NCBI RefSeq assembly: GCF_016924655.1
Contig: NZ_JAFFJU010000001.1
Location: forward strand, 248,001 to 312,000
Origin: Sphingomonas arenae
GTDB taxonomy: Bacteria; Pseudomonadota; Alphaproteobacteria; Sphingomonadales; Sphingomonadaceae
Direction of reading: 5' to 3'
DNA length: 64,000 nucleotides
Both the position numbers and the translations under genes were made by a program. Each line of letters starts with the position of its first letter. Within the stretch, counting starts at the first letter, position 1. Positions 1 through 64,000 of this stretch are shown piece after piece. The notes beneath the pieces are model-generated. The model saw nothing but the letters and a program-made list of their open reading frames with translations. It was not told the DNA's origin and ran no database searches.

Positions 1-174
1 CAGCGGCGCGACCTGTGCGCCGCCATAACCCTCGTGCCAGAAGGCTGCCGAACGGCCGGTGGAATGATGCCCAGGCTGATCCTCCGTCTCGACCAGCAGT
101 ACGCGGCGGTGCGGAGCCAGCGCGGCGCCAAGGCTGGCGCCGGCGATCCCGGCTCCAACGATGAGGATGTCCAC
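1..174 (-). CDS. FAD-dependent oxidoreductase, N-terminal fragment (DAO family)
   Basis: Only the first 58 codons lie in the window; the gene runs off the left edge. The translation opens VDILIVGAGIAGASLG, the dinucleotide-binding GxGxxG fold of glycine/D-amino-acid oxidase type flavoproteins, followed by an acidic end of the second strand (LLVETED) and an HHSTGRSAAF stretch typical of DAO-family enzymes. I start it at the GTG at 174; a second in-frame GTG at 183 is equally possible. It is divergent from the Tad pilus genes. The substrate cannot be told from this fragment. Confidence 0.75.
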   Translation of the reverse strand, partial: MDILIVGAGIAGASLGAALAPHRRVLLVETEDQPGHHSTGRSAAFWHEGYGGAQVAPL

Positions 175-226
175 TGAAGTCACGTCCCGTGCTGGTTACG
201 GTTTGGAAAGCCCCGCCGTCTAGACG

Positions 227-706
227 GTGAAAATGATGAATCTGCCGTTCACCGTCTTGCTGCCTGCTATTCTCGCGGTTCTGCTGGTCGTCGCCGCGAT
301 CATCGACGCGCGAACCTACCGCATCTCCAATCGCCTGAATTTCACGATCGGTGCGCTGGCCCCCGCCTACTGGTGGGCTTTGGGTTTGCCGCTCTGGCCA
401 GACGTGGCGGTGCAGCTAGGCGTTGCCGCGCTGGTGTTCGGGCTGCTGGCGGGCGCTTTCTACGCGGGCATGATGGGCGGTGGGGACGTCAAGCTCGCGG
501 CCGCCGTGTCGCTATGGTTCCCGCCCTTCTTTGTCGCGAAGTTCTTGGTCTGGATGTCGATCGCAGGCGGATTGCTCACGCTCGCCCTCCTGCTCGCTCA
601 TCGGGTCCGGCGCCAACCAGGGCGCCCGAAAGTGCCTTACGGCATCGCAATTGCGACGGCCGCGCTCACGATTCTGGCCGAACGATATCTTAACCATTTT
701 GCCTGA
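227..706 (+). CDS. cpaA: Type IV prepilin peptidase, TadV/CpaA (A24 family)
   Basis: Small integral-membrane aspartic protease that would remove the leader from Flp prepilins at the inner membrane. The 159-residue product is mostly hydrophobic helices. It carries the two expected aspartates, Asp27 in IIDARTYRISN and Asp87 in the GGGDVK (GxGD) motif. The size suits the short TadV type, which lacks the N-terminal methylase half of PilD. The GTG at 227 is followed by in-frame ATGs at 233 and 236, so the exact start is open. It is the first gene of the Tad operon; the likely substrates are the two Flp pilins at 23.9-24.2 kb. Confidence 0.9.
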   Translation: MKMMNLPFTVLLPAILAVLLVVAAIIDARTYRISNRLNFTIGALAPAYWWALGLPLWPDVAVQLGVAALVFGLLAGAFYAGMMGGGDVKLAAAVSLWFPPFFVAKFLVWMSIAGGLLTLALLLAHRVRRQPGRPKVPYGIAIATAALTILAERYLNHFA

Positions 707-752
707 TGTCTGACACCATTGAGTGGACCCTTTCTGGGGAGGCGTTTGCGCC

Positions 753-1811
753 ATGGATGTGAAGAAGATCGCGCTTCTGGTCGGAGCGTTGCTGGTTGCC
801 GCGGTGACCGCCGTGTTGGCCAAGAACATGTTTGCCGGGGCCAGCGCGCCTGAGGCCACCGCTGCTGTTGCGGCTCCCGTGGGGCCCAAGATCCTGGTGG
901 CCCGCAAGGCACTAGCGGTCGGCACCATCGTGGATGCGGAGTCCTTCACCTACCAGCCTTGGCCGGAGGAGCTGATGCAGAGTGCCTACTATACGGAAGG
1001 CAGCCCTGACTCAGATCCCAGCAAGCTGATCGGTACGGTTGTTCGCAATCCCGTGACCGCAGGCCAGCCGCTGACCCGCGGCACCCTGGTAGGTCCGCAG
1101 GACCGTGGCTTCCTGGCCGCGGCGCTGGGCCCGGGCATGCGCGCCATCACCATCAAGACCGACAGCGACACTGGCGGTGTCGGCGGGTTCGTCTTCCCGG
1201 GTGACCGCGTCGACCTCGTCCTGACCCAGGAGGTCGAGGGTGGAGGCGATGGTCCGCCGCTGAAGGTTTCCGAGACGATCGTCCGCAACCTGCGGGTCCT
1301 CGCCATCGACCAGAAGGTCGACAGCAAGGGCGAAGACGGCAAGACAGAGATCCTGAAGCCAGATACGGTGACGCTCGAGGCAACTCCCCGGATCGCCGAG
1401 AAGATCGCTGTGTCGCAGGCGATGGGCAAGCTGTCCCTCTCGCTCCGCTCCATTGCCGATACCACGGCGGAGCTCGAGAGGGCGGTCGCCTCGGGTGAGG
1501 TCAAGCTGCCTAACAGCCGGACTCCGGCCGAAGAGCGCAGCATGATGCTTGCTCTTGCCAACCGTCCGATCGACACGGCGACGACATATACCACCGGCGG
1601 CGATGTGTCCCGCTTCCAGCGTCGCACGGTTCCGGCCAAGCCGGCCGACCGCTCGGCCCAGGCCGCGGATGCGCTCACCAAGTTCGCCGGCGCCCTGTCC
1701 GGCAACCCGGTCGCGGCGACCGGCGCCGGCGGCGCAGGCATTCCCGCCGGCCCGGTGGTCCGCGTCGCTCGTGGCAACAACGTCAGCTACGTTCCAGTGG
1801 GGGCTCGTTAA
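753..1811 (+). CDS. cpaB: Flp pilus assembly protein CpaB/RcpC
   Basis: Periplasmic Tad component thought to gate or stabilise the secretin. The 352-residue product has one N-terminal membrane anchor (about residues 5-25), an SAF-like domain (KILVARKALAVGTIVDAES) and the conserved RAITIKTDSDTGGVGGFVFPGDRVDL region of the family. I chose the ATG at 753 because GGGGAGGCG sits just upstream; the frame is open back to a GTG at 723. The C-terminal third is low in complexity (Ala, Gly, Pro). It ends one base before the ATG of cpaC, indicating translational coupling. Confidence 0.93.
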   Translation: MDVKKIALLVGALLVAAVTAVLAKNMFAGASAPEATAAVAAPVGPKILVARKALAVGTIVDAESFTYQPWPEELMQSAYYTEGSPDSDPSKLIGTVVRNPVTAGQPLTRGTLVGPQDRGFLAAALGPGMRAITIKTDSDTGGVGGFVFPGDRVDLVLTQEVEGGGDGPPLKVSETIVRNLRVLAIDQKVDSKGEDGKTEILKPDTVTLEATPRIAEKIAVSQAMGKLSLSLRSIADTTAELERAVASGEVKLPNSRTPAEERSMMLALANRPIDTATTYTTGGDVSRFQRRTVPAKPADRSAQAADALTKFAGALSGNPVAATGAGGAGIPAGPVVRVARGNNVSYVPVGAR

Positions 1812-1812
1812 G

Positions 1813-3288
1813 ATGATCGCCAACAAGACCCGCCGCCAGTCGCGCCTGGGCACTGCCCTCGCCGCCCTGGCCCTCGGCCTCGGCACCGCCGCGACCCTCG
1901 CCAGCCCGGCCGCCGCGCAGCCCATGGCCGCGCGACCGTCGGAAACGCTGAACCTCAGCCAGAACACCGGGACATTGGTGCGCCTGTCCTCGCCGATGAG
2001 CGATCTCTTCGTCGCCAACGACAAGATCGCCGATGTGCAGGTCCGGTCTTCCAACCAGCTGTACGTGTTCGGCAAGGAGCGTGGTGAAACGACTGTCTAC
2101 GCCACGGACAAGAATGGCCGGGTAGTCTATGCCGCCAACGTCCGCGTCGGAAACAACATCAGCTCGGTCGACGAGATGCTGCGCATGGCCATGCCGGAAG
2201 CGAGCATCCAGGCGACCCCGATGAACAACCTGGTCCTGCTGACCGGCACCGTCGCGTCTCCTGAAGATGCGGCCGAGGCTCAGCGGCTCGTCCAGGCCTA
2301 TGTGGGCGACGGTACGCAGATCGTCAGCCGGGTTCGCACCGCTACGCCGCTGCAGGTGAACCTCAAGGTGAAGATCGCCGAGGTGAACCGCACCCTGCTG
2401 AAGCAGATTGGCGTGAACCTCCTCACCAGCACGCAGGGCGGTTTCAAGCTCGGCGTTCTTCAGGGCCAGGGCATCTACCTGCCGGAGCCCGGTGGAGAGC
2501 AGGACGGCGCGGGATCGATCATCCGGAGCCCGATCGGCTCCACCATCTCCGGTGTCGGCAAGCTGTTCGGCATGGATATCATCAGCTCGCTCGACCTGGC
2601 CGCCACGGATGGTGTCGTCACCCTGCTGGCCGAGCCGAACCTGACCGCTCTTTCTGGTGAGACTGCCAGCTTCCTGGCCGGCGGTGAGTTCCCGGTGCCG
2701 GTCAGCCAATCGCTTGGCGCGATCTCGATCGAGTACAAGCAGTATGGCGTCGGGCTGGCCTTCACGCCGATCGTCCTTGCCGACGGCCGCATCTCCATGC
2801 GGGTCCGGCCGGAAGTCAGTGAGCTGTCGAACGAGAATGCCGTTCGGTTGAACGGCTTTCTGGTCCCGGCCATTACGACACGTCGAGCGGAAACGACGGT
2901 GGAGCTGGGCTCCGGCCAGAGCTTCATGATCGCCGGCCTGCTCCGAAATGCGAACGCGAACGATGTCGAGAAGGCGCCTTTCCTTGGCGACCTCCCAATC
3001 CTCGGCGCCCTGTTCCGCTCGACGCGCTACCGCCGCGCGGAAACGGAACTCGTGATCGTGGTGACCCCGTATTTGGTTCGCCCGGTGTCGGGTCAGCTCG
3101 CGCTGCCGACCGACGGCTACCGGGCTCCGACGGATCCGGAGCTGAACTGGGAAGGGCAGACCTTCAAGGGGACCTCGGGTCCACGCCCGGCCGCCAACGC
3201 GGTTGCCCGCCCCGGCGTCAGCGTTTCCGCAGGTGCGGCTCCGGCCGCAGCCACTTCCGCCCCCGCCAGCCCGGGCTTCAAGCTGTGA
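1813..3288 (+). CDS. cpaC: Outer-membrane secretin CpaC/RcpA
   Basis: Forms the outer-membrane channel for the Flp pilus. The 491-residue product has a cleavable signal (basic start, hydrophobic core, AAAQ near residue 36), an N-terminal pilus-assembly domain, a BON-like segment (MNNLVLLTGTVASPEDAAEA) and a C-terminal secretin core containing GGEFPVPV, VGLAFTPIVLADGRI and LVIVVTPYLVRPV. The start is the ATG at 1813, one base after the cpaB stop; the long upstream open frame overlaps cpaB and is not real. Its stop overlaps the region before cpaD. Confidence 0.95.
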   Translation: MIANKTRRQSRLGTALAALALGLGTAATLASPAAAQPMAARPSETLNLSQNTGTLVRLSSPMSDLFVANDKIADVQVRSSNQLYVFGKERGETTVYATDKNGRVVYAANVRVGNNISSVDEMLRMAMPEASIQATPMNNLVLLTGTVASPEDAAEAQRLVQAYVGDGTQIVSRVRTATPLQVNLKVKIAEVNRTLLKQIGVNLLTSTQGGFKLGVLQGQGIYLPEPGGEQDGAGSIIRSPIGSTISGVGKLFGMDIISSLDLAATDGVVTLLAEPNLTALSGETASFLAGGEFPVPVSQSLGAISIEYKQYGVGLAFTPIVLADGRISMRVRPEVSELSNENAVRLNGFLVPAITTRRAETTVELGSGQSFMIAGLLRNANANDVEKAPFLGDLPILGALFRSTRYRRAETELVIVVTPYLVRPVSGQLALPTDGYRAPTDPELNWEGQTFKGTSGPRPAANAVARPGVSVSAGAAPAAATSAPASPGFKL

Positions 3289-3314
3289 TGCCGCGCGCAA
3301 AGAGAGGATCGACG

Positions 3315-3953
3315 ATGCGTACCAACCTTCTCCTGGTGCTACTCGCCTCCGCTTCGGTGGGTGCGTGCGCCTACAAGCCCGGTGATGATCCGGCGCGAGG
3401 CCTGTCCGCCGTGAACGAACCGGTGGTCGCCCGCAGCGACTATGTGTTCGATGCGGCAGCACCTGGCGGCAGTCTGCCGGTCAGCGAAGCCGCACGCCTC
3501 GAAGCATGGTTCCGCGGCCTCGATCTGGGCTATGGTGACACGATCAGTGTCGATGGGCCCTACGCCGACGCAGCTCGGGCCGATGTCGCGCGGATCGCCG
3601 GCCAGTTTGGAATGCTGGTGACGAGCGGGGCACCGGTCACCGCGGGCATAATCCCCGAAGGGTCGGTCAGGGTTGTGGTCAGCCGGACCCGCGCGGATGT
3701 GCCCGGCTGCCCCAACTGGAGCGACCCGGCACTCCCCAATTACAACAATCGGACCATGTCGAACTACGGATGCAGCGTGAACGGCAACCTCGCCGCCATG
3801 GTTGCGAACCCCAACGACCTGATCCATGGCCGGGAGGGTAGCGGCGTCACCGACGCCGCCACCGCCTCCCGTGCAGTCCAGTCGTACCGGACCCAGCGCC
3901 CGACGGGTGAGCAGGGTCTGCAAGACATTCAGACGAAGAAGGAGGGCAAGTAA
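3315..3953 (+). CDS. cpaD: Pilus biogenesis lipoprotein CpaD
   Basis: Outer-membrane lipoprotein that accompanies the Tad secretin. The 212-residue product begins MRTNLLLVLLASASVGAC, a lipoprotein signal with the modified cysteine in VGAC. The family signature VPGCPNWSDPALPNYNNRT, then YGCSVNGNLAAMVANP, is present. An ATG at 3288 overlaps the cpaC stop, but the start at 3315 fits the signal peptide and follows AGAGAGGA. The stop overlaps the cpaE start (TAATG), so the two are coupled. Confidence 0.93.
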   Translation: MRTNLLLVLLASASVGACAYKPGDDPARGLSAVNEPVVARSDYVFDAAAPGGSLPVSEAARLEAWFRGLDLGYGDTISVDGPYADAARADVARIAGQFGMLVTSGAPVTAGIIPEGSVRVVVSRTRADVPGCPNWSDPALPNYNNRTMSNYGCSVNGNLAAMVANPNDLIHGREGSGVTDAATASRAVQSYRTQRPTGEQGLQDIQTKKEGK

Positions 3954-5221
3954 TGAACGCGCCGTTTCAGGCCCGCGCGGGCCTTCGCGACCCGTTCACC
4001 GCCTTCGTGTGCGACGACGCCACTGCCGACATGCTGCGGCCGGTCGCTGTCGAACACGGCTGGAGTCCGGAAAAGGTCAACAAGGGTGGGCTGCGCAATG
4101 CGGTCCAGTCCTTGTCCGTTTCGGCGTCCCCGAACATCCTGTTCGTGGACCTGTCGGAATCGGCTGACCCGTTGAACGACATCAATGCGCTGGCAGAAGT
4201 CTGCGAACCGGGCACGATCGTGATCGCGGCCGGCCAGGTAAATGACGTGCGTCTCTATCGGGACCTCGTTGCCAGTGGCATCCACGATTACCTGCTGAAG
4301 CCCTTCAGCGTGGACCAGCTGCGTGACACCTTCGCGAACGCCCAGGCGATCCTGTCGGGGCCGCGCGGGGAAGCGCAGGTCGACAAGCCGCATGTCATGT
4401 CCACGGTCATCGGCGTCCGCGGAGGCGTGGGCGCATCGACGATCGCGACATCGCTCGCATGGCTGCTCGGGGACAAGGCGCATCGCACGACGGCGCTGCT
4501 CGACCTCGATATTCACTTCGGGACGGGCGCCTTGGCGCTCGACCTGGAGCCGGGTCGCGGCTTGACAGATGCGATCGAAAACCCGAGCCGTATCGACGGT
4601 CTGTTCATCGAGCGGGCCATGGTCCGCGCCAATGAGCGGTTGTCGGTCCTCTCGGCGGAGGCCCCGATCAACCAGCCGCTGATCACGGACGGGACCGCCT
4701 TCTTCCAGCTCCAGGAAGAAATGCGGAACGCCTTCGAGTCGACGGTCCTCGATCTGCCGCGCCACATGCTGATCCAGTTTCCGCACATGGTTCATGACGC
4801 GCATGTCGCAGTGGTCGTGGCGGAACTGACCCTCGCCGCGACCCGGGACACGATCCGGATCCTGGCTTGGCTCAAGTCCAACGCACCGCAGACCAAGGTC
4901 ATTGTCGTCGCCAACCGGGTTCCCTCGGGCGGCGCGCTCGAGATCAGCCGCAAGGACTTCGAACAGTCGATCGAGCGCTCGGTGGATGTCGTGATCGCGG
5001 AGGATGGCAAGCTTGCGGCGCAGGCTGCCAAGCTCGGCAAGCCGGTTGCGGAGGTTGCAGCCGGCAAGGCCGCTGCCCCTTACGCGGCGCTGTGCAACAT
5101 GGTCCTGAGCCATGCCACGGAAGAGGGTGCATCCGAAGCGAAGGGTGCAGCCGCAGCCAAGTCGCTGGTGGATAACCTCAAGTCCATGTTGTCGAAGCCG
5201 AAGCAGGCGGCGGCAGCGTGA
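3953..5221 (+). CDS. cpaE: Pilus localisation ATPase-like protein CpaE/TadZ
   Basis: Localises the Tad machine to a pole in relatives. Residues about 15-130 resemble a response-regulator receiver, with Asp66 in LFVDLSE and Lys116 in YLLKPFS. Residues 148-400 form a MinD/ParA-type domain. The P-loop reads GVRGGVGAST (155-163): the signature lysine of the deviant Walker A motif is replaced, a change known in TadZ/CpaE proteins and suggesting weak or no ATP hydrolysis. The tail is Ala/Lys-rich. It starts inside the cpaD stop. The usual next gene, cpaF, is absent. Confidence 0.92.
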   Translation: MNAPFQARAGLRDPFTAFVCDDATADMLRPVAVEHGWSPEKVNKGGLRNAVQSLSVSASPNILFVDLSESADPLNDINALAEVCEPGTIVIAAGQVNDVRLYRDLVASGIHDYLLKPFSVDQLRDTFANAQAILSGPRGEAQVDKPHVMSTVIGVRGGVGASTIATSLAWLLGDKAHRTTALLDLDIHFGTGALALDLEPGRGLTDAIENPSRIDGLFIERAMVRANERLSVLSAEAPINQPLITDGTAFFQLQEEMRNAFESTVLDLPRHMLIQFPHMVHDAHVAVVVAELTLAATRDTIRILAWLKSNAPQTKVIVVANRVPSGGALEISRKDFEQSIERSVDVVIAEDGKLAAQAAKLGKPVAEVAAGKAAAPYAALCNMVLSHATEEGASEAKGAAAAKSLVDNLKSMLSKPKQAAAA

Positions 5222-5237
5222 CGAACCGGAAGGCATC

Positions 5238-5258
5238 GGACGGGTTCGAAACCCGTCC
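5238..5258. terminator. Perfect 9-bp hairpin between cpaE and tadB
   Basis: GGACGGGTT-CGA-AACCCGTCC forms a perfect 9-bp stem with a 3-base loop, 17 bases after the cpaE stop. No T-run follows, so it is more likely an RNA-processing or attenuation hairpin, or a deletion scar, than a classical terminator. It sits exactly where cpaF is expected. Confidence 0.5.
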
Positions 5259-5295
5259 GGTCCTTCCCACGACCCTGAATTGAAGGACGGGCTTG

Positions 5296-6267
5296 ATGTC
5301 GATCATGGTCATCATCTTGGCGGGGGGAGTGCTGGGTGCACTCGCGCTGCTCATCAACGCCTTCCAGGGTCCCTCGGCGTCCAAGGCGACCAAGCGCCGC
5401 CTGGAGATGATCAAGGAACGGCACGCCGAAGGCATTGCCGCCCACGCCAATGCGCAGATTCGCAAGCTGTTCGCGAAACAGCAGAGCCGCGCTGATAGCT
5501 GGGCCTCGACCCTGCTCCCGAAGCCCGCACTGCTGCGGCAGCGCCTGGAACGCACCGGCCGCAGCTGGAGCCTCGCTCAGTTCGCCATGGTTTGCGGCGG
5601 CATCGTGGTGACGGTCACGCTTCTGATGCTCACCCGCGGCGCGCCGATCCCGCTGGCTATCCTGGTCGGCTGCTTCGTCGGGGTCGGTCTCCCGCACTTT
5701 GTGGTCGGGAAGCTGATCAACCGCCGCATTGCTAGGTTCACCGCCAACTTCCCTGACGCCATTGAACTGATGGTTCGCGGCCTTCGTTCGGGTCTCCCGA
5801 TCACCGAAACCTTGGGCATCGTCTCCAGCGAGGTTCCCGATCCGGTCGGGTCCGAGTTTCGCGCTGTCGCGGACAAGATGAAGATTGGTCGCACGATGGA
5901 AGCGGCTCTTCAGGAAACGGCGGACCGCCTCGGCACTCCCGAGTTCCAGTTCTTCGTCATCACCCTCGCCATCCAGCGGGAGACCGGCGGCAATCTTGCC
6001 GAGACGCTGTCGAACCTTGCCGACGTGCTCCGAAAGCGCGCCCAGATGAAGCTGAAGATCAAGGCCATGAGTTCGGAATCGAAGGCTTCGGCCATGATCG
6101 TGGGCGCACTGCCCTTCATCGTCTTCGGGCTCGTCTACATGATGAACCCCGGATACATGGCCGGCTTCTTCACGGATGACCGACTGATCATCGCAGGCCT
6201 CGGCGGGCTTCTTTGGATGAGCATCGGCGTCTTCGTCATGGCCAAGATGGTCAACTTCGAGATCTAA
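5296..6267 (+). CDS. tadB: Type II/IV secretion F-family protein TadB
   Basis: Inner-membrane platform protein of the Tad pilus. The 323-residue product has two N-terminal hydrophobic segments, a central cytoplasmic T2SSF domain (from about residue 155, FTANFPDAIELMVRGLRSG ... GRTMEAALQETADRLG) and C-terminal membrane helices. The ATG at 5296 follows GAAGGA; a TTG directly before it is in frame. Its partner ATPase CpaF is not encoded nearby. tadC follows after 12 bases. Confidence 0.93.
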   Translation: MSIMVIILAGGVLGALALLINAFQGPSASKATKRRLEMIKERHAEGIAAHANAQIRKLFAKQQSRADSWASTLLPKPALLRQRLERTGRSWSLAQFAMVCGGIVVTVTLLMLTRGAPIPLAILVGCFVGVGLPHFVVGKLINRRIARFTANFPDAIELMVRGLRSGLPITETLGIVSSEVPDPVGSEFRAVADKMKIGRTMEAALQETADRLGTPEFQFFVITLAIQRETGGNLAETLSNLADVLRKRAQMKLKIKAMSSESKASAMIVGALPFIVFGLVYMMNPGYMAGFFTDDRLIIAGLGGLLWMSIGVFVMAKMVNFEI

Positions 6268-6279
6268 GGGACCAACGAC

Positions 6280-7275
6280 ATGCAGCCTGCAGCAGGCCCC
6301 ACCCTTCTCGGCGTCGATGTCATCTGGGTTGCCACAATCCTCTCGGGGGTGGCGACCATGGCGGTGCTGATCGCCATCTACGCCGCAACGACAGTCAAGG
6401 ATCCGATGGCCCGCCGGGTCAAAGCGCTGAACGAGCGGCGCGAGCAGCTCAAGGCAGGCATCGTCGCGTCCACCAACAAGCGCAAGAAGCTGACCAATCA
6501 GAATGCGGCGGCGGACAAGGTCCGCGGCATCCTGTCCAGCTTCAAGATGATCCAGGACGATCAGCTGAAGAAGACTCAGGTCAAGCTGATGCAGGCGGGC
6601 ATCCGCGCCAAGGACCTGGCCTTCTTCATCATCTTCGCCCGTTTCGTGCTCCCGGTGGTCCTCGGGGCGCTGGCAATCCTGTTCATCTACGTGCTCGATT
6701 TCTTCCCCGATTGGGGCGGGATCAAGCGCTATGCCGTTACCGCCGGCACGCTGGTGCTCAGCTACAAGGCGCCGGACATCTGGCTGAAGAACAAGGTTAC
6801 AAAGCGCAGCCATGCCGTGCGGAAGGGCCTGCCGGACGCGCTGGACCTGTTGGTCATCTGCGCCGAGGCCGGCCTGACCGTGGACGCCGCATTCGGCCGT
6901 GTCTCCCGCGAACTGGGGAAGGCCTACCCTGAACTGGGTGACGAGTTCGGCCTGACCGCCATCGAGCTGGGCTTCCTCAACGAGCGCCGTCAGGCCTTCG
7001 AAAACCTGTCGACCCGCGTCGACCTGGAAGCGATCCGCGGCGTGGTCACTACCATGATCCAGACGGAGAAGTACGGCACGCCCCTCGCCTCCGCCCTGCG
7101 GGTGCTGTCGGCCGAGTTCCGCAATGAACGCATGATGCGCGCGGAGGAGAAGGCCGCGCGGCTCCCGGCGATCATGACGGTTCCGCTGATCCTGTTCATC
7201 CTGCCGACCCTGTTCGTCGTGATCCTCGGTCCGGCGGCCTGCTCGATCAGCGACAGCTTCCTGAACGCCAAGTAA
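6280..7275 (+). CDS. tadC: Type II/IV secretion F-family protein TadC
   Basis: Second inner-membrane platform subunit, expected to pair with TadB. The 331-residue product has an N-terminal helix, a charged linker (RRVKALNERREQLKAG), a T2SSF domain around residues 185-310 (GLPDALDLLVICAEAGLTVDAAFGR and GTPLASALRVLSAEFR) and a final membrane helix (PLILFILPTLFVVILGP). It lies 12 bases after tadB in the same operon and is the last recognisable Tad gene here. Confidence 0.93.
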   Translation: MQPAAGPTLLGVDVIWVATILSGVATMAVLIAIYAATTVKDPMARRVKALNERREQLKAGIVASTNKRKKLTNQNAAADKVRGILSSFKMIQDDQLKKTQVKLMQAGIRAKDLAFFIIFARFVLPVVLGALAILFIYVLDFFPDWGGIKRYAVTAGTLVLSYKAPDIWLKNKVTKRSHAVRKGLPDALDLLVICAEAGLTVDAAFGRVSRELGKAYPELGDEFGLTAIELGFLNERRQAFENLSTRVDLEAIRGVVTTMIQTEKYGTPLASALRVLSAEFRNERMMRAEEKAARLPAIMTVPLILFILPTLFVVILGPAACSISDSFLNAK

Positions 7276-7286
7276 GGTCAGATTCA

Positions 7287-7316
7287 TTCCTCTCCCGGCT
7301 CGCGCTGGGAGAGGAA
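7287..7316. terminator. Hairpin after tadC
   Basis: TTCCTCTCCC (7287-7296) pairs perfectly with GGGAGAGGAA (7307-7316) across a 10-base loop. There is no T-run, so this may attenuate read-through into the small membrane gene or be an intergenic palindromic repeat. Confidence 0.5.
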
Positions 7317-7359
7317 CAAATATCCCGCTCCCTCGCTTTGACTTCGTATCGGCGACGCA

Positions 7360-7692
7360 ATGAGGGATGGACGGATGCTGACCTTCACGACGGACCAATG
7401 GGTCATCATCGGCCTGGTCTTCGTCCTCGGCCTGCTCGTGGGCATGTGGATGACGTCCGGCGGACGGCGCAAGTGGAAGACCCGCTACAACGAGGAACTC
7501 GAAAAGCGGCGAGTGCTCGAACGCGACCTGAAGGATCGCGAGACGCACTGGAACTCGCGCGAGAAGGAATGGCGTGAGCGCGAGACGTTGATGGCCGCGG
7601 GCCGCCGGGATCGCGACGGCGACGGCTACCCCGATCGGCGTGGCGATGAACGACCGATCATAGGTCGTCATCCAGAGGACGAGCGCCGCTAA
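7360..7692 (+). CDS. Small single-pass membrane protein with acidic DxDxDG motif
   Basis: The 110-residue product has one membrane helix (WVIIGLVFVLGLLVGMWM), then a highly charged, probably coiled-coil segment rich in Arg/Glu (about residues 40-80), then DRDGDGYPD, a DxDxDG calcium-loop-like motif, and a charged tail. Such one-helix proteins often follow tadC in sphingomonads; the function is unknown to me. An ATG at 7375 is an alternative start that places the membrane helix nearer the N-terminus. A strong bidirectional hairpin follows. Confidence 0.7.
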   Translation: MRDGRMLTFTTDQWVIIGLVFVLGLLVGMWMTSGGRRKWKTRYNEELEKRRVLERDLKDRETHWNSREKEWRERETLMAAGRRDRDGDGYPDRRGDERPIIGRHPEDERR

Positions 7693-7712
7693 CCTCACCC
7701 AGTTCACAAACG

Positions 7713-7734
7713 GGCTCCCGTTGCGGCGGGAGCC
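7713..7734. terminator. Bidirectional terminator hairpin
   Basis: GGCTCCCG (7713-7720) pairs with CGGGAGCC (7727-7734), followed by TGTTCTTG. It lies between convergent genes and can serve both. Confidence 0.75.
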
Positions 7735-7745
7735 TGTTCTTGCGT

Positions 7746-9173
7746 TCAGGCCTGGTGGATGGCCTTGGTCACCTGGTAGCTCTGGAGACCCTCGACGCCG
7801 CCTTCACTGCCGAACCCGCTATCCTTGATGCCACCGAAGGGCGCGTCCGCGACGGAGATGGCGAAGGTGTTGATCCCCACCATCCCACTCTCGATCGCGT
7901 CGCCTAGCAGGTTGGCCCGGCGGCCGTTCTCCGTGAACACGAAGGCGGCGAGGCCGTAAGGCAGCCGGTTGGCCTGCTCGATCGCCTCGTCGACCGTCGC
8001 GAAGGAGCGCATCAGGGCGAGAGGACCGAACGGCTCGTTGTTCATCGCCTCGGCGTCCAGCGGCACGTCGGCCAGCACGGTCGGCTGGAAGAAGTAGCCG
8101 CCCTCCCCGCGCTCACCACCGGCCAGCACCTTGGCTCCCTTGGCCTTGGCATCTTCGACCAGCCCGGCGATCGCCGGGATGCGGCGCTCGTTGGCAAGCG
8201 GGCCCATGCGCGTGTCTGCTTCGAGGCCGTTGCCGACCTTCAGCGCGCGCGTGCGCTCCGCGAAGCCGCGCTGGAAAGCGTCGTAGATCCCTTCCTGCAC
8301 ATAGAAGCGGGTGGGGCTTACGCACACCTGTCCGGCGTTCCGGAATTTCTGCGGCACCACGGCGTCCAGCGTCTTCTCGAGGTCGCAATCGTCGAAGATC
8401 AGCACCGGAGCGTGACCGCCCAGTTCCATGGTGATGCGCTTCATGCCATCGGCCGCGAGCTTCATCAGGTGTTTGCCCACGGGAATGGACCCGGTGAAGC
8501 TCACCTTGCGGATCACGCGCGACCCGATGAGATGGCGCGAGACCGTGTCCGGAACGCCGTGCACCAGCTGGAAGACCCCGTTGGGAATACCCGCGTCCGC
8601 AAGCGCCCGACCCATGGCGCCCGTGCTTCCAGGTGTTTCCTCGGGCGGCTTGGAAATGACCGAGCAACCAGCCGCCAAAGCTGCGGCCACCTTCTTCGCC
8701 AGAAGGTAGATCGGGAAGTTCCAGGGCGTGAAGGTCGCCGTGGGACCGACCGGCTGCGGGATTACGATCGAGCGCTGACCGGTCGGGCGGACCAGCACGC
8801 GGCCGTAAGCGCGCTTCGCCTCTTCCGCAAAGAAGTCGAACATCTGCGCTGAGCCGATGACTTCTCCGACGGACTCGGCGATCGGCTTGCCCTGCTCCTG
8901 AGTCAGGAGCGCGCCGATCTCCTGGGCACGTTCGCGCAGCAAATCGGCGGTCTTGTGCAGGATCGCCGCGCGCTTTTCGACGTCCGTGGCCCGCCAGAGC
9001 GGCCAGGCGCGGTCCGCCGCACCCAGAGCTTCGTCGAGATCGCCGGTACTGGCCAGCGGCACCTCGGCGATGGTTCCGCCGGTGGCAGGGTTGATAACCG
9101 GCATGGCGTCGCGGTTCTCGCCCGCACGCCAACTACCATCGATGAAGAGCTTGAGGTCTGCTTGATAGGTCAT
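7746..9173 (-). CDS. NAD(P)-dependent aldehyde dehydrogenase, succinate-semialdehyde type
   Basis: Oxidises an aldehyde to the acid in the cytoplasm. The full-length 475-residue protein has every catalytic landmark: Asn152 in PWNFP, Lys175 in SKPPEE, Glu250 in MELGG and the nucleophile Cys284 in GQVCVSP. Overall it looks like the GabD/alpha-ketoglutarate-semialdehyde dehydrogenase branch (FIDGSWRAG start, PFGGIKDSGFGSEGG near the end). No GABA aminotransferase is adjacent, so the substrate remains a guess. It is convergent with the Tad locus. Confidence 0.88.
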   Translation of the reverse strand: MTYQADLKLFIDGSWRAGENRDAMPVINPATGGTIAEVPLASTGDLDEALGAADRAWPLWRATDVEKRAAILHKTADLLRERAQEIGALLTQEQGKPIAESVGEVIGSAQMFDFFAEEAKRAYGRVLVRPTGQRSIVIPQPVGPTATFTPWNFPIYLLAKKVAAALAAGCSVISKPPEETPGSTGAMGRALADAGIPNGVFQLVHGVPDTVSRHLIGSRVIRKVSFTGSIPVGKHLMKLAADGMKRITMELGGHAPVLIFDDCDLEKTLDAVVPQKFRNAGQVCVSPTRFYVQEGIYDAFQRGFAERTRALKVGNGLEADTRMGPLANERRIPAIAGLVEDAKAKGAKVLAGGERGEGGYFFQPTVLADVPLDAEAMNNEPFGPLALMRSFATVDEAIEQANRLPYGLAAFVFTENGRRANLLGDAIESGMVGINTFAISVADAPFGGIKDSGFGSEGGVEGLQSYQVTKAIHQA

Positions 9174-9238
9174 GGCCCCTGCCTACTCCTCTCGCCCTTG
9201 CCCGCCAAGCGGGGTCCGGTTAGGCCGAGCCAGTCCGC

Positions 9239-9313
9239 GTTCACGCTGAGCCTTCGAAGCGTGATCGCCACTCATTGTGACTTCGCGCCCTTCGACAGGC
9301 TTAGGGTGAGCGC
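9239..9313. repeat. Intergenic palindromic (REP-like) repeat
   Basis: Left arm GTTCACGCTGAGCCTTCGAAG (in part, 9239-9259) and right arm CTTCGACAGGCTTAGGGTG (from 9290) are imperfect reverse complements of each other. This arrangement is common between sphingomonad genes. It lies between divergent genes, just upstream of the SCP2 gene. Confidence 0.6.
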
Positions 9314-9331
9314 ACGTAGGAGATCGAGAGA

Positions 9332-9628
9332 ATGACCAAGCAGGAACTCGTCCAGAAGATGCAGGAAAACAGCGCCTACCTGCCGGGCAAGACGGTCAAG
9401 CTCGACTTCGGCGACGAAGGCGCAATCATGCTGGACGGCAAGGCCAACCAGGTTTCCGAGGATAATGGCGCGGCGGATACCACTATCAAAGTCAGCTGGA
9501 CCGACTGGCAGGCCATGGCTGCCGGCCAGCTTGACGGGATGACCGCCTTCATGACCGGCAAGCTCAAGGTCGAGGGCGACATGAGCAATGCGATGCAGCT
9601 TCAGGGCGTACTCGCGAAGCTGCGTTAG
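9332..9628 (+). CDS. SCP2 sterol-binding domain protein
   Basis: Small cytoplasmic protein (98 residues) made of a single SCP2-like domain, which binds hydrophobic ligands such as acyl chains. The family pattern is clear: VKLDFGDEGAIMLDGKA, then TIKVSWTDWQAMAAGQLDG, then MTAFMTGKLKVEGDMSNAMQL. The ATG at 9332 follows AGGAGA. Its position before the CoA-transferase genes suggests a link to acyl or ketone-body metabolism, but that is inference. Confidence 0.9.
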   Translation: MTKQELVQKMQENSAYLPGKTVKLDFGDEGAIMLDGKANQVSEDNGAADTTIKVSWTDWQAMAAGQLDGMTAFMTGKLKVEGDMSNAMQLQGVLAKLR

Positions 9629-9638
9629 ACGCTGTGAC

Positions 9639-9670
9639 AGGCGAAGTTGAACCTACTTTCAAGTTCGCCT
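9639..9670. terminator. Hairpin between the SCP2 gene and the CoA-transferase operon
   Basis: AGGCGAAGTTGAA (9639-9651) pairs with TTCAAGTTCGCCT (9658-9670) with one mismatch and a 6-base loop. No T-run follows. Confidence 0.55.
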
Positions 9671-9692
9671 AACCGCGCCCCGAGGAGGGCTC

Positions 9693-10403
9693 ATGGCCAG
9701 AAAAATCTATCCCGACGCCAAGGCGGCGCTTGATGGTCTGCTGCATGACGGCATGTTCATCGCGGCCGGCGGCTTCGGGCTGTGCGGTATTCCCGAGCGG
9801 CTGATTGACGCTGTGGTAGCGAGCGGGGTCAAGGACCTCACCATCGCCTCAAACAATGCCGGCATCGACAACGAAGGGCTCGGAAAGCTGCTGCGCACGC
9901 GTCAGGTCACGAAGATGATTTCGTCCTACGTCGGTGAGAACAAGGAATTCGAGCGACAATTCCTCTCGGGGGAGCTCGAAGTCGAGTTCTGCCCACAAGG
10001 CACGTTGGCCGAGCGGATGCGAGCCGGGGGTGCGGGCATTCCGGGCTTCTATACAAAGACCGGAGTGGGCACGAAGGTGGCCGAGGGCAAGGAGGTGAAA
10101 AGCTTCGATGGCGAGGACTACATCCTCGAACGCGGCATTCGCGCGGACCTATCGATTATCAAGGGTTGGAAGGCGGACGAGGCCGGCAACCTCGTCTTCC
10201 GCAAGACCGCCCGCAACTTCAATCAGCCGGCAGCAACCTGCGGAAAGATTTGCGTTGCGGAGGTCGAGGAGATCGTGCCTGTTGGCAGTCTCGATCCGGA
10301 CGGTATCCACCTCCCCAGCATCTACGTGAAGCGGCTCATCCTAGGCTCGCCCTACGACAAGAAGATCGAGTTTCGGACCGTTCGCCAGCGGGAGGCTGCA
10401 TAA
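9693..10403 (+). CDS. scoA: 3-oxoacid CoA-transferase subunit A
   Basis: Alpha subunit of succinyl-CoA:3-ketoacid CoA-transferase, which moves CoA from succinyl-CoA to acetoacetate. The 236-residue product has the CoA-transferase family I pattern: [46 protein letters not shown]. It follows CGAGGAGGGC, and its stop overlaps the start of the beta subunit (TAATG), so the subunits are translated together. Confidence 0.93.
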
Positions 10404-11062
10404 TGACCGCCCACGACCACCTTACCAAGGGCTGGACGCGCGACGAGATGGCGGCCCGTGCAGCCAAGGAGCTGCGTGACGGCTTCTATGTGAACCTGGG
10501 CATCGGCATTCCGACTTTAGTCGCGAACCACATCCCAGATGGGCTCGAGGTCACGTTGCAGTCCGAGAACGGAATGCTAGGCATTGGCCCGTTTCCTTAT
10601 GACGACGAGGTCGATCCCGATCTCATCAACGCCGGCAAGCAGACGATCAGCGAACTGGACTCATCGAGCTACTTCAGCTCGGACGCGAGCTTCGCTATGA
10701 TCCGCGGGGGACATATCGATCTCACCGTGCTCGGCGCCATGGAGGTCAGCCAGGGCGGCGACATCGCCAACTGGATGATCCCGGGCAAGATGATCAAGGG
10801 CATGGGTGGCGCCATGGACCTCGTCGCGGGGGTCAAGAAGATCATCGTCGTCATGGAGCATGCCTCCAAGAACGGCGATCCGAAGTTCATTCCGGAATGC
10901 ACTCTGCCCCTCACCGGCAAGAACGTGGTCGACATGATCATCACGGACCTCGCCGTTTTCCAGCGGCCGGATCATCGGAGCCCGTTCAAGCTGATCGAAC
11001 TCGCGCCAGGGGTGACTGCCGACGAGGTGCGGGAGAAAACGACGGCGAAGTACGAAGGGTGA
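10403..11062 (+). CDS. scoB: 3-oxoacid CoA-transferase subunit B
   Basis: Beta subunit (219 residues) carrying the catalytic glutamate, Glu55 in SENGMLG, that forms the CoA thioester intermediate. [10 protein letters not shown] and [15 protein letters not shown] are further family segments. The ATG overlaps the scoA stop codon; the open frame upstream runs antiparallel-free through scoA and is not coding. With scoA it makes a complete enzyme. Confidence 0.94.
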
Positions 11063-11067
11063 GGTTT

Positions 11068-11155
11068 CCGTCACCTCGGGCTTGACCCGGGGTCTGCCTG
11101 CCTTCCACTGAGCAGAAGAACAAGGCGGATCCCGGCTCGAGGCCGGGATGACGGA
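11068..11155. repeat. Inverted intergenic repeat
   Basis: CGTCACCTCGGGCTTGACCC near 11070 and GGCTCGAGGCCGGGATGACG ending near 11152 are imperfect reverse complements, flanking an about 40-base centre. This is the CCGGGATGACG-type dispersed repeat seen between genes in many alphaproteobacteria. Confidence 0.5.
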
Positions 11156-11164
11156 GGCCAATCC

Positions 11165-12163
11165 ATGCGCGCACTGCTTTCCCACGAGCCCGGCGGTCCC
11201 GAGACCCTCAAGCTTGCGGACCTTCATGACCCGGTGCCGTCCGCAGGCGAGCTCCTAGTCCGCGTGCATGCGGCAGCCATCAACTACCCCGATGTCCTGA
11301 TCATTGAGGACAAGTACCAGTTGAAACCGCCTCGGCCGTTCGCTCCAGGGGGCGAGATTGCCGGTGAGGTCATCAGCGTCGGTGAAGGAGTGACGGACTG
11401 GAATGTGGGCGACCGCCTGATCGCGGTTCCCGGTTTTGGTGGACTGGTCGAGAAGATCGTCATCCCCGCCAGGAGTGCGTTCCGGCTGCCCGAAAGCCGC
11501 AGCTACACCGAAGGCGCAGCGCTGCTGCTGACCTACGCGACCTCCATTCACGCCCTCTGGGATCGGGGCCGGCTGCAGGCAGGCCAGACCCTGCTGGTGT
11601 TAGGCGCGGCGGGCGGAGTGGGACTGGCGGCCGTTGAACTCGGCAAGGCTCGCGGCGCGCGGGTCATTGCAGCCGTGTCCTCCGAGGAAAAGGCCGAGGC
11701 CGCCCGTAACGCCGGCGCTGACGAGGCCATCGTCTACCCGCGCGGCCCGTTCGATCGAGATGCGCGCAAGGCTCTCGCGGACCTATTCAAGAAAGCGGTG
11801 GGGGCGTCCGGGGCCGACGTCATCTATGACCCGGTGGGTGGCGATTATTCCGAACCTGCCCTGCGTGCGATCGCGTGGGAAGGCCGCTACCTGGTCGTCG
11901 GGTTCCCGGCAGGCATTCCGAGACTCCCGCTCAACCTCACTCTGCTGAAGAGCTGCGACGTGTGCGGGGTTTTCTGGGGGGCCTTCGCAATGCGCGACCC
12001 GGAGGCGAATGCCGCGCATGTCGAGGAGTTGTTCCGGCTCTGGGACGAGGGCAAGATCCAACCGCTCGTCAGCGCCACCTATCCGCTTGAGAAGGCTGGA
12101 GAGGCTATCTCCGCCATGGCCGCCCGTCAGGTGATCGGCAAGCTTGTCGTGGAGATTGCGTAG
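11165..12163 (+). CDS. NADPH:quinone oxidoreductase (zinc-free MDR family)
   Basis: Medium-chain reductase of 332 residues that would reduce quinones or enones with NADPH. It has an N-terminal GroES-like domain (AAINYPDVLIIEDKYQ) and a nucleotide-binding domain with GAAGGVGLAAVELG. The zinc-binding cysteines of alcohol dehydrogenases are absent, as expected for quinone oxidoreductases. The ATG at 11165 is the only good start. It stands alone between a repeat and an outer-membrane protein gene. Confidence 0.9.
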   Translation: MRALLSHEPGGPETLKLADLHDPVPSAGELLVRVHAAAINYPDVLIIEDKYQLKPPRPFAPGGEIAGEVISVGEGVTDWNVGDRLIAVPGFGGLVEKIVIPARSAFRLPESRSYTEGAALLLTYATSIHALWDRGRLQAGQTLLVLGAAGGVGLAAVELGKARGARVIAAVSSEEKAEAARNAGADEAIVYPRGPFDRDARKALADLFKKAVGASGADVIYDPVGGDYSEPALRAIAWEGRYLVVGFPAGIPRLPLNLTLLKSCDVCGVFWGAFAMRDPEANAAHVEELFRLWDEGKIQPLVSATYPLEKAGEAISAMAARQVIGKLVVEIA

Positions 12164-12281
12164 CCCTTTCCAGCTGTTGCCTTTGTGCATCAGTAACCCG
12201 CCAGATGGGTCTGCGGGTGAAACCTTCCATCACCCCTCCCGTTTCGGCGGTGCGGATTTCACATAGAGAAGGGTATCCACC

Positions 12282-13268
12282 ATGCGCAAAATCTTGCTTG
12301 CGGCAGTTGCGAGCGCGGCCATCGCCACGCCAGCACTGGCCCGCGACGGCTCGCCATATTTCGGCGTCGAAGGGGGCATCCTCTTCCCGCGTGACAATGA
12401 TGCGGACGTTTCCGTCGACTATACGACGACCCAGACTCCTGCGACGCCGGCGGGTCCGGCCGGTCCGCTGGACACCACGTACAATGATGCATTCGGCATC
12501 GAGTACAAGCGCGGCCTCGATCTCGATGCGATCGTCGGTTACGACTTCGGCTTGATCCGCCTCGAAGGCGAGCTTGGCTGGAAGCGCGCGAAGCTGGACG
12601 AACTCGGCGTCAGCAGCACCTTTGTCACTGGCCTGAACACCGGCCTTAACTACACCGGTACCGACGCGCTGGTTGCCACCGACTTCGACCTGGATGGTGA
12701 CGTTAAGGTCCTGTCCGGCATGGTCAACGCCCTGCTCGACTTCGGTGACGAGGACGGTCTGTCCTTCTACGCCGGTGCGGGTCTTGGCCGCGCGCGCGTC
12801 AAGGCGCTTGGCGACAAGGACAGCGCCTGGGCGGGCCAGCTGATCGCCGGTGCTCGCTATGCGCTCAGCTCGAACGTGGATTTCGGCCTGAAGTATCGCT
12901 ACTTCCGGACACGCAACCTGAACTTCACGAACGACGGGTTCACGACGCTCACCGGCACACCGCTGACGACGAACGTCGACGTTGGAGGCGTGATCACCCC
13001 GGTGACGCAGACCACCACGGCGGACATCTTCGCGGATGCCGAGCAGAAGTTCCGGTCGCACAGCCTGCTGGCGAGCCTGATCTTCAACTTCGGTGGCACC
13101 GAGGCCGCTCCCCCGCCGCCTCCGCCACCGCCACCCCCGCCGCCGCCGCCTCCGCCGGCTCCGGCAACCCAGACCTGCCCGGATGGCTCGGTTGTGCTGG
13201 CAACGGACACCTGCCCCGTGCCGCCGCCTCCGCCGCCTCCGCCGCCGCCGGCACCTGAGCGCGGCTAA
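12282..13268 (+). CDS. Outer-membrane beta-barrel protein with proline-rich tail
   Basis: A 328-residue protein with a signal peptide (cleavage after ALA, about residue 20), an 8-stranded-type barrel (alternating aromatic strands such as SPYFGVEGGILFPRD and RLEGELGWKR), then two polyproline tracts separated by ATQTCPDGSVVLATDTCPV. In OmpA-family proteins such tracts lead into a peptidoglycan-binding OmpA domain, but this one stops at APERG with none. A strong terminator follows 57 bases later, so the short form looks deliberate rather than a window artefact. ATG at 12282 follows AGAGAAGGG. Confidence 0.85.
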   Translation: MRKILLAAVASAAIATPALARDGSPYFGVEGGILFPRDNDADVSVDYTTTQTPATPAGPAGPLDTTYNDAFGIEYKRGLDLDAIVGYDFGLIRLEGELGWKRAKLDELGVSSTFVTGLNTGLNYTGTDALVATDFDLDGDVKVLSGMVNALLDFGDEDGLSFYAGAGLGRARVKALGDKDSAWAGQLIAGARYALSSNVDFGLKYRYFRTRNLNFTNDGFTTLTGTPLTTNVDVGGVITPVTQTTTADIFADAEQKFRSHSLLASLIFNFGGTEAAPPPPPPPPPPPPPPPPAPATQTCPDGSVVLATDTCPVPPPPPPPPPPAPERG

Positions 13269-13325
13269 CGGTCGGACCGACCATCCCTACCGGCACGTCC
13301 AACGCATGTGGCGTGTCCAACCTTC

Positions 13326-13356
13326 GGCCGGGCGTCTTCGGACGTCCGGCCCTTTT
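13326..13356 (+). terminator. Rho-independent terminator
   Basis: GGCCGGGCGTC-TTCG-GACGTCCGGCC (one mismatch, stable TTCG tetraloop) followed by CTTTTC. It ends the outer-membrane protein transcript. Confidence 0.9.
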
Positions 13357-13422
13357 CGTGCCGTTGCCTCCATGCGAGGCACCGCCTATCTCCGCCCCAA
13401 TCATCATCCGGGGAGCAGAGCC

Positions 13423-13752
13423 ATGACGACCTTCGACGATCGCGAACGCGCATTCGAAACCAAGTTCGCGCACGACGAGGACATGCGGTTCCGGATCACT
13501 GCGCGGCGCAATCGGCTGCTCGGCGAGTGGGCTGCCGGCTTGATGCAGCTCTCGCCTGCCGAAACCGAGGCCTACGCCAAGGACGTGGTCCGGGCCGACT
13601 TCGAGGAAGCCGGGGACGAGGACGTCATTCGCAAGGTGCTCGGCGATCTGACCGGCGCCGGGGTGGACATGGATGAAGCACGTATCCGCGAACAGCTGGG
13701 GCATCGCGAAGTGGAAGCTCGCCGCCAGATCATCGAGGCGACCAACCTCTGA
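13423..13752 (+). CDS. F1-ATPase inhibitor zeta subunit (DUF1476)
   Basis: Small helical protein (109 residues) of the alphaproteobacterial zeta family, which blocks ATP hydrolysis by F1Fo-ATPase. The signature MTTFDDRERAFETKFAHDE then RFRITARRNRLLGEWAA is unmistakable. I start at the ATG at 13423; the long upstream open frame crosses a terminator and the previous gene. The stop overlaps the bolA start (TGATG). Confidence 0.93.
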   Translation: MTTFDDRERAFETKFAHDEDMRFRITARRNRLLGEWAAGLMQLSPAETEAYAKDVVRADFEEAGDEDVIRKVLGDLTGAGVDMDEARIREQLGHREVEARRQIIEATNL

Positions 13753-13991
13753 TGCCCATGCCGGCAACCGAAATCGAACAACTGATCCGCTCCGCCATCC
13801 CGGACGCGGAAGTGACGATCCGAGATTTGGCGGGCGATGGCGATCACTACGCGGCCCGCGTGGTGAGTGCGAGCTTCGCGGGGCTCAGCCGTGTGCGTCA
13901 GCACCAGAAAGTCTACGCAGCACTTGGGGGGCGCATGGGCGGAGAGCTTCATGCACTGCAACTCGAAACCGCAGTGCCGCAAGGAGAGTGA
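13752..13991 (+). CDS. bolA: BolA family protein
   Basis: A 79-residue BolA/IbaG-type protein that typically shares a [2Fe-2S] cluster with a monothiol glutaredoxin. [27 protein letters not shown] holds the conserved His of the cluster-binding helix-turn-helix-like fold. Its start overlaps the zeta-subunit stop and grx4 follows at once, which matches the partnership. Confidence 0.92.
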
Positions 13992-13992
13992 A

Positions 13993-14310
13993 GTGAGTGA
14001 TGTGACGGAGCGGCTCGACCAGATCGTCCGCAGCAATGACGTGGTGCTCTTCATGAAGGGCACCGCCCTGTTCCCGCAGTGCGGCTTCTCCAGCCGAGCC
14101 GTGGCCATTCTCGACCATCTCGGCGTGCCGTTCGAGACGGTTGACGTGCTGCAGGATCAGGAGATCCGGCAAGGCATCAAGGAATACTCCGACTGGCCGA
14201 CCATCCCTCAGCTCTATGTGAAGGGTGAGTTCGTCGGCGGCTCGGACATCATGATGGAAATGTTCCAGAACGGCGAGCTGCAGCAGCTTGTCGGCAAGAC
14301 CGAGGCCTGA
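13993..14310 (+). CDS. grxD: Monothiol glutaredoxin Grx4 (CGFS type)
   Basis: Iron-sulfur cluster carrier of 105 residues with the CGFS active site (Cys30 in FPQCGFSS), the [19 protein letters not shown] glutathione-binding region and a typical length for the single-domain class. It starts with GTG at 13993, preceded by AAGGAGAG inside the end of bolA. Together with BolA it likely acts in iron sensing or cluster trafficking. Confidence 0.95.
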
Positions 14311-14334
14311 TCGTCATCGCCAGGATTGGATACG

Positions 14335-14386
14335 AAGAAGGGACGGAGCGCGGGACCAGAAACCGCTGCACCGTCCCTTCTTGTTT
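14335..14386 (+). terminator. Rho-independent terminator after grxD
   Basis: AAGAAGGGACGG (14335-14346) and CCGTCCCTTCTT (14371-14382) form a perfect 12-bp stem, followed by GTTTGG; the loop contains a second small stem. Confidence 0.85.
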
Positions 14387-14569
14387 GGCGTGGAACCAAA
14401 GTGGACGCCATCAGAGTAGCACGCGTCGTGCCAAACTCGAGAGAACGTTAGAAAACCGCCAATTCTCTGATTTGAGTTCGCATGATCTGTCTCGGCAGTG
14501 TCAGTTTTCCCGACAGATCGTGCGGTTGAGGGTTTACGGCACTTCGGCCGCGCTCGACGGTTTGCACGC

Positions 14570-15826
14570 ATGATGCTGAAGCCAGCTTTTCCCTTGGATC
14601 ATAGCCCCGAACGCCTGTTCTGCGACCTGACGCAGAGCTGGTCAGCCGTCGGCGGTGGTGTGGGTACCTATCTCCGCCGAAAGCGGGCCCACATTCTGGA
14701 GAATACTTCGCATCGGCACCTGATGATCTTGCCCGGGACGCAGGATCGCATCGAAGAGGATGGTCGCGCGATCACCGCCTGGGTCCGGTCGCCGAACGTT
14801 CCGTTCAGCCCGAACTACCGCCTCCTCCTCCGCAATGGAGCCGTTCGACGCGTGCTGGGCCAGTTCATGCCGGACGTGATCGAATGCCAGGACGCCTACA
14901 ACCTGCCATGGGCGGCCTTGGGCCACCGCGAGCAGCATCCCCATACCGCCCTGGTCGCAGGCTACATGACCGACTTTCCGACGGTTTACGTCGAACGGCC
15001 GTTCCAGAAAGTGGTCGGGCGGGCGGCAGCACGGGCCGCGGGACGTCTGTGCTACCGCTATTGCGGAAATCTCTACCGCCAGTTCGACGCGGTCTATGCT
15101 TTGTCCAATTACGGCGGAGGCAACACGCTTCGCGGGCTCGGCGTCGAGAATGTCTTCATCCTTCCGCTCGGTGTGGAGATGGGGGACTTCTCTCCGTCCC
15201 TGAGGGACTGGGAACTGCGCCGCTCGCTGGGGGTCGGCGATGATCAGCCGCTCCTGATCTACGTGGGCCGACTCGACATCGAGAAACGTCCCGACATCGT
15301 GGTCGAGGCGCTGCGGCAGTTGCCGTCCGAACTCGGGGCGAAGCTGGTGGTGTTGGGAGACGGCCCGTTCCGCCAGCAATTTGAGGCTCTCAAGGATTCC
15401 AGGATTATCACCCCCGGATTCGTAAACGACCGCCCAACACTCGCCCGGTGGCTCGCCAGCAGCGACATCTACGTGTCCGCCATGCCGAACGAGACCTTCG
15501 GGGTCTCGGTCATCGAGGCACAGGCCTCCGGTCTTCCGGTCGTGGGCGTTGCTGCCGGAGCAATGCTGGAGCGTGTCTTGCCTGGGATGGGTCGCTTGGG
15601 ACCTGTGGGGGATAGTACGGCAATGGCAGCCAACATCCTGGAGGTCTGGCGCGGTGACCATCGCGCGATGGGAGAAGCTGGGCGGGATTATGTCGCGGGC
15701 GAGTTCACGTGGCGCCACAGCATGGACGTTCTGTTTGGGAACGTGATCCCTGCAGCTATGGCTCGCCGGCATGGTCATGAAACGATTGCGGCGACACCAG
15801 CAACTGCACCGCTGGCTGCCGCCTGA
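14570..15826 (+). CDS. Glycosyltransferase family 4
   Basis: GT-B fold sugar transferase of 418 residues. The N-terminal half has the acceptor-side GGGVGTYL loop. The C-terminal half has the donor-binding pattern: LPLGVEMGDFSPS, LLIYVGRLDIEKRPDIVVEAL, GDGPFRQQFE and NETFGVSVIEAQASGLPVVG, where the E-x7-E arrangement contacts the nucleotide sugar. This resembles mannosyl- or glucosyl-transferases of envelope glycan synthesis. I chose ATG 14570 (a second ATG follows directly). No other polysaccharide genes are adjacent. Confidence 0.88.
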   Translation: MMLKPAFPLDHSPERLFCDLTQSWSAVGGGVGTYLRRKRAHILENTSHRHLMILPGTQDRIEEDGRAITAWVRSPNVPFSPNYRLLLRNGAVRRVLGQFMPDVIECQDAYNLPWAALGHREQHPHTALVAGYMTDFPTVYVERPFQKVVGRAAARAAGRLCYRYCGNLYRQFDAVYALSNYGGGNTLRGLGVENVFILPLGVEMGDFSPSLRDWELRRSLGVGDDQPLLIYVGRLDIEKRPDIVVEALRQLPSELGAKLVVLGDGPFRQQFEALKDSRIITPGFVNDRPTLARWLASSDIYVSAMPNETFGVSVIEAQASGLPVVGVAAGAMLERVLPGMGRLGPVGDSTAMAANILEVWRGDHRAMGEAGRDYVAGEFTWRHSMDVLFGNVIPAAMARRHGHETIAATPATAPLAAA

Positions 15827-15899
15827 CGAGAGCCGTTCAGCCGCGGTTTAGATCGCGGGCGGCACCTCTGCGCTGACGCGACGCATCGAGGAGGGCAGC

Positions 15900-16319
15900 A
15901 TGCTTCATCTGTTGGTAGCCATGGCCATGGCAGCGCAGGAGGTTCCGACCCCGCCTGTTCCGCCCGTGCCTGAAGCCCCGCTTGCTGGAGAGGGGCCGAA
16001 GACAACCATCGTCGAGATCCACCGCGTCGACGGTTCTAACGGCAAGACCTCGCCACTGCCGCCAGCTCGAAGCCGCCCGGTCACCTGCGAGGGTCATAAG
16101 TTCGAGTTCACCGCCGCCAGCGGCGACGATCCGGCGAAGCGGCACAAGAGTCGCATCGTCCTGTGCAGCGAGAAAGGTGCCAGCAACGCACGCATCATTG
16201 CCATGCTCGAAGACGCGGCCCGCAGGCTGGAGAGCAACGAGCAACTTCCAGCGGCGAACCGTGACAAGATCGTGTCGGACATCCGGGCCAAGGCCGCGGA
16301 GCTGAAGAGCCGAAGCTGA
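15900..16319 (+). CDS. Small secreted hypothetical protein
   Basis: The 139-residue product opens with a short hydrophobic segment (MLHLLVAMAMAAQ) followed by a proline-rich linker, so it is probably exported. The rest has two cysteines (VTCEGHKF and RIVLCSEKG), which could form a disulfide, and a charged helical C-terminus. I recognise no named domain. It follows GAGGAGGGCAGC and precedes the MBL-fold gene. Confidence 0.65.
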   Translation: MLHLLVAMAMAAQEVPTPPVPPVPEAPLAGEGPKTTIVEIHRVDGSNGKTSPLPPARSRPVTCEGHKFEFTAASGDDPAKRHKSRIVLCSEKGASNARIIAMLEDAARRLESNEQLPAANRDKIVSDIRAKAAELKSRS

Positions 16320-16356
16320 CTTTGCCTCACCTGTGTGTCCGTGGCAGGGCAGGGTC

Positions 16357-17208
16357 ATGGACGCGCCGGCCGGAGAGCTGATCATCGCGGAGCCGGGGAT
16401 CGCCCGGCTGCTCGCGCCAAATCCGTCAGCCTACACGTTCACCGGCACGCAGGTTCACCTGGTCGGCGAGTCGGAACTGGCGATCATCGATCCCGGACCG
16501 GAGATCCCCCAGCATGTCGACGCGCTGCTCGCAGCCATCGCCGGCCGGCCGGTTGTTGCCATCCTGGTCACTCACACCCACCGCGATCACAGCCCCGCGA
16601 GCCGGGCCCTTGGGCAAGCAACGGGTGCCCCCATCATGGGCTGCGCCCCGCTGACGCTGGATGAGGGCACGCGAGCGGATGCGGGCTTCGATCACCATTA
16701 CTCGCCCGACCGGGTGCTCGGCGAAGGGGACGGGATCCAAGTGGATGGCAGGAGGCTGACTGCGGTGTTCACGCCGGGGCATACCTCCAACCACCTGTGT
16801 TTCGCCGACGAAGCGAGCGGCGCGCTGTTCACCGGCGACCATGTGATGGGCTGGTCCACCAGCGTGGTGATTCCGCCGGACGGGAACATGGGCGATTACA
16901 TGCGGAGCCTGGAGAAGCTCCGCCAAAGGTCGGATCGCATCTACTACCCTGCCCACGGAGAGCCGGTGACCGATCCGCAGCGGCTGGTCCGCGGCATGCT
17001 GACCCACCGCGTCCAGCGTGAACGGCAGGTTCTGCGTCTGGTCGGGGAAGGCAATCGGACAGTCGAGATGATCGTGCACGCGGCCTATCCCGGAATCGAC
17101 CCGCGGCTCGTTCCGGCGGCGGGTGCCTCGGTTCTCGCGCACCTCCTGGACCTTCGGGAGCGTGGACTCGTTCAGTCGCAAGACGAGCAATGGACCCCTT
17201 CCGACTAA
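16357..17208 (+). CDS. MBL-fold metallohydrolase (LACTB2-like)
   Basis: Metal-dependent hydrolase of 283 residues. The metal ligands are His73, His75, Asp77 and His78 in THTHRDH, then FTPGHTSNH, FTGDHVMGW and YYPAHGEPV. A C-terminal winged-helix-like segment follows, as in LACTB2/beta-lactamase-like proteins acting on RNA or glyoxalase-type thioesters; the substrate is not clear. The ATG at 16357 suits the family; the frame is open to a GTG at 16333. Its end overlaps the next gene. Confidence 0.88.
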   Translation: MDAPAGELIIAEPGIARLLAPNPSAYTFTGTQVHLVGESELAIIDPGPEIPQHVDALLAAIAGRPVVAILVTHTHRDHSPASRALGQATGAPIMGCAPLTLDEGTRADAGFDHHYSPDRVLGEGDGIQVDGRRLTAVFTPGHTSNHLCFADEASGALFTGDHVMGWSTSVVIPPDGNMGDYMRSLEKLRQRSDRIYYPAHGEPVTDPQRLVRGMLTHRVQRERQVLRLVGEGNRTVEMIVHAAYPGIDPRLVPAAGASVLAHLLDLRERGLVQSQDEQWTPSD

Positions 17209-17927
17209 CCCCCTCCTCCCGAAAGGGATTGTCCGTGCGAGCCCTGATTTGGGGCGCGCTAGCGATCGCGGCACTGATTGGTCTCGGCTATTATCTGGCG
17301 CGGCACGAAGACCGGCAGGTGCAGCAGGAGGTCGAGGAAAGTGAACTCGACAGGCTGGTCGTTGCCCTTCGTGAGAACCGGAATCGGCTGGAGGTGTATC
17401 GCCTATCAGGGCAGGTCACGACCAACCGCGAAACCCGCGGCGGTATCGGCAACATCCTGGAAGGCGAGATGACCGTACGACAGCCCTGGTCGGTGAGCTA
17501 CTTCGTCGACATGGGCGACCTTGGCCTCGATGGTTATGTCTGGGACGAGCGCACGCGGACGCTGCTGGTGCGGGCGCCGGCGGTGCGGCCCGCGACCCCG
17601 AACATCGACGAGAGCCGGCAAGTGGTCGCCTATGATGGCCCGCTGATCACGCGCGACATGCAGACGCAGTTGCGCCAAGGAGTGGCGATCGGCGCGCGCC
17701 AGCAGGCCCAAGCGGAGGCGGCCAAGGCGGAAAACCTGGCTGCGGCGACGCGCGCCGCGCGGGAGGCGGTCGGGCGCAACTTGCAGACCCCGCTGAAGGC
17801 GGCGGGGCTAGGCGACATCAAGGTGGTGGTGCGCGCGCCGACGGATGGCCAACAGGGCAATGCAGAGCGCTGGGATGTCAGCCGCTCCATCGCGGAGGTG
17901 CTGGAGGAACGCGCAGCGTCCCGCTGA
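17190..17927 (+). CDS. Membrane-anchored DUF4230-like protein
   Basis: The 245-residue product has one N-terminal membrane helix (LIWGALAIAALIGLGYYLA) followed by a periplasmic domain that resembles DUF4230 (RLSGQVTT ... YFVDMGDLGLDGYVWDE) and a helical Ala/Arg-rich C-terminus. It overlaps the end of the MBL gene by 19 bases, so the two are probably co-expressed. The biochemical role is not known. Confidence 0.7.
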   Translation: MDPFRLTPSSRKGLSVRALIWGALAIAALIGLGYYLARHEDRQVQQEVEESELDRLVVALRENRNRLEVYRLSGQVTTNRETRGGIGNILEGEMTVRQPWSVSYFVDMGDLGLDGYVWDERTRTLLVRAPAVRPATPNIDESRQVVAYDGPLITRDMQTQLRQGVAIGARQQAQAEAAKAENLAAATRAAREAVGRNLQTPLKAAGLGDIKVVVRAPTDGQQGNAERWDVSRSIAEVLEERAASR

Positions 17928-18061
17928 CAAGCATCGGCGCTCATGCTGAATAGCCGCGCAAGCGGCATGTCGAAGCACCAGCCACTTTCGATACGTGGTT
18001 ATTCGGCTACTCAGGGTGGACGGGTCGGAGGACCCTTTCGTTTCTTCGTGCGGCAAACCAT

Positions 18062-19072
18062 ATGACGCGCATGACCGCACCAGTCCAAAGCCTGAAGGGC
18101 GTCGACCTGCTCGGCGAGATCACGCGCCTGAAGAAAGAGCGCAACGCCGTAATCCTGGCGCACTATTATCAAAAACCCGAGATCCAGGACCTCGCCGACT
18201 TCGTCGGCGACAGCCTCGACCTGTCGCGCAAGGCGGCCGCGACGGACGCCGACGTGATCGCCTTCTGCGGCGTGCGCTTCATGGCTGAGACGGCCAAGAT
18301 CCTGTCACCCGAGAAGACCGTCATCCTGCCCGACATGGACGCGGGCTGCTCTCTCGAGGACAGCTGCCCACCCGACCAGTTCAAGGCATTCCGCGAAGCC
18401 CATCCAGATCATATCGCGCTGACCTACATCAATTGCTCGGCCGCTGTGAAAGCGCTCTCGGACATCATCGTTACGTCGAGCAGCGCGGACATCATCCTGT
18501 CGCAGATCCCCAAGGAGCAGAAGATCATCTTCGGCCCGGATCGGCACCTCGGCGGCTATCTGGCGCGCAAGACCGGGCGCGACATGCTGCTATGGCCCGG
18601 CGTGTGCATCGTGCACCAGGCGTTCAGCGAAACGGAGCTGCTGAAGCTCAAGGCGCAGTACCCGGATGCGCCGGTCGCCGCCCACCCCGAATGCCCGCCG
18701 CAGATCGTCGACCATGCGGATCTCGTCGGCTCAACCAAGGCGATCCTCGACTTCGCGACGCACAGCCCGAGCAAGGTGATCCTGGTCGCGACGGAGCCGC
18801 ATATCATCCACCAGATGGAGAAGGCTGCGCCTGACAAGACCTTCATCGGCGTGCCCGGCGGGGACGGCAACTGCAATTGCAACATGTGCCCGTACATGGC
18901 GCTGAACACGCTGGAGAAGCTCTACGTGGCCCTCCGCGACCTGGAACCGCGGATCAAGCTCAAGCCCGAGATCATGGACGGCGCTCGCGTCCCACTGGAG
19001 CGCATGCTGGAGATGGCGGGGCGGACGGTGGGCCAGGGTGACGTCGGGCGACCGGTGATTGCAAGCACCTGA
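18062..19072 (+). CDS. nadA: Quinolinate synthase NadA
   Basis: Makes quinolinate from iminoaspartate and dihydroxyacetone phosphate for NAD synthesis, using a [4Fe-4S] cluster. The 336-residue product has AHYYQKPEIQDLADFVGDS, CGVRFMAETAKIL, INCSAAVKA and NCNCNMCPYMALNTLEK, providing the three cluster cysteines of the short NadA type. ATG 18062 or 18071 can start it. nadB and nadC are not adjacent. Confidence 0.96.
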   Translation: MTRMTAPVQSLKGVDLLGEITRLKKERNAVILAHYYQKPEIQDLADFVGDSLDLSRKAAATDADVIAFCGVRFMAETAKILSPEKTVILPDMDAGCSLEDSCPPDQFKAFREAHPDHIALTYINCSAAVKALSDIIVTSSSADIILSQIPKEQKIIFGPDRHLGGYLARKTGRDMLLWPGVCIVHQAFSETELLKLKAQYPDAPVAAHPECPPQIVDHADLVGSTKAILDFATHSPSKVILVATEPHIIHQMEKAAPDKTFIGVPGGDGNCNCNMCPYMALNTLEKLYVALRDLEPRIKLKPEIMDGARVPLERMLEMAGRTVGQGDVGRPVIAST

Positions 19073-19384
19073 CTCAGCAGTCGCTTTCCTGAACAAGTTC
19101 CCGAAGTTTTCCTGGTGAGGGGAGTTTTGTGCAATCGGGTCCGAGCCGTGGGATCGGCCGGGCGACGCTTTTATGATCTGCTGAAGCAGTATCAGCTGAA
19201 GCAGTATCAGCTGGTGGCGTGGCCAGCCGCGCGAATGTTCACAATGTTCACGGTCGTGCGGGTTTGCGCCCGAGTGGTTTGGTGATGCGAAAGAGCCTAC
19301 GGCCGAGCCGCGGGACAGCTTCGAGCAGACGCGATCCTATTGTTCAATGATCGTGTGAATGTCCGTTATGGGTGGAAAGCGGAT
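19073..19384. other. Intergenic stretch with two short tandem duplications
   Basis: No gene seen in 312 bases. It holds two perfect micro-duplications: a 15-base unit CTGAAGCAGTATCAG twice in tandem (19181-19195, 19196-19210) and AATGTTCAC twice (19234-19242, 19243-19251). The right end contains a copy of the dispersed repeat (19357-19384). Confidence 0.6.
19357..19384 (+). repeat. Dispersed ATGTCCG...ATGGGT repeat, copy A
   Basis: ATGTCCGTTATGGGTGGAAA then GCGGATCT; it matches copy B at 19730-19757 at about 22 of 28 positions. It begins right after the stop codon of the minus-strand gene that the two copies bracket. Confidence 0.6.
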
Positions 19385-19708
19385 CTAAGCAGCAGCGCGC
19401 CGGAAGCGGGCTGGCTGACCGCCGAAAGTCAGATCGAGTGCATCACCGCTCACCTTGAAGTGCGTGGATTGCCGGTCGGGGTGCGACGGCTGATCAGTGA
19501 TCAAGACATTCCCAACGACACGATATGTTAGCAGTATGATTTGATCCTTCTCCTGCCCCTTGACGATGTAGATAAGATTACCGCGCTCATCGAACTCAAG
19601 GGCCGCGTCCCCGTAGGCTTCAACGGCAGCGGTATCAGTCGGATCTACCTTCCATCGACCAAGCAACTCATGGCCGGTCGCCTCGCTCTTTCTGAACCAT
19701 CCCATCAA
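19385..19708 (-). CDS. Small hypothetical protein bracketed by repeats
   Basis: The 107-residue product has no signal peptide and reads like a small lipocalin-type beta-barrel (GHELLGRWKVDPTDTAAVEA, ALEFDERGNLIYIV, ILLTYRVVGNVLITDQPS, STHFKVSGDALDLTFGG). The pattern of alternating strands and sensible composition supports a real gene; the overlapping plus-strand frame is a shadow. A direct-repeat copy lies on each side, so it may be a recently acquired single-gene insertion. Function unknown. Confidence 0.65.
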   Translation of the reverse strand: MMGWFRKSEATGHELLGRWKVDPTDTAAVEAYGDAALEFDERGNLIYIVKGQEKDQIILLTYRVVGNVLITDQPSHPDRQSTHFKVSGDALDLTFGGQPARFRRAAA

Positions 19709-19729
19709 GCACGATAGCGTTGCGGCTTA

Positions 19730-19757
19730 TGTCCGCAATGGGTCGGAAGCAGACCTC
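19730..19757 (+). repeat. Dispersed ATGTCCG...ATGGGT repeat, copy B
   Basis: ATGTCCGCAATGGGTCGGAA then GCAGACCT, same orientation as copy A at 19357. It lies between the small gene and the DUF4112 gene. Confidence 0.6.
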
Positions 19758-20187
19758 ACCCCCGCCGCTCCGCCGTCGCATCCACCACCTTCGTTCCCGG
19801 ATGATGCTTGTCGAGGTGGCGCTTGATGATGCGCAGGTTGCGGGTGTTGCTCTTGAAGAAATAGTCGGGGACGGCGCCGATCCACGGGATGAGGCCGAGC
19901 AGCCAGTCCACGCCGATGTTCCCCGCCATGCGGGTCATCTGCCACTTCCCCATGCCCAGGTTGCGGGCTTCCCAGGCCATGTAGGTGCCGAGCACAGCGG
20001 CGGCGGTTGAGCCCAGGAACGGCACGAGGTCGAGCACCACGTCCAGACCGACTGGCTTGTTGGTGCCGGGGATGACGAACAGGCGCTCCATGACGCGCTC
20101 CATTGCTTCCACCCGCTGGCGAACGCTCGCTGGGTCGGTGCCGAGCGGGAGCGGTGGTCTCTTTAACGGTTCGGGTCGGACAGCCAC
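19756..20187 (-). CDS. DUF4112 domain protein
   Basis: Probable inner-membrane protein of 143 residues. The family pattern is present: IPGTNKPVGLDVVLDLVPFLG, then GVDWLLGLIPWIGAVPDYFFKSN and a basic tail (NLRIIKRHLDKHH). It starts with a GTG that shares its first base with the stop codon (TAG) of the upstream solute-binding protein, so translation is coupled. No biochemical function is established for DUF4112. Confidence 0.88.
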   Translation of the reverse strand: MAVRPEPLKRPPLPLGTDPASVRQRVEAMERVMERLFVIPGTNKPVGLDVVLDLVPFLGSTAAAVLGTYMAWEARNLGMGKWQMTRMAGNIGVDWLLGLIPWIGAVPDYFFKSNTRNLRIIKRHLDKHHPGTKVVDATAERRG

Positions 20188-21650
20188 TATTCCCTCCCTT
20201 GTCCCGGCCGCTCGCGGAGGTTGGTGAGCGGATGCCGGGCGAAACGGTTCTCGGCGAAGCCCGGAATGTCACGCCCGACCAGCGACCAGCGGACCGGTGC
20301 TGCAATGGGCATGAACAGGACCTGCTGGCGCATCTGTCGCTCGGCTTCTCCGAGGAGGGCGTTCCGTTGCGGTGCGAACGGCGTGGTTCGGGCAGCGGCA
20401 AGCAACTTGTCCGTCTCCTCGGAGCAGATCGGGGCGACCTCGCAGCGGAACTGGCGCAGGAACCAAGCGGGGGAGAGCGAGGGCGCCACAAGATCGACGA
20501 ACCGGAGATCCGCGGGCGCGTCGCGGCCGGCTGCCTCGACCGCAATCCCCAGCGGGGCCCAGTCCGTCCTGAGCCGCTGAAGAACGATTGCTGCACCCGG
20601 GCCGTCCGGAAGTGCGATCCGGATGGTGGGGCGCTCCGCCTCGAACAGACGCTCTGCCTCCGCCACCAGCTCCGCCTGACGTTCAGCCAGGGGAAGCGCC
20701 GCCCAGTCCGGCACAGCGGCGTTCACCACGCCTTCCAGGCCCGGCTGCAGGATGCTCGCGCGGGGTTCCAGGTCGGGAACACCAAGGGCGGCAACCAGTG
20801 CGGGGCGATCAATCGCGCGGTCCAGCAAGGAGCGGACCTCCGGCTCGGCGAGAGGGCCGGAGGAGCGCGCCGGCATCAGCCCGAACAGGCCGGCAACGGG
20901 GTCGAAGCGCAGGCTCCCGCGCGGTAGCGAAGCTCCCAGGGCCGAACCCAGGTTCGCGAAGGTTCCGCCGAGCACGAGGTCGGTGTCCCCGGCGATGAAC
21001 GCCTTGATCGCCGCGCCGACATCACGTCCGAGCAGGTCGACCCGCTCCTGTTCCGCTTCGCGTCCGTCTGGCGCAGGGATCTCGCGTCTGAGCCGAAGCG
21101 CACCATTGACGGCGGCTCCATCCCTAAGCTGGAAGGGTCCGGTCCCCACTCCTTCGCGCACCAGGGCGAATTCCGGCTGCGCAAGCAATTGCAACAACTG
21201 CGGCCGAGGTGCGACCAGCCGCACCTCAATGACGCGCTCAGTCATGGGCACCACGTCCGCAATCGCGCCAACCGTGTCCTTGAGTGAATTGCGGCTCGTC
21301 CGCGCGAGCTGACGCTTCAGGATGCGAGCGACGTCACGCGCAACAATCTTCCGCCCATCGGGCCACTCGCCGGTCGCCAGGCGAAAGATGTAGCTGAGGC
21401 CGTCATCACTGACGTTCCAGCGCTCGGCGAGGCCAGGCTCGATATTTCCGACCGGGTCAAACCGCACCAGCCCCTGCGCCACACTGGCGAGCAGCACCGC
21501 CTCTCCCGCGTCGAGCGGTCCGGCAGCGGGGTCGACGACCTTCGGCGTGTCGCCGAGCACCGTTACGTGCACGGCGCCCTCTTCCGCCTGCCGACAGCTC
21601 ATCAGCAGCGTCAGCACCAGCAATCCAACGAGCGGAAACCGCATCCTCAT
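20187..21650 (-). CDS. ABC transporter substrate-binding lipoprotein, family 5 (peptide type)
   Basis: The 487-residue product starts with a lipoprotein signal (LLVLTLLMSC) and resembles the peptide/nickel/oligosaccharide-binding family 5: LVRFDPVGNIEPGLAERWNVSDDGLSYIFRL, then GEWPDGRKIVARDVA. It lacks adjacent permease or ATPase genes, so it is an orphan receptor. The frame is open to 21686; I use the ATG at 21650, and an ATG at 21644 is equally good. It is coupled to the DUF4112 gene downstream. Confidence 0.82.
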   Translation of the reverse strand: MRMRFPLVGLLVLTLLMSCRQAEEGAVHVTVLGDTPKVVDPAAGPLDAGEAVLLASVAQGLVRFDPVGNIEPGLAERWNVSDDGLSYIFRLATGEWPDGRKIVARDVARILKRQLARTSRNSLKDTVGAIADVVPMTERVIEVRLVAPRPQLLQLLAQPEFALVREGVGTGPFQLRDGAAVNGALRLRREIPAPDGREAEQERVDLLGRDVGAAIKAFIAGDTDLVLGGTFANLGSALGASLPRGSLRFDPVAGLFGLMPARSSGPLAEPEVRSLLDRAIDRPALVAALGVPDLEPRASILQPGLEGVVNAAVPDWAALPLAERQAELVAEAERLFEAERPTIRIALPDGPGAAIVLQRLRTDWAPLGIAVEAAGRDAPADLRFVDLVAPSLSPAWFLRQFRCEVAPICSEETDKLLAAARTTPFAPQRNALLGEAERQMRQQVLFMPIAAPVRWSLVGRDIPGFAENRFARHPLTNLRERPGQGRE

Positions 21651-21775
21651 CCGCAGCGATGTAGCGAGCCCGAGGGCACAACCCAAGCGTTCAGCTTCTA
21701 GCCATGCACGCTCAACTGTATTAGTGGGGCAATGCAGCGTGCTGCTGCGAACAACAAGGGTGCCGGTCCACGTCG

Positions 21776-23746
21776 ATGGCTGATCGTGATTCTCCGTGGC
21801 AGCGCGACGGCCTCAATATCGAGGAACTCCCCGACCCCTTTGCTCCGCCAGCCGACCATGCGCCGCCCCCGGTCCGTCGGAAGCGGCGGTGGATTAGGAT
21901 GGGGTTCACGGTCACCGGCGCGCTGCTGTTGATCACGATCCTGTGGCTGGTCATCACCGCGCCGCTAGGCCGGGCGCTGGAGCCCCTTCCCGATCCAGCC
22001 ATGCTGCTGGTTTCGGCCGAGGGAAGGCCGATTGCCCGGCGAGGAGCGATCAAGGACCGCCCGGTGGAGGTTGCTAAGCTCGATCCACTCACCCCGGCGG
22101 CCTTCGTGGCGATCGAGGACCGACGGTTCTATCGCCATTGGGGTATCGATCCACGGGCGATCGGCCGGGCGATGGTCGCCAACATGGCGGCGGGCGGTGT
22201 CCGGCAGGGGGGCAGCACCCTCACTCAGCAGCTCGCCAAGACGAGCTTCCTGTCCTCGGACCGCAGCCTGAAGCGCAAGGCGCAGGAAGTCATCATCGCC
22301 TTCTGGCTTGAAGGCTGGCTGACCAAGGACGAGATCCTCTCGCGCTATCTCTCCTCCGTCTACTTCGGGGACGGGGTCTATGGGCTCCGGGCTGCGGCAC
22401 GGCATTACTTCAACCGTTCACCCGAGAAGCTGACCCTGGCGCAGTCGGCGATGCTGGCGGGCCTGGTTCAGGCTCCGTCCCGCCTGACGCCCACCAAGAA
22501 CCTGGCAGGAGCCCAGAAGCGTAGCCGGCTGGTCCTGCAGGCGATGGCGGACACTGGCGTCATTACGCCTGCGCGCGCCCGGGCGACCCGCTCCGCTCGG
22601 CCCATCATCGCCGGCCAGCGTGTGCCCACCGGCACCTACTTCGCGGACTGGGTCGCTCCTTCCGCGAGCAAGGCGTTCGAGAGCGACTTCGGCCAGGTGA
22701 AAGTCCCCACCACGCTCGATGCCGATCTCCAGCGACTGGCGGTTCGCGCGATTACCCGCGCTCCCATCGACGGAGCGCAGGCCGCACTGGTGGCCATGCG
22801 GCCCGACGGACGGGTGGTCGCCATGGTGGGCGGACGCTCCTACGGCGAGTCGCCGTTCAACCGCGCCACTCAGGCCCGCAGACAGCCGGGGTCCGCTTTC
22901 AAGCTGTTCGTCTATCTCGCGGCGCTCCGGGCGGGTTGGACGCCCGAGTCCCTGATCGATGACTCTCCAATCACGATCGACGGCTGGACACCGGCCAACA
23001 ACGACGGGGTGTACCGTGGAAGAATCACCCTCAAGGAAGCATTCGCGCGATCGAGCAATGCGGCCACGGTTCGCCTCTCCGAGGCAGTGGGTCGGAGCAA
23101 TGTGCTTCGCGCCGCGCGGGACCTGGGTATTTCGACCCCTTTGCCCAATTCGCCAAGCGTGGCGCTCGGCACTGCGGGGGTCAGCCTGCTGGAGCTGACC
23201 AGCGCCTACGCCGCGGTCGCCAGCGGTCGCTATCCCGTGAAGGCGACCGGGTTGCAGCCGACGGTTCGTGACGAGGGCGACCTCACGGATGCCTTTTTCA
23301 TGCGCGGCGGGAGCCTCGAGCGCGGACGGGACTGGAAACCAATGCTCGATCTCCTGTGGGCTGCCGCCAACGAGGGCACGGGGCGCCGGGCCGCGCTGGC
23401 AACGCCAACCTTCGGTAAGACGGGAACGAGCCAGGACAATCGCGACGCGCTGTTCGTGGGCTTCGCTGGAGACTTGGTTGTCGGCGTCTGGGTGGGACGC
23501 GACGACAACAAGCCGCTGGGCAAATCCATGTCCGGCGGCACTGCGGCTGCCCAGATCTGGCGCGCGTTCATGGCGCCCTCCGTCAGCATCGATGGGCGTT
23601 CCGCAACCGCGCTCCCGCGCGACTATCAGCCGCCCCGCAGACAAGCTGCCGAGGAGCGTCGGAGCCCAATCCCTTCGGATTGGACCGAACCGGACTGGAT
23701 CGAGGATGCGGCCGAGGCTCTGGAGCGACTGCTCGATCAGTTCTGA
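21776..23746 (+). CDS. Class A penicillin-binding protein (transglycosylase/transpeptidase)
   Basis: Bifunctional peptidoglycan synthase, 656 residues. After a proline-rich cytosolic tail and one membrane helix (about 43-62) comes a GT51 domain with catalytic Glu114 in AIEDRRFYRHWGID and GGSTLTQQLAK. The penicillin-binding domain follows, with the active-site Ser373 in GSAFK, SSN in ARSSNAAT and the KTG box in FGKTGTSQDN. The compact size is closer to PBP1A/PbpC-type enzymes of alphaproteobacteria than to E. coli PBP1A. It lies just upstream of the Flp pilin genes. Confidence 0.93.
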   Translation: MADRDSPWQRDGLNIEELPDPFAPPADHAPPPVRRKRRWIRMGFTVTGALLLITILWLVITAPLGRALEPLPDPAMLLVSAEGRPIARRGAIKDRPVEVAKLDPLTPAAFVAIEDRRFYRHWGIDPRAIGRAMVANMAAGGVRQGGSTLTQQLAKTSFLSSDRSLKRKAQEVIIAFWLEGWLTKDEILSRYLSSVYFGDGVYGLRAAARHYFNRSPEKLTLAQSAMLAGLVQAPSRLTPTKNLAGAQKRSRLVLQAMADTGVITPARARATRSARPIIAGQRVPTGTYFADWVAPSASKAFESDFGQVKVPTTLDADLQRLAVRAITRAPIDGAQAALVAMRPDGRVVAMVGGRSYGESPFNRATQARRQPGSAFKLFVYLAALRAGWTPESLIDDSPITIDGWTPANNDGVYRGRITLKEAFARSSNAATVRLSEAVGRSNVLRAARDLGISTPLPNSPSVALGTAGVSLLELTSAYAAVASGRYPVKATGLQPTVRDEGDLTDAFFMRGGSLERGRDWKPMLDLLWAAANEGTGRRAALATPTFGKTGTSQDNRDALFVGFAGDLVVGVWVGRDDNKPLGKSMSGGTAAAQIWRAFMAPSVSIDGRSATALPRDYQPPRRQAAEERRSPIPSDWTEPDWIEDAAEALERLLDQF

Positions 23747-23753
23747 AGTGGTT

Positions 23754-23792
23754 GAATCGTTAAGATTCCTTAACCCGCGCCTTTAGCGATTC
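23754..23792. promoter_or_regulatory. Cluster of GANTC sites with TTAA-N6-TTAAC upstream of flp
   Basis: Three GANTC methylation sites (23754-23758, 23764-23768, 23788-23792) lie within 39 bases, and TTAAGATTCCTTAAC (from 23760) resembles a CtrA box (TTAA-N7-TTAAC) but with a 6-base spacer. It sits between the PBP stop and the first pilin gene. Suggestive of cell-cycle control (CcrM/GcrA/CtrA), not proof. Confidence 0.4.
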
Positions 23793-23890
23793 ATCAACCC
23801 ATTCCACCGTAAACCACCGATGACCGACGTGCTCCCGAAGCCGCCGGTGGCGGGAGAAATCCCGAACAAAGTGGAACTAGGAGATCGGAC

Positions 23891-24052
23891 ATGTCGAAGT
23901 TTCTGAAGATGCTGAAGAACGAAGAGGGTGCCACCGCGATCGAGTACGGCCTGATTGCCGCTCTCATCGCCGTTGCCGCCATTGGCGCGATGTCCAGCAT
24001 CGGCACCAACCTGTCGGGCAAGTTCAACACTGTCGCGACGAACCTCAAGTAA
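23891..24052 (+). CDS. flp: Flp-type pilin 1
   Basis: Major subunit of the Tad pilus, 53 residues, too small for many gene finders. MSKFLKMLKNEEG is the basic leader, cleaved before ATAIEYGLIAALIAVAA, where Glu and Tyr are the Flp hallmark; the rest is one hydrophobic helix and a short tail. It follows TAGGAGATC. It should be processed by the peptidase encoded at 227-706. Nearly identical to the next gene. Confidence 0.94.
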   Translation: MSKFLKMLKNEEGATAIEYGLIAALIAVAAIGAMSSIGTNLSGKFNTVATNLK

Positions 24053-24080
24053 GTCGACGAGCCAGTTTAGGAGACCGGAA

Positions 24081-24245
24081 ATGAACAATTTCCTTCGGTT
24101 GATGAAGAACGAAGAGGGCGCAACCGCCATCGAGTATGGCCTCATTGCCGCACTCATCGCCGTCGCCGCGATTGGCGCCATGTCGAGCGTGGGGACCAAC
24201 CTGTCGGGTAAGTTCAATACGGTTGCCACTGAACTGGCGAAGTAA
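24081..24245 (+). CDS. flp: Flp-type pilin 2
   Basis: Tandem copy of the preceding pilin, 54 residues, starting 28 bases after its stop. The mature parts differ at few positions (SSVGTNLS versus SSIGTNLS, and the last residues), while the leader differs more (MNNFLRLMKNEEG). The GGAGACCGGAA upstream provides a ribosome-binding site. The strong terminator after it closes a two-pilin transcript. Confidence 0.94.
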   Translation: MNNFLRLMKNEEGATAIEYGLIAALIAVAAIGAMSSVGTNLSGKFNTVATELAK

Positions 24246-24265
24246 GACCGACTTACCTGAACGAT

Positions 24266-24297
24266 GGGCGGCGGCGTCGAAAGGCGCCGCCGCTTTT
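24266..24297 (+). terminator. Rho-independent terminator after the flp genes
   Basis: GCGGCGGCG (24268-24276) pairs with CGCCGCCGC (24285-24293), followed by TTTT. Confidence 0.92.
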
Positions 24298-24398
24298 CGT
24301 TTGTGCTGACCGCAGACCAGCGCTTCGGCACATGAGGCAGGCCACAACGAAAAACCGGCCGAGCACCGAGTGCCCAGCCGGTCTTTTCAAAAGCGGGA

Positions 24399-24474
24399 TG
24401 GTGGAGCCGAGGGGGATCGAACCCCTGACCTTCGCAATGCCATTGCGACGCTCTCCCAGCTGAGCTACGGCCCC
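24399..24474 (-). tRNA. tRNA-Ala (GGC anticodon)
   Basis: On the minus strand the cloverleaf opens GGGGCCGTAGCTCAGCTGGG; the 7-base anticodon loop is ATGGCAT, giving GGC, read as alanine. The T arm holds GGTTCGATCC. The acceptor stem GGGGCCG/CGGCTCC closes with discriminator A, and the CCA end is encoded. Confidence 0.95.
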
Positions 24475-24538
24475 TTGTCCCGCGCGCCTTTAGGCGAACT
24501 TTCCCGTTCCGCAAACGGGAAAATGCATCCCCCGACGC

Positions 24539-24877
24539 TTAGTTGTTCTCTTCGTCCGTGTCGCCGGTCTCGACTCCCAGGTCATCATCACCCGTGCCGA
24601 GATCGACCTCGTCGTCCGCGCTAGGCTCCTCGTCCTCGTCCGGGATGGCGAGATCTTCTGCACCGAGATCCTCGTCCGCCGCAGCCGGGTCGGCCACGAC
24701 GCCCGCGGCCACAGCCGGGGATTCGAACGGCATGGGCTGCTTGGACTTGAGCACCGGCTCCGGCACGAACGCCGTGCCGCACGAAATGCAGGTCACCGGG
24801 TCGTCCTTGCCCAGGTCATAGAAACGGGTCGAACACTTGGGGCAGGTTCGCTTGTGGCCCCACTCGGGCTTCACCAT
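24539..24877 (-). CDS. FYDLN acid domain protein (TIGR02300-type)
   Basis: The 112-residue product begins with a zinc-ribbon-like module (RTCPKCSTRFYDLGKDDPVTCISCG, four cysteines) that includes the name-giving FYDLx motif. A long, extremely acidic tail (Asp/Glu, residues about 60-112) follows. The family is restricted to alphaproteobacteria and lacks a known function. The ATG at 24877 follows GGAGTTG; a TTG at 24889 is less likely. Confidence 0.93.
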   Translation of the reverse strand: MVKPEWGHKRTCPKCSTRFYDLGKDDPVTCISCGTAFVPEPVLKSKQPMPFESPAVAAGVVADPAAADEDLGAEDLAIPDEDEEPSADDEVDLGTGDDDLGVETGDTDEENN

Positions 24878-24974
24878 GGACAACTCCAACGATCATGGGG
24901 GCCGGGAAGAGGGTCTTCCGGCCAAATCGGGCGGCGCCTTGCCATAGCGGGGGGTGGCTGTCAAAGCCGCGCCC

Positions 24975-25631
24975 ATGCCCGCGCCAAAGCCCCTCGTCAT
25001 CGCGGTCGACGGACCAGCCGCCAGTGGCAAGGGCACGATTGCCCGTGCCCTCGCCAAGCATTTCGGTCTCCCCCACCTTGACACCGGCACGCTGTATCGA
25101 GCCGTGGCACTCCACCTGCTACGTTGGGGTGGCGATCCGGAGAGCGAGTTCGCAGCGTTGCGTGCCTGCGATGAAATCGCTGGGCTGGCGGACGATCCAG
25201 AGTTGCGCAGCGAAGCCGTCGGCGGGATCGCCAGCCGCATCTCCGCCTATCCGATGGTTCGCCAGGCCTTGCTGCAGCGCCAGCAGAACTTCGCCGAACA
25301 GCCCGGCGGCGCCGTGCTGGATGGACGCGACATCGGCACCGTCATCGCGCCGGACGCTACGGCCAAGCTGTTCGTGACCGCCTCACCCGAGGTCCGGGCC
25401 GAAAGGCGATTGGCCGAACTGCTTGCCCGCGGTCTCCATGCCCATCTGGCCGATGTGCTGATCGATATCCGCGCGCGTGACGAGCGGGACAGCCATCGTT
25501 CGGCAGCTCCCCTGGCGAGGGCAGACGACGCGCTCCTCCTGGATACCAGTGCGCTCGACCGGGACTCGGCGGTCGCGCAAGCCGTTCGTCTGGTTGAACG
25601 AAAGATCAAAGCGGAAAGCCAACCTGCATGA
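24975..25631 (+). CDS. cmk: Cytidylate kinase
   Basis: Phosphorylates CMP/dCMP with ATP. The 218-residue product has the P-loop GPAASGKGT near its start, HLDTGTLYRAVAL, the GRDIGTVIAPDA nucleotide-binding segment and RRLAELLARG as lid. I prefer the ATG at 24975, which places the P-loop at the usual distance; a GTG at 24954 is also in frame. The stop overlaps the next gene by 4 bases. rpsA, which often follows cmk, is not here. Confidence 0.94.
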   Translation: MPAPKPLVIAVDGPAASGKGTIARALAKHFGLPHLDTGTLYRAVALHLLRWGGDPESEFAALRACDEIAGLADDPELRSEAVGGIASRISAYPMVRQALLQRQQNFAEQPGGAVLDGRDIGTVIAPDATAKLFVTASPEVRAERRLAELLARGLHAHLADVLIDIRARDERDSHRSAAPLARADDALLLDTSALDRDSAVAQAVRLVERKIKAESQPA

Positions 25632-27301
25632 CCGACACGCCTTCTCTCCGGACCGGTGGACGGATCCTCGTCGATCAGCTGCGCATCCAGGGCTGCGACC
25701 GGGTCTTCACGGTGCCAGGCGAAAGCTTCCTGGCGGTCCTGGATGCCCTTCACGATACGCCAGAGATCGATGTGGTGGTCTGCCGTCAGGAAGGCGGCGT
25801 CACCTACATGGCCGACGCGGATGGGAAGCTCACCGGCCGCCCGGGCGTGGCCTTTGTGACCCGGGGGCCGGGCGCGACCAATGCCAGCGCAGGCGTCCAT
25901 GTCGCGTTCCAGGACTCGACCCCGATGATCCTGTTTGTCGGTGACCTGGACCGCGGCGACCGTGACCGCGAGGGTTTCCAGGAGATCGACATGGCGGCGT
26001 TTTTCGCCCCGGTCGCCAAGTGGGCCGCTCGGATCGACGACGCTCGCCGCATTCCCGAGTATGTCGCGCGCGCCTGGCGGGTAGCGACTGCGGGACGGCC
26101 CGGTCCGGTGGTGCTGGCGATCCCCGAGGACATGCTCCGCGACGAGGTCGAAGCGGTCGATCGGCCGGCGGTTCCTTCCGTGTGCGAGAGCCCCGATCCC
26201 GGAGCGATCGCCACCTTGTTCGAGCTGCTCAAGGAGGCCGCCGCCCCAGTCGCCATCGTCGGCGGCGCCGACTGGAGCCCATGCGCGGCGCACCACTTCG
26301 CCAACTTCGCCGCGCGCCACGGGATCCCGACGGCCGCCGCATTCAGACGGCAGGATGCCATCGGCAACGACTGCCGGGTCTATGCCGGGAACCTCGGCTA
26401 TGGCCCCAATCCCAAGCTGCAGCAGCGCATCCGTGAGGCGGACCTGCTGCTGGTGGTCGGCGCACGCCTCGGTGAGTCCACGACCGACGGTTACAAGCTG
26501 ATCACCCCCGACCACGTTGGTCAGACTCTGGTTCACGTCCACCCCGACCCCAACGAACTTGGCCGCGTCTATCACGCCGACCTGCCCATCTGTTCGGACA
26601 TGAGCGAATTCGCGCAGGCCGTGGACCTGTGGACTGACCCAGACCTCGTCCGCTTCGGCGCCGGCGACGAGGCCCATGCCGAATGGCTGGAGTGGAGCGA
26701 ACCGCAGCCACGCGATGGCGTGGCGATGGACCTCGGCTTTTGCATGAAGGTCCTGCGGGAGACGCTGCCCAGGGACACCATCGTTGGCAACGGCGCAGGC
26801 AATTTCTCGGGCTGGGTGCACCGCTATTGGCGCTACGCAAGCACGCCGTCGCAGCTCGCGCCAACCAGCGGCAGCATGGGCTACGGTCTGCCGGCAGCAG
26901 TGGCGGCCGCCATTCGCTTCCGCGACCGGCAGGTGCTGTGCGTGGCCGGCGACGGCGACTTCCTGATGAACGGGCAGGAGTTGGCGACGGCGGCGCAGTA
27001 TGGCGCGGACCTGCTGGTGATCGTCGTCGACAACTCGAGCTACGGCACCATCCGCATGCACCAGGAGCGCGACTATCCCGAGCGGCTCAGCGCCACCCAA
27101 CTGAAGAGCCCCGACTTTGCCGCCCTTGCCCGCGCATTCGGCGGGTGGGCCGAGACGGTGGAGCGCACCGAGGACTTCGCCCCTGCCCTCGCCCTCGCCC
27201 AGGAGCGCAGGGGAATCCGCCTGCTGCACGTGAAGACAGACGTCGAGGTGATCAGCAACCAGACCACGATTTCGGCGCTGCGTGAACGCGCACGGGGCTA
27301 A
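25628..27301 (+). CDS. Thiamine diphosphate-dependent enzyme, acetolactate synthase-like
   Basis: Full-length (557 residues) three-domain ThDP enzyme. The Pyr domain holds the catalytic glutamate in CRQEGGVTYMADA. A central domain (PVAIVGGADW) and a PP domain follow; the latter has the cofactor motif GDGDFLMNGQELATAAQYGADLLVIVVDN (GDG ... N). It resembles the acetolactate synthase large subunit, but no small regulatory subunit is adjacent. A broader role, such as decarboxylase or another carboligase, is equally possible. It is translationally coupled to cmk (ATGA overlap). Confidence 0.85.
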   Translation: MTDTPSLRTGGRILVDQLRIQGCDRVFTVPGESFLAVLDALHDTPEIDVVVCRQEGGVTYMADADGKLTGRPGVAFVTRGPGATNASAGVHVAFQDSTPMILFVGDLDRGDRDREGFQEIDMAAFFAPVAKWAARIDDARRIPEYVARAWRVATAGRPGPVVLAIPEDMLRDEVEAVDRPAVPSVCESPDPGAIATLFELLKEAAAPVAIVGGADWSPCAAHHFANFAARHGIPTAAAFRRQDAIGNDCRVYAGNLGYGPNPKLQQRIREADLLLVVGARLGESTTDGYKLITPDHVGQTLVHVHPDPNELGRVYHADLPICSDMSEFAQAVDLWTDPDLVRFGAGDEAHAEWLEWSEPQPRDGVAMDLGFCMKVLRETLPRDTIVGNGAGNFSGWVHRYWRYASTPSQLAPTSGSMGYGLPAAVAAAIRFRDRQVLCVAGDGDFLMNGQELATAAQYGADLLVIVVDNSSYGTIRMHQERDYPERLSATQLKSPDFAALARAFGGWAETVERTEDFAPALALAQERRGIRLLHVKTDVEVISNQTTISALRERARG

Positions 27302-27365
27302 GGAACAAACCAAATCGGCAACGACCGCGCCGAAGCGCATCGCACTCCTGTCTCGAACAGGAGAA

Positions 27366-27567
27366 ATGCCACGTTCGTTTGGAACTAAGGTACTTTCGAC
27401 CGAGTGCTCCGGGTTGTTCTGGGGCCTTGCCATCCCTTTCGCTGGTCTTCATCGGCCACAAGACCAGCTTGGGCTATCTTGACCTGATCCCGCTCGTCAC
27501 CGGCCTGGTGGGTTACTGCCCTGTCTACAGGTTGCTGCGCCTCAATACCGGTCCGCTGAAGCGCTGA
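27366..27567 (+). pseudogene. DUF2892 (YgaP-type) membrane protein, frameshifted
   Basis: Pieces of one small membrane protein lie in different frames. MPRSFGTK starts at the ATG (27366, after CAGGAGA). DRVLRVVLG follows in another frame. Then GYLDLIPLVTGLVGYCPVYRLLRLN, the clear DUF2892 C-terminal half, lies in a third frame and ends at 27567. Removing one G from the GGGG run and one C from the CCC run near 27418-27435 would rejoin the last two pieces, so decay or two homopolymer sequencing errors can both explain it. Confidence 0.6.
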
Positions 27568-27571
27568 CCGG

Positions 27572-28870
27572 CTAGAGCCCGAAGGGCCACATCTCGTGCT
27601 CACCCTTGCCGTGGATGTCGGTAAGCGGCGTCACCGCGCGGGTCTCGTCGAACCAGATCCAGCCATCGAACTGCTCGGGCAGAACGGCCTCGCTGTAATG
27701 GCTCCAGCGCTCCGTTTCGGGTCGATAAATCACGCCGATAAAGCGCTCGAGCCGCTCGGCCATGAGTGGCTCGGGCGCGTCCTCGCGCAGGTCTAGGAGG
27801 AAGCGCGGCAACCCCGTGTCGTGGCACAGGCGCTCCTGACTGCCCTCCAGCGAGGGCCGCACCGGCTTGACCTTCATCGGCGTGTCCCAGTCGTCCGCCG
27901 CCGCCACCGTTCCCGTGTGGGTGCCGAACCCGATCAGCCGTGCCTCCGCCCCGAACTTCTGCTTGGCCAGTTGCCCGATGTTGAGCTCGCCCCGCTGCCG
28001 TCCCATGCCTGTGGCGCGGGCATCGCCGATGTGGCTGTTGTGCGCCCAGACGACGGCCTTTGCGCTCGGCCCCTTGGCATCGAGCAGCTGGCAGAGCGTC
28101 TCGAACATGTGCGTGTCCCGCAAATTCCAGCTGTCGTCCGACCCGTGGAACATGGCGCGATAATAGCCTTCCGCATTCTTCACGAGCCGGGCGTTGGCCG
28201 CCGCGTCCAGCCATTCGTCACAGTCCCCGCCGAGGCATTGCTGCTCCAGCAGATCCCTCAGCACCGCCACCGCCCCGTCCGCGCAGAAGGCATAGCCCGC
28301 GGACAGCGCCATTGCCCCGTAGCGAGCCGGATCGCGGCTGAACGGTGCGAGGCAGTCGTAGCGCTGGCGGGCCTCGGCGGCGAGCGCGGGGTCCTTCTCC
28401 TCGAGGAAGCCGATCACCGCCCGCATGGACCCGTGCAGGTTGTAGAGGTCGAGCCCGAACAGCCCCGCCTGCCGCTCGGGGGCAACCTCGGTATTGTGGA
28501 TGCGCAGCCAGCGAAGAAACTGGTCGAACTCGAGGTTGCGCCACATCCAGGTCGGGAAGCGCTCGAACGCGACCTCCTCACCCTCGCGGCGCGGGCGGTG
28601 ACGAACGAAGCGGTCAAGATGTGCCGCATCGGGCCAGTCTGCTTCCAGGGCCACGATGGTGAAGCCATGCTGCTCGATCAGGCGCCGCGTGACGGCGGCA
28701 CGGGCGCGATAGAACTCGCTGGTGCCGTGGCTTGCCTCGCCGAGCAGCACGACACGGGCATCGGCATACCGGTCGAAGCACTTGGCGAAGCCCGGATCGT
28801 CGATCTGGGGCAGCGGCTCTGCCATGTCGTACAGCAGCTCGACAGGCCGCGCCTGCTCCAGTGTGCTCAT
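27572..28870 (-). CDS. Erythromycin esterase family protein
   Basis: The 432-residue product carries the family fingerprint VVLLGEASHGTSEFYRARA, IVALEADWPDA, LDLYNLHGSM and AVVWAHNSHIGDARATG, with the conserved Glu and His pair used by EreA/EreB in lactone hydrolysis. Chromosomal members in environmental bacteria mostly have unknown substrates, so macrolide resistance should not be assumed. It overlaps pcm by 4 bases at its start, forming an operon of pcm and this gene. Confidence 0.9.
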   Translation of the reverse strand: MSTLEQARPVELLYDMAEPLPQIDDPGFAKCFDRYADARVVLLGEASHGTSEFYRARAAVTRRLIEQHGFTIVALEADWPDAAHLDRFVRHRPRREGEEVAFERFPTWMWRNLEFDQFLRWLRIHNTEVAPERQAGLFGLDLYNLHGSMRAVIGFLEEKDPALAAEARQRYDCLAPFSRDPARYGAMALSAGYAFCADGAVAVLRDLLEQQCLGGDCDEWLDAAANARLVKNAEGYYRAMFHGSDDSWNLRDTHMFETLCQLLDAKGPSAKAVVWAHNSHIGDARATGMGRQRGELNIGQLAKQKFGAEARLIGFGTHTGTVAAADDWDTPMKVKPVRPSLEGSQERLCHDTGLPRFLLDLREDAPEPLMAERLERFIGVIYRPETERWSHYSEAVLPEQFDGWIWFDETRAVTPLTDIHGKGEHEMWPFGL

Positions 28871-29508
28871 GCCTCACCTCTCAAGAGAGGAACGAAGCGG
28901 ACCGGCTCAAGCTCCTCCTCCCGCAATCGCCCGTCGGCAAAGACGGTCAGGCGAACCAGCCGCTGCGGACCGTCATGGGCGCCCTGCGGCATGATGATGC
29001 GGCCATTGGGCGCCAATTGCTCGAACCATGCGGCGGGCACCACGGGGTTGGCCGCGGCGCAGAGGATGACGTCGTAGGGTGCTGCTTCCGAGTAGCCGAG
29101 CATGCCGTCCCCATGCACCACCCGGACATTCGGAATGCCGAGCCGCCGCACGCGGCAGCGGGCAAGCTCGGCAAGTTCCGCGTGGCGCTCGACAGCGACA
29201 ACGCTCCGCGCAAGATGCGCCATCAGCGCTGCCGCGTAACCCGATCCGGCGCCTACCTCGAGGACATGGTCGCGCGGAGACAGGTGGGCAGCTTGCAACA
29301 TGACCGCCACGATAAAGGGCTGGCTGATTGTCTGCTCGGCTTCGATCGGCAGCGCTCGATCCTGGTACGCTTCGCCCTGCAGCTGCTCCGAGACAAACAG
29401 CTCACGCGGAACCTCGTGAAAAGCGGCGAGCACCGCCGGATCGTGGATGCCGCGCGCCTGCAACTGATCGCGGACCATGGCCGCCCGCAGCCTGGCAAAG
29501 TCCGTCAT
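28867..29508 (-). CDS. pcm: Protein-L-isoaspartate O-methyltransferase
   Basis: SAM-dependent repair enzyme that methylates isoaspartyl residues in damaged proteins. The 213-residue product has VLEVGAGSGYAAALMA (SAM motif I), an upstream MVRDQLQARGIHDPAVLAAFHEVPRE and ISQPFIVAVML. Typical length and start at the only good ATG. It lies 32 bases after thiG and overlaps the erythromycin-esterase gene, so thiS-thiG-pcm and the esterase may form one transcript. Confidence 0.93.
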   Translation of the reverse strand: MTDFARLRAAMVRDQLQARGIHDPAVLAAFHEVPRELFVSEQLQGEAYQDRALPIEAEQTISQPFIVAVMLQAAHLSPRDHVLEVGAGSGYAAALMAHLARSVVAVERHAELAELARCRVRRLGIPNVRVVHGDGMLGYSEAAPYDVILCAAANPVVPAAWFEQLAPNGRIIMPQGAHDGPQRLVRLTVFADGRLREEELEPVRFVPLLRGEA

Positions 29509-29540
29509 GGGGCTTCAACACGAAAGCCCCGACAGCGTTC

Positions 29541-30332
29541 CTAGATAAGGCCGGCGAGCGGGCTTGATGGGTCGGCGTAGCGGCGCTTCTGCATGCGGCC
29601 GGCGCGGTAGGCGAGACGCCCCGCCTCGACCGCTGCCTTCATTGCGCGTGCCATCAGGATCGGGTCCTTGGCCTCGGCAATGGCGGTGTTCATTAGCACG
29701 CCGTCGCAGCCAAGCTCCATCGCTGCCGCTGCATCGCTGGCGGTGCCGACGCCCGCATCGATCAGCACCGGTACCTTCGCCTGCTCCACGATCAACCGGA
29801 TGGTTACCGGGTTCTGCACGCCAAGGCCGGATCCGATCGGAGCGCCGAGCGGCATAACTGCGACTGCGCCGGCGTCTTCGCAACGACGAGCCATGATCGG
29901 GTCATCGGTGCAATAGACCATGACCTCGAAACCCTCTCTGGCCAGCAGTTCCGTGGCGCGGACAGTCTCGATCATGTCCGGGTACAGCGTCTTAGCCTCA
30001 GCCAGCACCTCGAGCTTTACGAGCGTCCAGCCTCCCGCCTCGCGCGCAAGGCGCAGCGTCCGGATCGCCTCCTCGGCGGTGAAGCACCCGGCGGTGTTGG
30101 GCAGGTAGGTGACCCTCTTCGGGTCGATATAGTCCGTAAGCATCGGCGCGTTCGGATCGCTGACGTTCACGCGGCGCACTGCAACGGTAACGATCTCCGC
30201 GCCTGAAGCCTCCACAGCCGCGGCATTCTGCTCCAGACTCTTGTACTTGCCGGTGCCGACGATCAGCCGCGAGCGAAAGGTCCGCCCGGCGACGGTCCAG
30301 GTGTCGGCATCGACTGGGTGATGTGCGTTCAT
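29541..30332 (-). CDS. thiG: Thiazole synthase
   Basis: Builds the thiamine thiazole ring from deoxyxylulose phosphate, dehydroglycine and ThiS thiocarboxylate. The 263-residue TIM barrel has [14 protein letters not shown], the Schiff-base lysine in [33 protein letters not shown] and [12 protein letters not shown] start at the ATG at 30332, 4 bases after the thiS stop; the longer open frame runs into thiS. Confidence 0.95.
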
Positions 30333-30336
30333 GGGC

Positions 30337-30558
30337 TCAACCTCCGCCCACGAAGTGGACGATCTCATAGTCATCGCCGTCCTCGACCTGCACCTCGCCC
30401 AGCGTAGAGCGGGGAACTACGGCGAGGTTGCGCTCCACCGCGACGCGGGCCGGATCGAAGCCGATCAGCTGCACAAGACCTGCCACCGTGGTCCCCGCCG
30501 GGACGCGCCGGTGCTCGCCATTCACGCTGATCGAGTGGGTTTCGGTTTCGGTCGTCAT
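30337..30558 (-). CDS. thiS: Sulfur carrier protein ThiS
   Basis: Ubiquitin-like carrier of 73 residues that ends in the required di-glycine (FVGGG), to which sulfur is attached as thiocarboxylate. [20 protein letters not shown] and [13 protein letters not shown] are family segments. It is directly followed by thiG. The N-terminal extension (MTTETETHS) is a little longer than in most members. Confidence 0.93.
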
Positions 30559-30595
30559 TGACTGGAGCATCTAGGTGGCGGAAGGCAGCGCCGCA

Positions 30596-31027
30596 ATGCG
30601 CAAGGTTCTGGTTCTCAACGGTCCCAACCTCAATCTGCTCGGTACCCGCGAGCCGGAGGTCTACGGTTCCGACACGCTCGACGAAATCGCCCAGCGGCTT
30701 CATGCCCGCGCCGAAGAACTGGGCCTCGAGGTCGACATCCGTCAATCCAACCATGAGGGGCATCTGATCGACTGGATGCAAGAGGCCGGCGAGCCGGAAA
30801 CTCAGGCCGTGATCCTGAATGCGGGAGGGTTCACCCATACGTCGGTCGCGCTGCGGGACGCGATCGCGGCGGTGACTACGCCGGTGATCGAGGTGCATCT
30901 CTCCAATCCCCAGGCGCGCGAGAGCTTTCGCCGCCGAAGCCTGATCTCGGGCGTTTGCAGAGGCTGCATCAGCGGTTTCGGAGCTCTCTCCTACCTGCTG
31001 GCACTGGACGCGGCGGCCCGGCTCTGA
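30596..31027 (+). CDS. aroQ: 3-dehydroquinate dehydratase, type II
   Basis: Shikimate-pathway enzyme, 143 residues from ATG 30596. The active-site signatures are present: [18 protein letters not shown] with the catalytic Tyr, [26 protein letters not shown] and [21 protein letters not shown] at 30575 would add seven residues; GGAAGG before the ATG favours the shorter form. It is the first gene of an aroQ-accB-accC run, a common alphaproteobacterial order. Confidence 0.96.
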
Positions 31028-31059
31028 CAGGAGCGCCGCCAAAACACAGGGAAGACACC

Positions 31060-31569
31060 ATGGCTGACGAAAAGACCGGCAGCGGCGGAAACCAGATGCG
31101 CGTTGACAGCGCGCTGGTGCGCGAACTCGCAGAATTGCTGAGCGCGAATGAGCTGACGGAAATCGAGGTCGAAGACGGCGATCGCAAGATCAAGGTCCGG
31201 CGCGAGCTGTTCACGGCCGGGCCCGCAGTGCACGCGGTGCCCATGGCTGCCGCCCCAGTCGCGGCTCCCGCGCATCCCTCCACTCCCACCGGCGCCGCCA
31301 GCGAGGCATCCGCCGCGGCCGAGAGCCTGCCCGCCGGCGACCTCGTCCGCTCGCCGATGGTCGGCACCTGCTACCTGACGCCGGAGCCCGGCGCGAAGCC
31401 GTTCGTCACCCCCGGCCAGCCGGTCAAGGAAGGCGACACACTGCTCATCGTCGAGGCGATGAAGGTGATGAACCCGATCACCGCCCCCCGTGCCGGCACG
31501 GTCAGGCAGGTGCTCGTCGCCAACGCCCAGCCGGTCGAGTTCGACCAGCCGCTCGTTGTCATCGAATAA
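31060..31569 (+). CDS. accB: Biotin carboxyl carrier protein of acetyl-CoA carboxylase
   Basis: Carries biotin between AccC and AccA/AccD in the first step of fatty acid synthesis. The 169-residue product has an N-terminal helical domain ([27 protein letters not shown] in outline), an Ala/Pro-rich linker and a biotinyl domain with the modified Lys135 in [11 protein letters not shown] at 31060 follows AGGGAAG. accC starts 2 bases after its stop. Confidence 0.96.
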
Positions 31570-31571
31570 CC

Positions 31572-32924
31572 ATGCGCAAGATCACCAAGCTGCTGATCGC
31601 CAATCGCGGCGAGATCGCGCTGCGCATCCATCGCGCGGCGCACGAGATGGGCATCAAGACCGTCGCCGTGCATTCCACTGCCGACGCCGACGCCATGCAC
31701 GTCCGCCTCGCCGACGAGACGGTGTGCATCGGCCCGCCGCCGGCGACCGACAGCTATCTCAACATCCCCAACATCATCTCTGCAGCCGAGATCGTCCACG
31801 CCGACGCCATCCACCCGGGCTACGGCTTCCTGTCCGAGAACGCGCAGTTCGCCGAGATCGTCGAGCTCCACAACCTTATCTGGGTCGGCCCCAAGCCCGA
31901 GCACATCCGCGTCATGGGGGACAAGGTCGAGGCGAAGCGCACCGCCGCCAGGCTTGGCCTGCCACTGGTGCCCGGCTCGCCGGGACCGCTGGAGACGGTT
32001 GAGGAGGCGCACGCGGTCGCCAAGGAAATCGGCTACCCCGTCCTGATCAAGGCCGCATCCGGTGGCGGTGGCCGCGGCATGAAGGTGGTGCCGTCCGAGG
32101 ATCAGCTCGAGAGCCTGATGATGCAGGCCGCATCCGAGGCGAAGGCGGCGTTCGGCGACGACACCGTCTACATGGAGAAGTACCTTGGCGACCCGCGGCA
32201 CATCGAGTTCCAGGTGTTCGGCGACGGCGAAGGCAGCGCCATCCACCTCGGTGAGCGCGACTGCTCCATCCAGCGCCGCCATCAGAAGGTCATAGAGGAG
32301 GCCCCCTCCCCGGTCATCTCCGCCGAGCAGCGCGCGGAGATGGGGGGGATCGTCGCCAGGGCGATGGCTGACATGGGCTATCGCGGCGCGGGCACCATCG
32401 AGTTCCTCTACGAGGACGGCCAGTTCTACTTCATCGAGATGAACACCCGCCTCCAGGTCGAGCATCCGGTCACCGAGATGATCAGCGGCATCGACCTGGT
32501 GCGCGAGCAAATCCGCGTTGCGCAGGGCGAGGGGCTCAGCTGCCGGCAGGAGGACATTCGCCTCCACGGCCACGCTATCGAGTGCCGCATCAATGCCGAG
32601 GACCCGCAGACCTTCGCTCCCTCGCCCGGCCTGGTGAAGAACTATGTCGCGCCCGGCGGCATGCACGTCCGCGTGGATAGCGGCCTCTACGCCGGCTACC
32701 GCGTGCCGCCCTACTACGACAGCATGATCGGCAAGCTGATCGTTTACGGCACCACTCGCGAACGCTGCATCATGCGGCTGAAGCGGGCGCTGGAGGAGTT
32801 CGTGGTGGAGGGGATGAAGACCACCATCCCGCTCCACCAGCGAGTGATCCAGGACGAAGCGTTCCAATCTGGTGACTACACCATCAAGTGGCTGGAGCGC
32901 TGGCTCGAGGATCAGCGCAACTGA
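31572..32924 (+). CDS. accC: Biotin carboxylase subunit of acetyl-CoA carboxylase
   Basis: ATP-grasp enzyme that carboxylates biotin on AccB. Full length at 450 residues, with [18 protein letters not shown], the ATP-binding glycine loop in [14 protein letters not shown], the [11 protein letters not shown] equivalent ([13 protein letters not shown]) and [16 protein letters not shown]. It is directly downstream of accB, and the subunits are expected to be made together. Confidence 0.97.
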
Positions 32925-32976
32925 CCTGCAGGGTGCGCTGACAACGCGCATCCAAGCCGTCATAGACGGGAGCGGC

Positions 32977-33723
32977 ATGACTCGCCTCGATTCCCGCCTG
33001 CTGCTGCAAGGTTATGCGACCGGGGTCTTTCCCATGGCTGACAGCCGGGAGGCCGAGGACCTTTACTGGGTGGAACCCCGCTATCGGGCGATTCTCCCGC
33101 TGGACGGCTTCCACCTGTCGCGTTCCCTCGCCAAGCGGCTGCGGTCGGGCAGGTTCCGGGTGACCCTGGATTGCGCCTTCCATGAGGTGGTGGTGGCCTG
33201 CGCGGACCGGGAGGAAACCTGGATCAATCCAGCCATCGAGGAGGCCGTGCTTGAGCTGCATGGACGGGACCGCGCCCATTCGGTGGAGGTCTGGCAGGGG
33301 CCTGACCTGGTGGGTGGGCTTTACGGCGTGCGCCTCGGTCGCGCGTTCTTCGGTGAAAGCATGTTCAGCCGTCGGACCGATGCGTCCAAGGTCGCGCTCG
33401 CCTGGCTGGTTGCGAGACTGAAGGTCGGCGGCTTTGCGCTGCTTGATTGCCAGTTCATGACGGAGCACCTCGCCAGCCTGGGCGCCGTGACAATCCCGAG
33501 GTCGGCTTACGTGGCGTTGCTGGGCGCCGCGGTGGGGACTTCGGTCAGCGGGTCCGGAGTGGGTGGAGGTGCCGCAGCCGGAGCGTCAGCGGGCGCTGGC
33601 GCGGACCGAGTCGCACCTCCGGAGTTCCGTGCACTGGAGCGGCTGCTCGAGGAAGCGGGAGCCGCGGCCGACTCGGCGGCATCAGGGAAGTTCATCACGC
33701 AGCTCTTGGGCCAGACGTCGTAG
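32977..33723 (+). CDS. aat: Leucyl/phenylalanyl-tRNA-protein transferase
   Basis: Adds Leu or Phe to N-terminal Arg/Lys, marking proteins for ClpAP. The 248-residue product has the core pattern GYATGVFPMADSREAEDLYWVEP, ETWINPAIEEAVLELH, VEVWQGPDLVGGLYGVRLGRAFFGESMFS and LLDCQFMTEHLASLGA. After residue 180 there is a Gly/Ala/Ser-rich extension ending ITQLLGQTS, longer than in enterobacterial Aat. This tail lies opposite the 3' end of the DUF2155 gene (217-base antiparallel overlap). Confidence 0.94.
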   Translation: MTRLDSRLLLQGYATGVFPMADSREAEDLYWVEPRYRAILPLDGFHLSRSLAKRLRSGRFRVTLDCAFHEVVVACADREETWINPAIEEAVLELHGRDRAHSVEVWQGPDLVGGLYGVRLGRAFFGESMFSRRTDASKVALAWLVARLKVGGFALLDCQFMTEHLASLGAVTIPRSAYVALLGAAVGTSVSGSGVGGGAAAGASAGAGADRVAPPEFRALERLLEEAGAAADSAASGKFITQLLGQTS

Positions 33724-34142
33724 ACGGGGTGCTCGACGACGTTGAGCGAAGGCGATTCCTTGTAGAGCCAACCGGAGAAGACGCGGCTCCAACCACCGCC
33801 CGGTTGTGACACGTCGAGTTGCACAAACGCGCCCGTAAGTTTGTCAAAAGACCACGGCGGCGTCGTTTCGCACGCCCGAAGTCGCACGATTGCATCCCGA
33901 ATTCGAATGGATTGACCGGGTTTGAGCGTGATGTCCCGCGCGATGCCGTTTCGCTTGTTCAGAAACCCGAGCACCGCGACCCGCTCGTTCATCGGGGTCA
34001 TGCCCGCGGGCAGTGCTTCCCGGATCGGCACGGCCGTTGCCGCGGGCTGCTGGTCATTGCCCGGCTCTCCGGAAGGTTGCTGGCCTTGTCGGCAGCCGGC
34101 GAGCGCCAGGACCAGACAGGCGGTCAGGACGGGCGTGCGCAC
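33507..34142 (-). CDS. DUF2155 lipoprotein
   Basis: The 211-residue product begins with a lipoprotein signal (VLALAGC). Its core has RIRDAIVRLRACETTPPWS, GAFVQLDVSQPGGGWSRVFSGWLYKESPSLNVVEHPVYDVWPKSC in outline, the DUF2155 signature. From about residue 150 the tail becomes Ser/Ala/Pro-rich, encoded on the strand opposite aat. It starts with GTG directly after the NDUFA12 stop. Function unknown; the family is alphaproteobacterial. Confidence 0.88.
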   Translation of the reverse strand: MRTPVLTACLVLALAGCRQGQQPSGEPGNDQQPAATAVPIREALPAGMTPMNERVAVLGFLNKRNGIARDITLKPGQSIRIRDAIVRLRACETTPPWSFDKLTGAFVQLDVSQPGGGWSRVFSGWLYKESPSLNVVEHPVYDVWPKSCVMNFPDAAESAAAPASSSSRSSARNSGGATRSAPAPADAPAAAPPPTPDPLTEVPTAAPSNAT

Positions 34143-34526
34143 CTATTCGGGAGTCCAGGCCTGGTAGTCGCCGGTCGCCGCCGCGCGCTTGCCGCCGCGG
34201 GACAGGGAACCGGCGGGACGGTAGGCGTCATCGGTCCCGGTCAAGTTTTCCTTGCCGTCCTTTTCAAAGGGGCGCCGCGGAGGGAGCGACTTCGAGGGCA
34301 CGTCTTCGATCTGTCCGCGAAGCCAGCTCGACCAGCCCGGAGGCGTGCGGCTGGCGTCGTTGCTGCCGCTGTAGATCACCCAGCGGCGGCCAGGATCCTT
34401 GCGGTGGCGGTAGTAGATGTTGCCGTTCTCGTCACGGCCGACTTCCTCGCCATGCCGGCGAGTCCACAGCGCAGTTCCAATGGTTGCGCCGTTCCACCAG
34501 GTGAAGATCGATCCCAAGAGTCCCAT
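34143..34526 (-). CDS. NADH:ubiquinone oxidoreductase subunit NDUFA12 homologue
   Basis: Supernumerary Complex I subunit shared by alphaproteobacteria and mitochondria (B17.2 family), 127 residues. IFTWWNGATIGTALWTRRHGEEVGRDENGN and YYRHRKDPGRRWVIYSG are diagnostic, as is WSSWLRGQIEDVPS. The main nuo operon is elsewhere. It is followed immediately by the DUF2155 gene. Confidence 0.94.
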   Translation of the reverse strand: MGLLGSIFTWWNGATIGTALWTRRHGEEVGRDENGNIYYRHRKDPGRRWVIYSGSNDASRTPPGWSSWLRGQIEDVPSKSLPPRRPFEKDGKENLTGTDDAYRPAGSLSRGGKRAAATGDYQAWTPE

Positions 34527-34555
34527 GGCCGGCAGCCTCTGGCGCGTAACGCCCG

Positions 34556-35041
34556 TCAGCGCAAGGCAGGTCCGCCCTGCCAGGTCACCCGGTCACCGGC
34601 CTGAATCCCCAGTTCGGCGGTGCGGCCGCCGGCCAGTTCCAGGACCGCGGCCACGGGTTCGAGGCTGAGGACGGGCTCAAGGCTCAAGGGAACGGTGTTC
34701 GATTCGATGCGAGCGATCGTGCCGTCTTCCCGGATGAAGATCATGTCGAGCGGAATGAGCGTGTTCTTCATCCAGAAGCTCGCCTCCTTGGGAGCCGGGA
34801 ACGGGAAGATCATTCCCCGGTCCGCCGCCAGGCTTTCCCGGTTCATCAGGCCCTGAGCCTGCTCCGCATCGCTGCGCGCGACCTCCACCACAAAGCGGTG
34901 CTCCCGGCCGGCGCTGGTGCGGATGGTGAGCGGGACCTGCTCGAGGCCGGCGACGCTCTGCTCGACGGGGGTGTCGCTCGCCTGCGGCTGGCACGCGGCC
35001 GCGCCGAGGGTAAGGGGAAGAACGAGAGCGGCCGCGGCTAT
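34556..35041 (-). CDS. DUF192 domain lipoprotein with no canonical start codon
   Basis: The DUF192 core is clear: LTIRTSAGREHRFVVEVARS, AQGLMNRESLAADRGMIF, FWMKNTLIPLDMIFIREDGTI and IQAGDRVTWQG. Before it is a signal-like stretch AAAALVLPLTLGAAAC with a lipobox-like end. No ATG, GTG or TTG exists in frame between the cold-shock gene stop and this hydrophobic stretch; the first start upstream lies deep inside the cold-shock gene. The ATA at 35041-35039 overlaps that gene's stop (ATAG) and may be a reinitiation start, so my end coordinate is provisional. Confidence 0.75.
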   Translation of the reverse strand: MAAAALVLPLTLGAAACQPQASDTPVEQSVAGLEQVPLTIRTSAGREHRFVVEVARSDAEQAQGLMNRESLAADRGMIFPFPAPKEASFWMKNTLIPLDMIFIREDGTIARIESNTVPLSLEPVLSLEPVAAVLELAGGRTAELGIQAGDRVTWQGGPALR

Positions 35042-35631
35042 TCGGGCAAGCGAAGGTCGACGGCGGTCAGCCCCTTCTTGCCCTTCGCGATCCGCGCTTC
35101 GAGCGTCTGACCCGGCTGCAGGTCCCCCGCCGCCGCCCGGCGAACCGTTTCCATGTGGAGGAAGATATCGTTCTCGGGCTGGCCAGGCCGATTGACGAAA
35201 CCATAGCCCTTGACGCGATTGAACCACTTCACCTCCACCGGCTCGAACGCCCCGGCTTCGTCGATCAGCGCCTGGCGGTCCGCCCGGTCCGCCGGACTCG
35301 CAGTGGTCGGCGGGCGAACAACGGTGGCAGTGCTCAGGTCGATCGACAGCACACGGGTCGCCTGAAGCCCGCGGTTCTGCCGCACGACCTCGCATTCCAC
35401 AAGGGCGCCCTCAGGCAGGCTGCGGCGCTTGTGTTCCTTCAGCACACTGAAATGAAGAAGGATGTCGCCCTCGCAACCATCGCTGATCACGAAGCCGAAG
35501 CCGCGCGTGGCATCGAACCATTTCACCTGGCCGGAGACGTGCACAGGATCCGGCCCAGGAACCTCCATGGAAGGCTCGGGACGCGCGATGTCTGTCATGG
35601 ACGCCACTTCCGGTTGCACAATGCTACCCAT
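35038..35631 (-). CDS. Double cold-shock domain protein
   Basis: RNA-binding protein of 197 residues with two CSDs: the first around residues 33-95 (GQVKWFDATRGFGFVISD and ILLHFSVLKEH), the second around 130-195 (VEVKWFNRVKGYGFVNR and DIFLHMETVRRA). Both keep RNP1 (KGYGFV/RGFGFV) and an RNP2-like FLH. Two-domain Csps are typical of alphaproteobacteria. ATG 35631 is used; ATG 35598 (MTDIARP) is a good alternative after GGAAG. Confidence 0.93.
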   Translation of the reverse strand: MGSIVQPEVASMTDIARPEPSMEVPGPDPVHVSGQVKWFDATRGFGFVISDGCEGDILLHFSVLKEHKRRSLPEGALVECEVVRQNRGLQATRVLSIDLSTATVVRPPTTASPADRADRQALIDEAGAFEPVEVKWFNRVKGYGFVNRPGQPENDIFLHMETVRRAAAGDLQPGQTLEARIAKGKKGLTAVDLRLPE

Positions 35632-35670
35632 AACACGGCAGCTCCCGAGTTACAAAACGTTAAGGCGACG

Positions 35671-36249
35671 TTATGACCGTGCTTCCAGCAATTCTTCGGA
35701 GGTAATGGTCTCCCCTGGTTCGGCACTGACGATCGCCCGGGCGAGGGCAAAATCATGGCCGGCCCGGATCATGGCTGCCAGGGACTTCTCTCGCATCCGA
35801 GGGTCCGCTGGCGATACGGCAAAGGGACCAATGCGCTTGCGGCGAGCGAAGCGGAGGGCGGCATCCGCGGCCTGTTCCCTGGCAAGATTTCGGGCTGAAG
35901 CTCCGTCCTCTTCGTCGACTCCCGCGACACGCAGGGCCTGCCGCACCCTTGCCTGACCATAGCCCCGAGCGGAGAGTGAACCGGCCTTGGCGAGCGCATA
36001 AGCTTCGTCATTGACGTAGCCGAGCTCCGCAATGCGCGAGACCAAGCCCTCGATGTCGGGCTCGTCTGTGCCCTCCCAGCCCCGCTCCCGGAGCTTTCGC
36101 TGCAGGTAGGACAGGAGCTTCGCGCGGGTGGTCGCAAAGCGCGACACATAGCGCAGCGCAAGCTCGCTCAAGCTCGTGTGGCCAAGCGGCCTGAGTGGTC
36201 GCTTGCGCCCACCGCTGCGCCGATTCTCGCCGTTTCCGTCCTTATCCAC
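35671..36249 (-). CDS. recX: RecX family regulatory protein
   Basis: Predicted inhibitor or modulator of RecA filaments. The 192-residue product has tandem three-helix RecX modules: SELALRYVSRFATTRAKLLSYLQRKLRERG in outline, then EGLVSRIAELGYVNDEAYALAKAGSLSARGYGQARVRQAL. The start is uncertain; I use the GTG at 36249, as the longer frame (to 36321) begins opposite the fatty acyl-AMP ligase gene. recA is not in the window. Confidence 0.85.
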   Translation of the reverse strand: MDKDGNGENRRSGGRKRPLRPLGHTSLSELALRYVSRFATTRAKLLSYLQRKLRERGWEGTDEPDIEGLVSRIAELGYVNDEAYALAKAGSLSARGYGQARVRQALRVAGVDEEDGASARNLAREQAADAALRFARRKRIGPFAVSPADPRMREKSLAAMIRAGHDFALARAIVSAEPGETITSEELLEARS

Positions 36250-36344
36250 GCCTTGATTGTGCCACAGTGTCCCGGGAGAGAGAACCGGCGTCCCTGTTTG
36301 GGTCGCCCAGCTTGAGTGCAATTCAGTTTTCAGGAAAGATCGGC

Positions 36345-38108
36345 GTGCTCGACCGTCAGACCCTCAGCTCAGCCGGCCTCGCTCCTGCGGGCGCGACCCC
36401 CACCCTTGATACGCTGCCGCGGCGGATCGCGGATTTCGAGACGCTCGGGCAGGCGCTGGACTATGCCGCGCAAGGATCGCGGGGCATGAACTTTCACGAT
36501 GCGCGTGGGTCGCTGGCCCGTGCCTATCCCTATTCCGAACTGCGCGAGGATGCGCTGGCCGCCGCCCGCCGGTTCATGGCGCTGGGCCTGAAGAAGTCGG
36601 ATCGACTGGCGCTGATCGCGGAGACCGGGCCCGAGTTTGCCGCCTGTTTCTTCGGCGCGATCTACGCCGGCCTGTGGCCTGTTCCCCTGCCCCTGCCGAC
36701 CAGCTTCGGCGGGCGCGAAGCGTACGTCGAGCAGCTGAAGGTGATGCTGCAGAGCAGCGATCCGGCGCTCTTCCTCTATCCGGCCGAGCTTGAGGGCTTC
36801 TGCGCCGAGGCCGCTCGCCAGCAGGGCGTCGCCGGTCGCGTCTGGGAAAGCCTGGCGGCAATCGAGCCGAGCACGGGCGACCTGCCGGCCGCGGACCCAC
36901 AGGAGATCGCCTATCTCCAGTACAGCAGCGGCTCGACCCGTTTTCCCCATGGTGTGGCAGTCACGCACCATGCGCTGCTCGACAATCTTCACGCCCATGG
37001 CACGGGCCTGCAGGTCGAGGAGCGCGACCGCTGCGTGTCGTGGCTGCCGTGGTACCATGACATGGGCCTGGTCGGGTGCATGCTGTCGCCGCTCGCGAAC
37101 CAGATCAGCGTCGATTATCTTAAGACGGAGGATTTCGCGCGCCGTCCGCTAGCGTGGCTGGACATGATCAGCCGCAATCCCGGCAACACCGTCTCTTATT
37201 CGCCGACCTTCGGCTACGATATCTGCGCCCGCCGCATGTCGAGCCAGCTGAAGTCGTCCGAGCGGTTCGACTTGTCGCGCTGGCGGGTGGCGGGCAATGG
37301 CGCCGACATGATCCGGCCCGACGTCATGCAGGCGTTCGTGGATGCGTTCGCCGACGCCGGCTTCAAGGCGCAGGCCTTTTGCCCCAGCTACGGACTGGCC
37401 GAGGCCACCCTTGCCGTTAGCCTGATGCCGCCGGGCGAAGGCATCCGGATCGAATTGGTAGAGGAAAGCGAGCTCTCGGGCGTGGGCACCCCGGCCCAGG
37501 AACGTCCGCGCCGCTACCGTGCCATCGTCAATTGCGGCAAGGCCGTGAAGGGCATGGAGATCGAGATCCGGGACGCGGACGGCTCGCCCCTGCCCGATCG
37601 GGCGATCGGCAAGGTCTGGGTTCGCGGCGCCAGCGTGATGGTCGGCTATTTCCGTGACCAGGAGGCCACCGACGCGTGCATGCAGGGCGGTTGGCTGGAC
37701 ACCGGCGACATGGGGTATCTGTCGGGCGGCTACATCTTCATCGTCGGCCGCGCCAAGGACATGATCATCATCAACGGCCGGAACCACTGGCCGCAGGATA
37801 TCGAGTGGGCGGTCGAGCAGCTGCCCGGCTTCAAGTCCGGCGACATCGCGGCGTTCGCGATCACCGGCCCAACGGGCGAGGAGCAGCCGGCCGTCCTGGT
37901 GCACTGCCGGGTGTCGGACCCCGAGGAGCGGGGCAAGCTGCGCGACGATATCAAGGAGCGGGTGCGGGCTATCACCGGCATCTCGCCCGTCGTCGAGCTG
38001 ATCCCGCCGCGCACCCTGCCCCGCACCAGTTCGGGCAAGCTCAGCCGGACCAAGGCGCGCAACCTCTATCTCTCCGGCGAGATCCAGCCGTACGATATTG
38101 CCGCGTAA
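36345..38108 (+). CDS. Fatty acyl-AMP ligase
   Basis: Adenylates fatty acids for transfer to an acyl carrier rather than CoA. The 587-residue product has the ANL-family core QYSSGSTRFPHGVAVTHHAL, WLPWYHDMGLVGCMLSPL, FCPSYGLAEATLAVSL and LDTGDMGYLSGGYIFIVGRAKDMIIINGRN. The DMIIINGRN form and the 30-residue insertion region typify FAALs. I use the GTG at 36345 after AGGAAAG; GTG 36267 is possible. In sphingomonads such ligases may serve sphingolipid synthesis, but no spt gene is nearby, so that is speculation. Confidence 0.9.
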   Translation: MLDRQTLSSAGLAPAGATPTLDTLPRRIADFETLGQALDYAAQGSRGMNFHDARGSLARAYPYSELREDALAAARRFMALGLKKSDRLALIAETGPEFAACFFGAIYAGLWPVPLPLPTSFGGREAYVEQLKVMLQSSDPALFLYPAELEGFCAEAARQQGVAGRVWESLAAIEPSTGDLPAADPQEIAYLQYSSGSTRFPHGVAVTHHALLDNLHAHGTGLQVEERDRCVSWLPWYHDMGLVGCMLSPLANQISVDYLKTEDFARRPLAWLDMISRNPGNTVSYSPTFGYDICARRMSSQLKSSERFDLSRWRVAGNGADMIRPDVMQAFVDAFADAGFKAQAFCPSYGLAEATLAVSLMPPGEGIRIELVEESELSGVGTPAQERPRRYRAIVNCGKAVKGMEIEIRDADGSPLPDRAIGKVWVRGASVMVGYFRDQEATDACMQGGWLDTGDMGYLSGGYIFIVGRAKDMIIINGRNHWPQDIEWAVEQLPGFKSGDIAAFAITGPTGEEQPAVLVHCRVSDPEERGKLRDDIKERVRAITGISPVVELIPPRTLPRTSSGKLSRTKARNLYLSGEIQPYDIAA

Positions 38109-38175
38109 CAGCCTTGCGCGGAGTGGGCGTCGGGGTTAACTCGCGCCCGGCCCTCAAGGGGGCCAAGCCAGGCCT

Positions 38176-38251
38176 AGGGGTATAGCTCAGTTGGTAGAGC
38201 ATCGGTCTCCAAAACCGAGGGTCGTGGGTTCGAGTCCCTCTGCCCCTGCCA
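38176..38251 (+). tRNA. tRNA-Trp (CCA anticodon)
   Basis: AGGGGTATAGCTCAGTTGG starts the cloverleaf; the anticodon loop reads CTCCAAA (CCA at 38209-38211). The T arm contains GGTTCGAGTCC, and CCA is encoded at the 3' end. It lies directly upstream of secE-nusG, the classical proteobacterial order. Confidence 0.96.
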
Positions 38252-38406
38252 GGCCGAAGCGAGGCGAGTAGCGAAGCTCGGAGCCGGTCGGCGAAGCCGA
38301 CGCGGAGCAGCCGGCCCGGCTCGCGGAGCGAGCTTCGACGTCATGGAATTCACTTCCGTGACGGCTGCTTGAAGCTTCCGGGGTTCCGCGCTACATCGCG
38401 CCAGTC

Positions 38407-38443
38407 CGAGGTCCGGCGGGAAGCCCCCGCGGACCTCGTTTTT
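38407..38443 (+). terminator. Rho-independent terminator between tRNA-Trp and secE
   Basis: CGAGGTCCG (38407-38415) pairs with CGGACCTCG (38430-38438), with an inner CGGG/CCCG stem, followed by TTTTT. Upstream (38252-38400) is an Arg/Gly-coding-like, palindrome-rich stretch without a gene. Confidence 0.9.
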
Positions 38444-38468
38444 CTATCTCTCGCGAGGAAGCACGAAC

Positions 38469-38666
38469 GTGGCGAAAGTCTCTCCCGGTGAATTCATCCG
38501 GCAGGTGCGCGTCGAAGCCAGCAAGGTCGTTTGGCCCACCGGCAAGGAGACGTGGGTCACGGCTGTGATGGTGTTCATCATGACGGCGCTGCTTGCCTTG
38601 TTCTTCTTCACGGTCGATTCCGCCTTCTCGGCGATCGTTCAGTTCCTCCTCGGCCTGCTCGGCTGA
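38469..38666 (+). CDS. secE: Preprotein translocase subunit SecE
   Basis: Essential small subunit of SecYEG (65 residues), with the amphipathic conserved segment FIRQVRVEASKVVWPTGKETW before a single membrane helix (VTAVMVFIMTALLALFFFTV), as in the short single-spanning SecE of most bacteria. It starts with GTG at 38469 after GCGAGGAAG. nusG follows 20 bases later. Confidence 0.95.
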   Translation: MAKVSPGEFIRQVRVEASKVVWPTGKETWVTAVMVFIMTALLALFFFTVDSAFSAIVQFLLGLLG

Positions 38667-38686
38667 TCCAAGACACGAAGGCTGCC

Positions 38687-39226
38687 ATGTCCCGCTGGTA
38701 CATCATCCACGCTTATTCCGGGTTCGAGAACAAGGTGAAGGACTCGATCCAGTCCGAGGCGAAGCGCCTTGGCCTGGAGCGCCTCGTCGAGGCGATCGAG
38801 GTTCCGACCGAGACCATCACCGAGGTGAAGCGCGGCAAGCGGGTCGAGAGCGAGCGCAAGTTCATGCCGGGCTACGTCCTGGCGAAGCTGGAGATGAGCG
38901 ACCAGGTCTATCACCTCGTCAAGAACACGCCCAAGGTGACGGGCTTCCTAGGGCCGAACGGCAAGCCGCAGGCGATCCCGGACGCGCAGGCCGCGCGGAT
39001 GCTCAGCACCAAGGAAGAGGCGGCCGCCAACGCACCGAAGCAGAAGGTCAGCGTCGATTACGAGATCGGCGATGCGGTGAAGGTGCTCGACGGCCCCTTC
39101 GCGACCTTCAACGGGGTGGTCGAGGAGCTCGATTTCGACCGCGGACGGGTCAAGGTCGGGGTGTCGATCTTCGGCCGTGCGACCCCCGTCGAGCTCGAGT
39201 TCGAGCAGGTCGAGCTGGTCAAGTAA
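38687..39226 (+). CDS. nusG: Transcription antitermination factor NusG
   Basis: RNA polymerase elongation factor, 179 residues. The NGN domain (RWYIIHAYSGFENKVKDSI, KFMPGYVLAKLEM, FLGPNGKPQ) is followed by a KOW domain (YEIGDAVKVLDGPFATFNGVVEELD). The ATG at 38687 starts it; the open frame upstream overlaps secE. A terminator follows, so rplK is not co-transcribed and in fact is not adjacent, unlike in many genomes. Confidence 0.97.
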   Translation: MSRWYIIHAYSGFENKVKDSIQSEAKRLGLERLVEAIEVPTETITEVKRGKRVESERKFMPGYVLAKLEMSDQVYHLVKNTPKVTGFLGPNGKPQAIPDAQAARMLSTKEEAAANAPKQKVSVDYEIGDAVKVLDGPFATFNGVVEELDFDRGRVKVGVSIFGRATPVELEFEQVELVK

Positions 39227-39250
39227 GCTGTTCTGATCTGGATCAACAAA

Positions 39251-39276
39251 GGGTCGTCCGCTCGGGCGGCCCTTTT
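39251..39276 (+). terminator. Rho-independent terminator after nusG
   Basis: GGGTCGTCCG pairs with CGGGCGGCCC (two G-U pairs), followed by TTTT. Confidence 0.88.
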
Positions 39277-39307
39277 CCGTTCGGTCCGCCTCGCCTAGCA
39301 GCAAGGG

Positions 39308-40891
39308 ATGGTCGACGTCCCCACCCTCACCTTTCACGGCGCTGCGCAGACCGTCACGGGATCCTGCTATGAGCTGCGGATCGGCAGCAGCCGCATCCTG
39401 ATCGACTGCGGGCTGTTCCAGGGGCCCCGCTCGCTCGAAGCGCTGAACCGGGAGCCGCTCGGGTTCGACCCGCGGGCGGCGGATGCGCTGATCCTGACCC
39501 ACGCGCATATCGATCATAGCGGCCTCTTGCCGCGCCTGGCGGCAGAAGGGTTCCGTGGGCCGATCATCTGCACGCGCGCGACGGCAGACCTGCTCGGCCA
39601 CATGCTTCCGGATGCCGGCCGCATCCAGGAATATGAAGCGGAGCGCCGAAACCGGCGACCGGACCGGCGCGACGAGGAGCCGATCGAGCCGCTCTACACC
39701 GAGGCAGATGCGCTGCGCGCATGCGAGCTGATCGAGGTGGTGGACCTCAAGCACTGGTTCGAGCCGGCAACCGGCATCCGCGCGCGGCTGTGGAACGCGG
39801 GGCATATCCTCGGCTCAGCGTCGGCCGAGATCGAGGCGGGCGGGTCGCGGCTGCTCTTTTCCGGCGACCTGGGGCCGGACAACAAGGCTTTCCATGCCGA
39901 TCCGGATGCGCCGCGCGGCTTGGATCACCTGCTGTGCGAGAGCACCTACGGGGACCGCGAGCGGGAGGACGTACCGATCGACCAGCGGCGAGGGCTGCTG
40001 AAGGCGGAGATTGAACGAGCTCTGGCCAAGGGCGGCAACCTCGTGATCCCGACGTTCGCGCTGGAACGCACGCAGGAGCTGCTGCTCGACATTGCGACGC
40101 TCATCAACCGCGGCGAGGTCGCCCGCCCGCAGGTGTTCATCGATTCACCGCTGGCGAGCCGGATCACCCACGTCTTCGCGAGCCACGCGCGGGAGCTGGA
40201 GGACCTTGGGGGGACGGATGTGTTCCGCCATCCCGCCTTCCACTTCGTGGAGACGGTGGAGCAATCTATCCGGCTGAATGCCATGTCGGGCGCGATCATC
40301 ATGGCGGCGTCCGGCATGTGCGAGGCGGGGCGCATCCGTCATCACCTCGTCAACAACCTGCCGCGGCGGGATTCTTCGGTGCTGTTCGTCGGCTTCCAGG
40401 CCGCGGGGACACTTGGGCGGCAGATCCTGGACGGTGCCTCCCGCGTCCGCATTTCCGGACGGGAAGTGGCGGTCCGGGCGGAGGTGCGGCGAATCGACAG
40501 CTATTCCGCCCACGCGGACCGCAGCGAGTTGCTGCGCTGGATCGCGGGACGGCAGCCGATCGCCGGGAGCGTGTTCCTGACCCACGGGGAAGAGCCCGCG
40601 ATGCGATCGCTCGAGAAGTCTCTGACGAAGGGCCGCCCGGCGACCAGCGTCATCCTGCCGGAGATCGGGGAACTGTGGGAGCTGCCTCCCGGCTCGGCCG
40701 CGCGACGGCTTGCCACCGGCCGCACGGACCTGAGAGAGATGCTGAGCCGGGACTGGCAGAACGACTATGCGGATTTCAGCGTGCAGTTGAAGCGCAAGCT
40801 CCGGAACATCGAGGATGCCGGCAGGCGGCGCGAAGCCTTGGCCCGGATGCGCGCCATGCTCGACGAATATGAGCGGATGCGGAAGGTCTAG
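39308..40891 (+). CDS. MBL-fold beta-CASP hydrolase (predicted RNA-acting)
   Basis: The 527-residue product has the MBL metal motif THAHIDH (His65, His67, Asp69, His70), a long beta-CASP insertion with FDSPLAS-like VFIDSPLASRITHVF, and MAASGMCEAGRIRHHL plus a late SYSAHADRSELLRW, as in the YSH1/CPSF73-like exonuclease family (COG1236). It should act on RNA. Its 3' end overlaps the convergent DUF2794 gene by 4 bases. Not RNase J, which is shorter in these motifs and differs at the C-terminus. Confidence 0.9.
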   Translation: MVDVPTLTFHGAAQTVTGSCYELRIGSSRILIDCGLFQGPRSLEALNREPLGFDPRAADALILTHAHIDHSGLLPRLAAEGFRGPIICTRATADLLGHMLPDAGRIQEYEAERRNRRPDRRDEEPIEPLYTEADALRACELIEVVDLKHWFEPATGIRARLWNAGHILGSASAEIEAGGSRLLFSGDLGPDNKAFHADPDAPRGLDHLLCESTYGDREREDVPIDQRRGLLKAEIERALAKGGNLVIPTFALERTQELLLDIATLINRGEVARPQVFIDSPLASRITHVFASHARELEDLGGTDVFRHPAFHFVETVEQSIRLNAMSGAIIMAASGMCEAGRIRHHLVNNLPRRDSSVLFVGFQAAGTLGRQILDGASRVRISGREVAVRAEVRRIDSYSAHADRSELLRWIAGRQPIAGSVFLTHGEEPAMRSLEKSLTKGRPATSVILPEIGELWELPPGSAARRLATGRTDLREMLSRDWQNDYADFSVQLKRKLRNIEDAGRRREALARMRAMLDEYERMRKV

Positions 40892-41229
40892 TCGACCAGC
40901 CGGATGAGGCGCCGCTCGAGCGGAGCGAGGACGGGTTGCAGGTCGTGGCCGCGCTTGAGAACGGCGCCATGTTCGCCGATCAGGGCCCAGACGCCCTGCT
41001 TCGCCCGCAGCGAAGGACGCTTTTCGATGCGGACGTCGGGGCGCTCGGCCGCGCGCCGGAAAGCGGCGAAGCTGGCGAGATCGCGATCGAAATGCATCGC
41101 ATAGTCACGCCAGTGCCCCGCCGCGACCATTCGGCCATAGAGATCGAGGATCCTTTGCAGTTCCAGTCTGTCGAAGGTGGCAACGGCTCGGCCGTTGGGG
41201 TTGCCCGGAAAGGGCGCAATCACGCTCAC
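40888..41229 (-). CDS. DUF2794 domain protein
   Basis: The 113-residue product shows the family pattern [29 protein letters not shown] in outline, then [18 protein letters not shown]-like [23 protein letters not shown] and a basic C-terminus. The family is confined to alphaproteobacteria and has no known role. Its start overlaps the cysE stop (ATGA), so it is co-translated with serine acetyltransferase. Confidence 0.9.
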
Positions 41230-41912
41230 GAAACTTTGCTCTCCGGCGCCTCCTGGCGCATGGCTCTGAGGACCTGGACCTCGCTGCGGAGGGCGTCGAT
41301 CTGCGCCTCCAACTCGGCAAGGCGGACGCGGGCGGGATCACAATCTTCCCCGCATGGCGTGCCGTAGGGCACGAAGCCGGGGCTGTAATGGACCACGTCC
41401 ATCGGCACGGGCTTGGCCGGGATGCCGACGACCGTGGTGCTGGGCAGCACGTCCTTGGTAACCACGGCATTCGCGCCGACGCGAGCGCCCTCGCCGACCT
41501 CGATCGGTCCCAGCACCTGTGCACCCGAGCCGATCACGACACCTGAGCGCAACGTGGGATGCCGCTTGCCGCCGACTCCGGTCGACGGGTTGGTCCCGCC
41601 CAGCGTCACGTTCTGGTAGATGGTGACATCATCGTGGATCTCGGCGGTTTCGCCGATGACGGTGAAGCCGTGGTCGATGAAGAACCCTTTGCCGATCCTG
41701 GCACCCGGATGGATATCGATCGCGGTCAGGAAGCGCGCAAGATGGTTCACGAAGCGGGCGAGGAAGTACAGCTTCCCCCCGTAGAGCCAGTGCGCGACGC
41801 GGTGGAAGGCAAGCGCCCACACGCCCGGGTACAGCAGCACTTCCCAGCGGCTTCGCGCAGCCGGGTCGCGGGCCTTCACGCTATCCAGATAGTTGAACAG
41901 GGCGAGCGCCAA
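41226..41912 (-). CDS. cysE: Serine O-acetyltransferase (EpsC-type CysE)
   Basis: Makes O-acetylserine for cysteine synthesis. The 228-residue product has an N-terminal helix pair and a left-handed beta-helix with hexapeptide repeats: [42 protein letters not shown] in outline, including the catalytic HG. The start is a TTG at 41912 placed 7 bases after GAAGGA; no ATG or GTG is near, and relatives begin at this point ([13 protein letters not shown]). It is divergent from the TauE/SafE gene, which fits sulfur metabolism. Confidence 0.92.
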
Positions 41913-42006
41913 CTCTCGAAGTCCTTCGCGACAAACCGCAGGCAATGTAATTCGCCATAACCGCAATTGCCAGCATGTCGCCGAAGGAGTGCTTGGCGAA
42001 CGTGCC

Positions 42007-42055
42007 GGCTTGGGGCACAAGCCCCTCCGTTTTGCATCCTGCGGAAAGGGTCCGC
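42007..42055 (+). promoter_or_regulatory. Structured 5' leader of the TauE/SafE gene
   Basis: Two consecutive hairpins precede the gene: GGCTTG/CAAGCC (42007-42012 with 42018-42023) and GCGGA/TCCGC (42041-42045 with 42051-42055). It may be a sulfur-responsive leader RNA; I cannot match it to a named riboswitch. Confidence 0.35.
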
Positions 42056-42072
42056 CCATCTTTGCCGAGATC

Positions 42073-42825
42073 ATGGCCGACCCGGCCGTTCTGCTTCCCT
42101 TCATCCTGATCGGGTTCGCGGCGCAGCTGGTCGATGGCGCGCTGGGCATGGCTTATGGCGTGATCAGCTCGACCCTGCTGGTCAGCATGGGAGTGCCCCC
42201 GGCGGCGGCTTCAGCCGGCGTGCACACGGTGGAGAGCTTCACCACGGGCGTGAGCGCGATCAGCCACGTGGCGCACCGCAACGTCAACTGGAGGCTGTTC
42301 GCGCGCATCGTCATCCCGGGCGTGATCGGCGGGATCGCCGGAGCCTATGTCATCAGCAACATCCACGCGGAGAAGGCGCGTCCGTTCGTGCTGGGCTACC
42401 TTCTGGCAGTCGGCATCTATCTCCTGTGGCGCGGCGCGACCCACCGCCATGTCGAACGCGAGCCCAAGATCGTCGAGCCGCTCGGCCTGGCCGGCGGGTT
42501 CCTGGATGCGGCGGGGGGCGGCGGATGGGGGCCGATCGTAACGTCCAACCTGATGGTCCAGGGCACGACGCCGCGCATGACCATCGGGACCGTCAACACC
42601 GCCGAATTCTTCCTGACCATCACCATCTCGGCGACCTTTCTCGCGACGATCGGCTGGGAAGCCTTCACGGTGGCGATCCTCGGCCTGCTCATCGGGGGGA
42701 TCATCGCGGCACCCATGGGTGCAATCATCGCCAAGCGGGTCGAAGCGGACAAGCTGCTCGTCCTGGTCGGGATCGTGCTGACGGCGACCAGCGGCTACGG
42801 GTTGTACCGGTTCCTGCTGTCGTGA
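42073..42825 (+). CDS. TSUP-family (TauE/SafE) anion transporter
   Basis: Integral inner-membrane protein of 250 residues with about eight hydrophobic helices. The two-repeat TauE/SafE signatures are [19 protein letters not shown] and the second-half [23 protein letters not shown]. These transporters export sulfite or organosulfur anions. Being divergent from cysE supports a sulfur role. ATG 42073 is used; the 60-codon open extension upstream covers the structured leader and is unlikely to be translated. Confidence 0.9.
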
Positions 42826-42897
42826 GCGGACCGTTCGTCGTCGCCAGTCGGCAGGCCAGCGTGGAACCGGTTGACCCCTTGGCGTTTTGCCGCTGGC

Positions 42898-43314
42898 ATG
42901 AGGGCGATGAAACAGCGTAGCGCATTGTCAGAGAGCCAGCTCCATCTGGAGCAAGCGGGCGAAGGATATTTTCAGCATCTGCGGTTTGCGGTGCTTGTCG
43001 GGCTGATGCTGATCGGCGCGGGACTGGCCTGCGTGGTCCATGCGTTGGTGCCCGCCCTGTGCACCACCACGGCGAGCCGCATGGTAGATCGGCTGACCCG
43101 GCTGTTCGGTGACCGGTCCCAAGTGCAACAGGCAGCGCGCGAGTCCTCGGGTGCCCTGACCCTCGTGCTCCTGGTTGCGCTCGCAACGCCGGTGGTTGCG
43201 GCCATGTCGCTGTTGAGCATGCATGCTGCCTTCGCCGCGCCGATCGTTTGTCTGACTTTGGGGGTTCCGATCGCCTATCTGTGGACCAACCCCGGATTGG
43301 ACCCGGTGGAATAG
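42898..43314 (+). CDS. DUF6356 family membrane protein
   Basis: The 138-residue product starts with the DUF6356 pattern (HLEQAGEGYFQHLRFAVLVGLMLIGAGLACVVHALVPALC), continuing with TASRMVDRLTRLF, then a second hydrophobic region of two helices (LTLVLLVALATPVVAA, FAAPIVCLTLGVPIAYLW). DUF6356 proteins are usually shorter, so the C-terminal half is an extension. ATG 42898 or 42907. Function unknown. Confidence 0.75.
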   Translation: MRAMKQRSALSESQLHLEQAGEGYFQHLRFAVLVGLMLIGAGLACVVHALVPALCTTTASRMVDRLTRLFGDRSQVQQAARESSGALTLVLLVALATPVVAAMSLLSMHAAFAAPIVCLTLGVPIAYLWTNPGLDPVE

Positions 43315-43358
43315 CCCCGTCGGTGGCAATTCGGAGCGTCTGCGCCTAAGTCGGCGCG

Positions 43359-44399
43359 ATGCATTTCCTCGACCAGGCCAAGATCTACATACGCTCCGGC
43401 GCGGGCGGCCCGGGAGCCGTCAGCTTCCGGCGTGAGAAGTTCATCGAGTATGGCGGGCCGGACGGCGGTGAAGGCGGCAAGGGCGGCGATATCATCTTCG
43501 AGGCCGTTCCGGGCCTGAATACGCTGATCGACTTCCGCTACACGCAGCATTTCCGGGCTCCACGCGGAAAGGGTGGCTCCGGAAGCAATCGAACCGGCGC
43601 GGGTGGCGAGGACCTAGTGATCAAGGTGCCAGTGGGCACGCAGATCCTGGCGGACGACGAGGACCGCACCCTCCTGGCGGACCTGACCGAGGAAGGCCAG
43701 CGGCTTGTCTTCCTGAAAGGCGGCGACGGTGGCCGGGGGAACGCCAGCTACAAGACGTCCACCAACCGTGCTCCGCGCCAGCATGGCACGGGTTGGCCGG
43801 GTGAGGAGCTGTGGGTCTGGCTGCGGCTGAAACTGCTTGCCGACGTGGGCCTGATCGGGCTTCCGAACGCCGGCAAGTCGACCCTGCTGAACCGCACGAC
43901 CAACGCCGTGGCGAAGGTGGGCGCCTATCCGTTCACGACACTGCGGCCGCAACTGGGCGTGGTCCAGCACAAGGGACGGGAGTTCGTGCTGGCCGATATT
44001 CCGGGTTTGATCGAGGGCGCGGCGGAAGGCGCCGGGATCGGCGACCGCTTTCTGGGCCATGTCGAACGAACCAAGGTCCTACTGCATCTTGTCGATGCGG
44101 CGGGCGAGGACCCGGTCGAGGCGTATCAAGTGGTCCGCGGGGAGCTCGAAGCCTATGGCGCGGGCCTCGAGGACAAGCCGGAGGTAGTGGCACTCAGCCG
44201 CGCGGACCTGGTGGACGAGGAACAGCTTGCCGAGGTCCGGACTGCCCTGTCCGAGGTGTGCGGGAGCGAACCCTGGGTGATCTCGGCTGCCACCGGCGAC
44301 GGTGTCGAGGCGCTGCTCGATGCCCTGATCGATCGGCTGGGCGCTCCGCAGGAGAAGATCGAGGAAGCGTCAACGGAAGCGGACTGGTCTCCTTTATGA
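43359..44399 (+). CDS. obgE: GTPase Obg/CgtA
   Basis: Ribosome-assembly and stress GTPase, 346 residues. The glycine-rich Obg domain ([48 protein letters not shown]) is followed by a G domain with P-loop [12 protein letters not shown], switch [20 protein letters not shown] and a NKxD-like ALSRADLV. It overlaps the next gene by 4 bases (ATGA). rpmA and rplU, frequent neighbours, are absent here. Confidence 0.96.
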
Positions 44400-45301
44400 G
44401 GCTGGCGGTGACGGGGGGCACCGGCTTCGTAGGCGCTCGCCTGCTGGAGTTGGCAGTGGCGGCGGGGCACCAGGTGAACGCCCTCACCCGTCGTCCCCGG
44501 AAGGACCGCGAAGGAATCCGCTGGATTGACGGATCGCTGGAGGACCGCGGCGCCCTCACTCGGCTGGTCGACGACGCCGATGCAGTCATCCATGTGGCAG
44601 GCGTGATCACCGCGCGCGATCCCGCCGCTTTCGAGACTGGAAATGTCGCGGGAACCCTGGCGGTGCTCGCCGCGGCCACCGCGGCCGGCCTTCGCCGGTT
44701 CGTGCATGTTTCCTCGCTCGCTGCCCGTGAACCTGCTCTGTCGCATTACGGCGGCTCAAAGGCCCGCTCCGAAGAGCTGGTCATGCGCTCGGGCCTGGAC
44801 TGGATCGTCGTCCGCCCGCCGGCGGTCTACGGGCCGGGCGACCGCGAGACGCTGGAGCTGTTCAAGGCGGCGGCCATGGGGGTGGTCCCGCTTCCTCCCG
44901 CGGGCCGGTTGTCGTTGATCCACGTCGACGACCTCGCCCGGCTCCTCCTGGCGCTCGCCGACCCATCAGCGCCCAGTCAGCGGGTGCTGGAACCCGACGA
45001 CGGGCGGCCCGGCGGGTATACCCACAAGGAATTCGCCAGCGCCCTGGCCGACGCGCAGGATCGCCGCGCCATCAGCTTCCATGTGCCCGCTCCGCTGATC
45101 CGGGCCGGTGCCCGTATCGACGGCCTGCTGCGACGATCCAAGTCCAAGCTGACCGCCGACCGTGCCGCCTATTTCTGCCACCCGGACTGGGTCGTGTCTC
45201 CGGACAAGCGCCCGCCCGCCGAGCTGTGGCAGCCGCGGATCGACGCCGACGCAGGGCTGCGCGCCACCGCGGAATGGTATTGCAAGCACGGCTGGCTTTG
45301 A
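44396..45301 (+). CDS. NAD(P)-dependent epimerase/dehydratase
   Basis: Short-chain extended dehydrogenase of 301 residues. The nucleotide-binding [15 protein letters not shown] is at the start, [11 protein letters not shown] and the catalytic Tyr-x3-Lys in [11 protein letters not shown] follow, with [19 protein letters not shown]. This resembles complex I assembly factor (NDUFA9-like) and sugar epimerase relatives; the substrate is unclear. It starts within the obgE stop, so it is translationally coupled. Confidence 0.88.
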
Positions 45302-45395
45302 GCCGTTCGGGGACGGCGCACGCCCGGGCCTTTTCCTCCGACGGCCGTTATGCTCCAAGTCGGACTGCCGAGAGGCTGAAGGGGGGCAGAGCGTT

Positions 45396-46097
45396 TTGCG
45401 CATCAGTGCGGTAGTTCCGACGTTGAACGATGCCCATCGGCTTGAGCCATGTCTGTCCGCCCTGTCGGAGGCTGATGAGATCATCGTTGCGGATGGCGGG
45501 TCCACCGACGCGACCGTGAGCCTGGCCAGCGCAGCGGGTGCCACCATGGTTCGTGGATCGCCCGGGCTGGCGGCACAGCTGGCGCGGGGGGCAGAGGCTT
45601 CGCGCTATGGTGGCCTGCTGTTCGTGCCGCCGGGTACGGTGCTGGACTCACTGGCGGTCTGGCGTGCCAGGAAGCACCTCAATCGCTCGTTGCGGCCGGG
45701 CTGCTTCTGGCTCTGCATCGAGGATGACGCACGACGGGCGCGCCTGGTGGAGAAGGCTGTCGACCTGCGCACCCGACTACTGCAGCTTCCCTCGCTCTCG
45801 CAGGGACTGGCCGTTCGCAAGGATCGCTACATGGCGGCAGGTGGCTACCGCCCGCTGCCGGTGATGAGCCACGAAGACCTGCTGCACCGGCTACCGGCCG
45901 TCGTTCAGCTACCTGACGAGGCGTTCGTGTCCGGCGAAGGGATCCGCCGCGATGGTTGGGTGCGCCGTTCGAGCCGCACCCTGGTGCGCTTGGGCTTGTG
46001 GCACGCCGGGGTGGCGCCGGACCGGATTGCGGCCCTGACCGCAGGTCGGCAAGCTCAGGAGATGGGCCAACCGTCGGCCGTGCAGGCTGCTGAGTAG
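45396..46097 (+). CDS. Glycosyltransferase family 2-like protein
   Basis: The 233-residue product begins LRISAVVPTLNDAHRLEPCLSAL and has the GT-A nucleotide-binding EIIVADGGSTDATV, but the segment expected to hold the DxD and catalytic base is weakly conserved (FWLCIEDDARRARLVEKAVDLRTRL in outline). It resembles the TIGR04283 type of glycosyltransferases. It starts with TTG at 45396 after GGGGGGC. Activity is uncertain. Confidence 0.78.
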   Translation: MRISAVVPTLNDAHRLEPCLSALSEADEIIVADGGSTDATVSLASAAGATMVRGSPGLAAQLARGAEASRYGGLLFVPPGTVLDSLAVWRARKHLNRSLRPGCFWLCIEDDARRARLVEKAVDLRTRLLQLPSLSQGLAVRKDRYMAAGGYRPLPVMSHEDLLHRLPAVVQLPDEAFVSGEGIRRDGWVRRSSRTLVRLGLWHAGVAPDRIAALTAGRQAQEMGQPSAVQAAE

Positions 46098-46112
46098 CCG
46101 ATCAGAGCGCGC

Positions 46113-46259
46113 TCAGCGGTTCTTGAAGCCCGCCATCAGCCCCATGACGAAGCTGGCGATCAGCGCAAGCTGCACCTTCCCCTCGGGATCGCTCCACCCG
46201 AAGTAGCGCTGGCCGAACCCGAACAGGGCGACGAACATGGCAATCGCGAGAAGGCCCAT
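46113..46259 (-). CDS. 48-residue small membrane protein
   Basis: MGLLAIAMFVALFGFGQRY is followed by a short polar loop (GWSDPEGKVQ) and a second hydrophobic segment (LALIASFVMGLMAGF). A textbook AAGGAG lies 7 bases upstream of the ATG, which supports translation. It is too short for most annotation. Function unknown; it is convergent with the glycosyltransferase gene. Confidence 0.72.
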   Translation of the reverse strand: MGLLAIAMFVALFGFGQRYFGWSDPEGKVQLALIASFVMGLMAGFKNR

Positions 46260-46385
46260 GGCCTGCTCCTTTCCGCTCCGATGATCGCACAGCCAAGGTA
46301 AACAGGCGGTAAAGCTTGCCCGAGCGGCCCGCTGGCGGCATAGCGCCCACGTTGGCCCCCACTCACGAGATCGTCGAGGAGCACC

Positions 46386-46619
46386 ATGAAGGCGCGCGTG
46401 TTCGTCACCTTGAAAGCCGGCGTGCTGGACCCGCAGGGGAAAGCCATTCACCACGCTCTGGAAGGTCTCGGGTTCGACGGAGTCCGCGACGTTCGCGCCG
46501 GCAAGCTCATCGAGCTTGAGTTGGCGGATGGTACGACGGACTCGGCGGTCGAGGAGATGTGCCGCAAGCTGCTGGCCAACACGGTGATCGAGAATTTTCG
46601 TATCGAGCGGGTGGCCTGA
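46386..46619 (+). CDS. purS: Phosphoribosylformylglycinamidine synthase subunit PurS
   Basis: Small structural subunit (77 residues) that joins PurQ and PurL in the three-part FGAM synthase. [32 protein letters not shown] in outline and [17 protein letters not shown] are family segments. ATG at 46386 follows CGAGGAGCACC. purQ follows 2 bases after its stop; purL is not in the window. Confidence 0.96.
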
Positions 46620-46621
46620 CC

Positions 46622-47290
46622 ATGAACAGCGCGGTCATCGTTTTTCCTGGTTCCAACTGCGACCGTGATCTGGCGGTGGCGCTCGAGACCGTTATCGGGC
46701 GCAAGCCGCACATGGTCTGGCATCGCGAGACCGAGCTGCCCGCCGGCGTGGACTTCATCGGCATTCCGGGTGGCTTCTCCTATGGGGATTATCTGCGCAG
46801 CGGAGCGATGGCGGCGCGTTCGCCGATCATGCGCGCCGTGGCAAACGCGGCGGGGCGCGGCGTTCCGGTGCTGGGCATCTGCAACGGCTTTCAGGTGCTG
46901 ACGGAGGCTGGGTTGCTGCCCGGCGCACTGATGCGGAACAGCGGGCTGACTTTTGTCTGCCGTCCGGTCCACCTTAAGGTGGAGAACACGCAGACCTTGT
47001 TCACCAGCCAGTATCGCGCCGGCGAGGAGATCACGATTCCCGTCGCGCATCATGACGGGAACTACCAGGCGGATTCGGATACGCTCGCTCGGCTGGAGGG
47101 CGAAGGACGGGTGGCCTTCCGCTACTCGGGCGAGGTCAATGGTTCGGCCCACTCCATCGCGGGGATCATCAACGATGCGGGCAATGTGCTCGGCATGATG
47201 CCGCACCCCGAGCGGGCGGTCGAGGCCGCGCACGGCAACACGGACGGACGACGGCTGTTCGAAGGGCTGCTGGAGACGGTCGCCGCCTAG
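46622..47290 (+). CDS. purQ: Phosphoribosylformylglycinamidine synthase subunit PurQ
   Basis: Glutaminase subunit (222 residues) that feeds ammonia to PurL in purine synthesis. It is a class I glutamine amidotransferase with the nucleophile Cys87 in [16 protein letters not shown] and the His-Glu pair in [25 protein letters not shown] is another conserved block. Directly downstream of purS. The last codons overlap the end of a convergent small gene by 4 bases. Confidence 0.97.
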
Positions 47291-47505
47291 CGCTTGCGCC
47301 GCGTTACCGGCACCTCCCTGCAGCCAGCAACCGCGGGCGGGGCATTGCAGAGCAGGAAGCGATCACGCCCCGGCGTTTCCATCACCACCATCCGCCGGTC
47401 GAGCGTCATCGGATCGGTCAGGATGATGATGGTCGCGGCAGCGGCGGGCGAATGACCCACCACCATGCACGCGAGCGCGAGAAGAGCCCGTGTCGACCAA
47501 CCCAT
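47287..47505 (-). CDS. Small secreted hypothetical protein
   Basis: The 72-residue product has a signal peptide ([18 protein letters not shown]) and a short mature part with two cysteines ([16 protein letters not shown]) that could form a disulfide. Its ATG follows AGGGGAATGTC. It overlaps the purQ 3' end by 4 bases and precedes tRNA-Arg on the other strand. I do not recognise a family. Confidence 0.65.
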
Positions 47506-47603
47506 GACATTCCCCTGTCTGGTGAAGCAAGGCTCACCCTCCCCGCTTGAACGGACGATGAACACTTGAGCGGCCGGGTCAAGCCGCCTAGCGAGATCAA
47601 GAC

Positions 47604-47680
47604 GCGCCCGTAGCTCAGTTGGATAGAGCACATGCCTTCTAAGCTTGTGGTCGCAGGTTCGAATCCTGCCGGGCGCGCCA
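47604..47680 (+). tRNA. tRNA-Arg (TCT anticodon)
   Basis: GCGCCCGTAGCTCAGTTGG starts the cloverleaf; the anticodon loop CTTCTAA gives TCT. The T arm has GGTTCGAATCC, the acceptor stem GCGCCCG pairs with CGGGCGC, and GCCA is encoded. A recombinase remnant abuts its 3' end. Confidence 0.96.
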
Positions 47681-48254
47681 TTCCCGTTCAATGTTGGGTA
47701 CTGGCCCATCAGGCGCATCAGCAGTCCTCCCCACGGCATGCTCCAACGCCTTGGTCGACCCCGAGATTCTGATCTGGTCATCACCAACCTCGACGCGACT
47801 GACAATGGCACGGGTGTAATACTGACGAAGGGAAGGGTCGTCGCCCCGGAGCGTTTCGCGCATCATCTCACCGAAGCGTTCGATTAGCTGGGTAGTGATG
47901 CGGCGCTCAGAGTTGGCCAGCTGTCTCTCAAGCAGCACCACATCCGTTTTCACCTGGGCGATCTGCTCCACAAGTTCGCCGTGCTTGCGTGAGAACAACG
48001 GGTCGGACGCTTTGAATTTGCCGCCGGGCATCAATGACGTCAGACGCGTGATCCAGCCAGCCGGAGAGCAGATCGCGCAGCCGCTCTGGCGTGAGCAGCT
48101 TCGGCTCCAGTGCATCGAGCACGATGTTGTCGAGCTTGGAGCGGCCGATCCGCCGCCCCTTGCATACGCTGAGACCGGCCCGGGCGCGGTCTGAGCAGGC
48201 GTAATACTGATACTGCCCGCTCTTGCCGAAGAACACAGCAGACGCCCGTTGCAA
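47681..48254 (-). pseudogene. Serine recombinase, C-terminal remnant with frameshift
   Basis: The piece read first (from 48254) matches the zinc-ribbon and following region of large serine recombinases: GKSGQYQYYACSDRARAG, VCKGRRIGRSKLDNIVLDAL, LTPERLRDLLSGWLD. Near 48025 the frame changes. The coiled-coil part (HGELVEQIAQVKTDVVLLERQL, TTQLIERFGEMMRETLRG) and a tail (YYTRAIVSRVEVGDDQIRISGS) continue in another frame. The catalytic N-terminal domain is gone. The open frame runs into tRNA-Arg, giving the artefact RQDSNLRPQA. It marks an old integration beside the tRNA. Confidence 0.75.
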
Positions 48255-48426
48255 CGGTCGTCCGTGCAGATACCCGAGCCGTCGTTCTTGACCGGCTCCA
48301 GCCGTTCCGCCCTTGGGAAGCTACCATTCTAAACGGACATGACCCGCTTTTTTAGGGGGGCGGCAACTGCGGCCTGCCAAGATCGTTCGCCTTCCAAGAG
48401 ATGACAGACTGCTTACAGGACGGCTC

Positions 48427-49575
48427 ATGCGCGCGATGAATTATCGCGGACCATACCGGATCCGCGTGGACGAAAAACCCATGCCGCGCATCGAGCATCC
48501 GCGCGACGCCGTCGTGAAGGTTACGAGAAGCTGCATCTGCGGCTCCGACCTGCACCTCTATCACGGCATGGTGCCCGACACCCGGGTGGGGCAAACCTTC
48601 GGCCACGAATTCTGCGGGATCGTTGAAGAGGTCGGGCCCGAGGTCGAGAATTTGAAGGCAGGCGACCATGTCCTGGTGCCCTTCAACATCGCCTGCGGCC
48701 AATGTCACTTCTGCAAGCAGGGCCTGTTCGGCAACTGCCACGAGTCCAATCCGCAGGCGACGGCAGTGGGCGGCATCTTCGGCTATTCGCATACGGCAGG
48801 CGGCTATGACGGGGGCCAGGCGGAATATGCCCGAGTGCCCTACGCTGACTTCGGACCGACCATCATCCCGGATTGGATGGATCCTGATGATGCCGTGCTC
48901 CTGACGGACGTGGTGCCTACCGGTTATCAGGCCGCGGAGATGGCCGGCATCCAGAAGGGCGACACCGTGGTCGTCTTCGGCGCCGGCCCGGTCGGTATGC
49001 TTGCAGCCCGAAGTGCCTGGCTGTTCGGTGCCGGGCGAGTAATCGTCATCGACCATATCGACTATCGGCTGGAGTTCGTCCGCGATTTCGCGCCGGCCGA
49101 GGTCTACAACTTCAAGGAGCTGGATGACGTGGTCGTCTTCATGAAGAAGACCACGGACGGACTTGGCGCCGACGTCTGCATCGATGCAGTTGGCGCGGAG
49201 GCTACGGGCAGCATGCTCCAGACGATTCTTGGCAAGCGACTGAAGCTGGAGTCAGGCTCGGCCATCGCGCTCCACTGGGCAATCAACTCGGTCAAGAAGG
49301 GCGGCGTGGTGTCGATCGTAGGAGTCTATGGTCCGACCGGAAACATGGTCCCGATCGGCAATGTCGTGAACAAGGGCCTGACCATCCGCGCCAATCAGGC
49401 GAGTGTGAAGCGGCTGCTGCCGAGGCTGATCGAGCATGTCCGTGTCGGCAATCTCAACCCCAAGGCAATCATCAGCCATCGCGTGCCGCTCGACGACATC
49501 GCGGACGCGTATCACATCTTCTCGGACAAGCTGGACGAGTGCATCAAGCCGGTCCTGCTGCCGTCGGCTGCATGA
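48427..49575 (+). CDS. Zinc-dependent alcohol/formaldehyde-type dehydrogenase
   Basis: The 382-residue MDR enzyme keeps catalytic zinc ligands (CICGSDLHLYHG, GHEFCGIVEEVG), the structural four-cysteine lobe (CGQCHFCKQGLFGNCHES) and the NAD-binding GAGPVGMLAARSAW. It resembles glutathione-independent formaldehyde dehydrogenase-like proteins that sphingomonads and rhizobia often carry. Its stop overlaps the next gene (ATGA). It lies just after the recombinase remnant and may have come with it. Confidence 0.9.
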   Translation: MRAMNYRGPYRIRVDEKPMPRIEHPRDAVVKVTRSCICGSDLHLYHGMVPDTRVGQTFGHEFCGIVEEVGPEVENLKAGDHVLVPFNIACGQCHFCKQGLFGNCHESNPQATAVGGIFGYSHTAGGYDGGQAEYARVPYADFGPTIIPDWMDPDDAVLLTDVVPTGYQAAEMAGIQKGDTVVVFGAGPVGMLAARSAWLFGAGRVIVIDHIDYRLEFVRDFAPAEVYNFKELDDVVVFMKKTTDGLGADVCIDAVGAEATGSMLQTILGKRLKLESGSAIALHWAINSVKKGGVVSIVGVYGPTGNMVPIGNVVNKGLTIRANQASVKRLLPRLIEHVRVGNLNPKAIISHRVPLDDIADAYHIFSDKLDECIKPVLLPSAA

Positions 49576-50138
49576 GGAGCATGGCCGTGAGTGAAACCAG
49601 AGTGGCCATGCGGACCAGCAATCCGGCGAAAACGGTCGATCACGCGATGATCGTCGGATGGGGTGTGGATGCCAACCCGCAGAACGATCCCACCTACCCT
49701 TATCGGGACCGGTCGGAGGATGACCATAGCGGCGAGTGGCAGCGTCCCACACAGCAAGAGCCCGACATCGAGCTACTGAAGTCTGTCGAGCACAAGTGGC
49801 TGCCGGCGGTCTTCGGCACGGCAAGTCCACCATCAGGGCTCAGCGGATCGATGCGGCGCCTGGCTTTCAGGTGGAGCGAGTCCAACTGGGCTCACTGGCT
49901 GCTGCTGATCGGTGCGGACCGCGTGAACATGATCGAGGGAGTGATCGAGGACCTGGCACACAGTCAGATTCCAAACATCCCGAAAGAAATGGGCGTACCG
50001 GCCGAATGGCGGCACAACAAAACTGGTCTCATAAAGAAGGTCGGCGTGACCGCCGCCATTGTCGGGACCGTGACCGCCCTCTTCCTCGCCCAGAAGAAGG
50101 CTAGGGAGCCAGAGATGAGGAACGCGTTAAACCCGTGA
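49572..50138 (+). CDS. Hypothetical protein with GWGVDANPQNDPTYP motif
   Basis: The 188-residue product begins with the short motif GWGVDANPQNDPTYPYRDR, which I have seen in small proteins next to stress-related dehydrogenases. It continues with an HKWLPAVFGTASPPSGLSG segment and ends with a membrane helix (VGVTAAIVGTVTALFLA) and basic tail, so it is likely tail-anchored. ATG 49572 overlaps the dehydrogenase stop; ATG 49581 is an alternative. Function unknown. Confidence 0.65.
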   Translation: MRSMAVSETRVAMRTSNPAKTVDHAMIVGWGVDANPQNDPTYPYRDRSEDDHSGEWQRPTQQEPDIELLKSVEHKWLPAVFGTASPPSGLSGSMRRLAFRWSESNWAHWLLLIGADRVNMIEGVIEDLAHSQIPNIPKEMGVPAEWRHNKTGLIKKVGVTAAIVGTVTALFLAQKKAREPEMRNALNP

Positions 50139-50322
50139 CAAGGCCGAGGTGGAACGGCCAATCCCGTGATCGAGTCCGCACGGCTTTGTGGCTCAATCTG
50201 GCCGTTTGCGGCTAATCCGGTTCTGGCGGCTGGAACCGGAAAGCAGACCTCCATCTAGCTAAGTAGCCAATGTCGCAAGGCGACCGGTTGCGGACATCCG
50301 CCAAATCTCGGATGCTGCCAAG

Positions 50323-50661
50323 ATGAGCGAGCACCACGGACGCTGCCATTGCGGGCGTATCCACCTGATCCTCCGAGAAGCGCCGGCGAATGCGGGTGAA
50401 TGCAACTGCTCAATATGTCGGCGCATCGGTGGTCTGTGGCACCATTGCCCGCCCGGCGCTATCACCGTGCACGGCGAAGGCGTTTCATACCAGCAGGGCG
50501 ATCGCGCACTGGATCTGTGGCACTGCCAAACTTGCGGTTGCACGACCCATTGGACGCCGACCGATCCATCTTACCCGCGCATGGCGGTTAATCTTAGGAT
50601 GTTTGATCCCGAACTGTGGCGCGAGCTTCCCCGTCGCCTGATCGACGGCGCAAGTTACTAG
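50323..50661 (+). CDS. GFA family zinc protein (glutathione-dependent formaldehyde-activating type)
   Basis: The 112-residue product has the Mss4-like fold signature: GRCHCGRIHLIL, ECNCSICRRIGGLW and CQTCGCTTHW, providing two zinc sites, as in Gfa/CENP-V proteins. Most members do not act on formaldehyde, but the neighbouring formaldehyde-type dehydrogenase makes a role in aldehyde handling plausible. ATG 50323 starts it. Confidence 0.9.
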   Translation: MSEHHGRCHCGRIHLILREAPANAGECNCSICRRIGGLWHHCPPGAITVHGEGVSYQQGDRALDLWHCQTCGCTTHWTPTDPSYPRMAVNLRMFDPELWRELPRRLIDGASY

Positions 50662-50753
50662 CGCTTCTCTACGTCCCGTTCCTAGCCATCCAGGCCAAAG
50701 GTCTAAGCCCGACCCGATTGCGCAGATTGGAAGACGCAGCCAAACTCGCCCCG

Positions 50754-51053
50754 ATGTCCGCTATCGATGCAGATCTGATCGCCAAGCTTCCGCTGTCCGA
50801 CATTGCCAAGGTGACGTTCTACAAGCGGGACGAACTCACTACGGACCTAATCTGCGTTGACGTGCTGGTGGGTGAGCAGATGTGGACGTTTCATGAGGAA
50901 CTCGACGGCTGGGAGGCTGTCACCGGTCACCTACAGCAGCTTCCGACCTTCAATGGCGGTTGGTTTGCAGCCGTGTCCCAGCCGCCCTTCAAAAACAGCG
51001 AGACGGTTGCTTTCAGCCGTCAGCAGAAGGTCCGTTTCCCACCCATTCGCTAG
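50754..51053 (+). CDS. Small hypothetical protein whose C-terminus is a repeat
   Basis: The 99-residue product (DADLIAKLPLSDIAKVTFYKRDELTTDLICVDV in outline, MWTFHEELDGWEAVTGHLQQLP, WFAAVSQPPFKNSETVAFSR) resembles a small protein widespread in sphingomonads. Relatives I recall end near ETVAF-R; here the last ten residues (QQKVRFPPIR) are read from a copy of the dispersed repeat (51030-51051, inverted), so the repeat supplied the stop. The open frame upstream of ATG 50754 overlaps the GFA gene. Confidence 0.7.
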   Translation: MSAIDADLIAKLPLSDIAKVTFYKRDELTTDLICVDVLVGEQMWTFHEELDGWEAVTGHLQQLPTFNGGWFAAVSQPPFKNSETVAFSRQQKVRFPPIR

Positions 51054-51055
51054 GT
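51029..51055 (-). repeat. Dispersed repeat, copy C (inverted), inside a gene end
   Basis: Reverse complement reads CGAATGGGTGGGAAACGGAC, matching copies A and B near 19.4-19.7 kb. Confidence 0.5.
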
Positions 51056-51191
51056 TCAGGCCGAGCTTCTGAGATCGACACGAGGCGGACTTGATCAGCT
51101 CCTTTCTGGATCTCGACCAAAGCGCCTTACGACGGCCTTGCTGAAGCCGCGGCTTTGTCGCCATTATGCGGCAAACTCGGGGAGTGGATCG

Positions 51192-52085
51192 ATGAGGGTG
51201 GCCCAACACGCGGTACTTCTGTGCGGGTTCGCCGCAACGACACTGGGCCTCGGATACATGGCGGCAGGTGGTGCGCCTCTATCCTACCTGCTCATGAACG
51301 GCGCCGCTTTTGCAATCGGCGTCGTGATAGTGGTCATCCTTTCTCAGAGATCATGGCGAGTAAGTGCGGGTGCGGTGTGCCTGGGTCTTGCCGTCGTGCT
51401 GCTGACAAGCTTTCTGCTCGGGACCACGGTGAACGGGGCAACGCGCTGGCTTCGTTTCGGAAACATCATCATTCAACCGAGCCTCATACTCCTGCCAGTC
51501 CTGGTTCTCACCTTCGCAACTGCTCGGAACTGGACTGGAGCGATTGGCGTAACGCTGACCGCGATCGTCCTCGCGCTGCAGCCTGACCGGGCGATGAGCG
51601 GAGGGCTGGCAGCGGGAGCACTGATCTTGGCTTTCATGCGGCCGGACCCCCGCACGCTCAGCGCCGCGGCTGCCGCGCTGACCGGCTTCGCCACAGCGAT
51701 GCTGCGGCCCGACACGCAAGGAGCCATGCCCTTCGTCGACGGCATTCTCCTGACGTCGTTTGATGTGCACCCGGCGGCGGGTGTGGCAGTGATCTCCGGA
51801 TCGCTGATTTCGCTGATGCCGGCGGTGATCGGCCTTCGGAAAGCTCCCCCGACGGCGCTTGGCCACGCGGTATTCGGCGCGGTGTGGGCCGCGCTCGTCA
51901 TTGCAGCGGCACTGGGCAACTATCCCACCCCGCTCGTCGGTTATGGCGGAAGCGCCATCCTGGGTTATCTGCTGTGTTCCATTGCGCTTCGAAGCCAAGC
52001 ATCCGCCCTCAGGTTCGGCCGCGACAGCGCTGCCACTCAGGAGCGACTTGAGGAGCGTCGCGAGCATTCCATGGAACCCGTCTAA
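51192..52085 (+). CDS. Short SEDS-family (FtsW/RodA-like) membrane protein
   Basis: The 297-residue product is almost all membrane helices (about eight). SEDS hallmarks are visible: GATRWLRFGNIIIQPSLILLPVLVL (the W-R-F ... QPSE-like motif, here QPSL), ALQPDRAMSGG (the usual QPDxGT), then PFVDGILLTSFDVHP where the catalytic-type Asp would lie, and GNYPTPLVGYGGSAILGYLL (GNLPLxSYGGS). It is about 80 residues shorter than true FtsW/RodA and several motif residues differ. No partner class B PBP is adjacent. It may be a degenerate or specialised polymerase. Confidence 0.78.
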   Translation: MRVAQHAVLLCGFAATTLGLGYMAAGGAPLSYLLMNGAAFAIGVVIVVILSQRSWRVSAGAVCLGLAVVLLTSFLLGTTVNGATRWLRFGNIIIQPSLILLPVLVLTFATARNWTGAIGVTLTAIVLALQPDRAMSGGLAAGALILAFMRPDPRTLSAAAAALTGFATAMLRPDTQGAMPFVDGILLTSFDVHPAAGVAVISGSLISLMPAVIGLRKAPPTALGHAVFGAVWAALVIAAALGNYPTPLVGYGGSAILGYLLCSIALRSQASALRFGRDSAATQERLEERREHSMEPV

Positions 52086-52527
52086 CCCAAGTGTTCACCT
52101 CACAGGTCGATGCGTTCGGGGTAAGCGGCGGATCATTCACCCATTGTCCGTCTTGGGTAGGCATCGGGCCTTACCTATGTAGCTGGCGGAGCGTCCGCTT
52201 TCGGGTGTCCGCAACACCGCTCTGACCGCCCGGCATGGGCGCTAAGCGGTCGGAAAGAATGTGGGGCCGAGAACCACGATGCCGACCCCCACCAGTTGTT
52301 TCACTTCGAGACCCAGGAGCGCCAGCTTGCTTCTGCGGAAGCCAACCCTGCGTCTTCGGCGAGGTCGCGGTGAGCGCCGAGCCACCCGAAACAGGTTGCC
52401 CGCTTCATCAGCACCAGGCCATGAACGTGAACGGCGTTGTCGCCACCCGAGAGGAAGGGCGCGTGAGGACAGCTAGGACCGGCGACCAGCGGCATCCCCG
52501 GCCGGCACCCTCCTCCGCTCCGAGCTG
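52086..52527. other. Intergenic stretch with repeat fragments, no gene seen
   Basis: In 442 bases I find no frame with a recognisable product or good ribosome-binding site. It holds a weaker copy of the dispersed repeat near 52130-52155 (ATTCACCCATTGTCCG) and a related GCGTCCGCTTTCGGGTGTCC near 52191. Confidence 0.5.
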
Positions 52528-54096
52528 CTAAGCCTGGAGCCGCTGCAGGAATTCGGGCGTTAAGCCGCTCTGCTTCCAGTAGTTCTCTAGACCCATGTCG
52601 TGCATCAGCGGCATGAAACGCCGGTCGCGCTGCATGGGGGCGGCCGTCGGCGTGAACAGCATGTTGGTCTTGCGTCGACGCTGGTCAGGAACCAGCGGTT
52701 GCCCCGGCCGCCAGTTCACGGCCGCGATGACTGGTCCTTCCTCCAGATAATACGCTCGTGCGAGCGAGAAAGCGGTGTCCGTCTGCTTCATCAGGTTCAG
52801 GAGCATAACAGCGTTCACCACGGCCGCGACGCTTCGTTCTACCCCGCTCATCACCTGACGTGATGCCGCCGCGATGTCGGTGGGGCTGCCGGTCCCGGCG
52901 GCGTTGATCGCGTTGCGCAAGGTCGCAACCATCGGCGGAGGCAGCGCCGGGCGCTGCACGCCATCCTCGATATGGGCCAGCGCACGGTCGAACCGCCCCG
53001 TACCGGCCAGCACCCACAGCCTCCCGAACCAGATTCCGGCATGCCTGGGCCACATCGCCAGCCCCCGGTGCGCAGCGCGATCCGCCTCCGCAATCCGGTC
53101 GAGAAACCAGTAGGCGTAGATCTCACGGGTCCGGAGGTCGGGGTCGAACGCGTCCTCGGCCGAGAACTCCAGCCGATAGCGGGCACTCTCGCGCATTCTC
53201 CCGACGGCGCCCATCAGGAACGCGCGGGAGTCCTTCACGAACAGGTGGTCAGGATGCCTAGCGAGCACGGCATCGAAGCGCCGTTCGGCCGCGAGCCAGT
53301 CGCCATAGTAAGGGATGGCAACTGCGAGCGCGGCACTTGCATCGGCATTGTCCGGGTCGAGCCGCAAGGCGGTCCGAGCGGCTTCCTCGATCCTGCTGGC
53401 CTGTGAGGTCGTGGGCGCCGTGTTGTGCTCATCGATTCGCGCTCTGGTGAGCGCGAGCAGACCCCATGCGGCGGCACTTCCGGGCACCTGCTGCACAGCC
53501 TGTTCGAGCAGCGCGACGGCGCGGCGCTGTCCTTGCGGCGTTCCGCTGCGCATGGCCGTACGGCTAGCCTCGACCAGCGGTTCGGCGGGATCAGCCGCCG
53601 GCTTGCGCGCAAGCCATATTCCGAGACCGGCCGCTGCGGCCAACCCGCCGGCGAGCACTCCTCTCCGCCCTAAGCTCCTTGGAGCTGCTGGGCCGGACGT
53701 GGCCTCGGTAGGTGCGGTTCGGATGTCTGCCTCTTCGTTGGGTTCGACCCGGGTGAGCAGGCGGTAGCCGGTCCGTGGAATGGTCTCGATTTCGAAGCTG
53801 TTCGCAGCGATGCCGGCGGCGAGGCGCCGGACACCTGCAATGGCTCGATTGAGACTGTCATCCCCCACGTAGACACCACCCCAGCACCGCTCCAGCAGCG
53901 TCTCGCGCGTGACCACCGAGCCGGCTGCGTCTGCAAGAACGATCAGTACCTGCATGACCCTGGGTTCCGCCTGCCCCCTGCCGCCTGGACCGCTGACCGT
54001 GCGGGTGGAGGGAGAGACGTGCACGAGTCCGACCGTGAAATCCGGAACGTCGGCAAGGGACGCGGCGGTAATCAGCACGCTGCTCTTCATGTCCAT
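52528..54096 (-). CDS. Membrane-bound OmpR-type winged-helix regulator with TPR domain (paralogue 1)
   Basis: ToxR/CadC-like one-component regulator of 522 residues. Residues about 18-118 form an OmpR-type winged helix (RVMQVLIVLADAAGSVVTRETLLERCWGG, SLNRAIAGVRRL, IETIPRTGYRLL). After a linker comes one membrane helix preceded by arginines (RRGVLAGGLAAAAGLGIWLA, about 143-161), then a TPR-rich C-terminal domain, probably periplasmic. It shares order and many motifs with the regulator at 55615-57150 (IPYYGDWLAAERRFDAVLARHP). It is divergent from the PEP-CTERM gene. Confidence 0.88.
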   Translation of the reverse strand: MDMKSSVLITAASLADVPDFTVGLVHVSPSTRTVSGPGGRGQAEPRVMQVLIVLADAAGSVVTRETLLERCWGGVYVGDDSLNRAIAGVRRLAAGIAANSFEIETIPRTGYRLLTRVEPNEEADIRTAPTEATSGPAAPRSLGRRGVLAGGLAAAAGLGIWLARKPAADPAEPLVEASRTAMRSGTPQGQRRAVALLEQAVQQVPGSAAAWGLLALTRARIDEHNTAPTTSQASRIEEAARTALRLDPDNADASAALAVAIPYYGDWLAAERRFDAVLARHPDHLFVKDSRAFLMGAVGRMRESARYRLEFSAEDAFDPDLRTREIYAYWFLDRIAEADRAAHRGLAMWPRHAGIWFGRLWVLAGTGRFDRALAHIEDGVQRPALPPPMVATLRNAINAAGTGSPTDIAAASRQVMSGVERSVAAVVNAVMLLNLMKQTDTAFSLARAYYLEEGPVIAAVNWRPGQPLVPDQRRRKTNMLFTPTAAPMQRDRRFMPLMHDMGLENYWKQSGLTPEFLQRLQA

Positions 54097-54124
54097 TGGA
54101 GTGATCGACCCTCCGTCGGCACAT

Positions 54125-54143
54125 CGTCAGCCAACCGTCAGCC
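54125..54143. promoter_or_regulatory. Direct repeat with 11-base spacing, candidate OmpR-type operator
   Basis: CGTCAGCC occurs at 54125-54132 and again at 54136-54143, an 11-base periodicity, one helical turn, typical of OmpR-class tandem binding. It lies between the divergent regulator and PEP-CTERM genes. Confidence 0.4.
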
Positions 54144-54256
54144 TTCCGTAATGCCGCCCGATGAGCCGATGCGTCAGGATGGCGGCACGGGAAAGCTGAC
54201 CCTCTCGTCCGCCCACCCGATCACCGGCTTGTGCCGAATGACGAAAGGACCGTTCG

Positions 54257-55033
54257 ATGGTGAAGCAGCACAACGGATTGCGCAAGGAGGCTGTGATTGC
54301 GGCACTCGGCATCAGCCTGTTCTCCGCCGACGCAAGGGCAGCCGAGATCACGCAGGTCAATTACGGAAGCTTGACCGGCACGGAGTTCGTGTCGTTCGCC
54401 TCACTCACGGCAGCGCCGGGTGCGGGCACGAACTACGATGGCCTGCTTATCGTTGATGGCGTCGGTTTCGGCGAGCACTTCCAAGGCCAGACGGTATCGC
54501 CCTCTGGCGAATTCGATCAGGTCAGCGGCACTCCGTCCGGAGCCTTGAACCTCCAAGCCGGGGCACCGGGCCAAAACCTCGCCGCGCTTCAGAGCCCCGC
54601 GGGGATCGTGCTCAGTGGCATCGGGACGTCAGGCTATCCCGTGTTCGACGCCATCGGAGAAGGCGCGGTGTCGCTGCTGTTCTCCACCGACCAGTCCGAG
54701 TTTGGTTTCATCCTCGCCGGCGGTCACGGCGGCAACGCCTATGTCAGCTTCTTCCGTGGTGACGGATCGCTGATCGAGGCCCTGACTCTGGGCAGCCTTC
54801 CGCTAGTCAGTCGCTTCGGCTTCACGCGAACCGGAGGCGTTCACGACATTCGCGGCGTAACCATCTGGAACGACGATCCGACCGGGTTCGGCCTCACCGG
54901 GTTCCGCCATGACGTCGCCTCCGCCGTGCCTGAACCCGGCACATGGGCGACCATGCTGCTCGGCTTCGGACTCGTCGGCACGATCATGCGGCGCCGGCGC
55001 CCCGCAAAGCACGTCTCAGCTTGCCCGTCCTGA
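54257..55033 (+). CDS. PEPxxWA-CTERM secreted protein
   Basis: The 258-residue product has a signal peptide (VIAALGISLFSADARAA) and a mature beta-rich domain. The C-terminal sorting signal is VPEPGTWATMLLGFGLVG followed by RRRR: the PEPxxWA motif, one hydrophobic helix and a basic end. Such proteins are processed by an exosortase-type system encoded elsewhere and usually end up in the envelope or outside. The middle (FGFILAGGHGGNAYVSFFRGDG) resembles other PEP-CTERM cargo without a known activity. It follows GAAAGGACCG. Confidence 0.9.
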   Translation: MVKQHNGLRKEAVIAALGISLFSADARAAEITQVNYGSLTGTEFVSFASLTAAPGAGTNYDGLLIVDGVGFGEHFQGQTVSPSGEFDQVSGTPSGALNLQAGAPGQNLAALQSPAGIVLSGIGTSGYPVFDAIGEGAVSLLFSTDQSEFGFILAGGHGGNAYVSFFRGDGSLIEALTLGSLPLVSRFGFTRTGGVHDIRGVTIWNDDPTGFGLTGFRHDVASAVPEPGTWATMLLGFGLVGTIMRRRRPAKHVSACPS

Positions 55034-55058
55034 GGTGTCCCCGGAGCTCGCGTCAGGT

Positions 55059-55091
55059 TGCCGGTTCCCGATGTCGCATCAGGAACCGGCA
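55059..55091. terminator. Bidirectional terminator-like hairpin
   Basis: TGCCGGTTCC (55059-55068) pairs perfectly with GGAACCGGCA (55082-55091). It lies between convergent genes; no T-run is present. Confidence 0.65.
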
Positions 55092-55111
55092 GGGCCTACA
55101 ATCCGGCTAAG

Positions 55112-55423
55112 TCACTGCCGGCGCAGGAACCACTCGCTATTAAGGACTTCGCGGCGATGATCAGCGAAGTACCAGGTGTCGGTGTCTGGATCGTACTCGC
55201 AGGTGAACGCGCGCGTCATGAAGCTGCGCGCTTCGCCCAGGCTCGAGAACCGGTCCGGGCGGAGCGCAAACTGCCGCTCGGCGTCTTCGTTGCTGAGACG
55301 TGCATTCTCAGCCTCGCACTCGCCACGGGTGGCAAACTCCGTCGAATTGAAGATGTGATCCGCAGCCGCCGGACATGCAAGTAGCAGCGACCCCAGCACA
55401 GTCGCGCAAAGAGTGGTTTTCAT
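55112..55423 (-). CDS. Small secreted hypothetical protein
   Basis: The 103-residue product starts with a signal peptide (TTLCATVLGSLLLACPAAA) and has a mature, charged part with two cysteines (TRGECEAEN and FTCEYDPDT) likely to form a disulfide, plus DTDTWYFADHR. No family recognised. It is transcribed away from the second regulator. Confidence 0.7.
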   Translation of the reverse strand: MKTTLCATVLGSLLLACPAAADHIFNSTEFATRGECEAENARLSNEDAERQFALRPDRFSSLGEARSFMTRAFTCEYDPDTDTWYFADHRREVLNSEWFLRRQ

Positions 55424-55492
55424 GACTGTCTCCGTCCATCTCTGCCGCCGTTCGCGGCCCCATCAGATGAACCGTGGTGACGTCGGCTTGCC

Positions 55493-55557
55493 ATGATGAT
55501 CATCTCACCAAAACACGATGATCTGCCGATCGCTTGTGGCCTGTTGACAGTCTGTCA
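55493..55557. promoter_or_regulatory. Palindromes upstream of the second regulator
   Basis: ATGATGATCATCTCA (from 55493) shares its first 11 bases with ATGATGATCATGTGA upstream of the lipoprotein-Slam operon (near 61903). Further on, TGACAG-T-CTGTCA (55545-55557) is a perfect 6-bp palindrome. Confidence 0.35.
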
Positions 55558-55614
55558 CTCGTCCCTGAGACTTTCGACAAGGCCTCACGAGCAACCCAGA
55601 CGGTGGAGGGCTTG

Positions 55615-57150
55615 GTGCTGAAAGTTCGGGATCTCGCCAGCCGGTCAGATTTCACCGAAGGCACCCTGAGGGTGAGCCCATCGCGCAGGATCATAGCGGG
55701 TCCGGCCGGGCAGACGTCCCTTGAGCCGCGCATCATGCAGGTACTTCTGCTTCTACTGGATGCCAGTGAGACAGTCGTCACTCGTAACCAGCTTTTCGAC
55801 GAATGCTGGGGCGGGGCCATCGTCGGGGACGACAGCATCAACCGAGCAATCGGGCGACTCCGCCGTGTGCTGACCCAGGTGGCACCCGGTGCCGTGGACA
55901 TCGAAACCATTCCCCGCACCGGCTACCGGCTGATCCTGCGGGCGGCTGAAACACCGTTTTGTGCGGCAGAGCCAGTGACGGCCGACGAGAAAATCGCCCG
56001 GTCGTCCTGGTCAAGGCGCAGGCTGCTCGGTGGGGGCCTCGCTCTGGCCGCGGCGGGCGGCGCCGCGATTTGGCAGGCAGGAGAGTCGAAGGAAGACCTG
56101 GCTGCCCAGCTGATCACGGAGAGCGACGCGATCGCGCGCGCGGGAAAACAGGAATCGACGACCCAAGCCCTGGCACTACTACGACGAGCTGTCGCCGTAT
56201 CGCCGAACAACGCTCAAGCGTGGGGCGCTCTGGCGTTGGCAGTGGCCCGGTCCGAACATCCCTCCTTGGCCCAAACCACCTCGCCGACCCTGGACGTAGA
56301 ACGCGCAGCGCAGCGGGCCTTACGCCTCGATCCCGCAAACGCCGACGCCAAGGCGGCCCTGGCGATTGCGATCCCCTACTATGGGGATTGGCTGTCGGCC
56401 GAGCGCCGCTTCGACGCCGTTCTGGCGCAGCACCCGCGTCATTTGGCGACGATTGACGCCAAAGCGTTCCTGATGGCAGCGACTGGTCGCCCGCGCGAAA
56501 GCTCCGAGGTGCGGCTCCGTTACCTCAGCGGTGAGCCGTTCGACGTTCGGCTCCACTATCGCCAAATCTATGCTCACTGGATGCTGGACCGGATTGCTGA
56601 AGCCGACCAGATCTCGGGTCGAGCCATGGAGATGTTCCCGCGACACCCAGGCGTCTGGTTCGGCCGACTCTGGCTCCTGGCAAGCACCGGCCGCATCGAG
56701 CGGGCCCTGGCCCTTGTTGACGATGCTTACGGCCGCCCGCCGCTTCCCGCCTCGACGGTCGCGAGCCTGCGCGCGGGTCTCATCGCAGCGCTGAGCCGTG
56801 ACCGCAGTGAGATCGATGCGGCGGTCAGACAAGTGATGGCGGGAGTGCAACGCAGCGTGAATGGCGTTGTCAACGCGATCATGCTGTTCAACATCATGGG
56901 CGCAACCGACGCCGCTTTCGATCTGGCCGATGCTTATTATCTTGAGCGCGGGCCGATCCTTGCAGCGATGCAGTGGCGACCAGGGCAGCCGCGAGTTCCG
57001 GATGTGCGGGGCCGCAAGACCAACATGCTGTTTACGCCCAACGCGGCGACTATGCAGCGCGACCCCCGCTTCCTGCCGCTGATGCGGAAAATCGGGCTGG
57101 TCAGCTACTGGCGGCAGCGAGGCATCACCCCGGACTTCCTGCGCCGATGA
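55615..57150 (+). CDS. Membrane-bound OmpR-type winged-helix regulator with TPR domain (paralogue 2)
   Basis: Paralogue of the regulator at 52528-54096, 511 residues from the GTG at 55615 (after GGAGGG); the frame is open to a TTG at 55534. Same layout: winged helix (RIMQVLLLLLDASETVVTRNQLFDECWGG, IETIPRTGYRLIL), arginine-flanked membrane helix (RRRLLGGGLALAAAGGAAIW) and TPR-type C-terminus (AIPYYGDWLSAERRFDAVLAQHP, RRKTNMLFTPNA-like GRKTNMLFTPNAATMQRDPRF). Its stop overlaps the TonB receptor start (ATGA), so it is probably the direct regulator of that receptor. Confidence 0.88.
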   Translation: MLKVRDLASRSDFTEGTLRVSPSRRIIAGPAGQTSLEPRIMQVLLLLLDASETVVTRNQLFDECWGGAIVGDDSINRAIGRLRRVLTQVAPGAVDIETIPRTGYRLILRAAETPFCAAEPVTADEKIARSSWSRRRLLGGGLALAAAGGAAIWQAGESKEDLAAQLITESDAIARAGKQESTTQALALLRRAVAVSPNNAQAWGALALAVARSEHPSLAQTTSPTLDVERAAQRALRLDPANADAKAALAIAIPYYGDWLSAERRFDAVLAQHPRHLATIDAKAFLMAATGRPRESSEVRLRYLSGEPFDVRLHYRQIYAHWMLDRIAEADQISGRAMEMFPRHPGVWFGRLWLLASTGRIERALALVDDAYGRPPLPASTVASLRAGLIAALSRDRSEIDAAVRQVMAGVQRSVNGVVNAIMLFNIMGATDAAFDLADAYYLERGPILAAMQWRPGQPRVPDVRGRKTNMLFTPNAATMQRDPRFLPLMRKIGLVSYWRQRGITPDFLRR

Positions 57151-59552
57151 GATCGTTAAGCTTGCCACCGCTCGCGCGCTTGTCGATCGTCTCGGCAACC
57201 CTGCTCTTTCCGGCTGGTGCCCGTGCCCAACCTGACCAACCTTCCGGCCCGGACGGACTTGCCCCTCCTGCAGAGATCATCGTCACGGGCCGAAGGCGGG
57301 AGGAGCTGCTCGAGGACACACCGGTGCCGCTCAGTGTCGCTCGCGGCGACGAACTCGCGCGGGCGGGGGTCCGGCAGGCTGACGAACTCAACCAGCTGTT
57401 CCCGGCACTGACGGTTCTCGGCACAGCGACCGGCAACCTCGTCTTCATTCGAGGAGTCGGCAACTTCACGCTGCTGGCCAACAGCGATCCGGCGATCGGC
57501 TTCAGCTACGATGGCGTGTTCATCACTCGCCCGAATGCCACCATGTCGCCGTTCTTCGACCTCGAGAGGGTGGAGCTGTTGAAGGGACCGCAAGGAGTGC
57601 TCTACGGTCGGAACGCCTCGGGCGGCTCGATCAACATCGAGCCCCGACAGCCCGTCTTTGGTGAACTCGGCGCACTTGTTGCAGGGAGCGCGGCGACCAG
57701 CGACGATTTCAAGGCGGAAGCCGCCCTGAACCTGCCAGTCGGACCCGCGGCGGCCGTCCGGCTTGCCGGCTCTCTCGGGAGCCAGGAACACTTCCTCGAT
57801 GGCTACAGCACCGGTCCCCGTCATCAGGCCGCTCGGGCTCAGGTCAAGCTGAAGCTCGGCCGCGACGTCACCGTGCGCGTCTCTGCCGACCACACCCACT
57901 TGGGCGGGGTCAGCTTCGGCAGCAGCTACATCGGCAACTACGTCTATGTACCGGCGGAGGGGCGCTATGCGTTCAACGAAGCTCCCACGTCCCTGTCGGA
58001 AGGCCTTTATTCGGCGGATGCCCAGGCGTACCGCCAGAGCATCTTCCTTCCGGGCGCCGGCCGCAACCTGGACGCGATCGGTTCACGGCCCCGCCAGGAT
58101 AACCGGTTCACGGGCCTGCACGCCCGGTTCGATGCCGATCTCGGTTTCGGACAGCTGACCGTCATCCCGGCCTGGCGGCGCTCGGTCATCGACGCCGTGA
58201 TGGCCAGCTCGCCCTTCGGCTTCGAACAGGATGAGAAATCGCGCCAGACCAGCCTGGAAGCACGGCTCACCGGGCGGACCGGCCGCCTTTCCTGGCTGAC
58301 GGGCGCTTTTCTCATGAACGAGCGGTTGAACGTCGGCGGGATCACGAATCTGTCGACGTCGCTAAACTATTCCGACGAGCAGTATCGAACACGCAGCCGG
58401 GCACTGTTCGGGACCTTGACTGTGGATATCACGAGCGCCCTTCGCCTCTCCGGAGGCTTGCGCTGGACGCACGACCGCAAGGAGTACGAGCGGGAGAGCG
58501 AGACTTTTGCCCTCCTGTGCCAGCAGGTAGTCGCCGGCCGTCGCAGCTGCCCCACAGTGCCGCTGTTCGCGCTGGTGGACAGCCCGGCCGAGTTGCCGTT
58601 CGCCGTGCCTGCGACGCCCGGTTCAGGCCTGCCCATCCTGGTAGGTGGCGTACCGACTGGTGCGGTAGCGACCCGTTCCCTGGTGGTCACCGACGGCCGC
58701 CTCGCCGACAAGGCCATGACTTGGCGGCTGGGAACGGAACTCGACCTCGCCCCCCGGACTCTGCTGTACGGAGCAGTTGAGCGGGGATACCGGCCCGGCG
58801 GTTTCAATCCGGCCACCGGTTTCGAGACCTACGATCCGGAGCGGATCCTCGCATTCACGCTCGGACTTCGGCATCGGTCGGACGATCGGAGGTTGGAGTT
58901 CGACCTCGAGGCCTTCTGGTGGAAGTACCGCGACCAGCAAGTCAGCGCACCGCGGCCGGACCTGTCCACCCCTCCGCGCGTCGTCACGATCACCGACAAT
59001 GTCGGGAACTCGCGCATCTCCGGGCTCGAAGCACAAGCTCGTTATCGGCTCTGGCGCGGCGCGTTGGTGGGCGGCACCGTCCAATATCTTCATGCCCGAT
59101 ACGGCTCGTTCCGCTACCTGCAAGGGAATAGCGGCGCGCCACCACTCACCGGCTGTGATGCGATCTTGGACGTGGCAACCAACCTGTACACGGTCGATTG
59201 CACCAGCAAGCAGCCGTACAACAGCCCGCGCTGGAGTCTCAGCCTGCAGGCACAGCAGGAGGTCCGGCTCGGCCGCTTTCGGCTGACCGCCTTCGCGGAC
59301 AGGCACTACCGCTCGGCTCGAACCGTTGGGTCGGCGTTCCTGCCGGAGCAGAGGGTGGGACCGACCTGGACCAGCAACGTGCAACTGGTGCTGTCCCAGG
59401 AGGGGCAGGACTGGGAACTCGGCGCCTTCATCCGTAACCTCGAAGGCGAGCGCACTCCGCAGTTCGTCATCTTCCATCCGGTCAGCAATGCGCTGGTGGC
59501 GGTGCCCGGTTCGCCCCGCCAGTTCGGCCTGCGCGCCTCCCGCCGGTTCTAG
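57147..59552 (+). CDS. TonB-dependent outer-membrane receptor
   Basis: The 801-residue product has a signal peptide (cleavage near GARA), a plug domain (EIIVTGRRREELLEDTPVPLSV, VFIRGVGNFTLL, DLERVELLKGPQGVLYGRNASGGSINI in outline) and a 22-strand-type barrel ending in aromatic RASRRF. Extracellular-loop cysteine pairs are visible (LLCQQVVAGRRSC, GCDAILDV ... VDCTS). There is no N-terminal signalling extension. The ligand is unknown. It is coupled to the upstream regulator and converges, with 6 bases between, on the Slam gene. Confidence 0.92.
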   Translation: MRSLSLPPLARLSIVSATLLFPAGARAQPDQPSGPDGLAPPAEIIVTGRRREELLEDTPVPLSVARGDELARAGVRQADELNQLFPALTVLGTATGNLVFIRGVGNFTLLANSDPAIGFSYDGVFITRPNATMSPFFDLERVELLKGPQGVLYGRNASGGSINIEPRQPVFGELGALVAGSAATSDDFKAEAALNLPVGPAAAVRLAGSLGSQEHFLDGYSTGPRHQAARAQVKLKLGRDVTVRVSADHTHLGGVSFGSSYIGNYVYVPAEGRYAFNEAPTSLSEGLYSADAQAYRQSIFLPGAGRNLDAIGSRPRQDNRFTGLHARFDADLGFGQLTVIPAWRRSVIDAVMASSPFGFEQDEKSRQTSLEARLTGRTGRLSWLTGAFLMNERLNVGGITNLSTSLNYSDEQYRTRSRALFGTLTVDITSALRLSGGLRWTHDRKEYERESETFALLCQQVVAGRRSCPTVPLFALVDSPAELPFAVPATPGSGLPILVGGVPTGAVATRSLVVTDGRLADKAMTWRLGTELDLAPRTLLYGAVERGYRPGGFNPATGFETYDPERILAFTLGLRHRSDDRRLEFDLEAFWWKYRDQQVSAPRPDLSTPPRVVTITDNVGNSRISGLEAQARYRLWRGALVGGTVQYLHARYGSFRYLQGNSGAPPLTGCDAILDVATNLYTVDCTSKQPYNSPRWSLSLQAQQEVRLGRFRLTAFADRHYRSARTVGSAFLPEQRVGPTWTSNVQLVLSQEGQDWELGAFIRNLEGERTPQFVIFHPVSNALVAVPGSPRQFGLRASRRF

Positions 59553-59558
59553 CGGAGA

Positions 59559-60881
59559 TCAGAAGGCCCGGTTGAAGCCGAACTCGGTGCGGGTGCGTGC
59601 GTAGTCGTAGAAGGCGACGTTGCTCCTGTTCTTCTCACGGCTCAGCCGCACAAAGGGTGCGAGGCCTCGGAAGGTCAATGACCGGAAAACCCCACCGACG
59701 CTGAGGCGGGACAGCCGATCTTTTCTCGCCTCCGGCAGAAGTGCGAGGCGCTCGTCCCCTTCGAGGCGGCCGCTCTCGATACCCGCAAACACCGTGGTAC
59801 GGCCGATGTCCTGCCAAAACTGGAGACCTGCCCTCCAGCTTGCGGTTGAATAGCCGGCATCCCGGGCCTTGAACCGGTCAATAGCGCCGCTTGCGACCAC
59901 CCCGTTCCGGCTGCTGAGTGCACGTTCGGCGGAGAGGCTGAGCGACGCCTGTCGGCCGCTGAGCAAGGGATTGATCCGGTGATCGATCTTCGCAACCGTC
60001 CCTCTGACGCTGACCGCCGTGCGCGCGCCAAAGGACCGTCGCGCCGATGTCGAGAACCGGAATGAGCGGGCCAGCGGCTTCCCGCCGAACCAGCTCTGTC
60101 CAACGCCAACATCCGCGTGAAAACGGATATCGGCAGCCGTAAATTCCGGACCGATGGAGGCCTCGGCACTCACCAGGTTGAAGTCGCTCTTGCGGTACAG
60201 GTCGGCGGACGTCGTCAACTGTGCAAGGAGTTTGAAATCGTCATTCAGCGCAACCCGCCGGTATGCACGTCCGCGCAAAGCCACACCTACGCCCGAGGTT
60301 GCCTTGGCTTCCTCCACGATGTCGAAATCCCCAAGAACAGTGTCTAAGCCATCAGAGCGGGTTGCCCGATTGATGTTGCTGTCCGGCGCGAGGGCAAATT
60401 CGAGTGAGAAGCCCGATGGCTTACGTGCCCGCAAGGCCTCGGACCACCGCTCCACCAGGCGCGCCACGTCGGGCGGAAGCTTGCCTGCACTGACCGACCG
60501 CAGTTCCCGGGCGGCGGCGCGTTCGTCGCCGAGGTGTACAAGGATGCCGGCGAGTTCGAGCCTTGCTCGAGTGGCGCCCGGACGCTCGTCCAGCAGCCTG
60601 CGAAGCAGAGTTGCCGCTTTCGCATGCTGATCAACCCTGGACAGCAGCATCGCATGCCCGAACAAGGCAGCCGCCCTTACGTCGGCATCTGGGTCTCCGG
60701 ACAGTGCCACGTAGGCGCTCTCTGCAATCTGCCGCTCGCCGCTTGCGCGTGCCCGCTCGGCAAGCGCAAGCAACTGGCGAGAGGTCATTTGCCGATGCGC
60801 CGCCGGTATTGTGCGCGCGGCAGCCTGGCCGCCCGCGGGCACCGCGTCCACCAGCCCCCCGGACAGGAGAAGCGCAAGCAT
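59559..60881 (-). CDS. Slam-like surface lipoprotein assembly modifier (TPR + DUF560 barrel)
   Basis: Predicted outer-membrane translocon that flips lipoproteins to the cell surface. The 440-residue product has a signal peptide, an N-terminal periplasmic TPR region (about 36-155: AESAYVALSGDPDADVRAAALFGHAMLL, KAATLLRRLLDERPGATRARLELAGIL in outline) and a C-terminal barrel of alternating strands (FSLEFALAPDSNINRAT, the usual Slam barrel opening, through TRTEFGFNRAF with terminal Phe). It follows its probable substrate gene directly. ATG 60881, or a TTG at 60893 overlapping the previous stop. Confidence 0.85.
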   Translation of the reverse strand: MLALLLSGGLVDAVPAGGQAAARTIPAAHRQMTSRQLLALAERARASGERQIAESAYVALSGDPDADVRAAALFGHAMLLSRVDQHAKAATLLRRLLDERPGATRARLELAGILVHLGDERAAARELRSVSAGKLPPDVARLVERWSEALRARKPSGFSLEFALAPDSNINRATRSDGLDTVLGDFDIVEEAKATSGVGVALRGRAYRRVALNDDFKLLAQLTTSADLYRKSDFNLVSAEASIGPEFTAADIRFHADVGVGQSWFGGKPLARSFRFSTSARRSFGARTAVSVRGTVAKIDHRINPLLSGRQASLSLSAERALSSRNGVVASGAIDRFKARDAGYSTASWRAGLQFWQDIGRTTVFAGIESGRLEGDERLALLPEARKDRLSRLSVGGVFRSLTFRGLAPFVRLSREKNRSNVAFYDYARTRTEFGFNRAF

Positions 60882-60889
60882 CGCACCGC

Positions 60890-61846
60890 TCAATTACGTT
60901 TGGCGATGAAGCCGCCGAAGGCTTGGTGCGAAGAGCCGTCATACTGGAACGGCAGGGCCCAGGCGCCACCCGCCTCTTTGGCGTCCGGGCCGAAGAAGCG
61001 GCCTAGGAAGAAGTTGTCGCCGGTCAGCGGAGTGTCGAACCTCCCCGAGAAGGTCGTGCTTCCGGCGGAATAGACCGTATCGCTGAACGCGAACGTGCCG
61101 AGGCTTTGATCTCCATTGGGCGTGGACAATATCGGAGATAAGGAGCCCGACAGACTCGACCTGCCGAAGTCGAAGGTGAAGTCGATGGATCCGCTAACAG
61201 GCAGGGGCACGTACCCGCCATAGAAGAAGTCAGGGACCAACACGTCCGAGCTGCCCATGATGGAGCCGCTGAACGTGGCTGAGCCGGTCACCGGGATGTC
61301 TGAGCCGGGTGTGGGAGTTCCGAAAGCTACATAGCCCCAGCGTCCGGCAGCTTGGGAGCCCCATGACCCGAGTTCAACGTGCGTGTAACCCCTCGTCCTC
61401 GAGTTGGAGGTGACCAGAAAGCCCTCGTTAGAGTTGATGCTGTCCGGCTCGAAATAGTTGTTGTCAGGCCCCGGGTTGGAGAGACCGCCGTATGGGACAA
61501 GCTTGTCCCAACTGTCACCGGGCATCTCGATCTCGTAGCTGGTTCCGGTGTACCGTATTCTCGGCTGATCGGCCGAAGCGCTCGAAACTGGGGTGAAGCT
61601 CACATCCGTCGTGTCGTAGGTGTCCAGGTTTCCGCCCGGACCTGCAATCGACGCGCCGACGGAGGCATATTCGTTTGCGACCGGATCGGCGAATATGGAG
61701 ATTACCGCGGCCGCCGGGGGCGGAGGAGGTGGAGGCGGAGGCGGAGTGTTTACGAGCCCCGCTCCACCGCCGCCACCGCCGCAGGCCGCGACGGAAAGGG
61801 CAAGCGTGGTGACGCCCGCCAGACGACCCAAGACACGGATTCCCAT
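60890..61846 (-). CDS. Poly-Gly/poly-Pro lipoprotein with TbpB-like C-terminus (Slam substrate candidate)
   Basis: The 318-residue product has a lipoprotein signal with Cys22 in SVAAC, followed by six glycines, then PPPPPPPPPP, a flexible anchor like those of TbpB-type surface lipoproteins. The mature part is beta-rich and ends in a barrel motif typical of the transferrin-binding protein B family: STTFSGRFDTPLTGDNFFLG, RFFGPDAKEAGGAW and GGFIAKRN (the FFGPxAxExGG ... GxxxxKR pattern). ATG 61846 follows GGGAGG. It is directly upstream of the Slam-like gene. Confidence 0.85.
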   Translation of the reverse strand: MGIRVLGRLAGVTTLALSVAACGGGGGGAGLVNTPPPPPPPPPPAAAVISIFADPVANEYASVGASIAGPGGNLDTYDTTDVSFTPVSSASADQPRIRYTGTSYEIEMPGDSWDKLVPYGGLSNPGPDNNYFEPDSINSNEGFLVTSNSRTRGYTHVELGSWGSQAAGRWGYVAFGTPTPGSDIPVTGSATFSGSIMGSSDVLVPDFFYGGYVPLPVSGSIDFTFDFGRSSLSGSLSPILSTPNGDQSLGTFAFSDTVYSAGSTTFSGRFDTPLTGDNFFLGRFFGPDAKEAGGAWALPFQYDGSSHQAFGGFIAKRN

Positions 61847-62299
61847 TGCAGCCTCCCTCATTCAGCGTGCAGGAGAATGGCTCCATCTCACGGCCAAGAC
61901 GATGATGATCATGTGATGGAAAGCTGATGTTCAGCCGACGGTCGCCAGCAGCTGCTGTATACGCGGCAACTTGGACAACTACCGTTGTTATCCGGAGCCA
62001 CTGGCAGGATTGCGCAATCAAGGCAGCCGTCCGCCTACGGATGCGCTGCATCGTCCGAGGCGATGACCCCGAAAGGACCCGGAGCGATAGGGTGCGCTCA
62101 TCAAGAGAGCGTCCGCTTGAACCGTCCGGTCATCGACAAGCAGCCGTTCGGCTATCCACCACCAGCAGCCCATCGATGTTAGGCCAGCCTGACCGAAAGC
62201 ACGTGGCCGCTTGCGGAAGGACTGCTTACCTCAGCAGACACGCGGAAGCAGCCGCTCCTGTTAAGCTCTCGTTCGCCCATGCTCGGGCGTTATGCGGCA
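61847..62299. other. Divergent regulatory region between the lipoprotein operon and the META gene
   Basis: No gene seen in about 450 bases. Visible elements: ATGATGATCATGTGA near 61903 (shared with the region before regulator 2), the inverted repeat ACAAC-TACC-GTTGT near 61977-61990, and a GAGAGCGTCCGCTTGAACC fragment of the dispersed repeat near 62104. Confidence 0.5.
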
Positions 62300-63778
62300 A
62301 TGGGTAAGAATGTCGCCGCCCTGCTAATCGCCGTTGCTGCCTGCTCGGCCGCCCCCTCAAGACAACCGCAGTTCGAGCCATCGGAACAAAACCTGCTCGG
62401 CCAATGGCGAGTAATCGCGGTTGACGGCCGGCCTGCGGTGATGGGACGCGATGGCAGGCCCCCAGTGCTCACCTTCGACGAGCACGGGTATGGCGGCTAC
62501 GTCGGGTGCAACTCCTTCGGTGGTCTTGGGCTGGCGCACGAAAGCCGGTTCTACGGCGGCTTTGCGCTGTCCACAGCCATGGCGTGCGGAGCACCATTCG
62601 ACACACAGGAGAACGGTGTTCAGAGCCTTCTCGCCAGTGCGCCAACCGTGGAGTTCGCAGGACCAGACCGCCTTGTGCTCACAGCTGCTGATCGCAAGCT
62701 GGAGCTGGCTCGAACCGGACCGCTGCCCTCCGATCGGGTGCCGGTCGCGCCCATTCCCTTCATTGGCTCCGTGTGGAGCTTCGGCGCACTTGACGGGCGA
62801 GCGATCGAGATGCCCGGCGCGCAATCCGGGCCGACGCTGACGGTTGAAGGAGATGATTTCACGCTCGAGACGCCGTGCTTGATAACAAAAGGCCGGTGGC
62901 ATCAGTCTGGGTCGGGAGCGATCAGCCTAGCCCCTGACCGCCGAACCGAGCGCAACTGCAACGCGGCATCACGGAGCCAAAGTGAGGCCTGGGCGCAAGC
63001 CATGCGCGGTGCCCTGCGGTACAGCAACGGACCCAATGGTGAGATTCTGCTCGCCGGGGGTGGGCACTGGATGATCGGTGACCTTGTGCGGCGTGGCAGC
63101 AGAGAGGCGGCCTCACTTGCCGGTCGCTACGAGGTCGAGGGTGGCCCGACTGCAGCGCAGCGCAACGGCGCCAAGCCTGCCGAGCTGATCCTTACCCGCA
63201 ACGCTTACTATCTGTGGGACGGCTGCAATCGCACCGAAGGGCTGGCGATCCTGTTCGAACGGCAACTGTTCCTCCATGGCAGCGGTGTGACCACTCTCGC
63301 CAACTGCATGCCGCGCCGTGACGACGCCTACCTCAAGCGAGTTGTCACCTCCGAACCGCGTATCGGTCGCACTTCAACAGGGCTGCTCCTGTCTTCACCA
63401 GCAGGCACCATCCGCTTGCGCCGCACGGGCGATGCTCTGCCGGGCACCGGCAGCGTTACGACCCGCCTCCTAGCCGGCATGCGGTTCACCATCTTGGGGG
63501 CTGCGGGTGGCACCCTGGCGATCATGCCTCGTAACCGCTTCCGTCTAACCCAGCCGTGCGGCAACATTGAGGGACGCTGGCGGGAAGCTCGGGGGGAGCG
63601 GGACGGCTCAGTTCGCTTCGGGCCAGATAGTCCTGCGGAGGCCTGCAATCGAGACCCAGCCGCGAGGCTTCTGCAACACTCCTTCCTTGGCAACGTCGAC
63701 GTGGCGATCGGCCCCAACCGCGACATAGCCTTGTTCGCCGGCCGGTTCGGTGCGGTACGCGCTCGTCTGGAGCGCTGA
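62300..63778 (+). CDS. Large META/HslJ-like lipoprotein
   Basis: The 492-residue product begins with a lipoprotein signal (ALLIAVAAC, Cys15). The first domain fits META/HslJ: LLGQWRVIAVDGRPA, FDEHGYGGYVGCNSFGG and GGFALSTAMACGAPFDTQE. Two or three more related domains follow, each with a W/F-rich start, a cysteine pair (ETPCLITKGRW, RNCNAAS; LWDGCNR, LANCMPRR; TQPCGNIEGRW, EACNRD). So it looks like a tandem of diverged META-type units. Single META proteins bind or sense outside the inner membrane; a role is not known here. ATG 62300. Confidence 0.78.
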   Translation: MGKNVAALLIAVAACSAAPSRQPQFEPSEQNLLGQWRVIAVDGRPAVMGRDGRPPVLTFDEHGYGGYVGCNSFGGLGLAHESRFYGGFALSTAMACGAPFDTQENGVQSLLASAPTVEFAGPDRLVLTAADRKLELARTGPLPSDRVPVAPIPFIGSVWSFGALDGRAIEMPGAQSGPTLTVEGDDFTLETPCLITKGRWHQSGSGAISLAPDRRTERNCNAASRSQSEAWAQAMRGALRYSNGPNGEILLAGGGHWMIGDLVRRGSREAASLAGRYEVEGGPTAAQRNGAKPAELILTRNAYYLWDGCNRTEGLAILFERQLFLHGSGVTTLANCMPRRDDAYLKRVVTSEPRIGRTSTGLLLSSPAGTIRLRRTGDALPGTGSVTTRLLAGMRFTILGAAGGTLAIMPRNRFRLTQPCGNIEGRWREARGERDGSVRFGPDSPAEACNRDPAARLLQHSFLGNVDVAIGPNRDIALFAGRFGAVRARLER

Positions 63779-63781
63779 AGC

Positions 63782-64000
63782 ATGAGGTGGCCTTATCCGG
63801 TCGTTGGCTGCTGCTGCTTGCTCGCTGCCTGTGGACACGAGCGAACCCAGAGGTGGGAAGCAGTTACCATTGACGGTCGACCTGCATCAGGCTTCGTGCT
63901 GGTCACTCGTGCTGAGGTCGTGATCGGGGGGCATGACGGATGCAACGGCTGGGGCCTTTCGGGCCAACCCGGGATGATTGTGTCCGATGCTCAGGAATGT
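63782..64000 (+). CDS. META-like lipoprotein, N-terminal fragment
   Basis: Starts 3 bases after the previous stop and runs off the right edge; 73 codons are seen. It opens MRWPYPVVGCCCLLAAC, a lipoprotein signal, followed by RWEAVTIDGRPASG and GGHDGCNGWGLSGQPG, which match the start of the first META domain of the preceding protein. Probably a tandem paralogue in the same operon. Confidence 0.7.
   Translation, partial: MRWPYPVVGCCCLLAACGHERTQRWEAVTIDGRPASGFVLVTRAEVVIGGHDGCNGWGLSGQPGMIVSDAQEC

Follow-up and report, generated by a model that had tools for sequence, protein, structure and literature searches.

What controls the export of a surface lipoprotein in a free-living alphaproteobacterium, and which of the neighboring genes belong to the export system? 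The question is raised by a locus in Sphingomonas arenae. In the window (the whole 64-kb stretch of DNA that was analysed), genes for a Slam translocon and a lipoprotein lie head to tail on one strand, with two paralogous one-component regulators nearby. The first-pass annotation named four genes here (lipoprotein, Slam, TonB-dependent receptor and regulator); all four lie where it placed them, and domain profiles agree with their assignments. We read the locus, with a probability of about 0.6, as a T11SS/Slam-type locus for regulated export of a surface lipoprotein; export is predicted from sequence and would be under the control of the regulator REG and shared 11-bp operators.

The export components are the most readily recognized. 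The translocon gene (59559..60881, minus strand) encodes a Slam/T11SS outer-membrane protein (DUF560, SlipAM) that matches PF04575 at 57.9 bits (cut-off 22) over residues 162-444, counted from the TTG at 60893. Its N-terminal TPR region matches TPR_19 at 28.6 bits (cut-off 25), while the Slam-specific TPR_Slam model gives 24.2 bits, under its cut-off of 35.2; a PDB sequence search with Slam as query returned nothing useful. The adjoining gene (60890..61846, minus strand) encodes a TbpB-like lipoprotein, the predicted Slam cargo, in which an LSVAAC lipobox is followed by Gly then Pro runs and by a handle and C-terminal barrel. All 23 aligned relatives retain the lipobox Cys. The product scores 34.2 bits against PF01298 (TbpB_B_D; cut-off 26) and 33.8 bits against the NCBIfam slam_lipo equivalog, short of that model's cut-off of 80. 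These are the only PF04575 and PF01298 matches in the genome. An AlphaFold2 model of the lipoprotein (pLDDT 84.4) matches the TbpB C-lobe in Foldseek at 2.9e-7 and resembles TbpB C-lobe, NHBA, fHbp, hemophilin and HpuA structures with modest TM-scores; the lipoprotein as query against a viral fold library gave no match at E<=0.001. Profiles and predicted structure thus uphold the first-pass view of a Slam-like and a TbpB-like protein. The lipoprotein shares its lipobox, handle and C-terminal barrel with TbpB, HpuA, hemophilin and fHbp, all four of which give Foldseek matches, but it consists of a single handle-barrel pair, and identity is 13-21% in the matches named.

Does the TonB-dependent receptor (TBDR) belong to the same system? 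The receptor gene (57147..59552, plus strand; plug PF07715 and barrel PF00593, both over cut-off) overlaps the gene for REG (55615..57150, plus strand, GTG start), with the REG TGA and the TBDR ATG sharing the sequence ATGA at 57147-57150, and its stop lies 6 bases from that of the convergent Slam gene. The 6-base convergence, like the arrangement of receptor and regulator, had been described at first pass and is confirmed. This adjacency, together with an operator of the lipoprotein's type upstream of the REG-TBDR pair, is what speaks for taking Slam, lipoprotein, TBDR and regulator as one four-part uptake system in which the TBDR is the lipoprotein's receptor. That proposal is unlikely, because the window TBDR is absent from the Slam loci of relatives and lies outside the receptor subfamily linked to the regulator. 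A search of 60 genus relatives, in which no more than 16 candidates were scored for each genome, gave a single homologue of it at E<=1e-60, and that one lies outside any Slam locus. One TBDR subfamily adjoins the regulator in 14 of the 16 Slam loci that have a regulator; in the named genomes, it is found at 9/10 regulator-bearing Slam loci and at 0/70 other loci. The window TBDR scores only 35-64 BLAST bits against this subfamily, with one member giving no match. Hence, it is not a TbpA-type partner, in the sense of a receptor conserved beside Slam and lipoprotein, and the first-pass claim of the receptor as a conserved third part falls. By sequence, an unrelated receptor is coupled to REG in the window, and most regulator-bearing relatives have the defined subfamily in that place. 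The window's own genome does carry a receptor of the conserved subfamily, next to a third regulator (C2, about 112.8-115 kb). A remnant of the conserved TBDR near the second regulator was also sought; tblastn of five such receptors against the window gave significance only for the plug region of the window TBDR itself. That the window receptor differs from the conserved one makes it possible to ask how tightly cargo, receptor and regulator are paired.

Three further genes adjoin the locus and were absent from the first-pass finding. REG2 (52528..54096, minus strand) encodes a second regulator of the same clade as REG; on the regulator tree, it groups with Slam-linked regulators of genomes G010 and G083 (support 100/93) inside a clade supported at 100/100. 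Divergent from REG2 is a PEP-CTERM protein gene (54257..55033, plus strand; PF07589 over cut-off), a 58% identical homologue of which adjoins the regulator at locus L017. Divergent from REG is SMALL (55112..55423, minus strand), a predicted exported protein of 103 aa with no Pfam match, whose homologues adjoin REG genes or operators elsewhere.

What connects these genes is a candidate tandem operator of two to five units near ATCATCGGCAA. The seed was a 12-mer from 38 upstream regions, the window's two included (2/40 regulators were skipped), and the matrix was drawn from 24 sites in 35 regions, with the window and L116 left out. The pair score was maximal at 11-bp spacing (11.3 leave-one-out; next 5.8). 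This model replaced a bare ATGATGATCAT repeat that had been seen by eye in the REG and lipoprotein upstream regions. When the 64-kb window was scanned with the matrix, trained without the window's genome, three places exceeded 12 bits. The best, at 25.3 bits, lies before the lipoprotein-Slam operon: its four units (61901..61944, minus strand) stand 54 bp upstream of the ATG of the lipoprotein gene. The second, of four to five units, lies between REG2 and the PEP-CTERM gene (54099..54153, plus strand; 22.3 and 20.8 bits). The third lies before REG, between it and SMALL (55492..55535, minus strand; 20.2 and 17.2 bits); its third unit is degenerate, and it is missed by a three-unit pattern that was drawn up after the sites were known.

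The operator recurs in relatives. Matches above 15 bits occur in 53/129 real loci versus 0/129 reversed loci, although the training set already included, for many relatives, the divergent intergenic region with the operator. At this threshold, a site precedes 17 of 32 lipoprotein genes in genus loci (the site itself was the reason for fetching 3 of these loci); for named loci, the counts are 4/12 with a regulator and 0/65 without. For 14 of the 32 lipoprotein genes in the genus set, no site exceeds 6 bits, and 11 of these genes are from genomes with a regulator match; in four loci (L158, L160, L161, L226) the operator stands elsewhere than before the lipoprotein gene. Among named loci without a regulator, 6/70 have a match above 15 bits somewhere, one of these loci being cut by a contig end. 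A second model, R1, which drew on 20 of the 24 sites, was used for whole genomes, with 150 of about 600-1100 first-look candidates scored in each. It found sites in 6/6 genomes with Slam-linked regulators, some of whose sites were in its training, versus 0/6 genomes drawn from the 25 without a regulator match. In the window's own genome, R1 gave five matches, the best being 54099-54153 (best E-value 0.034) and one, C1:412349, having no clear target. The operator thus ties regulator, lipoprotein and Slam together more strongly than the first-pass annotation claimed, with binding predicted from sequence.

Direct repeats with an 11-bp period are also a feature of PhoB/PhoP-type operators, from which the unit here, near ATCATCGGCAA and in two to five copies, differs; in PMC4832192, the PhoP operator is given as a 7-bp motif plus a 4-bp spacer. 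Could the repeats bind another OmpR/PhoB-family regulator rather than REG? Candidates exist: this DNA-binding domain is matched 11 times in the genome, and 7 of the matches fall in shorter frames resembling ordinary response regulators. Nevertheless, such a binder is improbable: the sites adjoin REG genes and follow REG in the comparison of whole genomes, and lipoprotein-Slam loci with a different regulator type (L102, L109) lack them.

Do regulator and Slam travel together? Of the 17 Slam loci in 61 genomes (the window's own plus 60 of the genus), 9 have a homologue of the regulator no more than about 4 kb away, which is more than chance. In the named genomes, for which 80 of 113 confirmed Slam loci were kept, some cut by contig ends, the regulator is present at 10 of the 80, in Sphingomonas, Novosphingobium, Erythrobacter, Sphingopyxis, Qipengyuania and Sandarakinorhabdus. 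Of the four-gene co-occurrence that the first-pass annotation envisaged, the regulator link therefore recurs in six named genera and the window receptor does not. Regulator-linked Slams also cluster on the Slam tree, with 2 label changes against a shuffled mean of 15 and 0/500 shuffles as low; this tree left out rows below 400 bits (among them L102, L105, L107 and L112), own-genome duplicates, L021/L022 (whose Slams are kept as L173 and L165) and L100/L101 (from the same genomes as L159/L155). Family regulators also occur without Slam, either next to the TBDR subfamily (L116, L118, L122, L125) or adjoining PEP-CTERM genes (L127, L129, L132, L135), which could mean that the regulator tracks those genes and that its linkage to Slam is a by-product of envelope-gene clustering. 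There is little probability in this, given that the best operator match in the window is upstream of lipoprotein-Slam, that the operator also marks unlinked lipoprotein genes, and that linked Slams form clusters on the tree.

How might REG sense and act? It combines an N-terminal OmpR/PhoB-type winged helix (Trans_reg_C over cut-off in Pfam) with an RR pair, a putative weak membrane segment (~56014-56070) placed by hydropathy, and TPRs. In the regulator family (40 non-duplicate sequences, comprising the named regulators and those that score above 480 bits against the family profile), the RR pair is invariant (40/40) ahead of the weakly hydrophobic segment, preceded by S/D/T and followed by x-L/V-L/I/V, and K replaces R at neither site (0/40). 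Segment hydropathy is 1.74 (sd 0.23), versus 2.4-2.6 in four lower-scoring regulators. Others among the lower scorers include L111, also with an RR segment, and L109:14449 and two of L108, with no clear segment; three are fragments. An internal RR segment linked to Tat is known from FecR (Passmore 2020, as cited by other papers), and the family segment can be inferred to be a Tat-type internal anchor of this kind, with Tat insertion predicted from sequence; a TatC gene is found in the genome. The membrane step rests on the primary structure, because the anchor region falls below pLDDT 50 in the AlphaFold2 model of REG (pLDDT 78.5 overall).

FecR regulators are encoded beside TBDRs and act on a sigma factor, whereas REG has its own DNA-binding domain and no Pfam FecR match at E<=0.1. 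HilA is soluble. REG shares the N-terminal winged helix with HilA and with the ToxR/CadC transmembrane one-component regulators, but differs from them in its RR, weak membrane segment and subsequent TPR domain. HilA and CadC types are also its best NCBIfam matches, under cut-off, and the segment might accordingly be a standard membrane anchor inserted by Sec/YidC, or REG might be soluble like HilA, with no Tat role for the RR. Composition is Arg-rich (2084 R vs 382 K), and the RR could be ordinary positive-inside charge of an Arg-rich proteome; RR also lies close to a more hydrophobic segment in 3/4 comparison regulators, and the anchor is modelled poorly. These points give the Sec/YidC or soluble alternative some weight, but it is the less probable, as the RR occupies one fixed place in all 40 sequences with a Tat-like profile and low hydropathy. 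In the literature search, no Tat-inserted winged-helix regulator was found, and PMC10269533 contained no Tat or TPR terms. The family is a candidate class of Tat-delivered membrane transcription factors.

If REG is Tat-inserted, its winged helix would lie in the cytoplasm and its RR segment would place a folded TPR domain in the periplasm. Upon a periplasmic signal, REG may bind the 11-bp repeats through its DNA domain and switch on the exported-protein genes under operators, namely lipoprotein-Slam, the PEP-CTERM protein and the small protein. Slam would then carry the lipoprotein to the cell surface, and the probable role of the lipoprotein there is to bind a nutrient for a TonB-dependent receptor. 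More tentatively, and with somewhat less than even confidence, a Sphingomonadales regulon can be envisaged around a Tat-inserted one-component factor that would be FecR's DNA-binding counterpart. This factor would sense envelope or cargo state through its folded periplasmic TPRs and, by way of 11-bp tandem operators, co-ordinate Slam and its dispersed TbpB-like cargo with PEP-CTERM proteins and a TonB receptor.

Slam loci in Sphingomonadaceae are already known; what is new is the regulation. The first-pass annotation had called the system uncharacterised in a free-living alphaproteobacterium, which holds for its regulation and not for its Slam, since environmental Sphingomonadaceae Slams were already placed in subcluster 1C by Grossman 2021. 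At the level of cluster 1, the locus resembles those Slam/T11SS systems in its DUF560 barrel with TPR, adjoining TbpB_B_D cargo and nearby TBDR, and differs in its own one-component regulator and shared 11-bp operator. The literature searched, which included the main text of PMC8406197, PMC12282271 and PMC5449769, revealed no regulator or operator of this sort tied to Slam loci. For environmental bacteria, the operator offers a candidate switch of surface-lipoprotein export that can be tested. It also offers a second, independent route to distant cargo, since the published surveys considered here sought Slam cargo close to the Slam gene. The route works here in S. edaphi and S. rhizophila, two relatives that have this module and can be cultured, and R1 sites pointed to TbpB-like lipoprotein genes with no Slam nearby in S. 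edaphi and G021.

All four genes lie where the first-pass annotation placed them, as coordinates and domain matches confirm. The proposed Slam (59559-60881, minus strand) has N-terminal TPRs and matches the DUF560/Slam profile PF04575 at 57.9 bits (cut-off 22), and the proposed TbpB-like lipoprotein (60890-61846, minus strand) matches the TbpB barrel profile PF01298 at 34.2 bits (cut-off 26). Two other models were less responsive: the lipoprotein scores 33.8 bits against slam_lipo, under the cut-off of 80, and the Slam scores under the cut-off of TPR_Slam. The predicted junctions also hold. The regulator gene REG (55615-57150, plus strand, GTG start; Trans_reg_C and TPRs) ends in a TGA that overlaps the ATG of the TonB-dependent receptor (TBDR) gene as ATGA, and the TBDR (57147-59552, plus strand; plug and barrel domains) stops six bases from the convergent Slam stop. 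SMALL, encoding a small predicted exported protein (55112-55423, minus strand), is divergent from REG, and a second regulator gene, REG2 (52528-54096, minus strand), is divergent from a PEP-CTERM gene (54257-55033, plus strand). Past the lipoprotein promoter region lies a gene for a 499-aa META-domain protein (62279-63778), and a frame starting near 63783 also has, by eye, a lipoprotein-like start. The whole genome, 2.76 Mb in 5 contigs, yields a single match each to PF04575 and PF01298 and ~27 TBDRs (28 PF00593 rows). A third regulator gene of the REG kind lies on its contig C2 (111260-112795) and converges on a TBDR gene.

What kind of protein is the lipoprotein? The lipobox Cys is shared by 23/23 aligned relatives. 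An AlphaFold2 model (mean pLDDT 84.4) has as its best Foldseek matches in the PDB the TbpB C-lobe (2.9e-7), TbpA-TbpB complexes, NHBA, TbpB, fHbp, hemophilin (3.2e-5) and HpuA (4.3e-5), at 13-21% identity and with modest TM-scores of 0.29-0.44 (by query length). The model supports one handle-barrel pair, a fold that does not tell the ligand.

The association of regulator and Slam recurs in relatives. Among 61 genomes, the window's own and 60 from its genus, PF04575 gave 18 rows in 14 genomes, counted as 17 loci, and a regulator homologue lies within ~4 kb at nine of these. Eight of the nine are of the RR type, defined by a winged helix, an RR pair, a weak predicted membrane segment and a TPR domain; the exception is in genome G064. 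There, the Slam and lipoprotein frames are split across overlapping ORFs (L105:8721-12499), possibly through decay or sequencing errors, and an operator of 31.7 bits lies at 12051. Named genomes scanned with the Slam alignment A1 gave 113 confirmed loci, of which 80 were kept, and ten of these have an RR-type regulator: Sphingomonas edaphi, S. rhizophila, Novosphingobium mathurense, Sphingopyxis jiangsuensis, Sandarakinorhabdus rubra, Qipengyuania gaetbuli and four metagenome bins, two labelled Erythrobacter. One TBDR subfamily adjoins the regulator at nine of the ten; its members score at least 740 bits against the subfamily profile, and all other TBDRs in the 80 loci score at most 294. With genus and named loci counted once, the subfamily is present at 14/16 loci with an RR-type regulator and Slam, the exceptions being the window and L163, whose contig begins 1.4 kb ahead of the regulator. 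Most of the regulator-TBDR pairs are convergent and overlap by a few bases; those of L158, L160, L161, L226 and the window are co-directional. The nearest model to the subfamily is the siderophore receptor TIGR01783; the three members tested score under its cut-off, which makes an iron-type ligand no more than a lead. There were no regulator matches at E<=1e-70 in 239 further alphaproteobacterial genomes, with few candidates scored and few close relatives drawn, which weakly suggests that the family is limited to Sphingomonadales.

The RR pair is invariant in 40/40 regulators. It is preceded mainly by S (21), D (10) or T (5), with chiefly L, V or I at +3 and +4, and the segment that follows is weakly hydrophobic (17-residue hydropathy 1.74, sd 0.23) and 53% Gly or Ala. 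Four lower-scoring regulators have a segment hydropathy of 2.4-2.6, and three of these have RR nearby; hence, the distinction is the fixed place and the weak segment, not the pair alone. The overall composition is 2084 Arg vs 382 Lys, and if any basic residue sufficed, the chance of Arg at both sites in all 40 sequences would be ~1e-6, ignoring kinship. TatC is present. Passages of PMC10924467, PMC12911857 and PMC11533796 cite FecR as an earlier case of a regulator with an internal Tat signal, and the internal RR segment seen here resembles that of FecR. The REG model (mean pLDDT 78.5) has a winged helix, a low-confidence stretch at 111-154 (pLDDT <50) that includes the RR, and a TPR-like superhelix, and its PDB matches are generic TPR proteins.

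A shared candidate operator precedes many of the regulators. K-mers like TCATCGGC are over-represented in the 300 bp upstream of them (10/38 regions, 1.0 expected), and ATCATCGGCAAA, with up to 2 mismatches, occurs in 14/38 of these regions vs 47/583 upstream of other ORFs. All 20 matches to ATCATCGGCAAA upstream of regulators are on a single strand, directed away from the regulator. A leave-one-out pair-score test peaks (11.3) at 11-bp spacing, followed by 5.8 at 14 and 4.8 at 8; OmpR/PhoB-type tandem sites have the same period. A 33-bp matrix was built from 24 training sites in 35 regulator upstream regions, excluding the window and its genome's third regulator. In both strands of the window, its best place is upstream of the lipoprotein-Slam pair (61901-61933, minus strand, 25.3 bits), followed by one between REG2 and the PEP-CTERM gene (54121-54153, plus strand, 22.3 bits) and one between SMALL and REG (55492-55524, minus strand, 20.2 bits); the next other place scores 10.2 bits. 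A three-unit pattern written afterwards without the matrix matches the window only at 54110 and 61901/61912. Sites above 15 bits occur in 53/129 real loci and 0/129 reversed loci (maximum 13.6), and in 10/10 named loci with the regulator, whose upstream regions were mostly in training, vs 6/70 without.

How far does the operator reach? It precedes lipoprotein genes in L016, L017, L019, L099, L103, L117, L119, L191 and other loci, and PEP-CTERM genes in L019, L099 and L132. Among 32 lipoprotein genes in genus loci, 17 have a site above 15 bits (for three of them the site was the reason for fetching the locus), another scores 13.2 and the remaining 14 reach 6.0 at most. Since 11 of these 14 belong to genomes with a regulator match, the operator marks some, not all, TbpB-like lipoproteins. 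At named loci, 4/12 lipoprotein genes with the regulator have a site above 15 bits vs 0/65 without (maximum 11.4). In S. rhizophila, four TbpB-like lipoprotein genes stand in tandem (L113:8801-14718), with no Slam nearby and one ~200 kb away; the operator precedes three of them, and the fourth scores 13.2 bits. R1, an operator model from 20 of the 24 training sites, gives five matches in the window's genome at E<=10: one at each of the three window sites, one at the C2 regulator and one, C1:412349, that lacks a clear target. At E<=0.1 it matches 6/6 genomes with Slam-linked regulators (22 sites, some from training) vs 0/6 without a regulator match. Another nine matches, spread over four genomes, point to three TbpB-like lipoprotein genes that have no Slam near them (two in S. 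edaphi, missed by the PF01298 search, and one in G021), one PEP-CTERM protein, four genes with signal-peptide-like starts by eye and one unclear case. RR-type regulators also lie by PEP-CTERM genes without a Slam in L127, L129, L132 and L135, where the operator precedes the regulator gene. The family may serve exported surface proteins generally. In L102 and L109, the lipoprotein and Slam adjoin a different winged-helix/TPR regulator, with a more hydrophobic anchor or no clear membrane segment, and there is no 11-bp operator; this is perhaps a second regulation scheme.

Judging from sequence, the RR-type regulator most likely sits in the inner membrane, with its DNA domain inside and its TPR domain in the periplasm, and most likely switches on the genes to which the tandem repeats point by binding those repeats. 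It probably also controls itself because the repeats are mostly within ~60 bp of its first possible start. Slam would then, most likely, expose the lipoprotein at the surface. The signal for such a TPR sensor might be a build-up of cargo not yet exported, or the occupancy of the receptor. Parts of this arrangement have precedents: Grossman 2021 describes subcluster 1C, mostly environmental Sphingomonadaceae, with DUF560 linked with TbpB_B_D and TBDRs, Hooda 2017 reports TBDR genes in 120/185 Slam-lipoprotein clusters, and Grossman 2025 names a Sphingomonas surface-protein cargo class. Term searches of the main texts found no such regulator in these three papers and no such operator in Grossman 2021 and Hooda 2017. 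Thus, within the limits of the literature searched, the new part is the regulator, its predicted anchor and the candidate operator.

The window's TBDR departs from the common arrangement. It had been proposed as a third part of the system, and its conservation in that place was not supported: it scores at most 64 BLAST bits against the linked subfamily, whose members score 303-1222 mutually, and its one homologue at E<=1e-60 among 60 genus relatives (up to 16 candidates scored per genome), at 36% identity, has no Slam beside it. The regulator tree has a five-member clade (100/100) made up of REG, REG2 and the regulators of G010, G083 and Qipengyuania, every one Slam-adjacent; of the two in the window, REG2 is the nearer to those of G010 and G083 (100/93). 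From the odd receptor and this placement we infer an apparent remodelling of the module, in which REG2 would have lost the conserved TBDR as a neighbour and REG would have gained another. The window was searched for remnants of the conserved TBDR, and none turned up. A tree of 91 Slams requires 2 label changes to place the 16 that have the regulator, compared with a shuffled mean of ~15, and 0/500 shuffles were that low; branch support is given by SH-aLRT values alone, after a short tree search, and the deepest fork is poorly supported (54). That part of the tree also takes in three Slams for which no regulator was seen, two from S. segetis at contig ends and one in L167. Elsewhere in S. segetis (L108:711-4245), two adjacent genes for proteins of 589-590 aa are divergent from a TbpB-like lipoprotein gene; their products have TPR-like repeats after an N-terminal FISYAR motif, which we take to be TIR-like.
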